Positions 1 through 44,191 of a DNA stretch of 44,191 nucleotides are shown one piece after another. The notes under the pieces are model-generated. The model saw only the letters and a program-made list of their open reading frames with translations. It did no database searches and was not told the origin of the DNA. The DNA is taken from the NCBI GenBank assembly GCA_026702755.1, contig JAPPBX010000106.1, forward strand, positions 1 through 44,191, given 5' to 3'. The stretch comes from Candidatus Poribacteria bacterium. GTDB taxonomy: Bacteria > Poribacteria > WGA-4E > WGA-3G. Positions within the stretch are counted from its first letter, which is position 1. Each line of letters opens with the position of its first letter. The translations under genes and the position numbers were made by a program.

Positions 1-52
1 CGGCGGCAAGGTATCCAATAAAATACTCGCGCCAGTTCCCCATCTCTCTCAT
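1..52 (-). CDS. 5' end of an unidentified gene running off the window
   Basis: Reading leftward from 52 an ATG opens a frame that stays open to the window edge: M-R-E-M-G-N-W-R-E-Y-F-I-G-Y-L-A-A. An AAGGAG Shine-Dalgarno sequence (61-66 on the complement) lies 8 nt before the ATG, and a TTGCGT-N18-TATAAT promoter lies further upstream. Only 17 residues are visible, so no function can be given. The gene is divergent from acsA. Confidence 0.6.
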   Translation of the reverse strand, partial: MREMGNWREYFIGYLAA

Positions 53-77
53 CGGTGTGTCTCCTTATATTCTGATA

Positions 78-107
78 ATTATACTTCATTTTCTATTAAA
101 AACGCAA
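78..107 (-). promoter_or_regulatory. sigma-70-type promoter for the leftward gene at 52
   Basis: On the minus strand TTGCGT (107-102) is followed by an 18-bp spacer and a perfect TATAAT (83-78). The start codon is about 25 bp downstream of the -10 box. No experimental support. Confidence 0.55.
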
Positions 108-146
108 GGTATGTTCACAATTTCGGGATTGCTCGGATAATTGCAG

Positions 147-175
147 TTGACATGATCACCGTTTTCCAATAAAAT
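147..175 (+). promoter_or_regulatory. sigma-70-type promoter for acsA
   Basis: A consensus TTGACA (147-152), a 17-bp spacer and TAAAAT (170-175) lie about 70 bp before the acsA start codon. Confidence 0.65.
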
Positions 176-245
176 ATGTCCTATACAACTTGTAGAGGCA
201 TTTTGAGAACTGGAGATTGATTTGTAGAGGAGATCAAAATATAAA

Positions 246-2189
246 ATGGCTAATAATATTTTTTCACCGGTAGAAACTGCTTATCCAATCAATAAAGCGC
301 ACGTCAACAGTCTGGATACATATCAGGCACAATACGCCGAATCAATTCAAGACCCAGAAGCATTCTGGGCAACGGTTGCGGAACGATTGACGTGGTATCA
401 GAAATGGGATACGGTTAGCGATTATGACTTTGTTAACGCCGAGATTAAATGGTTTGAGGGTGGCACACTAAACGCTTGCTATAATTGCCTTGATCGACAT
501 GTAGAAACTGGACACGGTGATGCAACCGCTATTATTTGGGAGGGAAATGACCCGTCCGAAGATAAGACATTCAGTTTCAACGAACTCCTCGCCGAGGTCA
601 AAAAATTCGCCAATGTGCTAAAAGCACAAGGCGTTGAAAAAGGCGACCGCGTCTGTATCTATTTACAAATGGTGCCAGAGTTGGCGATTGCGATGCTGGC
701 GTGTGCGAGGATCGGTGCTGTCCATTCCATCGTTTTCGGTGCTTTTTCAGCCGAATCCCTTCGAGACAGGATTAATGACTCAGCGTGTAAAATGCTCATA
801 ACGCAGGACACTGCAATGCGCGGTCCCCGCAGCGATATACCGATGAAAGCGAATGCAGATGCCGCTGTGGCAGAATGCCCCTCTATTGAAAAAGTGGTCG
901 TCGTAGAACGCACTGGGGATGCAGTCGATTTTGATGCCTCGCGCGATATCTGGTGGCATGAAGCAATGACAGATGTTGGCGCAGAATGTGAACCAACAGT
1001 GATGGATGCGGAAGATCCGCTCTTTATTCTGTATACCTCCGGCTCCACTGGAAAACCGAAGGGCGTTTTACATACAACAGGCGGCTATCTCGTTTATACA
1101 TCTTACACGCATCAACAAATTTTCGATTATCACGAAGGCGATGTCTACTGGTGTACCGCCGACATCGGTTGGATTACGGGACACTCTTACATTATCTACG
1201 GTCCCCTTGCGAACCGCGCGATCAGCATCATGTTTGAAGGTGTGCCGAACTATCCAGACTTCGGACGTTTTTGGCAAGTTGTCGAGAAGCATAATATTAA
1301 CATCTTCTACACCGCTCCAACGGCTTTGCGTGCCCTGATGAAGGAGGGTGATTCGTGGGTCGAGAAGTATGACAGATCTACGCTCAGGTTGCTCGGCACA
1401 GTCGGTGAACCGATTAAAGAGCCGGAATGGTTGTGGTACTATAACATCGTCGGCGAGAAACGGTGCCCAATCGTGGATACATGGTGGCAGACCGAAACGG
1501 GTGGGATTCTGATGACACCTCTACCGGCTGCAACACCGCTGAAACCCGGATCAGCGACGTTCCCATTCTTTGCCATTGAGCCAGTGATATTAGATGAGGA
1601 AGGAAATGAGGTTGAAGGGAACCCCGCGACGGGTTATCTCTGTATTAAAACAGCGTGGCCCGGTATCATGCGCACCGTTTACGGCGACCACGAACGTTTT
1701 GTTGATGTCTATTTTAGTAGGTTCCCCGGCTACTATATGACGGGCGATGGCGTGCTACGCGATGAAGATGGTTACTACTGGATTACGGGGCGCGTGGACG
1801 ATGTCCTGAACGTTTCTGGGCACCGTTTAGGGACAGCGGAAGTCGAAGGCGCAATCGGTCAACACGCGGCAGTGGCTGAAGCAGCTGTCGTCGGTTACCC
1901 ACACGATATCAAGGGACAAGGCATCTACGCGTATGTCACCCTCATGACCGGTGAGTCCGCATCTGACGATGTAGAAACAGGCATCAAACAAGCAGTCCGA
2001 CAACAAATTGGACCTATCGCAACACCGGACAAGATCCAGTTTACACCCGCACTGCCGAAGACGAGGTCGGGCAAGATTATGCGGCGTATCCTCCGCAAAA
2101 TTGCTGAAGGCGACATCTCTGAACTTGGTGATACTTCGACCCTCGCCGATCCTACAGTCGTGGATGCCCTCGTAGAAGGTAGACGGTAG
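246..2189 (+). CDS. acsA: acetyl-CoA synthetase (AMP-forming)
   Basis: Activates acetate to acetyl-CoA through an acetyl-AMP intermediate in the cytoplasm. The 647 residues match the usual length of the family (about 650). The phosphate-binding loop [11 protein letters not shown] is at about residues 262-272. The C-terminal [11 protein letters not shown] motif puts the catalytic lysine, the residue acetylated in regulated members, at K610. The family-typical WWQTETGG and YMTGDG motifs are intact. A GAGGAG-type ribosome binding site lies just upstream of the ATG and a good promoter about 70 bp before it. The next gene, 160 bp downstream, is a half TPP enzyme; a foldback element lies between them, so co-transcription is uncertain. 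Assignment to the AcsA family is secure. Confidence 0.96.
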
Positions 2190-2207
2190 AATAGTTTTCA
2201 GTTTTCG

Positions 2208-2280
2208 GTTATCAGTTAAGAGACTTCTTGTGGTAGCACCATATTCTGTAACTGCCACAGTATATTTCTTAACTGATAAC
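2208..2280. repeat. foldback element between acsA and the TPP half-enzyme
   Basis: A perfect 14-bp inverted repeat, GTTATCAGTTAAGA (2208-2221) and its complement (2267-2280), brackets 45 bp. The interior holds a second short pair, TGTGG/CCACA. No T-run follows, so it is not a classical terminator. A related sequence lies at 30718-30819. Confidence 0.6.
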
Positions 2281-2349
2281 ATTGAAGCATTTGGGGTCGT
2301 GGTCGCGTAATTCATTGTGCATTAAATTTACAAGAAGTAGGGGTACAAA

Positions 2350-2844
2350 TTGGCATCAGCACAGAAGATTGTAAACGAACTGAAAAAACAGGACATTACC
2401 CACGTTATAGGTGTTCCAGATAACGGGAGTGCACGGATTTACGAACTCTTGCGATCAGAACCGGATATAGAAGTCATCACAGTAACCCGCGAGGGGGAAG
2501 CATTTGCGATTGCTTCAGGGTTGTACGTCGGGGGCAAGAAACCTGTTATCATCATTCAAAATACCGGATTCTTAGAATCAGGCGATGCGATCCGTGGGAC
2601 TGTCGTCAATATGCGGGTGCCGGTAGTAGTATTCATCGGGTATCGTGGATATCACAACCGAGATGAAGATCGACAATGGATCGATTCCGTTGCGACCTTC
2701 CTTGAACCTACATTGAAAGCGTGGAACCTACCTTATGAAATGCTGGAAACAGACGCGGATATTCTGTGTATTCAGAGAGCATTTGAAAAGACAGCAGCAA
2801 CCTCCCTGCCAGCAGCAGTGCTATTGATTGGGCATGCGACATAA
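2350..2844 (+). CDS. orphan TPP-enzyme half, ComD/sulfopyruvate decarboxylase alpha-like
   Basis: A 164-residue protein that is only the pyrimidine-binding half of a thiamine-diphosphate decarboxylase. It shows GVPDN near residue 21, the TREGEA motif with the glutamate expected to activate the TPP ring, and an IIIQNTGFLESGDA stretch. This layout matches the alpha subunit of sulfopyruvate or phosphonopyruvate decarboxylases. The start is a TTG with AGGGG six bases before it. The pyrophosphate-binding (beta) subunit that normally follows is absent: 222 bp downstream is a sigma factor gene. Either the partner is encoded elsewhere or the protein has another role. The fold is fairly sure, the substrate is not. 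A short TTCCAG/CTGGAA hairpin at 2850-2869 follows the stop. Confidence 0.75.
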   Translation: MASAQKIVNELKKQDITHVIGVPDNGSARIYELLRSEPDIEVITVTREGEAFAIASGLYVGGKKPVIIIQNTGFLESGDAIRGTVVNMRVPVVVFIGYRGYHNRDEDRQWIDSVATFLEPTLKAWNLPYEMLETDADILCIQRAFEKTAATSLPAAVLLIGHAT

Positions 2845-2986
2845 GTACATTCCAGTCTATCGTCTGGAACAAAGTATTCAATCCAAATTTTTACGTTTTT
2901 ATGTTGCTTTTTAGGGGGAAAATTTGTTAAAATGCCTTGTTTGTCAGGTTTTATGGGGAAATTTCACTTTTTTTTAAACATTTTAC

Positions 2987-3016
2987 TTGACAAAACGTTT
3001 TAACATAATGTATCAT
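2987..3016 (+). promoter_or_regulatory. promoter for the sigma factor gene
   Basis: TTGACA (2987-2992), an 18-bp spacer and TATCAT (3011-3016) lie about 50 bp before the start codon, in an AT-rich stretch. Confidence 0.55.
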
Positions 3017-3066
3017 TAACTCTTGTGTTTATTTATTAGAATCTCATATTTAAGGAGAGGAGAACG

Positions 3067-4344
3067 ATGGAAGCCGAGTTTTTCGGTGAAACAGCAGGTA
3101 TTGAAAGTGTTGATCCTTACATGGACGCATCATATCCAGATGAAACAGAGCCCTCGGAGAGTTACAAAGGAAGCGATCAGAATGCTTTAACGAGTTGGCT
3201 TCGGAGTGTAGCTGGACACCGTCTGTTAACCCGTGAGGAAGAAGTTGAATTGGCAAAACGGATTGAAACCGCGGAAGCCAAAGCATTAGATGAACTATTA
3301 GAAGCATCCGTGAAAGCAGATTTATTAGTTCGCGAGAAGAAAGAGCTACTGGTCAAGCAAATTGAAGCCGCGGAAGCCAAAGCCCTAGAGGAACTACTGG
3401 AAGCACTCGTGAAAGCAGATTTATTAGTTCGCGAGAAGAAAGAGCTACTGGCGGAACAGATTGAAGCTGGCAGATGTGAAGCACGGAAAGCACTCGTAGA
3501 TGAACTACTAAAAGCACTCGTGAAAGTGAATTCATTATCCAGTAAAGAAAAAGAGTTACTGGCGAAACGGATTGAAATTGCGGAAGGCGAAGCACGAAAA
3601 GCACGAGATGAACTCGTTCAAGCGAACCTACGACTTGTTATTTCTATTGCCGTCAAATACCAGGGGCACAACGTTCCACTTGAAGATCTGATTCAAGAGG
3701 GAAACATTGGATTGATTAAAGCAGCAAGTAAGTTCGATTACCAGAAGGGTTTTAAGTTCAGCACGTACGCCATCTGGTGGATTAAACAGGCAATTATGCG
3801 TACACTCGATAATTTCTCCCGCTCAATTCGATTGCCTTCTTACGTGGTCGCGAAGATGAATAAGTTCGATGCGGTTTATGCGACCTTGTGCCAAGAACTG
3901 CAACGCGAACCACGGCGCGAGGAAATAGCGGAAGCCTTAGACCTGACAGTAAAACAGGTCGAGGAAATTTTAACGTTCAACGCTGACGCTATTTCAATGG
4001 ATTTACCACTCAGTGATGAGCGCTCCGCCGCAACATTAGGTGATTTAATCGAAGACCCAACAACCAGCGGAGAAGACGGCCCGATCGCAGAAATAATTAA
4101 CAAAGATCTGACCGCCCAATTTCTTAAAAGATTACCTGAGCGAGAACAGAGAGTGCTGAAAATGCGCTTTGGACTCGAAGATGGGGAACGGAAAACACTC
4201 CGCGAAATTGGTGTTGCCCTGAAAGTTACCCGAGAACGGGTCAGACAACTCGAAATAGACGCAATCAAGCGGTTGCATGACCTTTACGACGAAATGGGAG
4301 AATTTCGATCAGATCAATCTTGGGTAGGAAAAACCGCCGCATAG
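3067..4344 (+). CDS. sigma-70 family RNA polymerase sigma factor with a fourfold repeated 1.2-2.1 segment
   Basis: Directs RNA polymerase to promoters. The 425 residues lack region 1.1. Region 1.2 is seen at about 40-60, region 2.1-2.4 at about 181-260 (core-binding NLRLVISIA, and [15 protein letters not shown] for -10 melting), region 3 at about 275-325, and region 4 ends with the DNA-reading helix of [20 protein letters not shown]. The region 2.4 segment reads [12 protein letters not shown] where primary factors usually have a form like QARTIRIPVH, so this may be an alternative group 2 factor and not the housekeeping one. Residues 56-191 are four head-to-tail copies of a 33-residue unit (the third is 37) that occurs once in ordinary sigma factors. 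The start has AAGGAGAGGAG upstream. nfuA follows after 22 bp. Confidence 0.93.
3232..3639 (+). repeat. four tandem copies of a 99-bp unit inside the sigma factor
   Basis: Copies lie at 3232-3330, 3331-3429, 3430-3540 and 3541-3639. Each starts at an R/S-E/K-x-x-E position and ends in a variant of A-D/N-L-x-L-V. Copies 1 and 2 share long identical DNA stretches, so at least one duplication is recent. Copy 3 has four extra codons. All copies are in frame. Confidence 0.85.
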
Positions 4345-4366
4345 ACACTACTTATGGAAGGCAATT

Positions 4367-4981
4367 ATGAAGAATTTCTTGAAGAAGCTCAAGGGAGACG
4401 AAACCCCTTTGCTCGAAGTCACAGAAACTGCACAAGAGAAGATTCAGGCAGTGATAGAAACCGAAGAGGTTGAAGTAGAGGGACTACGCATTAGCATCCA
4501 AGGCAGAACTGCCACTGCTTTCCAATACAGTCTTGGCTTAGCTACTGAAGCACAGGAAGACGACATTGTTGTTGAATGTGAGAATTTCAACGTCCTTGTC
4601 GATGCTGAAAGTGCGCCTGACCTTAAAGGTGCTGTGATTGACTATGTTGACGACCTGAATTCAAGTGGATTCAACATTGAGAATCCGAACACGCCGACGT
4701 GGGACAATCCAAAGGCACAAGAGGTACAGAAGCTGATTGATGAACGGATTAACCCAGCCGTTGCTGCACACGGTGGACAGATAGAACTCTTGAACGTCGA
4801 AGATGACGCTGTGTACATTCACATGGGGGGCGGTTGCCAAGGCTGCGGCATGGCGAATGCTACCCTCAAACACGGTATTGAAGCCATGATTCAAGAAGTC
4901 TTCCCCGAGATCAAACATGTGATCGATACCACCGATCACGAGGCTGGAATGAATCCGTATTATTCATCAAGCAACGGATAG
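4367..4981 (+). CDS. nfuA: NfuA-type iron-sulfur cluster carrier
   Basis: A two-domain Fe-S carrier protein that delivers [4Fe-4S] clusters to apo-enzymes in the cytoplasm. Residues about 15-100 resemble a degenerate A-type (IscA/HesB) domain that lacks the usual cysteines. Residues about 115-195 form a NifU C-terminal domain with the cluster-binding pair C157-x-x-C160 in GGCQGCGMA. The length (204) is close to E. coli NfuA (191). The gene begins 22 bp after the sigma factor gene and ends at a clear terminator, so the two probably share a transcript. The ferredoxin fusion, radical SAM enzyme and other Fe-S proteins in the window are plausible clients, by inference only. Confidence 0.88.
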   Translation: MKNFLKKLKGDETPLLEVTETAQEKIQAVIETEEVEVEGLRISIQGRTATAFQYSLGLATEAQEDDIVVECENFNVLVDAESAPDLKGAVIDYVDDLNSSGFNIENPNTPTWDNPKAQEVQKLIDERINPAVAAHGGQIELLNVEDDAVYIHMGGGCQGCGMANATLKHGIEAMIQEVFPEIKHVIDTTDHEAGMNPYYSSSNG

Positions 4982-4991
4982 TAAAGAAGAT

Positions 4992-5021
4992 AGGCGGATG
5001 GTGACATCCGCCTCTTTTTTT
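4992..5021 (+). terminator. rho-independent terminator after nfuA
   Basis: A perfect 9-bp stem, AGGCGGATG/CATCCGCCT, with a GTGA tetraloop is followed by a run of seven T. It lies between two converging genes. Confidence 0.9.
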
Positions 5022-5031
5022 AGACCGACAC

Positions 5032-6000
5032 TCAATCCGACACAATGTGGGCACCAACGTTGTTCACTTGCGTAATAAAACAACTCCCACCACTCGGAAG
5101 CGTTTTTAGAAACGCCTCAGTATCCTGTTTTAATCTATTGACGTCCTCACCTATCACGCAAATCGCTGCACCCCAACTGCTAACGCCTGCCCCAAATGCC
5201 TCGCTGTCTTGCAAGAAGTCAAGCGTCAATTGTAACTCAGCACCCTGTGCGTCAATCTCAACCCGCTTCCACCCAAACGTTTGAATCTGATTTAAGGCCT
5301 CCCCAAAGCTGCGTATATCTCCCTCAACCAGGGCAGGAAGTATCTGCATCAATAGGATGTGTGAAAGTTTCTGAGCAGTCCATTCCGGTTGTGGACAGAG
5401 CGTGCGAAACAACTCAACTTCCTCATCGCCATAAATCCGTGAGCAATTCGGTACGACAATTAACAGTGGGACTTCTGGAAACAAGTAACGGAGCAAAATT
5501 GGCGGCGGCGGAATATCACCAACGGCAGAAGAGGGTAGGAATGATGCCTTCTGTTCAGGGAAACGATGTCCACCATCAACGATGAATCCACCCGCATCAA
5601 ACGCTGCAACACCGATACCTGAAGTGCCGCCACGCCCAACAGCCGTTGCTAATTCTTGCACATCCAATCCGAATTCATATAGCACATTGGCAGCCTGTGC
5701 GATGCCCAGAGCGAGTTGCGTCCCGGACCCGAAGCCACAATGCATCGGGATTTCAGACACAAATGTCAATTTAATGCCAGGAAAGGGATAGGTCTCTTGG
5801 AGTCGTGCAATAACATTACAAGCTCGCTCATGATAGATAGAAGATGACACATGAACATCGGTCGCCCGTTCAGCAATGATTTGGAAATTGGGTTCATCAA
5901 TCGCGAGACCGAAGCCACCATCAATTCGTCCCAATACGCCGTTCAAGTCAAGCAGGGAAAAATGTAAGCGGGACGGGGTCGTAATTCGGACGTGGGACAT
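5032..6000 (-). CDS. GHMP-superfamily protein, beta-RFAP synthase-like
   Basis: A 322-residue protein of the GHMP-kinase fold that most resembles beta-ribofuranosylaminobenzene 5'-phosphate synthase, the first committed enzyme of tetrahydromethanopterin synthesis. It opens with the family-typical ITTPSRLHFSLLDLNG. It carries a glycine-rich phosphate loop MHCGFGSGTQLALG at residues 86-99 and a GRGGTSGIG stretch at about 122-130. The C-terminal GAGVSSWGAAI matches the third GHMP motif. I see no Shine-Dalgarno sequence before the ATG. A truncated relic (6033-6134) lies directly upstream. No other methanopterin gene is in the window. A sugar-kinase-like role is the alternative. Confidence 0.75.
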   Translation of the reverse strand: MSHVRITTPSRLHFSLLDLNGVLGRIDGGFGLAIDEPNFQIIAERATDVHVSSSIYHERACNVIARLQETYPFPGIKLTFVSEIPMHCGFGSGTQLALGIAQAANVLYEFGLDVQELATAVGRGGTSGIGVAAFDAGGFIVDGGHRFPEQKASFLPSSAVGDIPPPPILLRYLFPEVPLLIVVPNCSRIYGDEEVELFRTLCPQPEWTAQKLSHILLMQILPALVEGDIRSFGEALNQIQTFGWKRVEIDAQGAELQLTLDFLQDSEAFGAGVSSWGAAICVIGEDVNRLKQDTEAFLKTLPSGGSCFITQVNNVGAHIVSD

Positions 6001-6032
6001 AACTGTATTGGATTAGTTTAGATTTTTTGTAG

Positions 6033-6134
6033 GTATGTTAAGGCACGAACTTTGCCGCGTCCCACTTAATCTGCGCTTGGACATAATAGACAGCAAAACA
6101 GAACACAACAAGGGTAAAAAGGCACCCTTTTTTA
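6033..6134 (-). pseudogene. relic of the 5' end of an S55-family secreted protein
   Basis: Read leftward, this stretch aligns without gaps to the first 33 codons of the S55-protein gene at 20441. The relic reads N-K-K-G-C-L-F-T-L-V-V-F-C-F-A-V-Y-Y-V and then AQIKWDAAKFVP-stop. The intact gene reads MKKALLCALVVFCFAAYHSD and then AQIQWDAAKFMPL. About 21 of 33 residues agree, including the signal-peptide core. The relic has no start codon (AAT replaces GTG) and stops where the intact gene continues. It lies directly between the ABC ATPase stop and the GHMP gene. Confidence 0.85.
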
Positions 6135-6147
6135 TTGAGGTCTCTAA

Positions 6148-6852
6148 TTACTCAGCCCCATCACCATTATGTCCATTCTGTATAACATCTCGCTCGATTA
6201 AACCGTCTCGAATATGCAACACACGTTTGGCGTGCTCAGCGACTTCAGCCTCGTGTGTCACCATGATGATAGTATTTCCTTCCTCGTTCAGGCGATTGAA
6301 AATTGCCATGATTTCGGTACCAGAACGGGTATCCAAGTTACCGGTTGGTTCATCAGCAAAGATCATCGACGGCTTATTGACTAAAGCACGGGCAATCGCG
6401 ACGCGTTGAATCTGTCCACCAGATAACTCCGTCGATTTGTGATCAACGCGGTCTGCCAGACCGACGGCTTCCAAGGATTCAAAGGCACGTCGTTTCCGCT
6501 CTTTTCGCCCTAAGCCGGAGTAAATAAGCGGTAATTCAACATTGTTGAGCGCACTGGTTCGTGGCAGTAGATTGAAGGATTGGAATACAAAACCGATCTT
6601 CTTATTCCGAATGTCCGCCAGACGATTATCGGAAAGTTTTCCGACCTCTTCACCTTCAAGGTAATACTCTCCAGATGTCGGTGTCGCGAGACAGCCCAGA
6701 ATATCCATCATCGTCGATTTGCCGGAGCCGGAAGGTCCCATAATCGCGATGAATTCACCTTCTGTTATGTTGAAACTCACACCTCGTAAGGCATGCACCT
6801 GTACATCACCCATTTGATAGACTTTTGTCAGATCTCTTACGTCTATTAACAC
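6148..6852 (-). CDS. ABC transporter ATP-binding protein, MacB/LolD type
   Basis: A 234-residue ATPase subunit. Walker [10 protein letters not shown] is at residues 39-47, the signature LSGGQ at 143-147 and Walker B MIFADEPT at 163-170, with the H-loop histidine in [11 protein letters not shown]. The [19 protein letters not shown] stretch is characteristic of the MacB/LolD/FtsE branch. The start is a GTG with AAGGAGG eight bases before it. It is the third gene of a leftward set TolC, adaptor, ATPase, consistent with a MacAB-TolC-like efflux pump or lipoprotein/peptide exporter. The transmembrane permease that should complete the pump is not in the window. Confidence 0.93.
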
Positions 6853-6910
6853 AGCGTTTCCTCCTTAACGTTTATATTATGAAAACAAGCAATGGACAAG
6901 AACACAGAAC

Positions 6911-6928
6911 TTAGCATTTTTATGCTAA
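6911..6928. repeat. small perfect hairpin between adaptor and ATPase genes
   Basis: TTAGCAT-TTTT-ATGCTAA forms a perfect 7-bp stem. It lies in the 90-bp gap between the adaptor stop and the ATPase start and could attenuate or stabilise the operon transcript. Confidence 0.45.
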
Positions 6929-6942
6929 CAATGCTGCACCTT

Positions 6943-8913
6943 TTATTCTTCCTCTCTCTCTGTGCTTTCCTGTTCCTTTGCCAACTCCTGCATAGAAGGC
7001 ACAAAAACGCGGTCCCCTTCCTTCAAACCACCTGTAATTTGAAAGTGAGTATTGTTCCGTTGCCCAATTGTAATGTGAGTTTTGACCCCTTTTTTCCCGT
7101 CTTTATTCTTACTCGCTTCACCCGTATCCAGCATGACAAAGTACTGTCGTTCGCTACTCACTGCAGCTTCTATATCGCGAAGCACCTCTTGCCCGGAGAC
7201 AACAATAGAGATCTGTGTCGGTCCGGTCCGTAAGCCCTTCTGCTCACCCTCAAGCAGAATTTCAAGATTGCTACGACTCTCTTCCGACGTTTTTCTACCA
7301 ACACGTCCAGTGAACTCCTTTCCGATCGGATTTCGGATTTTGAGTTCCTGACCCTCCTGAAATTGTCCGAGATTTGCCGGGTCTACTTTCGCCTTAACAG
7401 TGAAAACCTTTGGACTCAGTACAGCAGGTATTGGAAGTTGAAGGATATCGGATTCTTCAAACACGATGATGTCAACATCAGCGGACATACCGGGTAGTAG
7501 TTCCGATGGCGAACCGATGACCTCTACATCCACCTCAAAGGTAATAACGGAACTTTGGTTCTGGGGACCGCGCGGTGTCGCGCTCGGTGAAATCTCGCTC
7601 ACTCTACCGGGAAAAACACGACCGGGATAACTATCAACGGTGATTTCAGCGCGTTGTCCTTCGTCTATTTTCCCGATTTCGACCTGATTAATTTGCGTTC
7701 TCACAATCATTTGGTCGAGGTCCGCAATACGCATGATCGCCTCACCGCGTGAAAACGCTGAACGACCGGAGGTGATAATTTCACCCTCTTCTACAATAAT
7801 ACGCGTAATCGTGCCAGACATTGGAGCCCTTACTGTTGTCCAGTCAAAGCGCTCTTCCTGAGACTTGAGTTGACTTTCCGCTTGGAGTAGACTCGCCTCC
7901 GCACCCACCTTCGCATGTCTGGTGAGTTCCTTCTCTTCCTCAGTTGTCTCTTCTAATTGTTGGAGCCGTATGCGAGCGTTTTCCAATTCTGCTTCCAATT
8001 GCTTCTTCCGTTCTTCCTCTGACTCTTTAATTGTCTCAATATTTTTTTCATTTAGCGCGAGTGTTGATTTTCGGCTGTCAATCGCCTGATTCATCGCATT
8101 GATATTCTCTTCCTGCGATTTAATAGTCTCGTTTTGAGACTCAACCTCTTTTTCGGAGGATTCGTACTGTGACTTAGCTAAAGCAAGTTGCCTCTGAGAG
8201 TCCTCCAATGTTTTCTTTGAAACGAGCTTTTTGTCAAACAATTCCTTATTCCGCTCATACTCGGATTCTGCGGTTTCAAAGGAGATTCTTGCGGATTCAA
8301 CATTTCCCTCTGTACGTTGAAGGGTTAGCTTCGCTTGCGCTAATGCAATTCTCGCCTGTCTCAGGGCAATCTGATCTTGAGTGAGGGAATTTTTCGTCGT
8401 GGCAACTTGTGTTTCCGCTTCGGTAATTCGTTGCTGTGTCGTTGCAACAAATGAATCCAAAGATGCCTGCGCCACTGCGACAGAATTGCGTGCCTGTGCG
8501 AGACTACTCTCCTGCTGCTTCTCAGTGATTTGAATTTGGAGCTCTGCCTGTTGAAGTTGAGCCTTTCGAGCATCAAGATTGGCTTCTGCCTGTTTCTTCT
8601 GCTCCAGAATTTGCTTTTCATCAATCCGCAGCAAAGGATCTCCTAATTTAACTTCCACCGCCTCATCAACGAAAATCTCAACAATCTCACCCTCCACGTT
8701 TGAGCGGACATCCACCTCAAGGAAGGAGCGCAGGTTACCAGATTCACGTACACGGACAAGGAATTCGCCACGACGTACCACCTCCTGTTTCTCCTCGGCT
8801 TCCTTCTTGTTTTGACCGAAACTGAGGTTCATCCGGGTGGCACCAATCGCACCAACAGCGATAACGACAACGGCGATTGCCCCGATGATAATCCACTTTT
8901 TCCGATTTTTCAT
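6943..8913 (-). CDS. periplasmic adaptor (HlyD/MacA family membrane fusion protein)
   Basis: A 656-residue inner-membrane-anchored adaptor linking an ABC pump to an outer-membrane channel. An N-terminal membrane anchor lies at about residues 6-26. The first lipoyl half with VEGEIVEIFVDEAVEV follows. A very long alpha-helical hairpin rich in Gln, Glu and Lys spans about 105-375. The second lipoyl half, with WTTVRAPMSGTITRI, and beta-barrel and membrane-proximal domains complete it. The family is usually 350-450 residues; the excess lies in the helical hairpin and an extra C-terminal barrel-like section. The start is two bases after the TolC stop, so the genes are translationally close. The product is highly charged at its C-terminus. 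Confidence 0.9.
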   Translation of the reverse strand: MKNRKKWIIIGAIAVVVIAVGAIGATRMNLSFGQNKKEAEEKQEVVRRGEFLVRVRESGNLRSFLEVDVRSNVEGEIVEIFVDEAVEVKLGDPLLRIDEKQILEQKKQAEANLDARKAQLQQAELQIQITEKQQESSLAQARNSVAVAQASLDSFVATTQQRITEAETQVATTKNSLTQDQIALRQARIALAQAKLTLQRTEGNVESARISFETAESEYERNKELFDKKLVSKKTLEDSQRQLALAKSQYESSEKEVESQNETIKSQEENINAMNQAIDSRKSTLALNEKNIETIKESEEERKKQLEAELENARIRLQQLEETTEEEKELTRHAKVGAEASLLQAESQLKSQEERFDWTTVRAPMSGTITRIIVEEGEIITSGRSAFSRGEAIMRIADLDQMIVRTQINQVEIGKIDEGQRAEITVDSYPGRVFPGRVSEISPSATPRGPQNQSSVITFEVDVEVIGSPSELLPGMSADVDIIVFEESDILQLPIPAVLSPKVFTVKAKVDPANLGQFQEGQELKIRNPIGKEFTGRVGRKTSEESRSNLEILLEGEQKGLRTGPTQISIVVSGQEVLRDIEAAVSSERQYFVMLDTGEASKNKDGKKGVKTHITIGQRNNTHFQITGGLKEGDRVFVPSMQELAKEQESTEREEE

Positions 8914-8915
8914 GG

Positions 8916-10334
8916 TTACTGTAACACTCCCATTGCATCCTGTAAACGAGTTTGTGCGATTTTGTAATCGTAGAACGTATTCACTTCATTCGTCAATGCC
9001 TGGGCGTAACTGGTTTGGGCATCAAGGAGTTCAAGCAGGATCGCTTTATCAACATCAAAACGCCCTTGAATGACTTCCAAACTAAGTTGCGCGTTGACCA
9101 CCTGTGTTTTGGAGATATCAACAGATTCTTCACTACGTTTGAGATTTAGATAAGATTGGCGAACATCCAAGGCGACAGAACGCTCCAAGTCACTTGCATT
9201 TTCACGGGCTTGCTCCAATTGCATCGTCAACTCTTTGACCCGATTCCCCAAAATACCACCATCAAAAAGCGTAAAATTGAGTGACACACCAGCACTCCAA
9301 CTTCGGAAGTCGGAGAAATTTTCACGCTCGCGGAGGTAATCGTCAAGATTCACGTTGTAGTCAACATCCGCGTTCAACCGGGGCCAGCGCTGTAATTTCG
9401 AGAGCGTCAACGACCATTCCTGTGACCTCAATTGCGCTTCCGTCTCCTTAAATTCTGGACGATTGTCAAGGGCTATTTGGATAGCTTCCTCAACCGGTAT
9501 TTCTATTTTTTCAATAGTGCCCCGCTGTTGATATAACTGATATGCCTCATCCTCCGTAACGGTAATTAACACACCCGGATCCAAACCAAGGAGTCGCGGT
9601 AATCGGGCTTTTGCGACTTGAAGGGAATTTTGGTTCTGTAGGAGCGATAATCTATTATTCCCCTCTTGCAACTCCGCAGTTGCTACATCTGCTGGAATGA
9701 GTGACCCCGCCTCTACAAAATCCTTAGTGCGTTGCGTGTTCTCCTGTGCCCTCGCCAAATTCTGCTCACTGACTTCAACGAGTGCTTGAAACTGAAGGAC
9801 ATCATAGTAGGCTTCAGTAATTTGTAAAATTAGGCTCTGTTTAATTCCCTCATTGCGGCTGACAGTGGCACTCAGTGATTCCTTCGCCTGTGCAAAACCG
9901 CCTTCACGCTGTCCATTGTCCCAAATGGTATATTGTCCAGTTAGTCCCAAGTTGTAATTTTCAGGTTCAAAGCCGAAATCAATTCGGTCAGAAAAATCGT
10001 AATTGCCATTTGAAAAAATACGTGGAAAATAGTCAGCGCGCGCGGTTTTTACTCGAAGCTCTTGTATGGCGAGATTTAACCGAGCGTTTCGCATACTTGT
10101 CGATTTTTCCAGGCCTATCTGAATACATTGTTCAAGTGTCAAAGGCTGCGATAAATCAACCTCACCCATAGGTTGTTGGGCACTGACACAAAAAACGACC
10201 GCAAACTGAACAATAAGGATCGCTTTTAACAGCATGCTTTGGCACCCGGCACGCCGCGTCTGTTGTTGTAAGAGCAGGTTTTGGAAACCCGTGAGTTTTG
10301 ACAAAACAGTGAACTTAATCTTCCCGTGAATCAT
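8916..10334 (-). CDS. TolC family outer-membrane efflux protein
   Basis: Forms the outer-membrane/periplasmic channel of a tripartite efflux system. A signal sequence core, LLKAILIVQFAVVFCVSA, precedes two repeats of the outer-membrane-efflux fold with PLTLEQCIQIGLEKS, SLILQITEAYYDVLQ and ALDVRQSYLNLKRSEE. There are two candidate ATGs six bases apart. AAGGAG touches the first (10340) and sits six bases before the second (10334), so I choose 10334; a third possibility is 10235, directly at the signal peptide. The product is about 472 residues, normal for the family. The adaptor gene starts two bases after its stop. Confidence 0.92.
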   Translation of the reverse strand: MIHGKIKFTVLSKLTGFQNLLLQQQTRRAGCQSMLLKAILIVQFAVVFCVSAQQPMGEVDLSQPLTLEQCIQIGLEKSTSMRNARLNLAIQELRVKTARADYFPRIFSNGNYDFSDRIDFGFEPENYNLGLTGQYTIWDNGQREGGFAQAKESLSATVSRNEGIKQSLILQITEAYYDVLQFQALVEVSEQNLARAQENTQRTKDFVEAGSLIPADVATAELQEGNNRLSLLQNQNSLQVAKARLPRLLGLDPGVLITVTEDEAYQLYQQRGTIEKIEIPVEEAIQIALDNRPEFKETEAQLRSQEWSLTLSKLQRWPRLNADVDYNVNLDDYLRERENFSDFRSWSAGVSLNFTLFDGGILGNRVKELTMQLEQARENASDLERSVALDVRQSYLNLKRSEESVDISKTQVVNAQLSLEVIQGRFDVDKAILLELLDAQTSYAQALTNEVNTFYDYKIAQTRLQDAMGVLQ

Positions 10335-10548
10335 TAACATCTCCTTGTCCGTTCCGACGCTTATATATGTGCTTCCATGAAGTTTAAGAACTTAAAACCG
10401 CATGCTTTAATGCAAGACATATTTCTAATTTTTTTAACCAGCAAATTTTAACTTACGAGTCCCGTCAAAAAGACTTTATCTATAATATTTTGACGCAACT
10501 TTTCATTAAAAGTTTAGACATTTTAACACCCAAAGAGGTTCTTTTTTC

Positions 10549-10577
10549 TTGCAATCGTCTCGAATTTCTGTTAAACT
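10549..10577 (+). promoter_or_regulatory. promoter for the caspase-like/PEGA gene
   Basis: TTGCAA (10549-10554), a 17-bp spacer and TAAACT (10572-10577) lie about 44 bp before the ATG. The rest of the 286-bp gap to tolC is AT-rich; I see no convincing leftward promoter in it. Confidence 0.5.
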
Positions 10578-10620
10578 AATACATTAGAATGTTCTTAAAC
10601 GCAATTCTCGGAATAAAAAT

Positions 10621-12252
10621 ATGTCACAGCGGAATCCCATTTTTCCTCTTATCTTTACTTGTGTTGTATTGGTCACCGGTGCGTTAGCCCCAGCGTTCTC
10701 GGTTGATTCTGGCACCCATTGGCTAATTGTGGACGCGACGCCGGAGGCACGCGCACACGAACGGATCAACACGCTCATTGAACTCCTAACCACGCGCGGA
10801 CAGGTGCCAAGTGAGCAGGTACATCGTATCGAAGGCGATAGTGTGACACCTGACGAAATCCACGCTATGCTTCAAGAGGTCGGGAGACAAACCGGGATTC
10901 AGGACACGCTGATCCTTCTCTACCACGGAATGGTTACCAAACCGAGAGGGATGAACACAATGCACCTGCTAACGTCAGAGAATGAGCAGGGGATCCAAGA
11001 TGTCACCCTTAACCAGTGGTTGAGAGAGACTGAAAGCAGGGACACCATTGTTATTGTCGACGGTTACACAGCGGATACAAACTTAAGTGCCTACTACGCG
11101 AACCGCGAGATACTCGGAACCGCTGCACTAAACGTGATCCAGTCGGCAGAGACAGCGGATGCAACAGTGCTTCTTCAGCAACTCCATGACGCTCTCGCCA
11201 CAGATACAACCGACACAAACGATAATCGGCAGTTGAGCATCATCGAAAGTTACGAATTATTGCGGGAGAATCCGGATTTTATGGACGGCATTCTCGCACC
11301 CACGGGTGATGTTGAAGCTGCACTGCTTAAATTGAGCCCGGCACTTAAGATTGAGACGTTTCCCGAAGGCGCAGAAATTTCCATCAACGATGTAGAGGTC
11401 GGCAGTACACCCAAACTCATCACAGAGAATCTGAAACAGGGGACTTCTACAGTATCTGTGAAGAAAACAGGGTACCTTATCCCACCAGCGAAGACTGTTG
11501 AATTGCAGTTAGTTCTTGGAGAATCCGCCTATACCGGTTGGGCACTTGAGCCAATTGCTCTTCACGGCAGCGTTGCCGGAGTCGCCGGTGAACCCGTTGA
11601 TGGTGCTGTCGTTTGGATTGAGGGCACAACACATCAACAGACTGTCAAAGCAGATGGCACCTATCGCTTCGACGAGTGGAAAGACACCGGTCTACTGAAA
11701 TTTGGTGAGACTTACACGCTCGCTGTAAAACAGGGAGACCTGAATTACGGATCGGCGACTTTCACATTTGATGGGTACACCGATATCGCACAACCGCTGC
11801 AGCTTATTAAGCACACTTGGTTTGAAGTCTCACAAATCGAATTTGACCGACAGAACCATCAAGGGGCTGTCACCGCTTTTCAGAACGGGATCGAACTCAC
11901 GCCAGATTTTCCGCAAATGTCTCCCGACCTGACAGTCCTACTCCTCAGTTCCTTCGCCGACGCTCTCGAAAAACAGGACGTTCAAGACGTAACTTATCTG
12001 GTTGTTACAGCGAAACTTGCTGAGCAACACGGACAACCTGATCTTGCAAAACGGTATTGGGAAGAGGTGAAAACGAAAGCGCAAAAAGGAAGCACTGCTG
12101 CTGAACTCGCAAGCCAGCGACTCTGGCAGATGAATCGTGGACGCTATCTCCTCAACATCGGTCTTATCGTATTGTTAGTCGTGCTACTTGCGTCGGGTGC
12201 ATGGACATTTTACAGATATCAGAGATCCAAGCGCACTGCGCCGGAAAATTGA
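10621..12252 (+). CDS. membrane-anchored degenerate caspase-like protein with PEGA domain
   Basis: A 543-residue exported protein. A signal peptide covers about residues 1-28. Residues about 30-225 have a caspase-like (C14) layout: THWLIVDA strand, a helix, then LILLYHG with the histidine at H102, then IVIVDGYT at 143-150 where active members have a catalytic Asp-x-Cys. Gly-Tyr stands in place of the cysteine, so it is probably inactive. A PEGA domain follows at about 241-293 (FPEGAEISINDVEVGSTP), then a carboxypeptidase-regulatory-like fold (about 305-375), a helical TPR-like stretch, and a C-terminal membrane helix (LLNIGLIVLLVVLLASGAW). It ends 39 bp from the convergent truD gene. The caspase-like reading is inferred from motif order. 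Confidence 0.65.
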   Translation: MSQRNPIFPLIFTCVVLVTGALAPAFSVDSGTHWLIVDATPEARAHERINTLIELLTTRGQVPSEQVHRIEGDSVTPDEIHAMLQEVGRQTGIQDTLILLYHGMVTKPRGMNTMHLLTSENEQGIQDVTLNQWLRETESRDTIVIVDGYTADTNLSAYYANREILGTAALNVIQSAETADATVLLQQLHDALATDTTDTNDNRQLSIIESYELLRENPDFMDGILAPTGDVEAALLKLSPALKIETFPEGAEISINDVEVGSTPKLITENLKQGTSTVSVKKTGYLIPPAKTVELQLVLGESAYTGWALEPIALHGSVAGVAGEPVDGAVVWIEGTTHQQTVKADGTYRFDEWKDTGLLKFGETYTLAVKQGDLNYGSATFTFDGYTDIAQPLQLIKHTWFEVSQIEFDRQNHQGAVTAFQNGIELTPDFPQMSPDLTVLLLSSFADALEKQDVQDVTYLVVTAKLAEQHGQPDLAKRYWEEVKTKAQKGSTAAELASQRLWQMNRGRYLLNIGLIVLLVVLLASGAWTFYRYQRSKRTAPEN

Positions 12253-12291
12253 CCTCCTCAGAAATAGTGGTAACGGCATACGACTCAAAGA

Positions 12292-13362
12292 CTACATATT
12301 AGACAAAAGCTCTTCTAATACCACCGTCGCATACCCACCTGCAGGCAGCGTGAAACTGAGGCGGACCCCCGCATTATCAACAGCAGATACTTCGTGCAAC
12401 TGCATCGACATTCGCAAAGGTCTACGCGTTCCCAGTAACCGAATACCGACAACCTTACGAAAGTCTTTAAGGTGAACCCCTTCATCAGCAAGGAGCGATG
12501 TCTCCAACGTGAGCACATCGCCAGCCGGTAGACGCATCTTATATCCGAAGATCGGACCCGATGGGCTGATTTCAAACGCCTCCGCCCGCGGTTGCTCAAG
12601 GATAGCATCCACAACAAGAAAGGGGGCACCATTATCATGTTTCACGGCAATATCACCCTCAAGGAGTTTGCCTAAATCGGGTGCTCGCCGCGCCAAGATG
12701 CGGTTAAAGAGATATGCCTGATACGCCGACAAAAATAGCTTCCGCAGCCGATGCGGAATAGAGGACACCACTCTTTCGACGGGTTTCCGTGCCAATTCCC
12801 GTTGCATTCGCCGTGCCACAGCATCAGTCTGTAGCATTTCATCTGTGATCATGTAACGGACAACCGTCTCCCACTCCGCCTTCACCAATGCCCTCCCGAT
12901 CAGATGTGAATCGTTTTTATTTCCAAACCGTTGCGCCCCGAAGCGATTCGGCACGCCTACAGTCATCAACCGTGTCATCGTCCTTTCGACAAAAGACAGT
13001 GTGTTATGTGAAATATCGCGGAGGGTTATCTCAAACCTGTTGCCGCGAAGGTGCCCCACTCGTAATTTATGCGTGTGCCGTTCCGCCCATAGAACCTCAA
13101 TATCCGGTTGTTGAACCTTCAGAACCCGTTCCGGCGGTACTCCTTCAATAGACAGTACTTGTGTTGTGACTGCGTTTTTATCCTTCAACCCAGCGTAACC
13201 GAACTGCCGACTCTGTACCTGTAGATCTCGTGCGATTCTGTTAATCGCCTCCAGCGTCGTCAAATTGCGTTTCCGAACCGCAAAAAAGGTATGCGTCCCT
13301 GTCTGAGAGGGTTCATAAAGTGGCAATTCTTCAACAATAAAATCTTCGGGTTCTTTGAACAT
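12292..13362 (-). CDS. truD: tRNA pseudouridine(13) synthase
   Basis: Makes pseudouridine at tRNA position 13. The FGYAGLKDKNAVTTQ motif carries the catalytic aspartate (D61 with this start). NRFGAQRFG and SAYQAYLFNRIL are the other family signatures. The open frame extends 115 codons further upstream, to 13707, but that part has no family similarity and runs through the promoter and start of the ferredoxin gene on the other strand. The ATG at 13362, just before KEPEDFIVEELPLYEP, gives 356 residues, close to E. coli TruD (349), with AAGG upstream. It converges on the PEGA gene. Confidence 0.92.
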   Translation of the reverse strand: MFKEPEDFIVEELPLYEPSQTGTHTFFAVRKRNLTTLEAINRIARDLQVQSRQFGYAGLKDKNAVTTQVLSIEGVPPERVLKVQQPDIEVLWAERHTHKLRVGHLRGNRFEITLRDISHNTLSFVERTMTRLMTVGVPNRFGAQRFGNKNDSHLIGRALVKAEWETVVRYMITDEMLQTDAVARRMQRELARKPVERVVSSIPHRLRKLFLSAYQAYLFNRILARRAPDLGKLLEGDIAVKHDNGAPFLVVDAILEQPRAEAFEISPSGPIFGYKMRLPAGDVLTLETSLLADEGVHLKDFRKVVGIRLLGTRRPLRMSMQLHEVSAVDNAGVRLSFTLPAGGYATVVLEELLSNM

Positions 13363-13447
13363 CTGATCTGCCTTGTGAATGTTAGTTTCTACGCCATTAT
13401 AGCGACTATTACGCCATTTGTCAAACTGCGAAAAATGGAAATATTCC

Positions 13448-13476
13448 TTGCCATCATCAATTAACTGTGGTATAAT
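13448..13476 (+). promoter_or_regulatory. strong extended -10 promoter for the ferredoxin fusion gene
   Basis: TTGCCA (13448-13453), a 17-bp spacer and a perfect TATAAT (13471-13476) preceded by TGG, giving the extended -10 form. The start codon is 33 bp downstream with AAGGAGGG before it. Confidence 0.75.
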
Positions 13477-13509
13477 TAATACGGAAGCATCAACAAAAAG
13501 GAGGGAAAG

Positions 13510-14799
13510 ATGGCTTATATAATCTGTGAACCGTGTGTTGACGTGATGGACACCGCATGCGTCGATGTCTGTCCCGTGGACTGTATACACACCACCGAAG
13601 GCGAAAAGCAGCTTTACATTGACCCAGATGTGTGTATCGACTGTGCTGCGTGCGAACCTGCGTGTCCTGTTGACGCGATTTTCATGCAAAGTGATGTTCC
13701 CAGCCAATGGGAATCATATATTGAAGTAAATAGTAAATTTTTTGAGACCTTCGTTAAACCTGAAACCACAGATAGCGGAGACGACGAAGCAGGAAAAACC
13801 AAACAAGGAAAACAACAAGGCATTCCAGAAGAATTTGTCCAGATACCAGAACAGCCAGATTCACGACTCCGTACCCCATTCAATCTGTTAGCACTCCTTG
13901 GACAGCCTATTCTTGGCGCCTTCTCAGCGAAATTCAAGGCGCGACTTGAGGAGATGGCAGGGAACACGCGTATTTTTAGTGCCGCTGTATCCACAGGTAT
14001 TAATAGCCTACTTAACCTGATACTCTATCCGCTCATCCTTTTCTTTGTTGGGTTCCAAGGACAAACTCCCGACCTTTTCTCAAGCAGAGGCAACTTGATG
14101 ATTTTCCTCGGGGTCGTCATCGCAGTCACCGAGGGTATTTACCGGTTTAAAGACGACTTCAGCGCAACGGAAGAACAGCCACGTTACGGTGCAGCGTTCT
14201 ACGGTTGGTTCTTGTCACTTGTTGCGACACCGCTGCTTATCGGTGCGCGTTCTGCTCTGGTTACGGATCCCTCAGCACAACGTACAACGGTTCCGGGAGC
14301 AGTAGATGTAGATGGTGCAATTTACGCCGATGATATCAAGGAACGATACCGACGCTACGGAATGATTAATCAAGTCTCAGAAATGGCGGACTATTACCGA
14401 ATCGAAATTGAATTCCCACGATGGGTGCCCAATTCTTCGATGAAGGAAGCGTTCAACCTTCCAGATAGGATGCCGCACTACGACTACGAAGTCCATTTAA
14501 GTTCTCCATACGCTGCCGTAGATACCACACCGACCCCTGACACCACTGTGACGGTCCAGACGCAACTCCCTGTGAATCCTGAAACAGGTGAAATGGAGGA
14601 TCCGCGGTTTGAAAACGTTGTCGGACGTGCCAGTTCCTTCCCTAACGGCTTTACAAATATCTTTCCCATTCAAGCACAACCGGAGGATTTCTATACACAC
14701 TATCGGAACCGGGTGCTTGAAATTATCGTTCCGAAAACGGGGACTTACAGTGAACTCGGCTTGGAACCGCCAGTCCACTACGCAAAATTGAAGGGATAG
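13510..14799 (+). CDS. 7Fe-type ferredoxin fused to a membrane protein of unknown function
   Basis: Residues 1-75 are a seven-iron ferredoxin: cysteines at 9, 17 and 52 fit the [3Fe-4S] site and 21, 42, 45 and 48 the [4Fe-4S] site (CVDVCPVDC and CIDCAACEPACP). Stand-alone ferredoxins of this type end near residue 105. Here an acidic/Gln-rich linker leads to three predicted membrane segments (about 166-184, 195-211, 231-247) and a C-terminal soluble domain of about 170 residues that I do not recognise (YRIEIEFPRWVPNSSM, VHLSSPYAAVDTTPTP). No electron-transfer partner is adjacent. A very good ribosome binding site and promoter precede it, so it is probably well expressed. bioA begins 21 bp downstream. 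The ferredoxin part is certain, the rest not. Confidence 0.85.
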   Translation: MAYIICEPCVDVMDTACVDVCPVDCIHTTEGEKQLYIDPDVCIDCAACEPACPVDAIFMQSDVPSQWESYIEVNSKFFETFVKPETTDSGDDEAGKTKQGKQQGIPEEFVQIPEQPDSRLRTPFNLLALLGQPILGAFSAKFKARLEEMAGNTRIFSAAVSTGINSLLNLILYPLILFFVGFQGQTPDLFSSRGNLMIFLGVVIAVTEGIYRFKDDFSATEEQPRYGAAFYGWFLSLVATPLLIGARSALVTDPSAQRTTVPGAVDVDGAIYADDIKERYRRYGMINQVSEMADYYRIEIEFPRWVPNSSMKEAFNLPDRMPHYDYEVHLSSPYAAVDTTPTPDTTVTVQTQLPVNPETGEMEDPRFENVVGRASSFPNGFTNIFPIQAQPEDFYTHYRNRVLEIIVPKTGTYSELGLEPPVHYAKLKG

Positions 14800-14820
14800 C
14801 GAAACTTGCAGCTATAGGCT

Positions 14821-16185
14821 ATGATCGATAAAGAAACGCTTGTTGCTTGGGATAAGCGTTACCTCTGGCATCCGTTCACGCAGATGCAAGATTGGCTGAC
14901 GGAGGATCCAGTCATCATTGAACGTGGCGAGGGGTGTTATCTCATCGATATTGATGGAAACCGATATATTGATGGCATCGCTTCTGTATGGACAAACGTT
15001 CACGGACATAACCATCCCGAATTGAACACCGCGCTCAAGACGCAGCTGGATAAAATCGCACATACCACCCTGCTTGGGTACAGCAACATCCCGGCGATTC
15101 AACTCGCCCAAAAACTGGTGGAAATCACGCCAACTGGACTGAACAAGGTGTTCTACTCCGACAACGGCTCAACCGCTGTCGAAGTCGCCTTGAAGATGGC
15201 GTATCAGTACTGGCAACATAAGGGTGAATCGCAACGCAAACTGTTTATCCATTTCGATAACGCGTACCACGGCGACACGATAGGTGCCATGAGTGTAGGC
15301 GGTATCGACAGCTTTCATAACACCTTTGATTCCCTCCTTTTCAAAGGTATCCGTGTATCCGCCCCAGAACCCTACCGTTTCTCTCATACTGCGAACGCTT
15401 CTGGTAACGACTCCAAAGTTAAAACCCATTGGCTCAATACGGTCGAACGTGCCCTTTCCGAGCAGGCAGGACAGATTGCGGGTATTATTTTAGAGCCGCT
15501 CATTCAGGGAGCGGGTGGTATGCTCATTTCGCCAAAAGGGTTTTTAAAGGAACTCGCTGCATTGGCAAAACAGTGGGAAACACTTCTCATCGTTGATGAA
15601 GTGATGACGGGGTTTGGTCGGACGGGTAAAATGTGGGCATGCGAGCATGAGCGCGTTACACCCGACCTTTTATGCACAGCAAAAGGTCTCGCCGCCGGTT
15701 ACCTTCCACTGGCAGCGACGTTAACGACAGATGACATCTATAACGCTTTCCTCGGTGAATATAGAGACCTCAAGACCTTTTTTCACGGGCATACTTTCAC
15801 CGGAAACCCATTAGCGTGTGCTGTCGCACTGGAAAATATCACTATTTTCGAGTGCGAGAATCTCCTGTCCCGACTCCAACCTACGATTGAACATTTCAGA
15901 AATAGACTCCAAGAATTCTATAAACTTCCATACGTCGGCGATGTGCGCGTGTGTGGGCTTGCCGCTGGTGTAGAATTAATGGAAGATCCAGATACCGGTA
16001 CACCTTACCCTTTTGAAGATAAAGTGGGTATCCGGGTTTGTAAAGAGGCACTCACTCGCGGAGCGATACTCAGACCGCTTGTTAATACCATTGTCTTGAT
16101 GCCACCCTTGCAAATATCGATTTCAGAATTAGATGCTCTGTTGGACATCGTTTATACTTCAATTGAGACAGGCACAAAAAAATAG
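14821..16185 (+). CDS. bioA: adenosylmethionine-8-amino-7-oxononanoate aminotransferase
   Basis: A PLP enzyme of biotin synthesis that converts KAPA to DAPA with S-adenosylmethionine as amino donor. The 454 residues begin with LVAWDKRYLWHPFTQMQDW, whose WHPFTQM is diagnostic of BioA within class III aminotransferases. YSDNGSTAVEVALKM binds the PLP phosphate, IVDEVMTGFGRTG contains the PLP aspartate, and the Schiff-base lysine is K288 in CTAKGLAAGYLPL. It follows the ferredoxin fusion by 21 bp with only a weak ribosome binding site, so it is probably co-transcribed. No other bio gene is in the window. Confidence 0.94.
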   Translation: MIDKETLVAWDKRYLWHPFTQMQDWLTEDPVIIERGEGCYLIDIDGNRYIDGIASVWTNVHGHNHPELNTALKTQLDKIAHTTLLGYSNIPAIQLAQKLVEITPTGLNKVFYSDNGSTAVEVALKMAYQYWQHKGESQRKLFIHFDNAYHGDTIGAMSVGGIDSFHNTFDSLLFKGIRVSAPEPYRFSHTANASGNDSKVKTHWLNTVERALSEQAGQIAGIILEPLIQGAGGMLISPKGFLKELAALAKQWETLLIVDEVMTGFGRTGKMWACEHERVTPDLLCTAKGLAAGYLPLAATLTTDDIYNAFLGEYRDLKTFFHGHTFTGNPLACAVALENITIFECENLLSRLQPTIEHFRNRLQEFYKLPYVGDVRVCGLAAGVELMEDPDTGTPYPFEDKVGIRVCKEALTRGAILRPLVNTIVLMPPLQISISELDALLDIVYTSIETGTKK

Positions 16186-16207
16186 GGCGGGTTTGAAACC
16201 CGCCCTA
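16183..16207. terminator. palindromic element/terminator between bioA and the propeller gene
   Basis: TAGGGCGGGTTT-G-AAACCCGCCCTA is a near-perfect 25-bp palindrome that starts at the bioA stop codon. An A-run lies on its left (16176-16182), so it reads as a terminator for the leftward gene as well. It shares the start TAGG-G/A-GCG-like with elements at 29727 and 38884. Confidence 0.7.
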
Positions 16208-16223
16208 CGATTCGCTAAATTTG

Positions 16224-18365
16224 TTAGAAACTTCCACGGCTCACTGCCATATTCTGCGCTCTATCTGTTACCTGAATGGTAATCGTGTGCGCACCTTCAG
16301 GGAGTTCACCGGTTTCCAATAAAAGCTTCTCCTGTTTGGAATCAAAGATACCATCTTCAGGGAATATCGCCTTCCAGTGCTCATCACTGTCAATCTTATA
16401 GACCGCTTTCTGGATCGGTGTTGTCATGTCCGTAACGTCACAGGCAATTTTGTAGGTGCCATCGCCGTTCGCAGTAACTTGGATTTCCCCGATAGAAGGT
16501 TGTGTGTTGTCCACCCTAAGGGGTTTACTCATCTTCTCAGTCGATTTCGCCCATCCGACCGGATTGCTAAGCTTGTCGGTTGCCACGACTTTTAAGGTGT
16601 AGCGTCCATCTGGAACGGTGGTGATATCCCATTCATAATTTGCACTGGACAATTCCTTTTTGAGGAGACGCCAGTTATCCTCATCAACAGCCTTGTAGTA
16701 GAGCGTATATTGAAGTGTATCAGCATTTGCGTCCTCAACCTTCCAACTCACTTTCCACTTTTTAGAAGGTGCGTCGCCTCCACCGCTGGATCCGCCACTA
16801 TCTCCACCGCGCCTACTTGGCGGTGCTAAGTTACCACCAGAAGACCGCCGCCCTGTTTCCTGGTTCCCACTGCCAGTGCCATCATTTACCTCAATACTGG
16901 TAAACCGTGGTTCAACATTCGTCTGCACAGAAGCAAGGGTGACCTTCTTCAAGATGGGTGTTTGTGTGGTGTCGCTGGTGGTGAATTTAGCGCGCCATTG
17001 GATGTACTGAGCATCCGCGTTTGGAATCTGGGAGCCTTCTGCTGTCGTGAGTTCATCGGACCATTCATTCCATGTATCATCCGGTTTCTTGGTGTTACCG
17101 GTGCGGGTCGAAAAGGCTACTGCGGTTCCTTCTGCCATCTCACCTTCCCAAGAGAGTTTTCCCCAACGGGACAGGGTTTTGGCATCGTGAACCTCTGATT
17201 CAAGGGTTCCCTCTTTGACGTAAGTTGCCGTGAGGTTAAAAAGTTTACCCGGGTTACCAGTCGCGAGGAATGTCTTGGTGTTCCCATCCGCCATCTTCTG
17301 GTGTATCGCTACAACCTGATTCGCTGAACACTTGCCAACTTCAACAGAGTCTCCACTCATCGGGTTGACGCGGTAAAGTTTCCCTTCATCTCCGGTGCCC
17401 ACCAAGATTTGTGAGTCACTTTCAAGGACGATAGCCAAGATAAGCGGCTCTGGCGAATTCCAAACTGAAACGGCAGTTCCGTCCGGACGAATTTTGTAGA
17501 TGTTAGATTTGTTTTCCTGGGGTGCCCTTCCCCCCGGTGGTGGCGGACCAGAAGGTGTCGGGGGTCCACTTGAATCACGGCGTCCCCTTGAGGGTTCAGC
17601 AGGCTGAGATGTAACAACTGCCGCGTAGAGGTTACCTTGGGTATCCATTTCAAGGGCGCGAACCTCTTTCTCTTTGGCTTGATAGATGACCTTTGCGGTC
17701 CCATCTTCCATAATATGGTAGATAATACCGTTTTCGCTACTGCCGGCATAGAAACCGTTTTCATGTAGGAGGAGGGTCATTATATTTTTTTCTTCGGCAT
17801 CAAATAGGACGCTGGACTCACCATCCGGTGTAATTTTGTAAATCTTGCCATCGGTGCCTGTCGCTGCGTAGAGATTACCGGCATCATCAAACTGCAACGC
17901 CCATACATATTTGTCGCCCTCATTCAGAAGTGTTGTAGGCGGCGTTGTAGCGTCAGTGATTTTGTAAATTAACCCATCGGGTCCAGTACCAGCGTAGAGG
18001 GCACCGTCGGGTCCAACAGCGAGACTGTAAATGGTAACCTCGGGCGAATTATAATAAAGCTCAGCATCGTCACCATCAGCAGCAATTTTATAGATTTTCC
18101 CTTCATTCCCAGTACCAGCGTAGAGATTTCCTGCTGAATCTTCCACAAGTGCCCAGACCTGAGTCTCTTTAAGTTTGGTGAAAGAATCAATTTTCGGAGA
18201 CAACATAACATCTCCGGTACTCGTAAATGACAGACCTTTAGGTTTGCCAGCCTCAAAATCCTCATGGTTTTGTTGTTCCCATAAAGAGGTCTTGACTGCG
18301 GATGCAACATTTGCGTAAATAAAGACGGTTAAAATAAGACTCCAAAAGGAGATGACACGGCGCAT
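16224..18365 (-). CDS. secreted beta-propeller protein
   Basis: A 713-residue protein with a signal peptide (about 1-23). Residues about 55-385 contain at least six propeller-like repeats of the form GNLYAGTGNEGKIYKI, interrupted near residue 265 by a Pro/Gly/Arg-rich insert (PPTPSGPPPPGGR). A middle region (about 385-480) has a laminin/discoidin-like look (WNEWSDEL, YIQWRAKF). A Gly/Ser-rich linker precedes an Ig-like domain about 540-620 (LQYTLYYKAVDEDNW, GRYTLKVVATD) and a final beta-rich stretch. The start has AGGAGG nearby. It lies 198 bp downstream of the S55-protein gene on the same strand. No enzymatic residues were recognised; a surface or periplasmic binding role is inferred. Confidence 0.75.
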   Translation of the reverse strand: MRRVISFWSLILTVFIYANVASAVKTSLWEQQNHEDFEAGKPKGLSFTSTGDVMLSPKIDSFTKLKETQVWALVEDSAGNLYAGTGNEGKIYKIAADGDDAELYYNSPEVTIYSLAVGPDGALYAGTGPDGLIYKITDATTPPTTLLNEGDKYVWALQFDDAGNLYAATGTDGKIYKITPDGESSVLFDAEEKNIMTLLLHENGFYAGSSENGIIYHIMEDGTAKVIYQAKEKEVRALEMDTQGNLYAAVVTSQPAEPSRGRRDSSGPPTPSGPPPPGGRAPQENKSNIYKIRPDGTAVSVWNSPEPLILAIVLESDSQILVGTGDEGKLYRVNPMSGDSVEVGKCSANQVVAIHQKMADGNTKTFLATGNPGKLFNLTATYVKEGTLESEVHDAKTLSRWGKLSWEGEMAEGTAVAFSTRTGNTKKPDDTWNEWSDELTTAEGSQIPNADAQYIQWRAKFTTSDTTQTPILKKVTLASVQTNVEPRFTSIEVNDGTGSGNQETGRRSSGGNLAPPSRRGGDSGGSSGGGDAPSKKWKVSWKVEDANADTLQYTLYYKAVDEDNWRLLKKELSSANYEWDITTVPDGRYTLKVVATDKLSNPVGWAKSTEKMSKPLRVDNTQPSIGEIQVTANGDGTYKIACDVTDMTTPIQKAVYKIDSDEHWKAIFPEDGIFDSKQEKLLLETGELPEGAHTITIQVTDRAQNMAVSRGSF

Positions 18366-18563
18366 TGAAAATACCCTCCTGTAGGGTTACTTAGGCAAAG
18401 CTTGAACGTCAATGTTTGCAAGCCACCAAATTTAAGTTTTTGTATTTATGATTAAGCGTTCACCCGTATTATCGAACGAGGTCTTCCTGCCTTTACCCTG
18501 TTAACGGATGCCATAGAGCGAGATTTCTGCGTCTCGGTTTCTCTACTCCGCTTTTTTTGGGCA

Positions 18564-20441
18564 TTACTCTGCGTTCCTATCCACGACAAATCGAATGATA
18601 CCACTTCCAGAAACAACATAATCCGTCGGCGTTTTGTCAACGTGTAAGGTTGTGCCTGTCGTATATCCACTATTGCCGATCTGTTTCGCAGTGTTCATAA
18701 CAGACATGACTGAAGGTGGCAGATGCGCGAATTCTTTACCTTGAACGGTGAGTCCCGGTTCAGGCACAAAGAGTTCCATAATAATATTCGTGTTGTTTTC
18801 GCCGCGTTGCAACAATTCAACTAATTGGTTGATGTTTCTGTGGCGAAAACTCAGAGGTGCCCTGTTACGCTGCCAAACTTCGTGGAAACTCGCATTCGTA
18901 GCTAAGAGCGTGACAAGCCCATCTGGAACATCTTTAGGAATCGTAATCGTTCCTGTTTGCACAATAGGTGCTTCAAGGTAGGGCTGCAGCGTTATTTCGA
19001 CCTCAACAGTGTCCCCAGGACGATAGCGGAGCTTATCCACCCGGAGGCTCTGGATCCTCGCTGTCCGCCGTTTATCCTCTACTTTCACATCAAAGGAGAC
19101 ATTCTCAACCTGAACCTTTGTGTAGGGGTTGTCGATTAACTGTAACAGTGGCATCACGACTGTCTGTCTGGCAGCAAGCCCTGGCGAAAAACTGGAAGAA
19201 TAGATGTTTTTGTAAACTAACTCACGAGTTTTGAGGTCGGGGTGCTCCTTCAAGGTGATGGTCGCTTCAACATTCATTGTATAGTCACCGACATAGAATT
19301 CAAGTGAATCCAAAAGGAACCATACCCCTATACCAAGACCAAACGGTGCCAGCCCCTTGTGGCGCATCACTTCATAATACTTCTCGTGCTGTTTCCCATC
19401 GCTGGTTTGGAGATTAACATTGACGGGAATATAACTCGGGTGCTTCCCAATAATCCCAGCGATTGAAGTCTCCCTGTCTTGCACTAAGGTCCCGATAGGC
19501 TGCGTCGGTGCTGCGACTTTGAAGGAACGTGAACGGCTCGGCATGATAAAGTGGACATGACCTCCAGAAAGAGGCAGATTGACATTACCTTCTTGTGAAT
19601 CGCCGTGCCCATAAGCGAGCAGCTCATTGCCATCTACATAGGTGATAGTGCCGTAGCCAAAGAAGGAAACGTCGCCGCGAATTAACTCCGTTCCGATTAT
19701 TTGCCCTTCCTCAACCGGTGACTCCTTAACACGACCTCCACCGCCCGCTGCTTGAACAGGGGTATAATTGAATTTGTCAAAAATCGGTTTAACAAACCGC
19801 ATGAGTTCCGGGTTTAATGGCGGAAAAGCGAGAGGTTTTAACAACTCCGCAGGGCGGGTTCGGGAAGGGGTACTGGAAATGCCCTCAAGCCACGCTTCAT
19901 CAAAACTGCGAGGGGTCTGTGTAATCTTACCATCGCGAAGCAGAGAAGGTCCCATATCCAGCCCATATTCCTGTATCACAGCAGAATCGAGATTAAAGAG
20001 TTGCGTACCTTCATAGGCGAGATTGGGTTCCATACCCCATTTTGCTATCTTAACCATCGCTTCAATCGGAGTGACCCCAAAAAGATTGGCATGCTCCCGC
20101 TGATTGAAATACCCCAGCGAGAGGGCACCTATAAGCCGCCCATTAAGATACATTGGACTACCACTCATGCCACCTGCGACTCCGGTGCGTTTAAAGTTGT
20201 CGCTAAAACCTTTACACCATATCACGTGCCACTCTGGAAAATAGTTGTATTCAATACTCACAACTTCAAAATCAAATTCTTCCACCGTCGTTCCGGAAAA
20301 TACCGTGTAGCCTTTCCCTTTCATACCCGGTTCCACCTCAGACAACGGCATAAACTTTGCAGCATCCCACTGAATCTGCGCATCACTATGATAGGCAGCG
20401 AAGCAGAACACAACAAGCGCACAAAGCAAAGCTTTTTTCAC
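18564..20441 (-). CDS. SpoIVB peptidase S55-family secreted protein
   Basis: A 625-residue exported protein. The signal peptide (about 1-21) is followed by GMKGKGYTVFSGTTVEEF and the S55 signature GGMSGSP with candidate nucleophile S93. A YGHG motif occurs at about 280 in LLAYGHGDSQEGNVNLPL. In Bacillus, SpoIVB cleaves SpoIVFA in the sporulation pathway, but members in non-spore-formers are of unknown role and nothing suggests sporulation here. The C-terminal half is beta-rich. Translation starts at GTG with AGAGAGGAG upstream. A strong leftward promoter lies about 390 bp upstream, leaving a long leader. The 5' end is duplicated as a relic at 6033-6134. Confidence 0.85.
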   Translation of the reverse strand: MKKALLCALVVFCFAAYHSDAQIQWDAAKFMPLSEVEPGMKGKGYTVFSGTTVEEFDFEVVSIEYNYFPEWHVIWCKGFSDNFKRTGVAGGMSGSPMYLNGRLIGALSLGYFNQREHANLFGVTPIEAMVKIAKWGMEPNLAYEGTQLFNLDSAVIQEYGLDMGPSLLRDGKITQTPRSFDEAWLEGISSTPSRTRPAELLKPLAFPPLNPELMRFVKPIFDKFNYTPVQAAGGGGRVKESPVEEGQIIGTELIRGDVSFFGYGTITYVDGNELLAYGHGDSQEGNVNLPLSGGHVHFIMPSRSRSFKVAAPTQPIGTLVQDRETSIAGIIGKHPSYIPVNVNLQTSDGKQHEKYYEVMRHKGLAPFGLGIGVWFLLDSLEFYVGDYTMNVEATITLKEHPDLKTRELVYKNIYSSSFSPGLAARQTVVMPLLQLIDNPYTKVQVENVSFDVKVEDKRRTARIQSLRVDKLRYRPGDTVEVEITLQPYLEAPIVQTGTITIPKDVPDGLVTLLATNASFHEVWQRNRAPLSFRHRNINQLVELLQRGENNTNIIMELFVPEPGLTVQGKEFAHLPPSVMSVMNTAKQIGNSGYTTGTTLHVDKTPTDYVVSGSGIIRFVVDRNAE

Positions 20442-20875
20442 AACGCTTACTCCTCTCTGAACTATTGAAAATCTGTTACATTCACAACAATAATCTTAAC
20501 CCAAGTTGGTACTCACAAGATTTTAGACAGATATATCCCATTTTTGATTGAAAATATAAGGAATTTCCTCTAACTCTGGTGTTCTATGGTATCCTGTCCC
20601 TACAATTCTTGTTTATTTAAGATTAAGATAGCAACTTAGGTTAATCTTACTCGATCACTAACTTTTTAAAGCGTAGAACCGTCTCGTTCATCCCCGTGTA
20701 ACTCTGTTTTGGAAACTCAGATCTCCGTTTGATAGAAGGGATTAAAGGAACTGAACTGCTTATGATACTTACCGAGAGAACGAAAATGGCTCCGTGTAAT
20801 TTATAGTGCTACAATACATTCAAGATATGATAATATAGTATAGCAGCACAATAGACTTGATGTCAACTTTTCACC
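20442..20875. other. gene-free divergent intergenic region
   Basis: About 430 bp with no credible coding frame. A strong leftward promoter is at its right end. The leftward transcript would carry two similar stretches with TTACACGG (at about 20790 and 20700), a complementary pair TTTTCGTTC/GAACGAGA, and a hairpin AAGATTAA/TTAATCTT (20619-20626 with 20641-20648). This could be a long structured leader of the S55-protein gene or a separate small RNA. I do not recognise a known RNA family in it. Confidence 0.4.
20837..20866 (-). promoter_or_regulatory. strong leftward promoter
   Basis: On the minus strand a perfect TTGACA (20866-20861) is followed by an 18-bp spacer and TATACT (20842-20837). 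The nearest leftward gene starts almost 400 bp further on. Confidence 0.65.
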
Positions 20876-20904
20876 TTGATTTTTTTTCGAGTCGGTGCTA
20901 TCCT
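20876..20904 (+). promoter_or_regulatory. promoter for glpK
   Basis: TTGATT (20876-20881), a 17-bp spacer and TATCCT (20899-20904) lie about 32 bp before the chosen glpK ATG. It covers the longer upstream start at 20895, which argues against that start. Confidence 0.45.
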
Positions 20905-20936
20905 TAAAAAAACACGCCAGGAGCAGCACTTACAGT

Positions 20937-22481
20937 ATGTCGAATACCGCTTGTATCCTTTCAATCGATCAGGGCACCACAGGTACTACTGCCCTCCTCG
21001 TTGATGTACAGGGGAACATTATCGCACAAGGGTACCAAGAATTCACACAATATTATCCCGAACCTGGTTGGGTAGAACACGACCCAGGCGAAATCTGGAA
21101 CGCCACTTTACAAGCAATAGACGCACTTTTTGCCGAAGAAAATGCACTGAACATTGTTGCTATCGGAATTACAAATCAACGTGAAACCACCCTCGTTTGG
21201 GATCGACACACTGGAAAACCGATCCATCCTGCAATTGTGTGGCAGTGTCGGCGCACTGCAGACAGATGCGCTCTCCTCGAAAAAGAGGGGGCTGCCGAAG
21301 AGATAAAAGCGAAAACGGGACTTGTAATTGATGCCTACTTTTCCGGAACGAAGGTCGCGTGGATTCTCGACCATGTTAGCGGTGCCCGAGAACGTGCAGA
21401 ACGCGGGGAACTCGCATTCGGTACTGTAGATACATGGCTCCTTTGGAAATTAACAGATGGCACAGTCCATAAAACCGACTACACAAACGCATCGCGTACG
21501 CTGCTTTTTAATATCAATACCCTTTCATGGGACGAAACCCTCTTAGAAATTTTGAACGTCCCGAAAGCAATTTTACCCGAAGTCTGTCCCTCTGCAAGCA
21601 ACTTCGGTACAGCAAATTTCTACCGCAACTTTTGGCTCGAAACCTTCGGTAAAAATATATCCTTAGATGGTATTCCAATCGCTGGCATCGCTGGGGATCA
21701 ACAAGCGGCACTCTTCGGTCAATTGTGTACCGAACCCGGCATGGCGAAAAACACATACGGGACAGGATGTTTCCTTATGCTCAACACAGGTGCCGAAAAA
21801 ATAACAACAAAGACAGGGTTACTGACGACACTCGCTTGCAGTTTAGATGAGAATCCTGTTTACGCATTGGAGGGAAGCGTATTCGTTGCCGGTGCTGCTG
21901 TCCAGTGGCTCCGAGATGGTATCCAGATCATTGATACTGCGGGGGAAACGGAAGAAATTGCCGCCAGTACACCAGATTCAGGCGGTGTATTTGTTGTACC
22001 GGCCTTCACAGGACTTGGCGCGCCGCACTGGAACGCTGAGGCGCGCGGCGCCATTCTCGGTTTAACACGAGGAAGCACGCGTGAACAGATCGTCCGCGCC
22101 ACTTTGGAGTCAATTGCGTATCAATCCGCGGATGTTGTCAGTGCTATGTTAACCGACGCAGAGATGACACTCGACAGATTACGTGTTGACGGTGGGGCAG
22201 CCGCGAACAATTTTCTCATGCAGTTCCAAGCGGACATACTGGGGATAAACGTAGAACGTCCAGCACAGATAGAATCAACAGGTCTCGGTGCTGCATACCT
22301 TGCTGGTATCACAACCGGTATGTGGAACAACGTTGAAGAATTAGAAGCGAATCGATCCGCCCAAGCAACACTTGATGGTGATCCTCTTAAAAATCATGTA
22401 TTTTCACCACAAATAGACGCAAAGCAACGTAACGAAAAACTCGCGCAGTGGAAAAAGGCAGTGCAACGGGTTATGGGTTAA
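20937..22481 (+). CDS. glpK: glycerol kinase
   Basis: Phosphorylates glycerol to glycerol 3-phosphate with ATP. The FGGY-kinase start LSIDQGTTGTTALLVD and the family-specific PEPGWVEHDPGEIW and NQRETTLVWDRHTGKP are intact. GLTRGSTREQIVRATLESIAYQ and LRVDGGAAANNFLMQ are the C-terminal signatures. The open frame begins at 20895, but the ATG at 20937 (AGGAG upstream) aligns with the family start and gives 514 residues. No glycerol facilitator or dehydrogenase gene is adjacent. A sensor kinase gene begins one base after its stop, so the three genes up to 25654 look like one operon. Confidence 0.95.
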   Translation: MSNTACILSIDQGTTGTTALLVDVQGNIIAQGYQEFTQYYPEPGWVEHDPGEIWNATLQAIDALFAEENALNIVAIGITNQRETTLVWDRHTGKPIHPAIVWQCRRTADRCALLEKEGAAEEIKAKTGLVIDAYFSGTKVAWILDHVSGARERAERGELAFGTVDTWLLWKLTDGTVHKTDYTNASRTLLFNINTLSWDETLLEILNVPKAILPEVCPSASNFGTANFYRNFWLETFGKNISLDGIPIAGIAGDQQAALFGQLCTEPGMAKNTYGTGCFLMLNTGAEKITTKTGLLTTLACSLDENPVYALEGSVFVAGAAVQWLRDGIQIIDTAGETEEIAASTPDSGGVFVVPAFTGLGAPHWNAEARGAILGLTRGSTREQIVRATLESIAYQSADVVSAMLTDAEMTLDRLRVDGGAAANNFLMQFQADILGINVERPAQIESTGLGAAYLAGITTGMWNNVEELEANRSAQATLDGDPLKNHVFSPQIDAKQRNEKLAQWKKAVQRVMG

Positions 22482-22482
22482 A

Positions 22483-24243
22483 ATGCGACTCCAATGGAAA
22501 TACTCCCTCGTTATCAACCTTTCTGTTATAGCGATCCTTGTGGCGTTTTACCTTTTTGATAGCATCCGGGTCCGAAATGATATGAATGCGCTTCACGCCT
22601 TGGGGGCAGAACGTGGTGCTGAACTGAGGAAAATCGCTGAAAACGCAATCCTTGATGCTGTTGAGATGGAGATCGAAACCACAAGAGTGTTTGATGCACA
22701 GCAACTCGATCAAGTGCTGAATAAACTGAAGCGTGAACATCCGGATATGCAAAATGTGCTGAATATCCACGTCTCCTTAAATGATACCCGTATTCGCTCC
22801 AGTCTGCTCGCCGGTAAAGATACCGGTGACATAAATCTTGATTCAGCGGACTTTGAACAAATTGAAACGAAAGGCGCGACGATATACGCCGTTGAGGGAC
22901 AGAACGCAACGGCTATTGTTATTAAATATATTGCCGTTTTGACCGGACCAAAGTCAATTGAGTTGAAGCCAATCGATTTCGCTTATGAACCAAGACTCGA
23001 TGCCGGGACGCTGCCGTATGAGGTCTGGGTGAGAGCCTTTGGTGAACTCGATGCCGGGACGCTACCGTATGAAGTCTGGGTGAGAGCCTTTGGCGAAAAG
23101 GTCTATGTGCCAGAGGATCCAGTGATAACCGAAGAAAAAGGTAGACGCTGGCGAATGACAGATCAAGCAAAAGGTGAGGTTTATAATTTATGGAAGCAAG
23201 ATGAGACTTTGTGGATTCAAAAAGCATTAACCGGCTACATACAAGTCCTTTTCGATGTTCCTTATATCGGCAGATCAATTCGATATTCGTTGCTAATGCA
23301 CGCAATATTGATCGTAATTGTTGGGGCACTGCTCGTGATTCTGATAGATTTAACCACAAATCACCTAATTATGAAGCCATTAGAGCGGATGACTCGTATT
23401 ATTCAGAGCGCAGAAAGCGGAGATTTATCGCCGCAGGAGGTTTATTCATCAGATGAAATTGGGAGGGCAACTTACAATCTCGCACGGATGCTGTGGCAAC
23501 TCCGGGACTCTCATTCAAAACGGATTACTGCTTTAGGGCAATTTGCCGCTGGTGTGGCACACGAAATCCGGAACCCGCTTAATTCCATCGGGATGACTGC
23601 TCAGCATCTGAAATCTGTTTTCTCACAACGAAAGGTAAGTCAAGACGACATTGAAGAAGCGAAAGAACTTTTAGAGATCGTTGACCAAAAAATAACGGAA
23701 CTGAAACAGACTTCAGAGCAATTCCTTACTTTAAATCGACCGAGAAAATTAAATGTAGAATCGGTAAACCTCAATACTCTTGTAGAGCAAGTTTTAGCGG
23801 AATTCACACTCATCGCCGAAGAAGCCAAAGTTCAGGTCATCAGAAACTACGATGAAAATCTGCCGGATGTCCCATTAGATGAAGCCTTAATGCGACAGAC
23901 TATATTTAACTTTGTGCAAAACAGTATCCAAGCAATGCCGAAAGGGGGTAGCATCTACATAACCACCCTGACTGAAAAGATAGAACAAGATACAAAAGAC
24001 GCAGTGATCGAAATCCGAGATACTGGCATTGGTATCCCCGAAGAAATTCAGGAACAGATTTACGATGCATATTTTACAACGAAGGACGCTACCGGAGGCA
24101 TAGGACTGGGACTTGCCGTTTCACACCAAATCATCACCGCTCATAAAGGTAAGATTGAAGTCCGAAGCAAAATGGGAATGGGAACCGCTTTCAAAATCAG
24201 TTTCCCGCTGAGTGAAGATAATTCCCACAAACTTCCAGCTTAA
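22483..24243 (+). CDS. membrane sensor histidine kinase
   Basis: A 586-residue kinase. A first membrane segment (about 7-22) and a second (about 271-291) bracket a periplasmic sensor region of about 245 residues. A HAMP linker (about 292-345, ending QLRDSHSKRITALG) leads to the HisKA domain with FAAGVAHEIRNPLN and phospho-acceptor H360. The ATPase domain shows NFVQNSIQAM (N box), DTGIGIP (G1) and GGIGLGLAV (G2). A 17-residue segment in the sensor region is exactly doubled (172-188 and 189-205). It starts one base after glpK and lies 19 bp before its likely partner regulator. The signal sensed is unknown; its link to glycerol is only by position. Confidence 0.93.
   Translation: MRLQWKYSLVINLSVIAILVAFYLFDSIRVRNDMNALHALGAERGAELRKIAENAILDAVEMEIETTRVFDAQQLDQVLNKLKREHPDMQNVLNIHVSLNDTRIRSSLLAGKDTGDINLDSADFEQIETKGATIYAVEGQNATAIVIKYIAVLTGPKSIELKPIDFAYEPRLDAGTLPYEVWVRAFGELDAGTLPYEVWVRAFGEKVYVPEDPVITEEKGRRWRMTDQAKGEVYNLWKQDETLWIQKALTGYIQVLFDVPYIGRSIRYSLLMHAILIVIVGALLVILIDLTTNHLIMKPLERMTRIIQSAESGDLSPQEVYSSDEIGRATYNLARMLWQLRDSHSKRITALGQFAAGVAHEIRNPLNSIGMTAQHLKSVFSQRKVSQDDIEEAKELLEIVDQKITELKQTSEQFLTLNRPRKLNVESVNLNTLVEQVLAEFTLIAEEAKVQVIRNYDENLPDVPLDEALMRQTIFNFVQNSIQAMPKGGSIYITTLTEKIEQDTKDAVIEIRDTGIGIPEEIQEQIYDAYFTTKDATGGIGLGLAVSHQIITAHKGKIEVRSKMGMGTAFKISFPLSEDNSHKLPA
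22996..23097 (+). repeat. 51-bp tandem duplication in the sensor kinase
   Basis: Copies at 22996-23046 and 23047-23097 differ at only a few bases and encode LDAGTLPYEVWVRAFGE twice in a row. The frame is kept. Confidence 0.9.
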
Positions 24244-24262
24244 AATGAGGAGAACTAAGACG

Positions 24263-25654
24263 ATGGCATCAATACTGATTGTAGACGACGATCAAGCCCA
24301 ACTAACGATTTTACAGCGCATTTTAAAACGCGAAGGGTACACGGTTGAAACCGTTGGAGACAGCAAAGCCGCCCTTGAGAGTTTAGAGATGCAGATGTTC
24401 GATCTCGTTATCAGTGACATGTGGATGTCCTCACGGTTTGAGGGCAGAGATCTGCTTCGTGAAATCAAGCGAACAGACCCAGATCTACCAGTACTTATCA
24501 TGACAGCGTATGCGGAGCTGAATGATGCCGTTAATCTTGTCGCACACGAGGGTGCGTTCTACTATCTCGAAAAACCGATCCAAATTGAAGTCCTGAAACG
24601 GGAAGTAAAACACGCGTTAGAGGCACGCGGTGCGCTCCGCAGTCCTGAAGGTGAAAGTGAGGATCCAACGCCAGAAATTCAGATTGATGAAATCGTGGGT
24701 GAAAGCGAGAAAATGCAGGAGCTTTTGAAAAATATGGCTCGGATTTTGCACCGTGGTGTGACACAAGTTCTCATCACAGGCGAAACAGGTGCGGGAAAAA
24801 GCCTGATTGCGCGTGCACTTCATAAACACGGGCTGCGCGAAAGCAAACCCTTCATCGCCGTAAATTGCGGTGCCATCCCAGATACCCTTATTGAGAGTGA
24901 ACTCTTTGGACACGAAAAGGGAGCATTTACAGACGCTGCACAACAGAAAAAGGGACTTTTTGAGGTTGCAAACGGCGGAATACTTTTCCTTGATGAAATC
25001 GGTGACCTTCCGATTCAAACACAGAGTAAACTGCTGCACGTCTTGGAGGAGCGCGAGATACGGCGAATCGGTGGCACTGAAAGCGTAAAAGTAGATGTCT
25101 GTGTGATTGCTGCGACAAATAAAAATCTCGTTCAAGCAGTGCGAGACGATGCGTTTCGGGACGACCTTTATTTCCGTCTAAATGTTATTCCGCTCCACGT
25201 TCCACCACTTCGGGAACATCCAGAGGATATTCCCCTGTTGGTAGATTTTCTCATCCAGAAATTCAGCAACGAATATGCTGAGGCACAACCTAAACAGGTC
25301 ACACCACAAGCGATGTCGGTGCTCAGGCGGTATCAGTGGCCCGGTAATATCCGACAATTGGAAAATTACCTCCGCCGGATCTTTGTGCTTTCAGAAAATG
25401 AAGTGATTGATAAAGACGAACTGCCGCCGGAAATCTTAGACACGTCCCTCCCTACGACTGATGTCGAGTTCGATATACCGGAAGAAGGGGTCTCCCTTGA
25501 CGAAATTATCAAGGAATATGTTTGCAGTGCGTTAGCAAAAAGCAACGGGAATCAAATTCAAGCCGCAAAATTGCTTGGTATTTCGCGTCGTAAACTGCAG
25601 CACCGGATGCAGAAATATGAACTTCAGAGCCAAGATTTCAAAACAGAATCGTAG
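24263..25654 (+). CDS. NtrC-family sigma-54-dependent response regulator
   Basis: A 463-residue three-domain activator. The receiver domain starts SILIVDDD and has phospho-acceptor D52 in LVISDMW. The AAA+ domain carries Walker A GETGAGKS near residue 172, ESELFGHEKGAFTDA near 219 and GGILFLDEIGDLP (Walker B). A Fis-type helix-turn-helix ends the protein (IQAAKLLGISRRKLQHRM). The sigma-54-contacting loop reads GAFTDA, not the consensus GAFTGA. The frame is open from 24212, but the ATG at 24263 has GAGGAG ten bases before it and begins exactly at the receiver fold. It lies 19 bp after the sensor kinase, its presumed partner. rpoN is not in the window. Confidence 0.94.
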   Translation: MASILIVDDDQAQLTILQRILKREGYTVETVGDSKAALESLEMQMFDLVISDMWMSSRFEGRDLLREIKRTDPDLPVLIMTAYAELNDAVNLVAHEGAFYYLEKPIQIEVLKREVKHALEARGALRSPEGESEDPTPEIQIDEIVGESEKMQELLKNMARILHRGVTQVLITGETGAGKSLIARALHKHGLRESKPFIAVNCGAIPDTLIESELFGHEKGAFTDAAQQKKGLFEVANGGILFLDEIGDLPIQTQSKLLHVLEEREIRRIGGTESVKVDVCVIAATNKNLVQAVRDDAFRDDLYFRLNVIPLHVPPLREHPEDIPLLVDFLIQKFSNEYAEAQPKQVTPQAMSVLRRYQWPGNIRQLENYLRRIFVLSENEVIDKDELPPEILDTSLPTTDVEFDIPEEGVSLDEIIKEYVCSALAKSNGNQIQAAKLLGISRRKLQHRMQKYELQSQDFKTES

Positions 25655-25695
25655 ACAGCGTCCCCTTTTACCCTAAATCCCGCTTTACTTCGCGA

Positions 25696-26139
25696 TTAAT
25701 ATCGCAGAATTCGCGTATCAATTTCCTGCGCCCACCGATCAATACCACCGACTAAACTCTTTGCCGATTTAAAACCGAGCTGTTGCAAAAGGAACGCCGC
25801 ATCAAGGCTCCGCATACCCCAATGGCAATAGACGATAACCTCAACGCCCGGGGTAATCTCGCCACAACGCCTCGGCAGCTCACCGAAGGGAATCCACATA
25901 GCACCGTCGAGGTGAACCATCTGATATTCCCACTCCTCCCGAACGTCTAACAAAACGAAACGGACATCTTTGTCCATCATGTCTTTGAGCTGATCTGGTG
26001 CGATCGTATACGTATCCGATTCCAAGGGAAGGATCGCTTCTGCGACGCTGGGCGCGACCTTCGGCAGCTTTCGATCCCGAAAACTTCTAATATACTGTCG
26101 CCAGCTTCTCTTGAGTGATTTTTTAATACGCTTGAACAT
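25696..26139 (-). CDS. rhodanese-like sulfurtransferase
   Basis: A single-domain rhodanese of 147 residues. FVLLDVREEWEYQMVHLDGA is the characteristic first motif, and the active-site loop CHWGMRS has the persulfide-carrying cysteine C105. The first 30 residues are strongly basic (KRIKKSLKRSWRQYIRSFRDRK) and precede the domain; they may bind membrane or nucleic acid. It lies 130 bp from the TonB receptor gene on the same strand. The sulfur acceptor is unknown. Confidence 0.88.
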   Translation of the reverse strand: MFKRIKKSLKRSWRQYIRSFRDRKLPKVAPSVAEAILPLESDTYTIAPDQLKDMMDKDVRFVLLDVREEWEYQMVHLDGAMWIPFGELPRRCGEITPGVEVIVYCHWGMRSLDAAFLLQQLGFKSAKSLVGGIDRWAQEIDTRILRY

Positions 26140-26205
26140 TTTACTTTTCTTGAAGGTCGGTGAGATTCACAAAAAATAGGTTCATCATTCAGGAAAAATC
26201 GCGAT

Positions 26206-26248
26206 CCAGAGATTATCTCTACAAAGTCCAGAGATTATCTCTACAAAG
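26206..26248. repeat. 22-bp tandem repeat with internal palindrome
   Basis: CCAGAGATTATCTCTACAAAG occurs twice (26206-26227 and 26228-26248, joined by one T). Each copy contains the palindrome AGAGAT-T-ATCTCT. It lies between the TonB receptor stop and the rhodanese start. It may be an operator or a mini-satellite. Confidence 0.7.
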
Positions 26249-26269
26249 AAAGACTACAGTCCTATGCCC

Positions 26270-28300
26270 TCAGAAGGTTACCGTAACCCCAAGTGTGGGA
26301 ACAATCGGAAAGAGCGGCTCTTCCTCAATAGCACACTCAACAATAGTATTCGTCCCTTCGTCTCGGACTTCACTAAAGGCGTACTGATCCAGATTCGCAT
26401 GGTTATATAAGTTTAAAATCTGGAAATACCAAGACAGCTCCCACCTTCGATTGGAACTCCGTTTCGTAATACGAAAATCGAGACTATGATATGCAGGCAT
26501 TCGCGCCGAGTGCACATCACCAAACTGCCGATCACAAGTGATACCGCCATTGGATAACCGGACTCCGCTATGAATCAACGGCGTTCTCGGTTCGCCTGTA
26601 TGGAAACGCCAACTGAGATAAAGGTGCCAAGTCGGCGCAAACTGATAACTACTACTGATAGCGAAAGAATGTCGTCGATCATATTGGCGGAAGCGTTTGA
26701 TCTTATTAGCAATCTCTTCAGCGATACCGAACGCATAGCCGAGTGTCCACGTCAATCGAGTTGAAACCGCATGCGTCATGAAGACATCAACACCTTTGGC
26801 ATCCGCAGATTCAGGTGAGGTAAAAACTTGATTCTGTCGTCCGAACTCGCGGAGTCGTCCGACAAGATTATTAAAGGTGTTGTAATATCCTTCAACGCGC
26901 ACCAAGAAACGACTGGTAGGCGTATACTCGACTCCGAGAATATGATGCACGGCTCGCTCCGCTCGCCCGACAGTTTCAATGCCATCCTCTACCGGAACTC
27001 CCATCAGGTGAACAGGTTGGTGATAAATCCCCCAGGCCCCTCTTAGGGTGAGGCTTTTTGTCGGTTTTACAGCGAGCATCACCCGTGGTCCGACCTCATA
27101 ACGCTGGATACCCTCCTCACGATAATCCTGATAGAGATAACGCCCACCAACATTGAGCGCGAATTTAGGATGCAGCTGCCACTCATCTTGTAGAAACAGA
27201 TCTATTTCACTTCCACTGCCATCAATATCAGCGAGAATTGGCTTGTAGATACTTATACCTGCCTGCCGTTCCTGAACATCGTATTGATACTGCGCGGTCA
27301 ACCAACGCCATGTAACACCACTACGAAAGGTGTGTTTGTCGAAAAGGGTTGCCGTAAGTTCGGCTTTGGTACCGAAAAATCGGAAATCGCGATTATCAAA
27401 ATCCGCTTTCCCTGTTGTTCTATCCTGACTGGAGGTACCAGCGAAAACAAAGAGATCCGTCCAATGTGAACTACCAAACGTCCGCCGCCATTTCACCCAA
27501 GCCGTCGAATTGTCGTATTGGGAATCTAAATTATTGTCTACATCGTCCACACGAATCCGATTTTTATCCCAACCGTACAACCCATTAAGTGTAACTGTAT
27601 CTGTCGGTGTCACCTGATACGTCAGTTTGCTATAGACATCAGCATATTGTGGTTTATAGTTTTCGTCAATATCCATAAGCATGAGAATCAGGTCAATATA
27701 CCCACGACGGGCGGATAGAAGCCAACTCCCTGTTTCGGAGAGAGGTCCCTCAAGAGCGGCAGTCGCATTAATTAGATCGACACCAAAGTTCGCAGCGAAT
27801 TTTTCGGTGTTTGGTGTCCTTGTCGTGATGTCAAAAACACCGGACATCTTCTCTCCATATTCTGCGGGGAATCCACCTATCAATAACTCAGTGTTTTGAA
27901 CAAGTTCCAGACCTATCAGCGAGACAGCCCCACCAAAGTCCTGAAGATGATAAGGATTATAAAGTTCCATCCCATCTAATCTAACCGAAATATCGTCCTT
28001 TTCCCCCCCTCGGACACTGAACCGCGTGCTATAATCGCTCGAAACCACTCCGGGAAAAACATGCCCCGCGCGCATGACATCATTGTCAATTAATGGAAAA
28101 CGCTCAATCGCCTCCTTAGAGAGGGAAATTTTTGCCGAGGTGCCGTCGTAAATCGTAAATCGACCGGGGGTTACCACAATTCTTTCCAATTGCACGGGAG
28201 CATCCTCTTCCTCTGCCAGGACAGTAAACAAACCCACTAACCCAAAAAACAGAGCACAAAAAACCAAATACGCTGGATATCGAAAATTGGCACTGAACAT
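26270..28300 (-). CDS. TonB-dependent outer-membrane receptor
   Basis: A 676-residue outer-membrane active-transport receptor. A signal peptide (about 1-29) precedes LERIVVTPGRF, which resembles a TonB box/plug entry. The plug domain (about 50-160) has SVRGGEKDDISVRLDGMELYNPYHLQDFGG and NTELLIGGFPAEYGEKMSG. The remainder is an alternating beta-barrel that ends in TLGVTVTF with the terminal Phe typical of outer-membrane barrels. The substrate cannot be told from the sequence; no TonB, siderophore or cobalamin gene is adjacent. A strong consensus promoter lies about 40 bp upstream. The rhodanese gene follows in the same direction. Confidence 0.92.
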   Translation of the reverse strand: MFSANFRYPAYLVFCALFFGLVGLFTVLAEEEDAPVQLERIVVTPGRFTIYDGTSAKISLSKEAIERFPLIDNDVMRAGHVFPGVVSSDYSTRFSVRGGEKDDISVRLDGMELYNPYHLQDFGGAVSLIGLELVQNTELLIGGFPAEYGEKMSGVFDITTRTPNTEKFAANFGVDLINATAALEGPLSETGSWLLSARRGYIDLILMLMDIDENYKPQYADVYSKLTYQVTPTDTVTLNGLYGWDKNRIRVDDVDNNLDSQYDNSTAWVKWRRTFGSSHWTDLFVFAGTSSQDRTTGKADFDNRDFRFFGTKAELTATLFDKHTFRSGVTWRWLTAQYQYDVQERQAGISIYKPILADIDGSGSEIDLFLQDEWQLHPKFALNVGGRYLYQDYREEGIQRYEVGPRVMLAVKPTKSLTLRGAWGIYHQPVHLMGVPVEDGIETVGRAERAVHHILGVEYTPTSRFLVRVEGYYNTFNNLVGRLREFGRQNQVFTSPESADAKGVDVFMTHAVSTRLTWTLGYAFGIAEEIANKIKRFRQYDRRHSFAISSSYQFAPTWHLYLSWRFHTGEPRTPLIHSGVRLSNGGITCDRQFGDVHSARMPAYHSLDFRITKRSSNRRWELSWYFQILNLYNHANLDQYAFSEVRDEGTNTIVECAIEEEPLFPIVPTLGVTVTF

Positions 28301-28340
28301 GTTGCACCTCAGAGTTCTAACTTCCCGCCCTTATATGGCA

Positions 28341-28370
28341 ATTATAGCACATTTTTACAGGGACTGTCAA
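28341..28370 (-). promoter_or_regulatory. consensus promoter for the TonB receptor gene
   Basis: On the minus strand a perfect TTGACA (28370-28365), an 18-bp spacer and a perfect TATAAT (28346-28341). The ATG is about 40 bp downstream. Confidence 0.75.
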
Positions 28371-28400
28371 TTAGGAACCAACAAGCATTTTCAGGCAAAG

Positions 28401-28429
28401 TTGCTATTTAAACTGGAGTGTGATATAAT
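28401..28429 (+). promoter_or_regulatory. extended -10 promoter for the small membrane protein
   Basis: TTGCTA (28401-28406), a 17-bp spacer and a perfect TATAAT (28424-28429) preceded by TGA. The box overlaps a possible TTG start at 28429, which rules that start out. Confidence 0.7.
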
Positions 28430-28473
28430 TGAAAATACGAATCGAGGTTGTATATCATAAATTTGGATCAAAC

Positions 28474-28830
28474 ATGGGAACTGCTTTTAAAAAAGTTATC
28501 ATCGTTTTTATCGGGTTCATCGTGATTTTGGGAGGAGTTTTGATCGGGGTCATCCGACATTACTCCCAATACGGGTCGATCCCGGAGACGATACAGATGG
28601 TAGACTTTTCAGGGATCTTGCTATCAGTTTTAGGCGCGTGTACCCTGAGTTTGGTAAGTGTTGCGTTAACTTTCTGGTTAGCACGCGCGTGGGTAAGTGA
28701 ACACCCCGAACTTGGCGAACAGATTATCCGGCTTGCCCTTGTCGTCAGTATCAGTTTTATCGTTGTTTTCGGAGGATTAGCAGGTGGATTGGTTGTTTTA
28801 CGGACTTTGTGGACAATCGGTTTTTTTTAA
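28474..28830 (+). CDS. small three-helix membrane protein of unknown function
   Basis: A 118-residue protein with three predicted membrane segments: KKVIIVFIGFIVILGGVLIG near the N-terminus, a second at ILLSVLGACTLSLVSVAL and a third at LALVVSISFIVVFGGLAG. A short loop (LARAWVSEHPELGEQ) carries most of the charge. I do not recognise the family. A longer frame starts at TTG 28429, but that codon overlaps the promoter -10 box; the ATG at 28474 lies 45 bp after it. The infC promoter overlaps the 3' end of this gene, so the two are transcribed separately or with read-through. Confidence 0.7.
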   Translation: MGTAFKKVIIVFIGFIVILGGVLIGVIRHYSQYGSIPETIQMVDFSGILLSVLGACTLSLVSVALTFWLARAWVSEHPELGEQIIRLALVVSISFIVVFGGLAGGLVVLRTLWTIGFF

Positions 28831-28831
28831 C

Positions 28832-28860
28832 TTGCATTTCTGTTACTGATATGGTATAAT
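28832..28860 (+). promoter_or_regulatory. extended -10 promoter for the infC-rpmI-rplT operon
   Basis: TTGCAT (28832-28837), a 17-bp spacer and a perfect TATAAT (28855-28860) preceded by TGG. It begins just after the stop of the small membrane protein gene and leaves a leader of about 270 nt before infC. Confidence 0.75.
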
Positions 28861-29138
28861 TAGTTAATTCATTCGGATGTCCGGCTTCTAATGACAGATG
28901 AGCCAATACTTGGCTTGTCATTTCCTGAACCTGTTGAAGTTAACGTTTTTGACGTGCTTCACAACGTCCGAGTCGATACAAAACGTTTTGTAGATAGAGT
29001 TCATCTTGTATACCGAAGCACAACGAATAAGTTGATCGCTTTCGTTTTAATATGGGTTTGCAAACGGTACTTTACAGTTAACATGGGCTTGCAAGCGGCG
29101 CACTATAGCGGTAGCGCCTTTACTTGGGGGTGTGAAAA
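28861..29138 (+). promoter_or_regulatory. long infC leader containing a 31-bp-period repeat
   Basis: No convincing gene lies here. A 110-codon frame from 28891 overlaps infC in another frame and has no recognisable features. Two copies of a 26-bp sequence (19 of 26 identical) start at 29052 and 29083, beginning ATGGGTTTGCAA and ATGGGCTTGCAA. Ribosomal-protein operons of this type are often controlled in the leader by L20, but I cannot draw a specific L20 site. Confidence 0.5.
29052..29108 (+). repeat. two direct copies of a dispersed 26-31 bp repeat
   Basis: Copies at 29052-29077 and 29083-29108 share 19 of 26 bases. A third copy, with 21 of 26 bases identical to the second, lies inside pheT at 32822-32847. 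Confidence 0.75.
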
Positions 29139-29684
29139 ATACACTACAAAGGCAGACGTACACAGAGGACGAAGGAAAGACAGAGTCGTTCCAATTATCA
29201 GATTCGAGCCAAAGAGATTTTAGTGATAGATCACGAGAACAAGCAGTTAGGAGTCATGTCTCCCCGCGATGCCATGAAACTTGCCGAAGAGGTCGGATTG
29301 GATTTGGTCGAGGTTTCACCGAACGCCACTCCGCCGGTTTGTAAGATTATGGATTACGGGAAGTATCAGTATGAAAAAAACAAACGCGCTCGTGAGGCTC
29401 GAAAGAAACAGACGAAGGTGGTACTGAAAGGAATGCAATTCCGTCCAGATACTGCCGAACACGACTACCAGTTCAAGAAACGGCATGTAGAGGATTTCCT
29501 CAAAAATGGCTGGAAGGTGCGCGCAACTGTCCGATTTCGCGGACGCGAGATGCTCCATACTGAGCTTGGCAAGAATTTACTCGCGCGCCTCAAAGACGAT
29601 CTTGGAGAACTTGCTGATGTGGAACAACCTCCACGCTTGGAGACCCGCATCATGTCAATGATCCTCGCGCCGAAATCTGCGTAA
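29139..29684 (+). CDS. infC: translation initiation factor IF-3, probable AUA start
   Basis: Binds the 30S subunit and checks start codons. The IF3 N-domain (PRDAMKLAEEVGLDLVEVSP, PPVCKIMDYGKYQYE) and C-domain (RFRGREMLHTELGKNLL, IMSMILAP) are intact. An ordinary-looking start at GTG 29223 would cut off a conserved N-terminal stretch encoded in frame upstream (QIRAKEILVIDHENKQLG; compare EIRAQEVRL in E. coli). In that frame the only near-cognate start giving normal length is ATA at 29139, with GGGGGTG six bases before it; this yields 181 residues versus 180 in E. coli. An in-frame TGA at 29133 closes the frame further up. E. coli infC uses AUU, which IF3 itself represses, so a rare start fits autoregulation. 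rpmI and rplT follow. Confidence 0.85.
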   Translation: MHYKGRRTQRTKERQSRSNYQIRAKEILVIDHENKQLGVMSPRDAMKLAEEVGLDLVEVSPNATPPVCKIMDYGKYQYEKNKRAREARKKQTKVVLKGMQFRPDTAEHDYQFKKRHVEDFLKNGWKVRATVRFRGREMLHTELGKNLLARLKDDLGELADVEQPPRLETRIMSMILAPKSA

Positions 29685-29726
29685 TATTTCTGTCGTTGCA
29701 TTCGTGTTTCTTCCCGTAATTTTTTA

Positions 29727-29779
29727 TAGGGGCGACCCACCGGTCACGACACTTTCTTTTTGTAGCCGCGACCCCTGGA
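29727..29779. repeat. degenerate foldback element before rpmI
   Basis: TAGGGGCGACCC near 29728 and GCGACCCCT near 29768 can pair imperfectly around a T-rich centre. The start resembles the palindrome at 16183 and the element at 38884. It fills most of the 106-bp infC-rpmI gap. Confidence 0.4.
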
Positions 29780-29790
29780 AGGATATTTTA

Positions 29791-29985
29791 ATGCCGAAAA
29801 TTAAAACGCATAAAGGCGCGTCGAAACGTTTCAAATTCACATCAAAAGGTAGAATTCGTCGCAATCGCGCTTATGCAGGACACCTGTTCATTTCAAAATC
29901 AGCAAAGCGCAAACGCAGACTGCGACAAGCAACCCTTGTTGATTCCAGCAACGAGAAACGTTTGAAACGCCTCATTCATAAATAA
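29791..29985 (+). CDS. rpmI: 50S ribosomal protein L35
   Basis: A 64-residue, strongly basic ribosomal protein. It begins MPKIKTHKGASKRFKFTSKG, the family signature, and ends RLKRLIHK. The frame is open from 29704, but this ATG is the conserved start and has GGAAGG upstream. It is the second gene of the infC-rpmI-rplT operon; a small hairpin separates it from rplT. Confidence 0.95.
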   Translation: MPKIKTHKGASKRFKFTSKGRIRRNRAYAGHLFISKSAKRKRRLRQATLVDSSNEKRLKRLIHK

Positions 29986-29994
29986 ATCGTGAAT

Positions 29995-30021
29995 ACCCGG
30001 TATCTACGCGCGTATCCGGGT
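29995..30021 (+). repeat. hairpin between rpmI and rplT
   Basis: ACCCGG (29995-30000) pairs with CCGGGT (30016-30021); the loop contains the perfect palindrome TACGCGCGTA. There is no T-run, so it may adjust L20 expression or mRNA stability more than terminate. Confidence 0.45.
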
Positions 30022-30073
30022 GAATTGTGGATGCGATCACTGATAACATTGATGGTCGCAATAGGAGCTTTAA

Positions 30074-30421
30074 ATGGCACGAGTAAAAACAGGGAGTGTC
30101 CGCCGTAAACGCCGTAGCCGGATACTTAAGCATTCCAAAGGCTATCGCGGGGGCAGGAATAACCTCAAGCGAACCGCTAAAGAAGCGGTAGAGAAAGGTT
30201 GGAACCACGCCTATGCACATAGACGTGCACGGAAACGCGATTTTCGGCGACTTTGGATTGCAAGGATTAACGCCGCCGCCAGATTGCACGGACTCACCTA
30301 TAGCCGGTTTATCCATGGACTCAAAACCGCCGGTATTGAACTGGATCGAAAAGTCCTCGCCGACATCGCAGTGAATGACGAGGCTGGTTTCGGGCAGCTT
30401 GTTACCCTCGCAAAAGGGTAG
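30074..30421 (+). CDS. rplT: 50S ribosomal protein L20
   Basis: A 115-residue rRNA-binding protein needed early in large-subunit assembly and, in several bacteria, a repressor of its own operon. [40 protein letters not shown] and [11 protein letters not shown] are family signatures. AGGAG precedes the ATG. No terminator is visible after the stop; a T-box leader begins about 50 bp further, so read-through into pheST is possible. Confidence 0.97.
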
Positions 30422-30472
30422 GCTAACACAACTGCCGTTAATTTGCATATCGTAACGAATTAATACATAAAA

Positions 30473-30716
30473 AGCTACGAAGGGACCTATGTAAGTAGTT
30501 GAGATCTCTCAACCAGAGAGACCGTGTCATCGGCTGGAAGCACGGTTTTGAGAGCAACTACTGAATTTCATCCTGGAGCTGTTTGAAAAGAAATAATGAA
30601 GCGGACAGATTCCACGAATCTGTCAAGCGGGGTGGTACCGCGGAAGTAGATGTCTATCGCTTTCGTCCCCATAAGGAAATCAATCCTTATGGAGCGAAGT
30701 GATAGGCGTTTTTTTA
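30473..30716 (+). promoter_or_regulatory. T-box riboswitch, phenylalanine (UUC) specifier, controlling pheST
   Basis: Senses uncharged tRNA-Phe and lets transcription continue when charging is low. Stem I spans about 30473-30580, with inner stem GTAGTTG (30495-30501)/CAACTAC (30555-30561) and the distal GCTGGAAG loop. The specifier codon TTC is at 30567-30569, in the position and context (GAAT-TTC-A-TCC) of known specifiers. Stem III is a perfect GACAGATT/AATCTGTC hairpin (30604-30624). The conserved T-box AAGCGGGGTGGTACCGCGG is at 30625-30643. A long terminator stem (30654-30704) with seven T (30709-30715) follows. A possible promoter, TTGCAT-N17-CATAAA at 30443-30471, is weak; read-through from rplT is the alternative. 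Confidence 0.95.
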
Positions 30717-30717
30717 T

Positions 30718-30819
30718 GGTTGTCGGTTGTTGGTAACTTGTTTGTGGTGGTAAAGATACTCTCGCTTGCTACACGATTAACTGATGCCTAAAAGTCTACA
30801 CAACAAGTGGACTGACAAC
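30718..30819. repeat. foldback element between the T-box and pheS
   Basis: GTTGTCGGT (30719-30727) pairs with ACTGACAAC (30811-30819) with one mismatch, and ACTTGTTTGTG (30736-30746) with CACAACAAGT (30799-30808) with one bulge. Its arm resembles that of the element at 2208-2280 (TCGGTTATCAGTTAA versus TCGGTTGTTGGTAA). Confidence 0.55.
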
Positions 30820-30869
30820 TATGCCTGTGACATCCTTTAACTCTGAGAGCCAAAAAAACAGAGGTAACT

Positions 30870-31886
30870 ATGAAGGCAGAATTACAAGCGATTCAAGCAG
30901 AAGCCCTTGAAGCTTTGAAATCGGTGCAAACATCGGACGCGCTTGAATCGCTCAGGATTACGTATTTCGGACGTAGGGGAAAACTAACCGATGTCATGAA
31001 AGGCATGGGTAAACTTTCCAAAGAGGAGCGTCCAATAATTGGCAAACTCGCAAATGAGGTCCGTGCTACGCTCACAGAAGCATTCGAGGAGGCGACGCAG
31101 GCATTGCATCGTCAACAACAGGAACAGCAGCTTGAAGCAGAAGCCGTTGACATCACCCTTCCCGGACGGAAGCCTGCTTACGGGAAAGCACACCCTATCA
31201 TGCAGACCTTGGAACGGATTGAGGCGATTTTCTGTCAAATGGGGTTTGAAGTAGTGACAGGACCGAACATTGAGACCGAGTATTACAACTTCGATGCCCT
31301 GAATACGCCTGCTGACCACCCCGCTCGCGACTTACATGATACCTTTTACCTAACGGATGGACGCCTCTTGCGTACGCATAATTCGCCTGTTCAGATCCGC
31401 ACCATGGAAAATCAGAAACCACCCGTCCGAATTATCGTACCGGGGAAATGCTATCGTGTAGATTATGATGTCTCACACACACCGATGTTCCATCAGGTAG
31501 AAGGACTTCTCGTGGATACGCACGCCACTTTTAGTGAGTTAAAGGGGATTCTAACCGCCTTCGCACGGCAGATGTTTGGCGACCAGACCCAGATGCGGTT
31601 CCGTCCGCATTTCTTTCCTTTCACAGAGCCGAGTGCAGAGATGGATATCTCGTGTGCTGTCTGTCAGGGAAAAGGGTGTCGGAGTTGTGGTGGCACCGGG
31701 TGGGTCGAAATCCTTGGTGCAGGTGCTGTTGATCCAGCGGTATTTGAAGCCGTGAACTACGATCCAGATCAGGTCACAGGATTCGCCTTCGGTATAGGGG
31801 TGGAGCGGATGGCGAACCTCCAATTCCGTATCCCGGACATCCGCACCCTCTATGAGAACGATCTCCGTTTCTTACGTCAGTTTTAG
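30870..31886 (+). CDS. pheS: phenylalanyl-tRNA synthetase alpha subunit
   Basis: Catalytic subunit of the alpha2beta2 enzyme that charges tRNA-Phe. An N-terminal coiled coil (about 1-90) is followed by the class II core with HPIMQTLERIEAIFCQMGF, PGKCYRVDYDVSHTPMFHQ (motif 2) and FGIGVERMANLQFRIPD (motif 3). A CAVCQGKGCRSCGGTGW insert with four cysteines is common in the family and may bind zinc. The 338 residues are typical. AGAGG precedes the ATG. The gene lies behind the T-box leader and a foldback element and is followed after 103 bp by pheT. Confidence 0.97.
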   Translation: MKAELQAIQAEALEALKSVQTSDALESLRITYFGRRGKLTDVMKGMGKLSKEERPIIGKLANEVRATLTEAFEEATQALHRQQQEQQLEAEAVDITLPGRKPAYGKAHPIMQTLERIEAIFCQMGFEVVTGPNIETEYYNFDALNTPADHPARDLHDTFYLTDGRLLRTHNSPVQIRTMENQKPPVRIIVPGKCYRVDYDVSHTPMFHQVEGLLVDTHATFSELKGILTAFARQMFGDQTQMRFRPHFFPFTEPSAEMDISCAVCQGKGCRSCGGTGWVEILGAGAVDPAVFEAVNYDPDQVTGFAFGIGVERMANLQFRIPDIRTLYENDLRFLRQF

Positions 31887-31918
31887 AAGGAGGAAGCGCG
31901 TAAAGTTAGCAAGTGTGC

Positions 31919-31987
31919 TAAAGTCTGTAAAGTTGCTTCGGACCCATGTACAACTTTAGCTCACCTTAGAACACTTTACGGACTTTA
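31919..31987. repeat. foldback element in the pheS-pheT gap
   Basis: TAAAGTCTGTAAAGT (31919-31933) pairs with ACTTTACGGACTTTA (31973-31987), one mismatch in 15. The right arm ends two bases before the pheT ATG and covers its translation-initiation region, where I see no good Shine-Dalgarno sequence, so folding could limit pheT translation. Confidence 0.6.
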
Positions 31988-31989
31988 TC

Positions 31990-34431
31990 ATGAACGTAAC
32001 CCTGAATTGGCTTAAAACTTACATCGACTTTGACCTTTCTCCAAGTGAACTCGCTGATCGACTAACGATGTTAGGGATTGAGGTTGAATCCATCAAGCAG
32101 CTCGGAGCTGGACTTGAAGGTGTCATCGTCGGCAGTATTTCCTCTATTCGACCACATCCAAATGCTGACAAACTCGTTCTTTGTCAGGTAGATGTTGGCG
32201 AGGCGGAAGAACTCCAGATCGTTTGCGGGGCACCGAACGCCCGAGAGGCCATGCTTGCCCCCGTCGCTACAATCGGGGCGACACTGCCCATCGGTTTAAC
32301 AATCAAAAGCGCGAAACTGCGCGGCGAAACTTCGCAAGGAATGCTCTGCTCTGAAAAGGAATTAGGACTCTCTGACGATGCCGCCGGTTTAATGGAATTG
32401 CCAGCGGATACGCCTCTCGGTACACCGCTCTCAGAGGCTCTCGGATTGGACGATGTTGTGTTTGAACTGGAAATTACCCCTAACCGTCCCGATTGCCTCA
32501 GCCTGATCGGTGTCGCTCGCGAAATCCGAGCGGAAACCGGAAATCCCTTAAAACTTCCATCTGGCGATCTGAAGGAAAGTGAAACCGATATCCAAGAACT
32601 AACCTCCGTGACGATCGACGCGCCAGATCTCTGCCCGCGTTACGCAGCACGCGTCATTCAAGGTGTTAAAGTAGGGGAATCCCCTGCATGGCTGCAACAA
32701 CGGCTTGAATCTGTGGGTATCGGTGTTATTAACAACATTGTTGATATTACAAACTTCGTCTTGATGGAGTACGGGCAACCCCTTCATGCCTTCGATTATC
32801 ACAAACTCACAGCCGTTAAATATGGGCTTGCAAGCTGCGCCCTGAGGCGTATCGTTGTGCGCCGCGCAGCGGACGGTGAACACCTAACAACGCTTGACGA
32901 AGTTGAACGCGAACTCACCGCTGATATGCTCGTCATCGCTGATGCCGAAAAGCCCGTTGCACTCGCTGGAATTATGGGTGGCTACGATTCCGAGATCACC
33001 GAAACGACCCGCGATGTCCTACTGGAGAGTGCTTACTTTAATCCGTCAAGTGTTCGTGCTACCGCAAAAGCATTGGGCATAAGCACAGAAGCCTCCTATA
33101 GATTTGAACGTGGTGCCGATCCGGGCGTAGTCATTACAGCTCTTGACCGCGCAGCGCAACTCATCGCCGAGTTGGCAGGCGGCACCGTCTGTGAAGGTGT
33201 CGTTGATGTCTACCCGGGACAGCAGCCCTTAACCCGAATTCAACTGCGTCCCGAACGCGTCAATTTCGTATTAGGGACTACAATTGAAACGGCGGAAATG
33301 GTGCAGATTTTGAATCGTCTCGACTTTGATGTAGAAACTTCAGGGGATGTTTATCAGGTCACTGTACCGACGTTCAGGTCAGACGTTACCCGCGAAATCG
33401 ACCTCATTGAGGAAATCGCACGGGTCTACGGCTATGACAATATCCCGACAACACTGCCCAAAGGCGATATTCCCATACCACCGCCAAACCCAAAGACAGA
33501 AGTGCACAACCGCATAAAGCGTTTTCTCCTCGCTGCCGGAATGATGGAGGTGGTGAACTACAGTTTTTGTGATCCGAACTGCTTTGACAAAATTCGGTTG
33601 AATGCGAATGATCCGCTTCGTGATACCCTGAAACTCCGAAACCCGTTAAGCCCCGAAATGTCGGTGCTCCGCACAACACTGCTGCCAAGTCTACTGGAGA
33701 ACGCGCAACACAACCGCAATCACCAGATAGATACTATCACACTCTTTGAAATAGGAAGCATCTTCATCGGCAATGACGAAAACGGTAGAATAGAGACACT
33801 TGAACCGGCGCGCGTTACAGGTATCCTCGCCGGACAGATTGGAGAAGGCATCTACAGCAACCCGTACCGACAACCGGATTTCTTCGACATCAAAGGGCTC
33901 GTAGAGGGTATACTCGAAGTGTGCGGCATTGTTGATTACACATTGCAGAAGACGGACATGCCAATCTTCCATCCGGGCAGAAATGCAGAGGTACTATTGG
34001 ACGATAGGCGAATCGGAACTTTCGGAGAAGCGCATCCAACAGTTCTCGAAAACTACGATTTACCGTATAAGGCTTATCTCTTTGAGTTCGACCTTGAAGG
34101 CTTAGTGGACACTGCTGTGTTTGCCAAACGTTTCGAGCCGATTTCCATCTATCCTAAGGTTGCGCGTGACCTTGCGATTGTCGTAGATAAGGAGATATTG
34201 TCAGATATGCCGACAGAACTTATCTACACGACGGGTGGAGACATCGTAGAATCGGTTCGTCTGTTCGATGTCTATGAGGGGGAACAGGTACCGGAGGGGA
34301 AGAAGAGTCTCGCCTATACCATCACCTATCATTCCGCAACCGAGACCTTGACAGACAAAGCCGTCAATGCCCTTCACAACAAGGTTGTTGAACGTCTCAA
34401 TCAGGAACTTGGTGCGGAACTACGGATGTAG
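31990..34431 (+). CDS. pheT: phenylalanyl-tRNA synthetase beta subunit with an in-frame repeat insertion
   Basis: tRNA-binding and editing subunit of PheRS, 813 residues. It contains the EMAP-II-like tRNA-binding domain (about 40-150), B3/B4 editing region, B5 domain, catalytic-like core and the C-terminal anticodon-binding domain ([15 protein letters not shown]). Between FDYHKL (268-273) and IVVRRA (288 on) other PheT proteins have only about four residues; here [14 protein letters not shown] adds about ten. That DNA matches a repeat in the infC leader. All other motifs look intact, so the enzyme should work. The start codon directly follows a foldback arm. Confidence 0.96.
32822..32847 (+). 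repeat. dispersed repeat copy inside pheT
   Basis: ATGGGCTTGCAAGCTGCGCC and the six bases after it match the infC-leader copy at 29083 at 21 of 26 positions, including the first 14 without a change. It coincides with the extra residues of PheT. Confidence 0.8.
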
Positions 34432-34435
34432 GGTT

Positions 34436-35272
34436 ATGCAGGCACACCGGATAAAAAACCTATTTTCTGTCATCGCGCGTCATTACGACTTTCTCAACTC
34501 GCTGTTAAGTTTGAAACGCGACAGAAGTTGGCGGCACGAAACCGTTAAGGTCAGTGATGTCAAACCGGCGAGCAAGGTGTTAGATGTCTGTACAGGTACA
34601 GGTGAACTTGCCCTTGCATACTCGGACAAAATTGGGGCGGAGGGTTTTGTCATCGGTTCAGATTTCTGCTTCGAGATGCTCGTTATCGGAAATCAGAAAG
34701 TCGGAACTGGAAGAGGGGAACAAAAGAGAGGAAGGATGGAAGAGGGGAAGGATGGGGACCCCAACCTTCCACCTTTCCACCCTTCCAGTCCAACGCCTTC
34801 CCTCCTTCCAACCCCTTCTGCCAGCCCCCGTTTCCTGGCAGCGGATACCCTCATTCTGCCCTTTCTGGACGATACCTTCGATGTTGTCTCTGTAGGTTTC
34901 GGGATTCGGAACGTTGCGGATTTAGAAATGGGGATACGTGAGATGACACGCGTTGCTGCGCCGGGAGGTCGAGTCGTTATCTTGGAGTTTACACAACCCG
35001 TAAATCCACTATTTCGGAGTCTCTACTATTTCTATTTCACGAAGATTTTACCTTTCATCGGGAACTTAATCTCACGCAACAAAGACGATGCGTACGGGTA
35101 TCTCCCCCGTTCAGTTATGAAATTCCCGGATTGTGATGCTCTGAAAACGGTAATGGAGCAGTGTGGATTGATGGATGTACAGTATTACCGAAAAACGTTC
35201 GGTATCGTGGCAATTCACGTTGGTAAGAAACCTGATAAGGCATCGTCTGAATCAGGATTTACAGGATTATAA
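34436..35272 (+). CDS. UbiE/MenG quinone-biosynthesis methyltransferase with an inserted foldback
   Basis: SAM-dependent C-methyltransferase of menaquinone or ubiquinone synthesis. Its family start IKNLFSVIARHYDFLNSLLS, SAM motif VLDVCTGTGELAL and FDVVSVGFGIRNVADLEMG are clear. The protein has 278 residues from the ATG at 34436, four bases after the pheT stop; family members have about 235-250. The excess, about 35 residues at 89-131, is low-complexity (GEQKRGRMEEGKDG, then PPFHPSSPTPSLLPTPSASP) between the MLxxGxxK and LPFLDD motifs. It is encoded by a purine/pyrimidine foldback. The last residues, SESGFTGL, come from a second repeat. Without neighbours from the quinone pathway, ubiE and menG cannot be told apart. 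Confidence 0.88.
   Translation: MQAHRIKNLFSVIARHYDFLNSLLSLKRDRSWRHETVKVSDVKPASKVLDVCTGTGELALAYSDKIGAEGFVIGSDFCFEMLVIGNQKVGTGRGEQKRGRMEEGKDGDPNLPPFHPSSPTPSLLPTPSASPRFLAADTLILPFLDDTFDVVSVGFGIRNVADLEMGIREMTRVAAPGGRVVILEFTQPVNPLFRSLYYFYFTKILPFIGNLISRNKDDAYGYLPRSVMKFPDCDALKTVMEQCGLMDVQYYRKTFGIVAIHVGKKPDKASSESGFTGL
34730..34786. repeat. 57-bp purine/pyrimidine foldback inside the methyltransferase gene
   Basis: A G/A-rich arm (34730-34757) and a C/T-rich arm (34759-34786) are complementary at 23 of 28 positions with a one-base loop. The surrounding 34701-34828 is similarly purine- then pyrimidine-biased. Confidence 0.8.
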
Positions 35273-35290
35273 GACTTTCAGGATTGTGAA
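35246..35290 (+). repeat. CAGGATT repeat across the 3' end of the methyltransferase gene
   Basis: CAGGATT occurs three times (35253, 35262 and 35279) in an AT-rich 45-bp stretch. It supplies the last codons and the stop of the gene and part of the spacer after it. Confidence 0.6.
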
Positions 35291-35327
35291 AGCAGCAGGT
35301 ATGTGTTTATGGTAGCGATGTTTTCTC

Positions 35328-36269
35328 TTATGCCTTCACCAAACGCTCTACATGTGCCACAACGGACTCGGACACCCCCTCTAAACTATAGCCACCTTCC
35401 AATGCCGAGACAACACGCCCTGATGCGGTCTCTTCGGCAAACTCAAGAATTAGGTCCGTCAGTGCGGCAAATCCGTCCGCTGTGAGTTCAGTTCCGGCGA
35501 GCGGATCCAGGTAGTGTGCATCGAAGCCTGCCGAAATTAATATGACTTCCGGTGAAAAATCTTGTAAGACGGGGATGAGAACATCCGTAAAGACCGCGGT
35601 GTATTCGCTATCACCACTCCCTGTAGGCATCGGTACATTCAGCGTTGTACCATGCGCTTTTCCGTTACCACGCTCGCGACTTGAACCCGTCCCGGGATAG
35701 AGCGGTGACTGGTGGATAGAGAAAAAGAAGACCGTCTCATCTTCATAAAAAATGTCTTGTGTGCCGTTCCCGTGATGAACATCCCAGTCAACAATCGCAA
35801 CTTTCCCGATCCCGTGTTCACGCTGAAGATACCGAGCAGCAATCGCGATGTTGTTGAATAAGCAAAAACCCATGCTTTGTCCCTGCGTAGCGTGGTGTCC
35901 CGGTGGACGCACCATAGCAAAAGCATTTTTCACGGTTCCCGTTGCGACTGCATCCGCCACACGCAGGACACCACCTGTCGAAAGCAGCGCAATATCAAAC
36001 GATTCGTGACAAACGGTGGTGTCGTAAGTGAGCGGGATTTCTCGTTCGCAGTGTTGCTGGATATGTGCTGGATAGGCAGGATTGTGTGCGTAACAGAGTT
36101 GATCTACGCTTGCCGGAATAGGTTCAATAGCGTGCAATTGGTCCCAGATGTCGCTTTCCTGAAGTGCTGCTAAACTCGCGCGGAGCCGGTCTGGTCGCTC
36201 TGGGTGTCCCGGACCGGTATCGTGATTAAGGTAGTCTGGATGATAGGCGAACCCTGTTTTTTGTGTCAT
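35328..36269 (-). CDS. histone-deacetylase-superfamily amidohydrolase (AcuC-like)
   Basis: A zinc-dependent deacetylase of the HDAC/AcuC/polyamine-deacetylase fold, 313 residues. The sequence RPPGHHATQGQSMGFCLFNN contains the catalytic tandem histidines; zinc ligands lie in IVDWDVHHGNGT and SAGFDAHYLDP. The C-terminal LEGGYSLEG is also canonical. The frame is open to 36332, but the ATG at 36269 sits right before the family start TGFAYHPDYLNHDTGPGHPERP. The substrate could be acetyl-polyamines, an acetyl-protein or another acetyl-amide. It converges on the UbiE-like gene. Confidence 0.9.
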   Translation of the reverse strand: MTQKTGFAYHPDYLNHDTGPGHPERPDRLRASLAALQESDIWDQLHAIEPIPASVDQLCYAHNPAYPAHIQQHCEREIPLTYDTTVCHESFDIALLSTGGVLRVADAVATGTVKNAFAMVRPPGHHATQGQSMGFCLFNNIAIAARYLQREHGIGKVAIVDWDVHHGNGTQDIFYEDETVFFFSIHQSPLYPGTGSSRERGNGKAHGTTLNVPMPTGSGDSEYTAVFTDVLIPVLQDFSPEVILISAGFDAHYLDPLAGTELTADGFAALTDLILEFAEETASGRVVSALEGGYSLEGVSESVVAHVERLVKA

Positions 36270-36343
36270 AACCGTTTTTTCTCGTGTATTCAATGCGTAC
36301 AGGTGTAAAGAGGCAATAGGCAGCACCAACATTTCAAGGGAGG

Positions 36344-36676
36344 CTATTGGGCATTACATAAAGTTTTGTTTACAGAAAGAAGATCAATTTCCTTACGCAG
36401 GCGAGAGTTAGCGTCATTATCTCGATGGACGCAGATGCAATTAACCCCGTGCCTTCTTATGCAAGGCAACTTCTGGTGATTTGGAATTCTCTCTTTTAAC
36501 GAACTTGTTTGGCCAATGTATAGAAACGTGTGTGCGCCCTTCCCATCTAAACCCACGCTCCGCTTAGAGAAGATGTAGACCCCGCCAGCAGAATTAAAAA
36601 TTGTATCCGTAGTATAAACCTCAAAGGCATAGATCCCGAATTTGCCCTTAAATGTCGCGTCAGTTATTTTTCCCAC
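36344..36676 (-). CDS. stand-alone GIY-YIG domain protein
   Basis: A 110-residue protein that is essentially one GIY-YIG nuclease domain: GVYIFSKRS, then FLYIGQTSSLKERIPNH with the conserved Tyr-Ile-Gly and Arg, then a Glu in RLRKEIDLL and a terminal Asn (TLCN). Catalytic positions look present. The frame is open to 36778, overlapping hicB, but the GTG at 36676 has AGAGGAGGA five bases before it and is the better start. It lies downstream of hicAB on the same strand. Its target is unknown; homing, restriction or repair roles are all seen in this superfamily. Confidence 0.75.
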   Translation of the reverse strand: MGKITDATFKGKFGIYAFEVYTTDTIFNSAGGVYIFSKRSVGLDGKGAHTFLYIGQTSSLKERIPNHQKLPCIRRHGVNCICVHRDNDANSRLRKEIDLLSVNKTLCNAQ

Positions 36677-36756
36677 GTTGTCCTCCTCTCTGTTCAATTT
36701 TATCATACTGAAAGCACAGCATTGAGTAACGGTTTCAGCTCTGTTGTTAAGGAAAT

Positions 36757-37113
36757 TCAAGGGCAAGTTACAGTCCAATCAAACTGCCAAGTTGGATGTA
36801 TATTTCCAGGGAAAGGTTCGTACTCATGAATTACATTGTTAATGTCAATATCGAATGGATCTTCTTGCTGCTGCGTTCCACCTTCAAAAAGTACAGATGA
36901 GTGTGCATCTGAGCTGGGCTGAGGCACCTCATCGCCGTACTGTTTTGATGTTTCTATCCAACAGAACATCGCGTCCTTCCCGTTGGTTATCGCTTCATCA
37001 ATTGTCTCTCCATCAGAGATACACCCCGGCAAGTCAGGAAATTCAATTAGATAACCACCGCCTTCTTCAGGTGGCAGTATACTTATCTTAAACGGATACT
37101 CAAACTTTCTCAT
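36757..37113 (-). CDS. hicB: HicB-family antitoxin lacking an evident DNA-binding domain
   Basis: Neutralises the HicA ribonuclease. Residues 1-65 form the partial RNase H-like HicB fold: FKISILPPEEGGGYLIEFPD, LPGCISDGETIDEAITNGKD. Typical HicB proteins end in a ribbon-helix-helix or helix-turn-helix that represses the operon; here the last 50 residues are acidic and aromatic (HSSVLFEGGTQQQEDPFD, FPGNIHPTWQFDWTV) with no such motif. I found no better continuation in another frame. It starts three bases after the hicA stop. The family call is secure; autoregulation is doubtful. Confidence 0.85.
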   Translation of the reverse strand: MRKFEYPFKISILPPEEGGGYLIEFPDLPGCISDGETIDEAITNGKDAMFCWIETSKQYGDEVPQPSSDAHSSVLFEGGTQQQEDPFDIDINNVIHEYEPFPGNIHPTWQFDWTVTCP

Positions 37114-37116
37114 AAT

Positions 37117-37356
37117 TTATCTCTCTAACTGATCAATTGCCTGCACAAGTTGTCGAATATATGCTGCTTTTATCGGGCGACGAGCGGGAATAGTCAGTCG
37201 TTCTCCCGAATCGTGGCGTAGTGTGACATGGCTACTGCCACCTCTCGGTCGGTTCATTGAAAATCCATATCGCTCTGCTAACGTCTCAATATGAGTAATC
37301 CGCCAGTCATCATGTGGATTATTTCTCATTCTTTCCAGCAATTTGTCTCGGCGCAT
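37117..37356 (-). CDS. hicA: HicA-family mRNA interferase toxin
   Basis: A 79-residue double-stranded-RNA-binding-fold ribonuclease that blocks translation by cutting mRNA. The catalytic histidine is H43 in RGGSSHVTLRH; the following SGERLTIPARRPIKAAYIRQLV is the standard HicA end. The N-terminal part is a little longer than usual. It is the promoter-proximal gene of a hicA-hicB pair on the minus strand, three bases from hicB. Confidence 0.9.
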   Translation of the reverse strand: MRRDKLLERMRNNPHDDWRITHIETLAERYGFSMNRPRGGSSHVTLRHDSGERLTIPARRPIKAAYIRQLVQAIDQLER

Positions 37357-37409
37357 GGAAATAGGACTCCGCCCAGCATTATCTTCCGTACCACTGTTGT
37401 TCGGCTGTA

Positions 37410-38882
37410 CTATTCACGAAATAGAATTTTTTTCATTTTACCCGGTTGTGCCCAATTGCATTTACCCGCGCCGTTGAGCTGCCGTAATAGCGTCGGAATC
37501 TCAGGATCTTCAAGGGCACTCTTAATCCTTTGTGCGCTACCTTCAGACCAGCAAGGAATAAATGCATGCATCGATTGGTTGCCCTGCCAAACCCGTCCAT
37601 CTATGCCACTTAACACAATTGGACGAAATTGTCTTTTTCCATACGCTTCCCATATTACTTTGAAAGGCGCGAACGAATAGGGACCGACACCGAACAATGC
37701 CCACCAATATCCTCTATCAATAGCCGATCGGAGGAGCGTTCCCCGTCGAGTTTGTAAGACTTCTTGCGCACTCTCAAGATAATCCTTTAAGGCGGTATGC
37801 TCTTGAATCTGATGCCACGACATCGGCTTTCCAGTTTGCTGATGATACGGTAGAAGTATCCACTTGCGGGGAGATGATGAAGCGTCTTGCTGCCAGATAT
37901 CCTTTGTCGCGAGCGGATATAGAAACTCTTCAGGAAGATCCGAAGGCTTGTCCTGAAAAATAAAAATGCCATTGGCACCACATGTATTCACACCTTGTCG
38001 AGGCACTTGCGTCGGCGACAAGTTAATGTCAAGCCTTGGATCTGTTTTCAGTTGATTAAGGTGCCGAACGACCCGCCATGGGTCTGCCAAATCTTTAAGT
38101 GGTACCGCATTGTGTTCAGTCCATTTTCCGTGTGATTCTCTGAAATATGAAACTGGGAAAATCTGGCGCATATCGCACCGGAATTTGGCACAGCAGTATG
38201 ACGTGTTAATGCCTTTAAACACCTGGGACGACGTGAATTCGTAGACCGTATCCACAGCAAAGTCACGTTGATTCGCGCTGTAGTTTCTAAAACCTCTATG
38301 CGCGCCATCACCGAAAAAGAGAGATAGAGGCAGATAGAAATACCCAACCCCACCCTTTTTGAGTAATCTACCAAGAACAATCTTTAAAACGAGTGCTGCT
38401 ATATCAATACGGGAAGAGCCTAAGAGCAACTGCTGCTTGTCTGGCACCAGTTCCTCTGTGAGGAAAAAAGGCTTTACACGCGTTTTGTAATCCGATGGTA
38501 GATCTCCGAAATTCGCCCACGGTGGATTACCGACAAGAATGTCATACTTTCTCGCGTGCGATTCCATAATCACATCTTGGCAGAAGAATTGCGTCACTGG
38601 AAAGTCAATACCAAATTCTTGCTTAACCTTCTTTCTAAACCACGCCAGATGTGCAGCGTTCATTTCAATGAGCGTTAAGCGGGACAAGCGTTCTGGGGTG
38701 ATAGGGATACCTTTGCCCCTTGCGATATGGAGCAGTGCAAGTACAAACGAGCCCCTCCCCGCAGTTGGATCACAGATATGTGCGCCATCAAGCCACGCCT
38801 CGAAGATGGCCCACCTGTTGATGAGCCATTCTGCCCACTTCAGTGGCGTAAAAACCTCTCCAATTCCAGTCGATTTATCCAT
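37410..38882 (-). CDS. orphan N6-adenine DNA methyltransferase
   Basis: A 490-residue class of methylase with SAM-binding motif I ICDPTAGRGSFVLALL (about 37-52) and catalytic motif IV VGNPPW (NPPW at 119-122), which indicates N6-adenine methylation. The gamma-like order and a C-terminal region of about 250 residues, probably for target recognition, resemble the Eco57I/type IIG and N-6 methylase group. No restriction endonuclease domain is fused, and none is clearly adjacent; the GIY-YIG gene 700 bp downstream is the only nuclease candidate. It may be a solitary regulatory methylase or part of a defence system. Confidence 0.85.
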   Translation of the reverse strand: MDKSTGIGEVFTPLKWAEWLINRWAIFEAWLDGAHICDPTAGRGSFVLALLHIARGKGIPITPERLSRLTLIEMNAAHLAWFRKKVKQEFGIDFPVTQFFCQDVIMESHARKYDILVGNPPWANFGDLPSDYKTRVKPFFLTEELVPDKQQLLLGSSRIDIAALVLKIVLGRLLKKGGVGYFYLPLSLFFGDGAHRGFRNYSANQRDFAVDTVYEFTSSQVFKGINTSYCCAKFRCDMRQIFPVSYFRESHGKWTEHNAVPLKDLADPWRVVRHLNQLKTDPRLDINLSPTQVPRQGVNTCGANGIFIFQDKPSDLPEEFLYPLATKDIWQQDASSSPRKWILLPYHQQTGKPMSWHQIQEHTALKDYLESAQEVLQTRRGTLLRSAIDRGYWWALFGVGPYSFAPFKVIWEAYGKRQFRPIVLSGIDGRVWQGNQSMHAFIPCWSEGSAQRIKSALEDPEIPTLLRQLNGAGKCNWAQPGKMKKILFRE

Positions 38883-38955
38883 GTAGGAGCGACCTTCACG
38901 TCGCGATTCTTTGTTGCCGAGACAATTCCCGAACCGCGACCTTCTGCTTAATTCG
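38883..38955. repeat. GCGACCTTC-containing dispersed-type element before the methylase gene
   Basis: TAGGAGCGACCTTCACGTCGC (38884 on) contains the small hairpin GCGAC/GTCGC, and GCGACCTTC recurs near 38936. It touches the methylase start codon and resembles the starts at 16183 and 29727. Confidence 0.45.
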
Positions 38956-38971
38956 CCTTTCCATTATCAAC

Positions 38972-39742
38972 TTATCGGGAAGTCTTTACCCGTGCCCAAG
39001 TTGTCGCCAATTTGCCTTCCGGTTCAACAGCGAAAGCCTCATCCCAACCATTCAACAATTGTGCAATCTCATCAGCCTCAAGGGCGCGACTGAGAATGAC
39101 AATCTCGTCAATGCCACCGGTGAAAGACTCTGGTCCGAATTTAAGTTGCAAAGTCTGTCCTGCGGCGACCTTGCCACCCCATTCCGGCTTCCAATCTGCC
39201 TTACCGGAATCCAATGCCCCTTTTTTACTTTCGGGTTCACCATCAACGTACATCTCAACATTTTTACCGTCATAAGTTCCAGCAACATGGTGCCACTTTC
39301 CCTGTTCCAGTTCTGTTTTGCCGTAGAACCCGGGTGTAATTCCATTGGCTGTCCAAACTCTGAAGGAGAAGCCATCAGGAATTGGTTCACCACCGGACTG
39401 GTCCTCCAGCAGATAGGCACCATTTTTTCTGACACCGGTATCTGAATCGGCATCTACTCGGAACCAAGCTGCAACAGTCAATTCGTCACTGACGCTCTGG
39501 ATGCTTTTTGAATCTTGGACGTCAATGCTGCCACCGCCCCCAGCGACGACGGCTTTACCAAATTTGCCGTTCTCAAATTTAAAATTTCCAACAATCTTTC
39601 CATCATTGTCGTTGCCCGATGAGTCTTTAACGTCGCCTTCAAAGAGCCATACACCAACAATCGCTGGATCGTCTTCTTCTAATGCCCATGAACCGGCGCA
39701 AAAACATAAGAGTAATGCGACACCTATACTCAACAATTTCAT
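38972..39742 (-). CDS. secreted LamG/concanavalin A-like domain protein
   Basis: A 256-residue exported protein with signal peptide KLLSIGVALLLCFCAGSWA. The remainder is one LamG-like jelly roll: IVGVWLFEGDVKDSSGNDND, then LTVAAWFRVDAD, KWHHVAGTYDGKNVEMYVDG and GGIDEIVILSRALEADEI. The tail GKLATTWARVKTSR lies beyond the domain. Such domains bind glycans or cell-surface partners; no catalytic glutamates of glucanases were recognised. The ATG at 39742 has GGAGGA upstream and replaces a start 11 codons earlier. This protein type is the main clue to the lineage. Confidence 0.85.
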   Translation of the reverse strand: MKLLSIGVALLLCFCAGSWALEEDDPAIVGVWLFEGDVKDSSGNDNDGKIVGNFKFENGKFGKAVVAGGGGSIDVQDSKSIQSVSDELTVAAWFRVDADSDTGVRKNGAYLLEDQSGGEPIPDGFSFRVWTANGITPGFYGKTELEQGKWHHVAGTYDGKNVEMYVDGEPESKKGALDSGKADWKPEWGGKVAAGQTLQLKFGPESFTGGIDEIVILSRALEADEIAQLLNGWDEAFAVEPEGKLATTWARVKTSR

Positions 39743-39844
39743 TCTGAATTCCTCCATGAGATACGAAAATCCCAAAGTCTTATTGGGTAAAAAATCTTAA
39801 GATGTTAAGTGAACAGGTTTCCCTGTATTCCCATTGTACAAAAC

Positions 39845-39874
39845 ATTATAACACGTTTCTTTTTCTTCTGCCAG
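39845..39874 (-). promoter_or_regulatory. possible promoter for the LamG gene
   Basis: On the minus strand CTGGCA (39874-39869), an 18-bp spacer and a perfect TATAAT (39850-39845), about 100 bp before the ATG. Confidence 0.4.
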
Positions 39875-39893
39875 AAGCATTTTACATTTTCTC

Positions 39894-39922
39894 TTGTAGA
39901 TTCACACGGAATATGCTAAACT
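39894..39922 (+). promoter_or_regulatory. possible promoter for the radical SAM gene
   Basis: TTGTAG (39894-39899), a 17-bp spacer and TAAACT (39917-39922), about 55 bp before the ATG. Confidence 0.4.
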
Positions 39923-39976
39923 TTAACGCATGTTTGGAATCCGTACTATAAGGTCACGCAAGAAGAGGACAATCAG

Positions 39977-41275
39977 ATGGTTCAACACAATGCCCCGCGC
40001 GCATTTCATGTAATGACAAAGCCGATCGGACCGATATGTAATCTGGATTGCGAGTATTGTTTCTATCTCGATAAAGAGAAACTTTACCCCGAAACGCGCT
40101 CCTTCCGAATGAATGATGCGATTTTGGAAAATTACGTCAAACAATACATTGAGGCACAAGAGGTCAACGAAGTCACATTCGCATGGCAAGGCGGCGAGCC
40201 TACATTGATGGGTGTGGATTTCTTCCGACAAGCAATCAGATACCAGCAGAAATACAGACGTCCCGGCATGCAGATTCAGAATTCGTTTCAGACAAACGCC
40301 ACACTCCTTGACGATGAATGGGGAGAGTTTTTTAAGCGGAACAAATTTCTAATCGGCGTAAGTATCGACGGACCGCCGGAAACTCACGATAAATACCGCT
40401 ACGATAAACGCGGTAGACCCTCCTCCGAGCAAGTAATCAAGGGGTTGCGTGTTTTGCAGAAACACAACGTCGATTATAATATACTGTGTGTCGTCAATAA
40501 ACACAACGCCGAGTATCCCAAGGAAGTCTATAACTACTTCAAAGAGCTTGGCGCAGAGTTTATGCAGTTCATTCCTGCAGTTGAGCATTTCGGTGGAAAA
40601 AACGTGTCCCCGCGTTCCGTTACGGCACGGCAGTACGGTAAATTTCTGTGTGCCATCTTCGATGAATGGGTCGTGAACGACATTGGCAGAATTTTCGTCC
40701 AGATTTTCGATGTGGCGTTAGAGGCGTGGTTGGGCTATAACCCAAGTCTCTGTGTTTTCAATGAAACCTGCGGTGATGCCCTCGCTATTGAGCATAACGG
40801 GGATTTCTACTCTTGCGATCATTTCGTTACGCCCGACTACCACGTTGGGAACATTGAGGAGAACACTATTGCTGAGATGGTGGATTCAACGTTCCAACGC
40901 AAATTCGGGACCGATAAACGAGATACGCTCCCCGAATACTGCCGAAGCTGCGAAGTGAAGTTCGTCTGTAATGGCGGTTGTCCGAAAAACCGATTCATCA
41001 AAACGCCCACGGGTGAAGACGGTTTGAACTACCTCTGTGCTGGCTATAAGCAATTTTTCAATCACATCGACGAACCGATGAAGATGATGGCTGCTGCACT
41101 GCAAGCAGGACGACCTGCAAATAGCATCATGCCGATTCTACGGCAGCGTCGGCAGGAAAAAGCACAAGGCAACACCCCGATAGCCGCAAAAGTCTCACAG
41201 AAAGTCGGACGGAACTCACCGTGTCCGTGTGGCAGCGGTCGAAAGTATAAACAGTGTTGTTTAAACAAAACGTAA
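39977..41275 (+). CDS. anaerobic sulfatase-maturating-enzyme-like radical SAM protein with SEC-C tail
   Basis: A 432-residue radical SAM enzyme. The SAM-cluster motif is C21-x3-C25-x2-C28 (CNLDCEYCFY). AWQGGEPTLMG and VSIDGPPETHD are typical of anSME, which oxidises a Cys or Ser of sulfatases to formylglycine. SPASM cysteines for two auxiliary clusters lie at about 255-345, including CRSCEVKFVCNGGCPKNRF. The last 25 residues form a SEC-C zinc motif, VGRNSPCPCGSGRKYKQCC, which is not part of the core enzyme. No sulfatase gene is in the window. The zeta-type gene follows after 29 bp. Confidence 0.9.
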   Translation: MVQHNAPRAFHVMTKPIGPICNLDCEYCFYLDKEKLYPETRSFRMNDAILENYVKQYIEAQEVNEVTFAWQGGEPTLMGVDFFRQAIRYQQKYRRPGMQIQNSFQTNATLLDDEWGEFFKRNKFLIGVSIDGPPETHDKYRYDKRGRPSSEQVIKGLRVLQKHNVDYNILCVVNKHNAEYPKEVYNYFKELGAEFMQFIPAVEHFGGKNVSPRSVTARQYGKFLCAIFDEWVVNDIGRIFVQIFDVALEAWLGYNPSLCVFNETCGDALAIEHNGDFYSCDHFVTPDYHVGNIEENTIAEMVDSTFQRKFGTDKRDTLPEYCRSCEVKFVCNGGCPKNRFIKTPTGEDGLNYLCAGYKQFFNHIDEPMKMMAAALQAGRPANSIMPILRQRRQEKAQGNTPIAAKVSQKVGRNSPCPCGSGRKYKQCCLNKT

Positions 41276-41304
41276 GCCAGCCTCCTGCGTGAAAGGGCAC
41301 AATT

Positions 41305-41892
41305 TTGTCAAAAAATGTAATAGTCGTAGCGGGTCCAAACGGGTCCGGCAAAACGACGTTTGTTTCCGAATATCTTCGAGAGTCAGAGATTTCTGAATAC
41401 ATCAGTGCCGATGCAATCGCGGAAAGACTGGTATCCCGACCGGAGGACATGGACAGCGTCAAAATTCAGGCAGGTCGGCTCTTTATACGAGAAATCCATG
41501 GGCTTATCCAATCAGGGACAGATTTTATTGTAGAGGTGACGCTTGCTGGAAAAGGGTTTGCAAGAACTATCTCTCAATTGAAACGTGCTGGCTATACAGT
41601 CACAATCGTCTTTATTTTTCTTAAATCCCCTGAGACGAGCGTTGCTCGTGTGCGAAATCGAGTAAGTGCTGGCGGACACCATGTGCCAACAGAAGATGTT
41701 GTGCGTCGCTTCTACCGGAGCAAGCAAAACTTTTGGAACACTTATAGAAACCTGGTAGATCAGTGGCACATGTTTTACAATTCTGTGGAATATTTTCAGG
41801 CGGTTGCCTTTGGTAAATACAATCAGGTTACAGTGATAAACGAAGATTATTTTCAACTGTTTATACGAGACCTTCATGATGGAGAAGCATAA
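41305..41892 (+). CDS. zeta-toxin-like P-loop kinase
   Basis: A 195-residue P-loop protein. It has Walker A GPNGSGKTT (residues 10-18), ISADAIAERL with the aspartate typical of zeta/PezT-type folds, FIVEVTLAGKGF, and an arginine-rich lid (ARVRNRVSAGGHHVP). Classical zeta toxins phosphorylate UDP-N-acetylglucosamine; the substrate of this shorter branch is not established. Translation starts at TTG with GAAAGGG upstream. Its stop overlaps the ATG of a small downstream gene (TAATG), the typical arrangement of a toxin with its partner. It might instead be a housekeeping kinase. Confidence 0.8.
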   Translation: MSKNVIVVAGPNGSGKTTFVSEYLRESEISEYISADAIAERLVSRPEDMDSVKIQAGRLFIREIHGLIQSGTDFIVEVTLAGKGFARTISQLKRAGYTVTIVFIFLKSPETSVARVRNRVSAGGHHVPTEDVVRRFYRSKQNFWNTYRNLVDQWHMFYNSVEYFQAVAFGKYNQVTVINEDYFQLFIRDLHDGEA

Positions 41893-42122
41893 TGCACCAA
41901 GACAAATCGGATTCTGTTGATATTCATAAACAGACCCTCGAACTCCTACGAATCGGCAATCGCGCTGTTAAAAGAGCACAAGAGGAGAACCGCAAAAAAG
42001 GGATTCCGAATGTGTATGATTTCAACGGGCATCTTTACTATGAACTCCCTAATGGTGAACTAACGAAAGAAGACCCGTATCCGTTATCAAAAGAAACGGA
42101 TTCAAAAGAGGAAAAATGTTAA
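41892..42122 (+). CDS. small partner protein of the zeta-type kinase
   Basis: A 76-residue charged protein. It has an N-terminal helix (KQTLELLRIGNRAVKRAQEE), then a short beta-like segment (GIPNVYDFNGHLYYELPNGE) and an acidic/lysine tail. The start overlaps the upstream stop by one base and its own stop overlaps the next ATG by seven bases, so all three genes are translationally coupled. By position and size it is a candidate antitoxin, but I cannot name a family. Confidence 0.7.
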   Translation: MHQDKSDSVDIHKQTLELLRIGNRAVKRAQEENRKKGIPNVYDFNGHLYYELPNGELTKEDPYPLSKETDSKEEKC

Positions 42123-42889
42123 CTGTCTGTTACGATCCGTACTCGGGTACATTAGGTAGGTTTGCGCGTGCCGAGGTATTTGAACTTGTCGCTGAGGCAG
42201 GCTACGAAGGCATCAACATTCCTGTCCATTCTGGTTTTCTCGGTGAACTCTCAACTGCCGAGATAGACGACGCGGTAAACCTCGCCGAAAAACACGAACT
42301 TGTCGCACCAACAATCGGCTTCGGTAATCACATTTTGACAACCCCTGCCCGAAAAGATGAGGCGTTGCAACACTTTGAGATTGTCCTTGAAGTCGCTCGA
42401 CGATTCCACGCCGATGTCATCGGCGTGTGGGTGAATCCATCAGAGGGTGTGTCGCGACAAGAATCTCTGGACGCACTCGCCGATAATCTGTCTCAGATGA
42501 TTCCCTCTTGCAATGAAAACGGAATGAAGATCGCGCTTGAATTTGAGAAAGGATGTCCGCTTGATAACTATCGCGAAGGTATCGCATTTATCAAGGACAC
42601 AGGGTTGTCAGTCTATTTGACCTGTGACACATACCATCTTTTCAACGATGGTGCTGAACCGCACACAGCGGCACACGCGATGAAGGCATGCCTCGGTGAT
42701 GTACATATATCGGGAAGCAATCGCGGTGAACCCGGTGGCGGCGTTTTCGATTTTGAAACGTTTGCGCAAGGCTTGAAGGAGATCGGTTTTTCAGGTCCGC
42801 TCGTTGTTCAGTATAAGATGGAGGATGTAGCAAGCATCAAACGCAGCTGCGAATTTACCAAAAAGTTTCGAGCGATGATACAAGCATAG
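42116..42889 (+). CDS. sugar phosphate isomerase/epimerase-type TIM barrel
   Basis: A 257-residue member of the xylose-isomerase-like/AP-endonuclease-2 TIM-barrel superfamily. Likely metal ligands are the glutamate in KIALEFEKG, the aspartate of YLTCDTYHLF, the histidine in LGDVHISGSNRGEPGGG and the late glutamine in PLVVQYKME. It starts within the end of the small partner gene (ATGTTAA overlap). The substrate is not determinable; these enzymes act on sugars, inositols or hydroxypyruvate. Confidence 0.85.
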   Translation: MLTVCYDPYSGTLGRFARAEVFELVAEAGYEGINIPVHSGFLGELSTAEIDDAVNLAEKHELVAPTIGFGNHILTTPARKDEALQHFEIVLEVARRFHADVIGVWVNPSEGVSRQESLDALADNLSQMIPSCNENGMKIALEFEKGCPLDNYREGIAFIKDTGLSVYLTCDTYHLFNDGAEPHTAAHAMKACLGDVHISGSNRGEPGGGVFDFETFAQGLKEIGFSGPLVVQYKMEDVASIKRSCEFTKKFRAMIQA

Positions 42890-42904
42890 AGAGGAGATTG
42901 CGGA

Positions 42905-44011
42905 ATGAGACAGGTTGTTTTTTTAATTTTTGTCCTTACCTTTATAATTGGACACGTTCATGCACATGTGACGGGACATCCATCGGCTGAAACGGAAAAC
43001 TTTCAATTCGTTGCACACCATGAAGCACCTGATATGAAACTCACCAGCGGGCAGGGCGCGCTTAAGTTCAAAGTTCTTTATACGCGCGACCATTTCCCCG
43101 CAGAAGTCGTCGCCGCAATTGACAAAGCACACGGTGGGTTCGACGTGGATCGGCGAGATGGACAAGGTGAAACTTACTTCGCACTCCCCGGCGTTGGTAT
43201 TATCCAAATTAGTGCTGATCTGAAAACAACGCGACTGATTGAAACACCTGCTGGGCTAAAACCGGCGAATGCGCACTATGTAACCGTCTGGACGACCGCT
43301 GCTGGTACCCCCTACCTCTCTTTTCCTGCTAATGATGTCGGTAAAATCTTCACGACAACCATGGATGGAAAGCTCGTTCATACGCTGGAAGCACCTGACG
43401 CAATGACGGATTTCAAACATCAGGCAGTCAACACCTATTTCAGTGAGGGAGGTAAGTTTGTACCCACTGGCGTAACACATATTGACGGAATGCTTTACGT
43501 TACAACAGGTTACTCTGATTTAGACTACATTCTCGGAGCGAAACTCACAAGTCTTGAACCCCTTAAGGCAAGTTGGTATCCGTTGGCGTTCGGTGGCAAA
43601 GGCGATGAACCCGGGCAATTCGGGACAGGACATCACATTACAGTGCCTTATGGAACCAATCGATTGGATGCTTCCGATCGGGCGAACGCAGAAATCGAAC
43701 GTTATTCACCGGACGGCACCTATCTGGAGACGCTTTCGCTTATCAAAGGCTCATTTCCATGTAGTATTGATTACGAGGCAGGGTATGCTGTCGTTGCGTG
43801 TCTCTTCGGACCGAACAGAGATAAAGGCGCGCCGCTTTATATATTGGAGGGAAATAATCTCGTCTCAACCGTTATGCTAAAAGAAGAGTTAGGGGTAGAG
43901 ACCTTCCAGCATCTGCACGGCGCAGTGATCCGCAAAATTGATGGCAAGTTCTATATTATTGCACAATCGTGGAATCCTGGGGATATTGTCATCTTGGAAC
44001 AGGTAATGTAG
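42905..44011 (+). CDS. secreted NHL/beta-propeller-like protein
   Basis: A 368-residue exported protein with signal peptide QVVFLIFVLTFIIGHVHA. The rest shows recurring beta-propeller strands: GQGETYFALPGVGIIQISAD, TPYLSFPANDVGKIFTTTMD, GMLYVTTGYSD, and FGGKGDEPGQFGTGHHIT, which is NHL-repeat-like. Several histidines (HAHVTGH, HHEAPD, GHHITV, QHLHGAV) could bind metal. It lies 15 bp after the isomerase gene with GAGAGGAG upstream, so it is probably the last gene of a run from 39977. No enzyme family was recognised. Confidence 0.75.
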   Translation: MRQVVFLIFVLTFIIGHVHAHVTGHPSAETENFQFVAHHEAPDMKLTSGQGALKFKVLYTRDHFPAEVVAAIDKAHGGFDVDRRDGQGETYFALPGVGIIQISADLKTTRLIETPAGLKPANAHYVTVWTTAAGTPYLSFPANDVGKIFTTTMDGKLVHTLEAPDAMTDFKHQAVNTYFSEGGKFVPTGVTHIDGMLYVTTGYSDLDYILGAKLTSLEPLKASWYPLAFGGKGDEPGQFGTGHHITVPYGTNRLDASDRANAEIERYSPDGTYLETLSLIKGSFPCSIDYEAGYAVVACLFGPNRDKGAPLYILEGNNLVSTVMLKEELGVETFQHLHGAVIRKIDGKFYIIAQSWNPGDIVILEQVM

Positions 44012-44191
44012 AACACAAGAGTAGGGTACTATACAAAATTTATTCTCATAAGTCTCTTATAGATATGTTTTGTAAGCGTCTCTCTTTCACAATTTGCAAA
44101 GAGGGCGTTTGCAAAAGGGGCAGTCCTCCGCAAAATGTACGGAACGTTATTAGAGCTTTTCCGCTTCTCTGGTAAGCTTAATAAACTTCTG
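44012..44191. other. right-edge non-coding stretch
   Basis: No convincing gene. The motif TTTGCAAA with a following G-rich run occurs twice (about 44093 and 44109). No terminator with a T-run is visible after the last gene. Confidence 0.4.

Follow-up and report, generated by a model that had tools for sequence, protein, structure and literature searches.

Rickettsia palindromic elements (RPEs) have been described as 'protein-coding palindromes' (Ogata 2000, 2002, cited after the review PMC10969869). GTAG REPs are defined by a GTAG head and a hairpin; REPs also occur inside genes, and different REPs have been found at about the same recB site in two Xanthomonas species, a direct precedent for site reuse (PMC3733652). 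Here, we analyzed a 44-kb window (the whole stretch of DNA under study, 44,191 nucleotides), which corresponds to contig C106 in the 5.84-Mb genome of a Candidatus Poribacteria bacterium (G000), a sponge symbiont. We found no paper on palindromic repeats in Poribacteria in the open literature, beyond which others may exist, and the 2014 Poribacteria single-cell genome paper makes no mention of palindromes. The window contains a ubiE-type gene with a foldback inserted into its reading frame. Our preferred reading, to which we assign a probability of about 0.77, is that the insert is a copy of a dispersed non-autonomous foldback family (family A) that would have entered the loop between helix B and strand 3 of ubiE within a Poribacteria genus. 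The same codon would have been occupied in turn by A and at least two other palindrome families, B and C, with the encoded loop probably being a near-neutral, disordered passenger and not a new function.

A foldback within the ubiE reading frame

The gene starts a few bases 3' of the pheT stop, and orthologues are present in 58 of 60 related genomes. Its features, in window coordinates, are as follows.

34436..35272, + strand: insert-bearing coding sequence of a ubiE/menG-type SAM methyltransferase, 278 codons (PF01209, TIGR01934; orthologues)
34577..34609, + strand: SAM-binding motif I, VLDVCTGTGEL, intact (conserved columns of the A3 alignment)
34691..34831, + strand: variable loop from helix B to strand 3, 47 codons, N86-R132; about 14 codons in short-loop orthologues
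34730..34757, + strand: purine arm of the family A foldback, made of 8-bp units, GGAAGGATGGAAGAGGGGAAGGATGGGG (inverted-repeat call; dispersed copies)
34759..34786, + strand: pyrimidine arm, pairing with the purine arm at 23/28 positions (inverted-repeat call; shuffles)
34787..34828, + strand: additional pyrimidine-rich CTTCC units, coding for the Pro/Ser-rich second half of the loop
34838..34864, + strand: conserved motif after the loop, AADTLILPF (conserved columns of the A3 alignment)

The protein passed the curated cut-offs of both family models (215 bits against Pfam PF01209, cut-off 20; 216 bits against TIGR01934, cut-off 158), and both alignments are broken into two stretches flanking the insert. 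Together with the intact SAM motif, this places it by sequence in the UbiE/MenG family, whose members take part in quinone synthesis, the activity of the loop-bearing enzyme being predicted. Scores against single-function equivalog models stayed under their cut-offs.

The original prediction had described a purine-rich arm followed by its pyrimidine-rich complement, inserted in frame between two conserved motifs of an otherwise intact enzyme. Both the coordinates and the pairing could be reproduced: the inverted repeat has 28-nt arms that are 82% complementary (23/28) around a 1-nt spacer. This is the sole hairpin in the window with at least 23/28 pairs and a loop of at most 8, and dinucleotide shuffling of the window, repeated 40 times, produced no such hairpin. 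When the 128-nt insert stretch itself was shuffled 2000 times, 23/28 was never reached (0/2000, best 20). The family models and the conserved columns likewise agree with an in-frame position and an intact core. The predicted size of about 35 codons needs a small correction, as the loop spans 47 residues (..FEMLVIG to FLAADTL) compared with about 14 in short-loop orthologues, corresponding to ca. 33 added codons. The insert has a purine fraction of 0.88 in its first half and a pyrimidine fraction of 0.80 in its second half, and the 128-nt stretch is open in all six reading frames (6/6). Because purine codons precede pyrimidine codons, the encoded peptide is first charged and then Pro/Ser-rich, as had been predicted.

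Other repeats were seen in the window. The UbiE C-terminus carries another repeat-like stretch (35250-35272, CAGGATTTACAGGATTATAAG) forming a lineage-specific tail that differs among relatives. Positions 3251-3604 hold an imperfect tandem repeat with a period of 99 to 111 bp, and positions 22995-23097 hold two copies of a 51-bp unit with 94% matches.

Family A as a dispersed repeat

In family A, a short spacer separates an array of 8-bp TGGAAGRN units from a complementary NYCTTCCA array. Searching for the arm elsewhere in G000, as the original prediction had proposed, returned 18 other places at E<=0.001, and the arm is thus a dispersed repeat. A strict pattern of two units plus two units, which longer arrays may match more than once, gave 44 matches in G000, 49 in its nearest relative and 0-55 per genome across 38 congeners, while the reversed control pattern gave none in every genome searched. 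Copies differ in unit number and many are intergenic. Among copies sampled by search and region, 5.0 of six frames were open on average compared with 2.7 for random genomic segments of equal length, and 13/35 were open in all six frames compared with 0.8% of random genomic stretches. The units are almost stop-free, so in-frame survival is easy.

Within genes of G000, in-frame copies interrupt a PMT_2 glycosyltransferase, a TPR/UnbV protein, a sugar ABC ATPase and a YegS-type kinase. Other genes carry A close to the N-terminus, where the true start is uncertain. UbiE, PMT_2 and YegS read the repeat in a common phase, yielding the peptide (M/T)EEGKDG..LPxFQPS. Family A therefore has the properties of a protein-coding palindrome: it is dispersed both between and inside genes, and it lies in frame in unrelated conserved genes (UbiE, ABC ATPase, YegS, PMT_2, TPR/UnbV) while being missing from some of their orthologues.

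Family A lacks the GTAG/CGTC tag of REPs, its ends being TGGAAG../..CTTCCA, and no A foldback was seen in those flanks of Y1 genes that were read in G000. On these two grounds, a link between A and Y1/RAYT transposases was rejected. No transposase attributable to family A was found. Free A copies in genes are mostly common to the nearest species, and no movement of a free copy was caught.

Different palindromes at the same ubiE codon

We scored the ubiE loop as A, B, C or short in 55 Poribacteria. Eight genomes carry A (G000, G001, G003, G006, G013, G015, G018 and G022), 15 sequences carry B, an unrelated GTAG-headed 26-bp palindrome (GTAGGTGCGGTTTCTAACCGCACTAC), and some orthologues carry C or C remnants (GTAGGCACGCTCCGTCGTGCC); the remainder have the short loop. 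At least three unrelated palindromes are thus found at one codon position within the genus, all in frame. The notion of an insert private to one genome has to be abandoned, since a family A loop lies at the same codon in seven other species of the genus. The original prediction had named orthologues with the same loop as a refutation, and seven congeners have it, yet the sequence is still an insertion relative to most orthologues, given that the short loop is found in other congeners and in outgroup families. The same loop was recovered in metagenome-assembled genomes from independent projects, and an assembly artefact was therefore rejected.

Each genome of the same genus that was searched has 11-79 matches to B and 4-15 to C; in an order-level relative (G044) the numbers are 0 and 3. 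Both families have many copies and show the GTAG head and hairpin by which GTAG REPs are recognized. In case of family C, four copies with 52-bp spacing lie directly downstream of a RAYT-like gene (L248 1128-1304; ORF 249-1031), forming a REP/transposase unit. The encoded protein has 261 aa, is of the Y1 type, contains NHVHLL and scores below the cut-off of Pfam PF01797. One B copy lies near a Y1 transposase (C21), but that transposase has flanking palindromes of its own that differ (CACCCCGTAGGGGTGC), which speaks against a tie between B and this transposase. Towards the C-terminus of an acyl-CoA synthetase, three B copies are read in frame (L252 974-1090; ALTPVGAVSNRTDADI repeats), and the B peptide PVGAVSNRT is common to this enzyme and UbiE.

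Other loops behave in the same way. Loops of the sugar ABC ATPase (L137-L166) and YegS (L167-L196) contain A, foldbacks of 7-bp units (GTCAGCA, GGCTATC), CGTAATGAAATGGAGGGCGGATCTACGGAA or GTAGGAGGGATCTCCGAATCCCGA, always in frame. The TPR/UnbV, PBP and PMT_2 sites show a like turnover, and across all five genes the species differ in having A, 7-bp-unit foldbacks, other palindromes or an empty site. Since relatives bear unrelated palindromes at the same spot, small repeat elements have repeatedly used the ubiE loop as a landing site.

History of the loop states

On a ubiE tree built without the loop, A requires seven changes, six of them forced by well-supported branches. A single A clade was rejected both overall (AU p 2.7e-45) and within a 21-member clade (AU p 2.2e-43), the tested groups being defined by loop state and not by the tree. 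Seven A loops share idiosyncratic sequence whereas the eighth (G022) differs and may represent a second event. Clock-like vertical descent of the A loop was rejected, given the weak correlation between loop and gene distances (rho 0.33, p 0.15). At third positions (fourfold sites), A loops have diverged by 0.14 and B loops by 0.09, compared with about 0.45 for adjacent codons. Loop divergence below that of the flanks is not expected for a vertically inherited neutral passenger and calls for horizontal spread of the loop or constraint at the DNA level.

Homologous recombination of ubiE could have spread A and B alleles across species, in which case the scatter on the tree would reflect gene exchange and not repeated insertion. 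This is a sub-question compatible with our preferred reading, and we consider the chances about even. Such exchange would fit the A and B labels in the 21-member clade, which scatter as much as shuffled labels, and the near uniformity of each loop state, less diverged internally than its flanks. However, synonymous divergence in the 10 codons beside the loop shows no consistent drop when same-state pairs (A-A, B-B) are compared with A-B pairs, so that any recombination tract must be very short; long tracts were rejected, as no clear fall was seen beside the loop. Loop states may thus have passed between lineages by short recombination or by repeated insertion, or may be held back by constraint at the DNA level. 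A further idea, which we regard as quite unlikely, is element-only swapping, where small palindromes would be swapped at fixed positions in surface loops of core enzymes, precisely and with no flanking gene sequence taken along. If true, this would be a process of loop diversification by targeted insertion and precise replacement, and not a series of rare tolerated hits.

Family A cores carried by MITEs

MITE ends (AGGACTTACGCA ... TGCGTAAGTCC) flank several A copies on one side or on both. At L104, L126 and L127 (around position 2540), a MITE with the ends CAGGACTTACGC/GCGTAAGTCC has family A as its internal hairpin. Among sister species, the first two are missing from both G001 and G007 and the third from G007, in each case leaving a clean empty site, and an AT-rich target duplication of about 6 bp is present at L104 and L126. 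All three therefore have the terminal inverted repeats (TIRs) and empty sites of a MITE, with the duplication seen at two of them, and MITE-borne A copies are polymorphic for presence and absence. Their empty sites indicate that A cores move, at least when carried by a MITE. In case of the ubiE copy, no GGACTTACGCA end was found in the window with up to one mismatch allowed, and there is no recognizable target duplication.

These copies also bear on the possibility that the insert is an ancient low-complexity expansion of purine codons, grown in place by slippage and hairpin strand switching, and that it resembles other copies through convergence, its 8-bp units being simple. Even the short loop is rich in GGAA (GGTGGAACGGAAGGAACGAGGAACAGG), the arms are tandem 8-mers whose number varies among copies, and free copies in genes tend to be common to close species, all of which would suit growth in place. 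Against this, the strict foldback pattern has 44 matches in G000 and its reversal none, A loops form no clade on the gene tree yet seven of them have idiosyncratic sequence in common, and A cores are carried inside a MITE. We therefore regard in-place expansion as unlikely. Insertion of a family A copy remains our preferred reading; A itself would once have transposed into ubiE, where it was presumably retained since it can be translated without meeting a stop and the loop lies outside the conserved core.

Effect on the protein

Protein-level constraint is relaxed in the insert, the A loop having a pN/pS of 0.74 compared with 0.097 for the remainder of UbiE. In an AlphaFold2 model based on 49 relatives, much of the core has a pLDDT >90 while residues 94-127, located between helix 79-90 and strand 132-135, have a pLDDT <50. 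The best solved structural match of the model is yeast Coq5 (4obw). In class I methyltransferases, helix-to-strand loops lie on the face opposite the SAM site. The A loop is best described as a tolerated passenger that is predicted to be unstructured, in line with the tolerance proposed originally, and it is probably translated and tolerated in the cell. Co-option of the loop and its retention by selection, for instance for binding to a membrane or a partner, is very unlikely: although the loop is open and in frame in all eight species and its charged-then-proline-rich pattern is conserved, that pattern follows from the DNA arms alone, pN/pS is near neutral, pLDDT is low and sister species have unrelated peptides or the short loop instead.

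Comparison with known systems

Rickettsia is the best-known source of protein-coding palindromes, and intragenic REPs are scattered elsewhere; several families can now be followed in the same enzyme loops of another phylum. Dozens of genomes are available for tracing this turnover, which makes the origin of protein segments from selfish DNA, the tolerance of particular loops and the crossing of loop states between species testable. For annotators, this means that an indel in a loop of a Poribacteria protein can stem from the insertion of a repeat and need not be a functional signature.

UbiE/MenG/Coq5 methyltransferases share fold, motifs and profile match with the protein studied here, whose loop between helix B and strand 3 is ca. 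33 residues longer. The likeness to RPEs is one of kind only: like family A, they are dispersed palindromes between and inside unrelated genes that lie in frame and add tens of residues to conserved enzymes (PMC10969869). RPEs have about 150 bp and a conserved peptide, whereas family A belongs to another phylum, has another sequence and is a foldback of variable length made of tandem 8-bp units. Poribacteria further differ in that one codon position is filled by different palindrome families in different species. Compared with intragenic GTAG/CGTC REPs (PMC3733652), families B and C share the GTAG head and hairpin, and B is in frame in both UbiE and acyl-CoA synthetase, whereas family A has neither the head nor a linked RAYT. 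Site reuse in Poribacteria also covers many species and several genes and involves both REP and non-REP elements. As for MITEs, some A copies lie within a unit that is bounded by TIRs and shows target duplication and empty sites, while the ubiE copy is without TIRs. Family A thus falls outside the REPs and its ubiE copy outside the MITEs, and we assign it only to the broad kind of protein-coding palindromes. New here are the phylum, the tandem-unit foldback and the serial occupation of one codon position.
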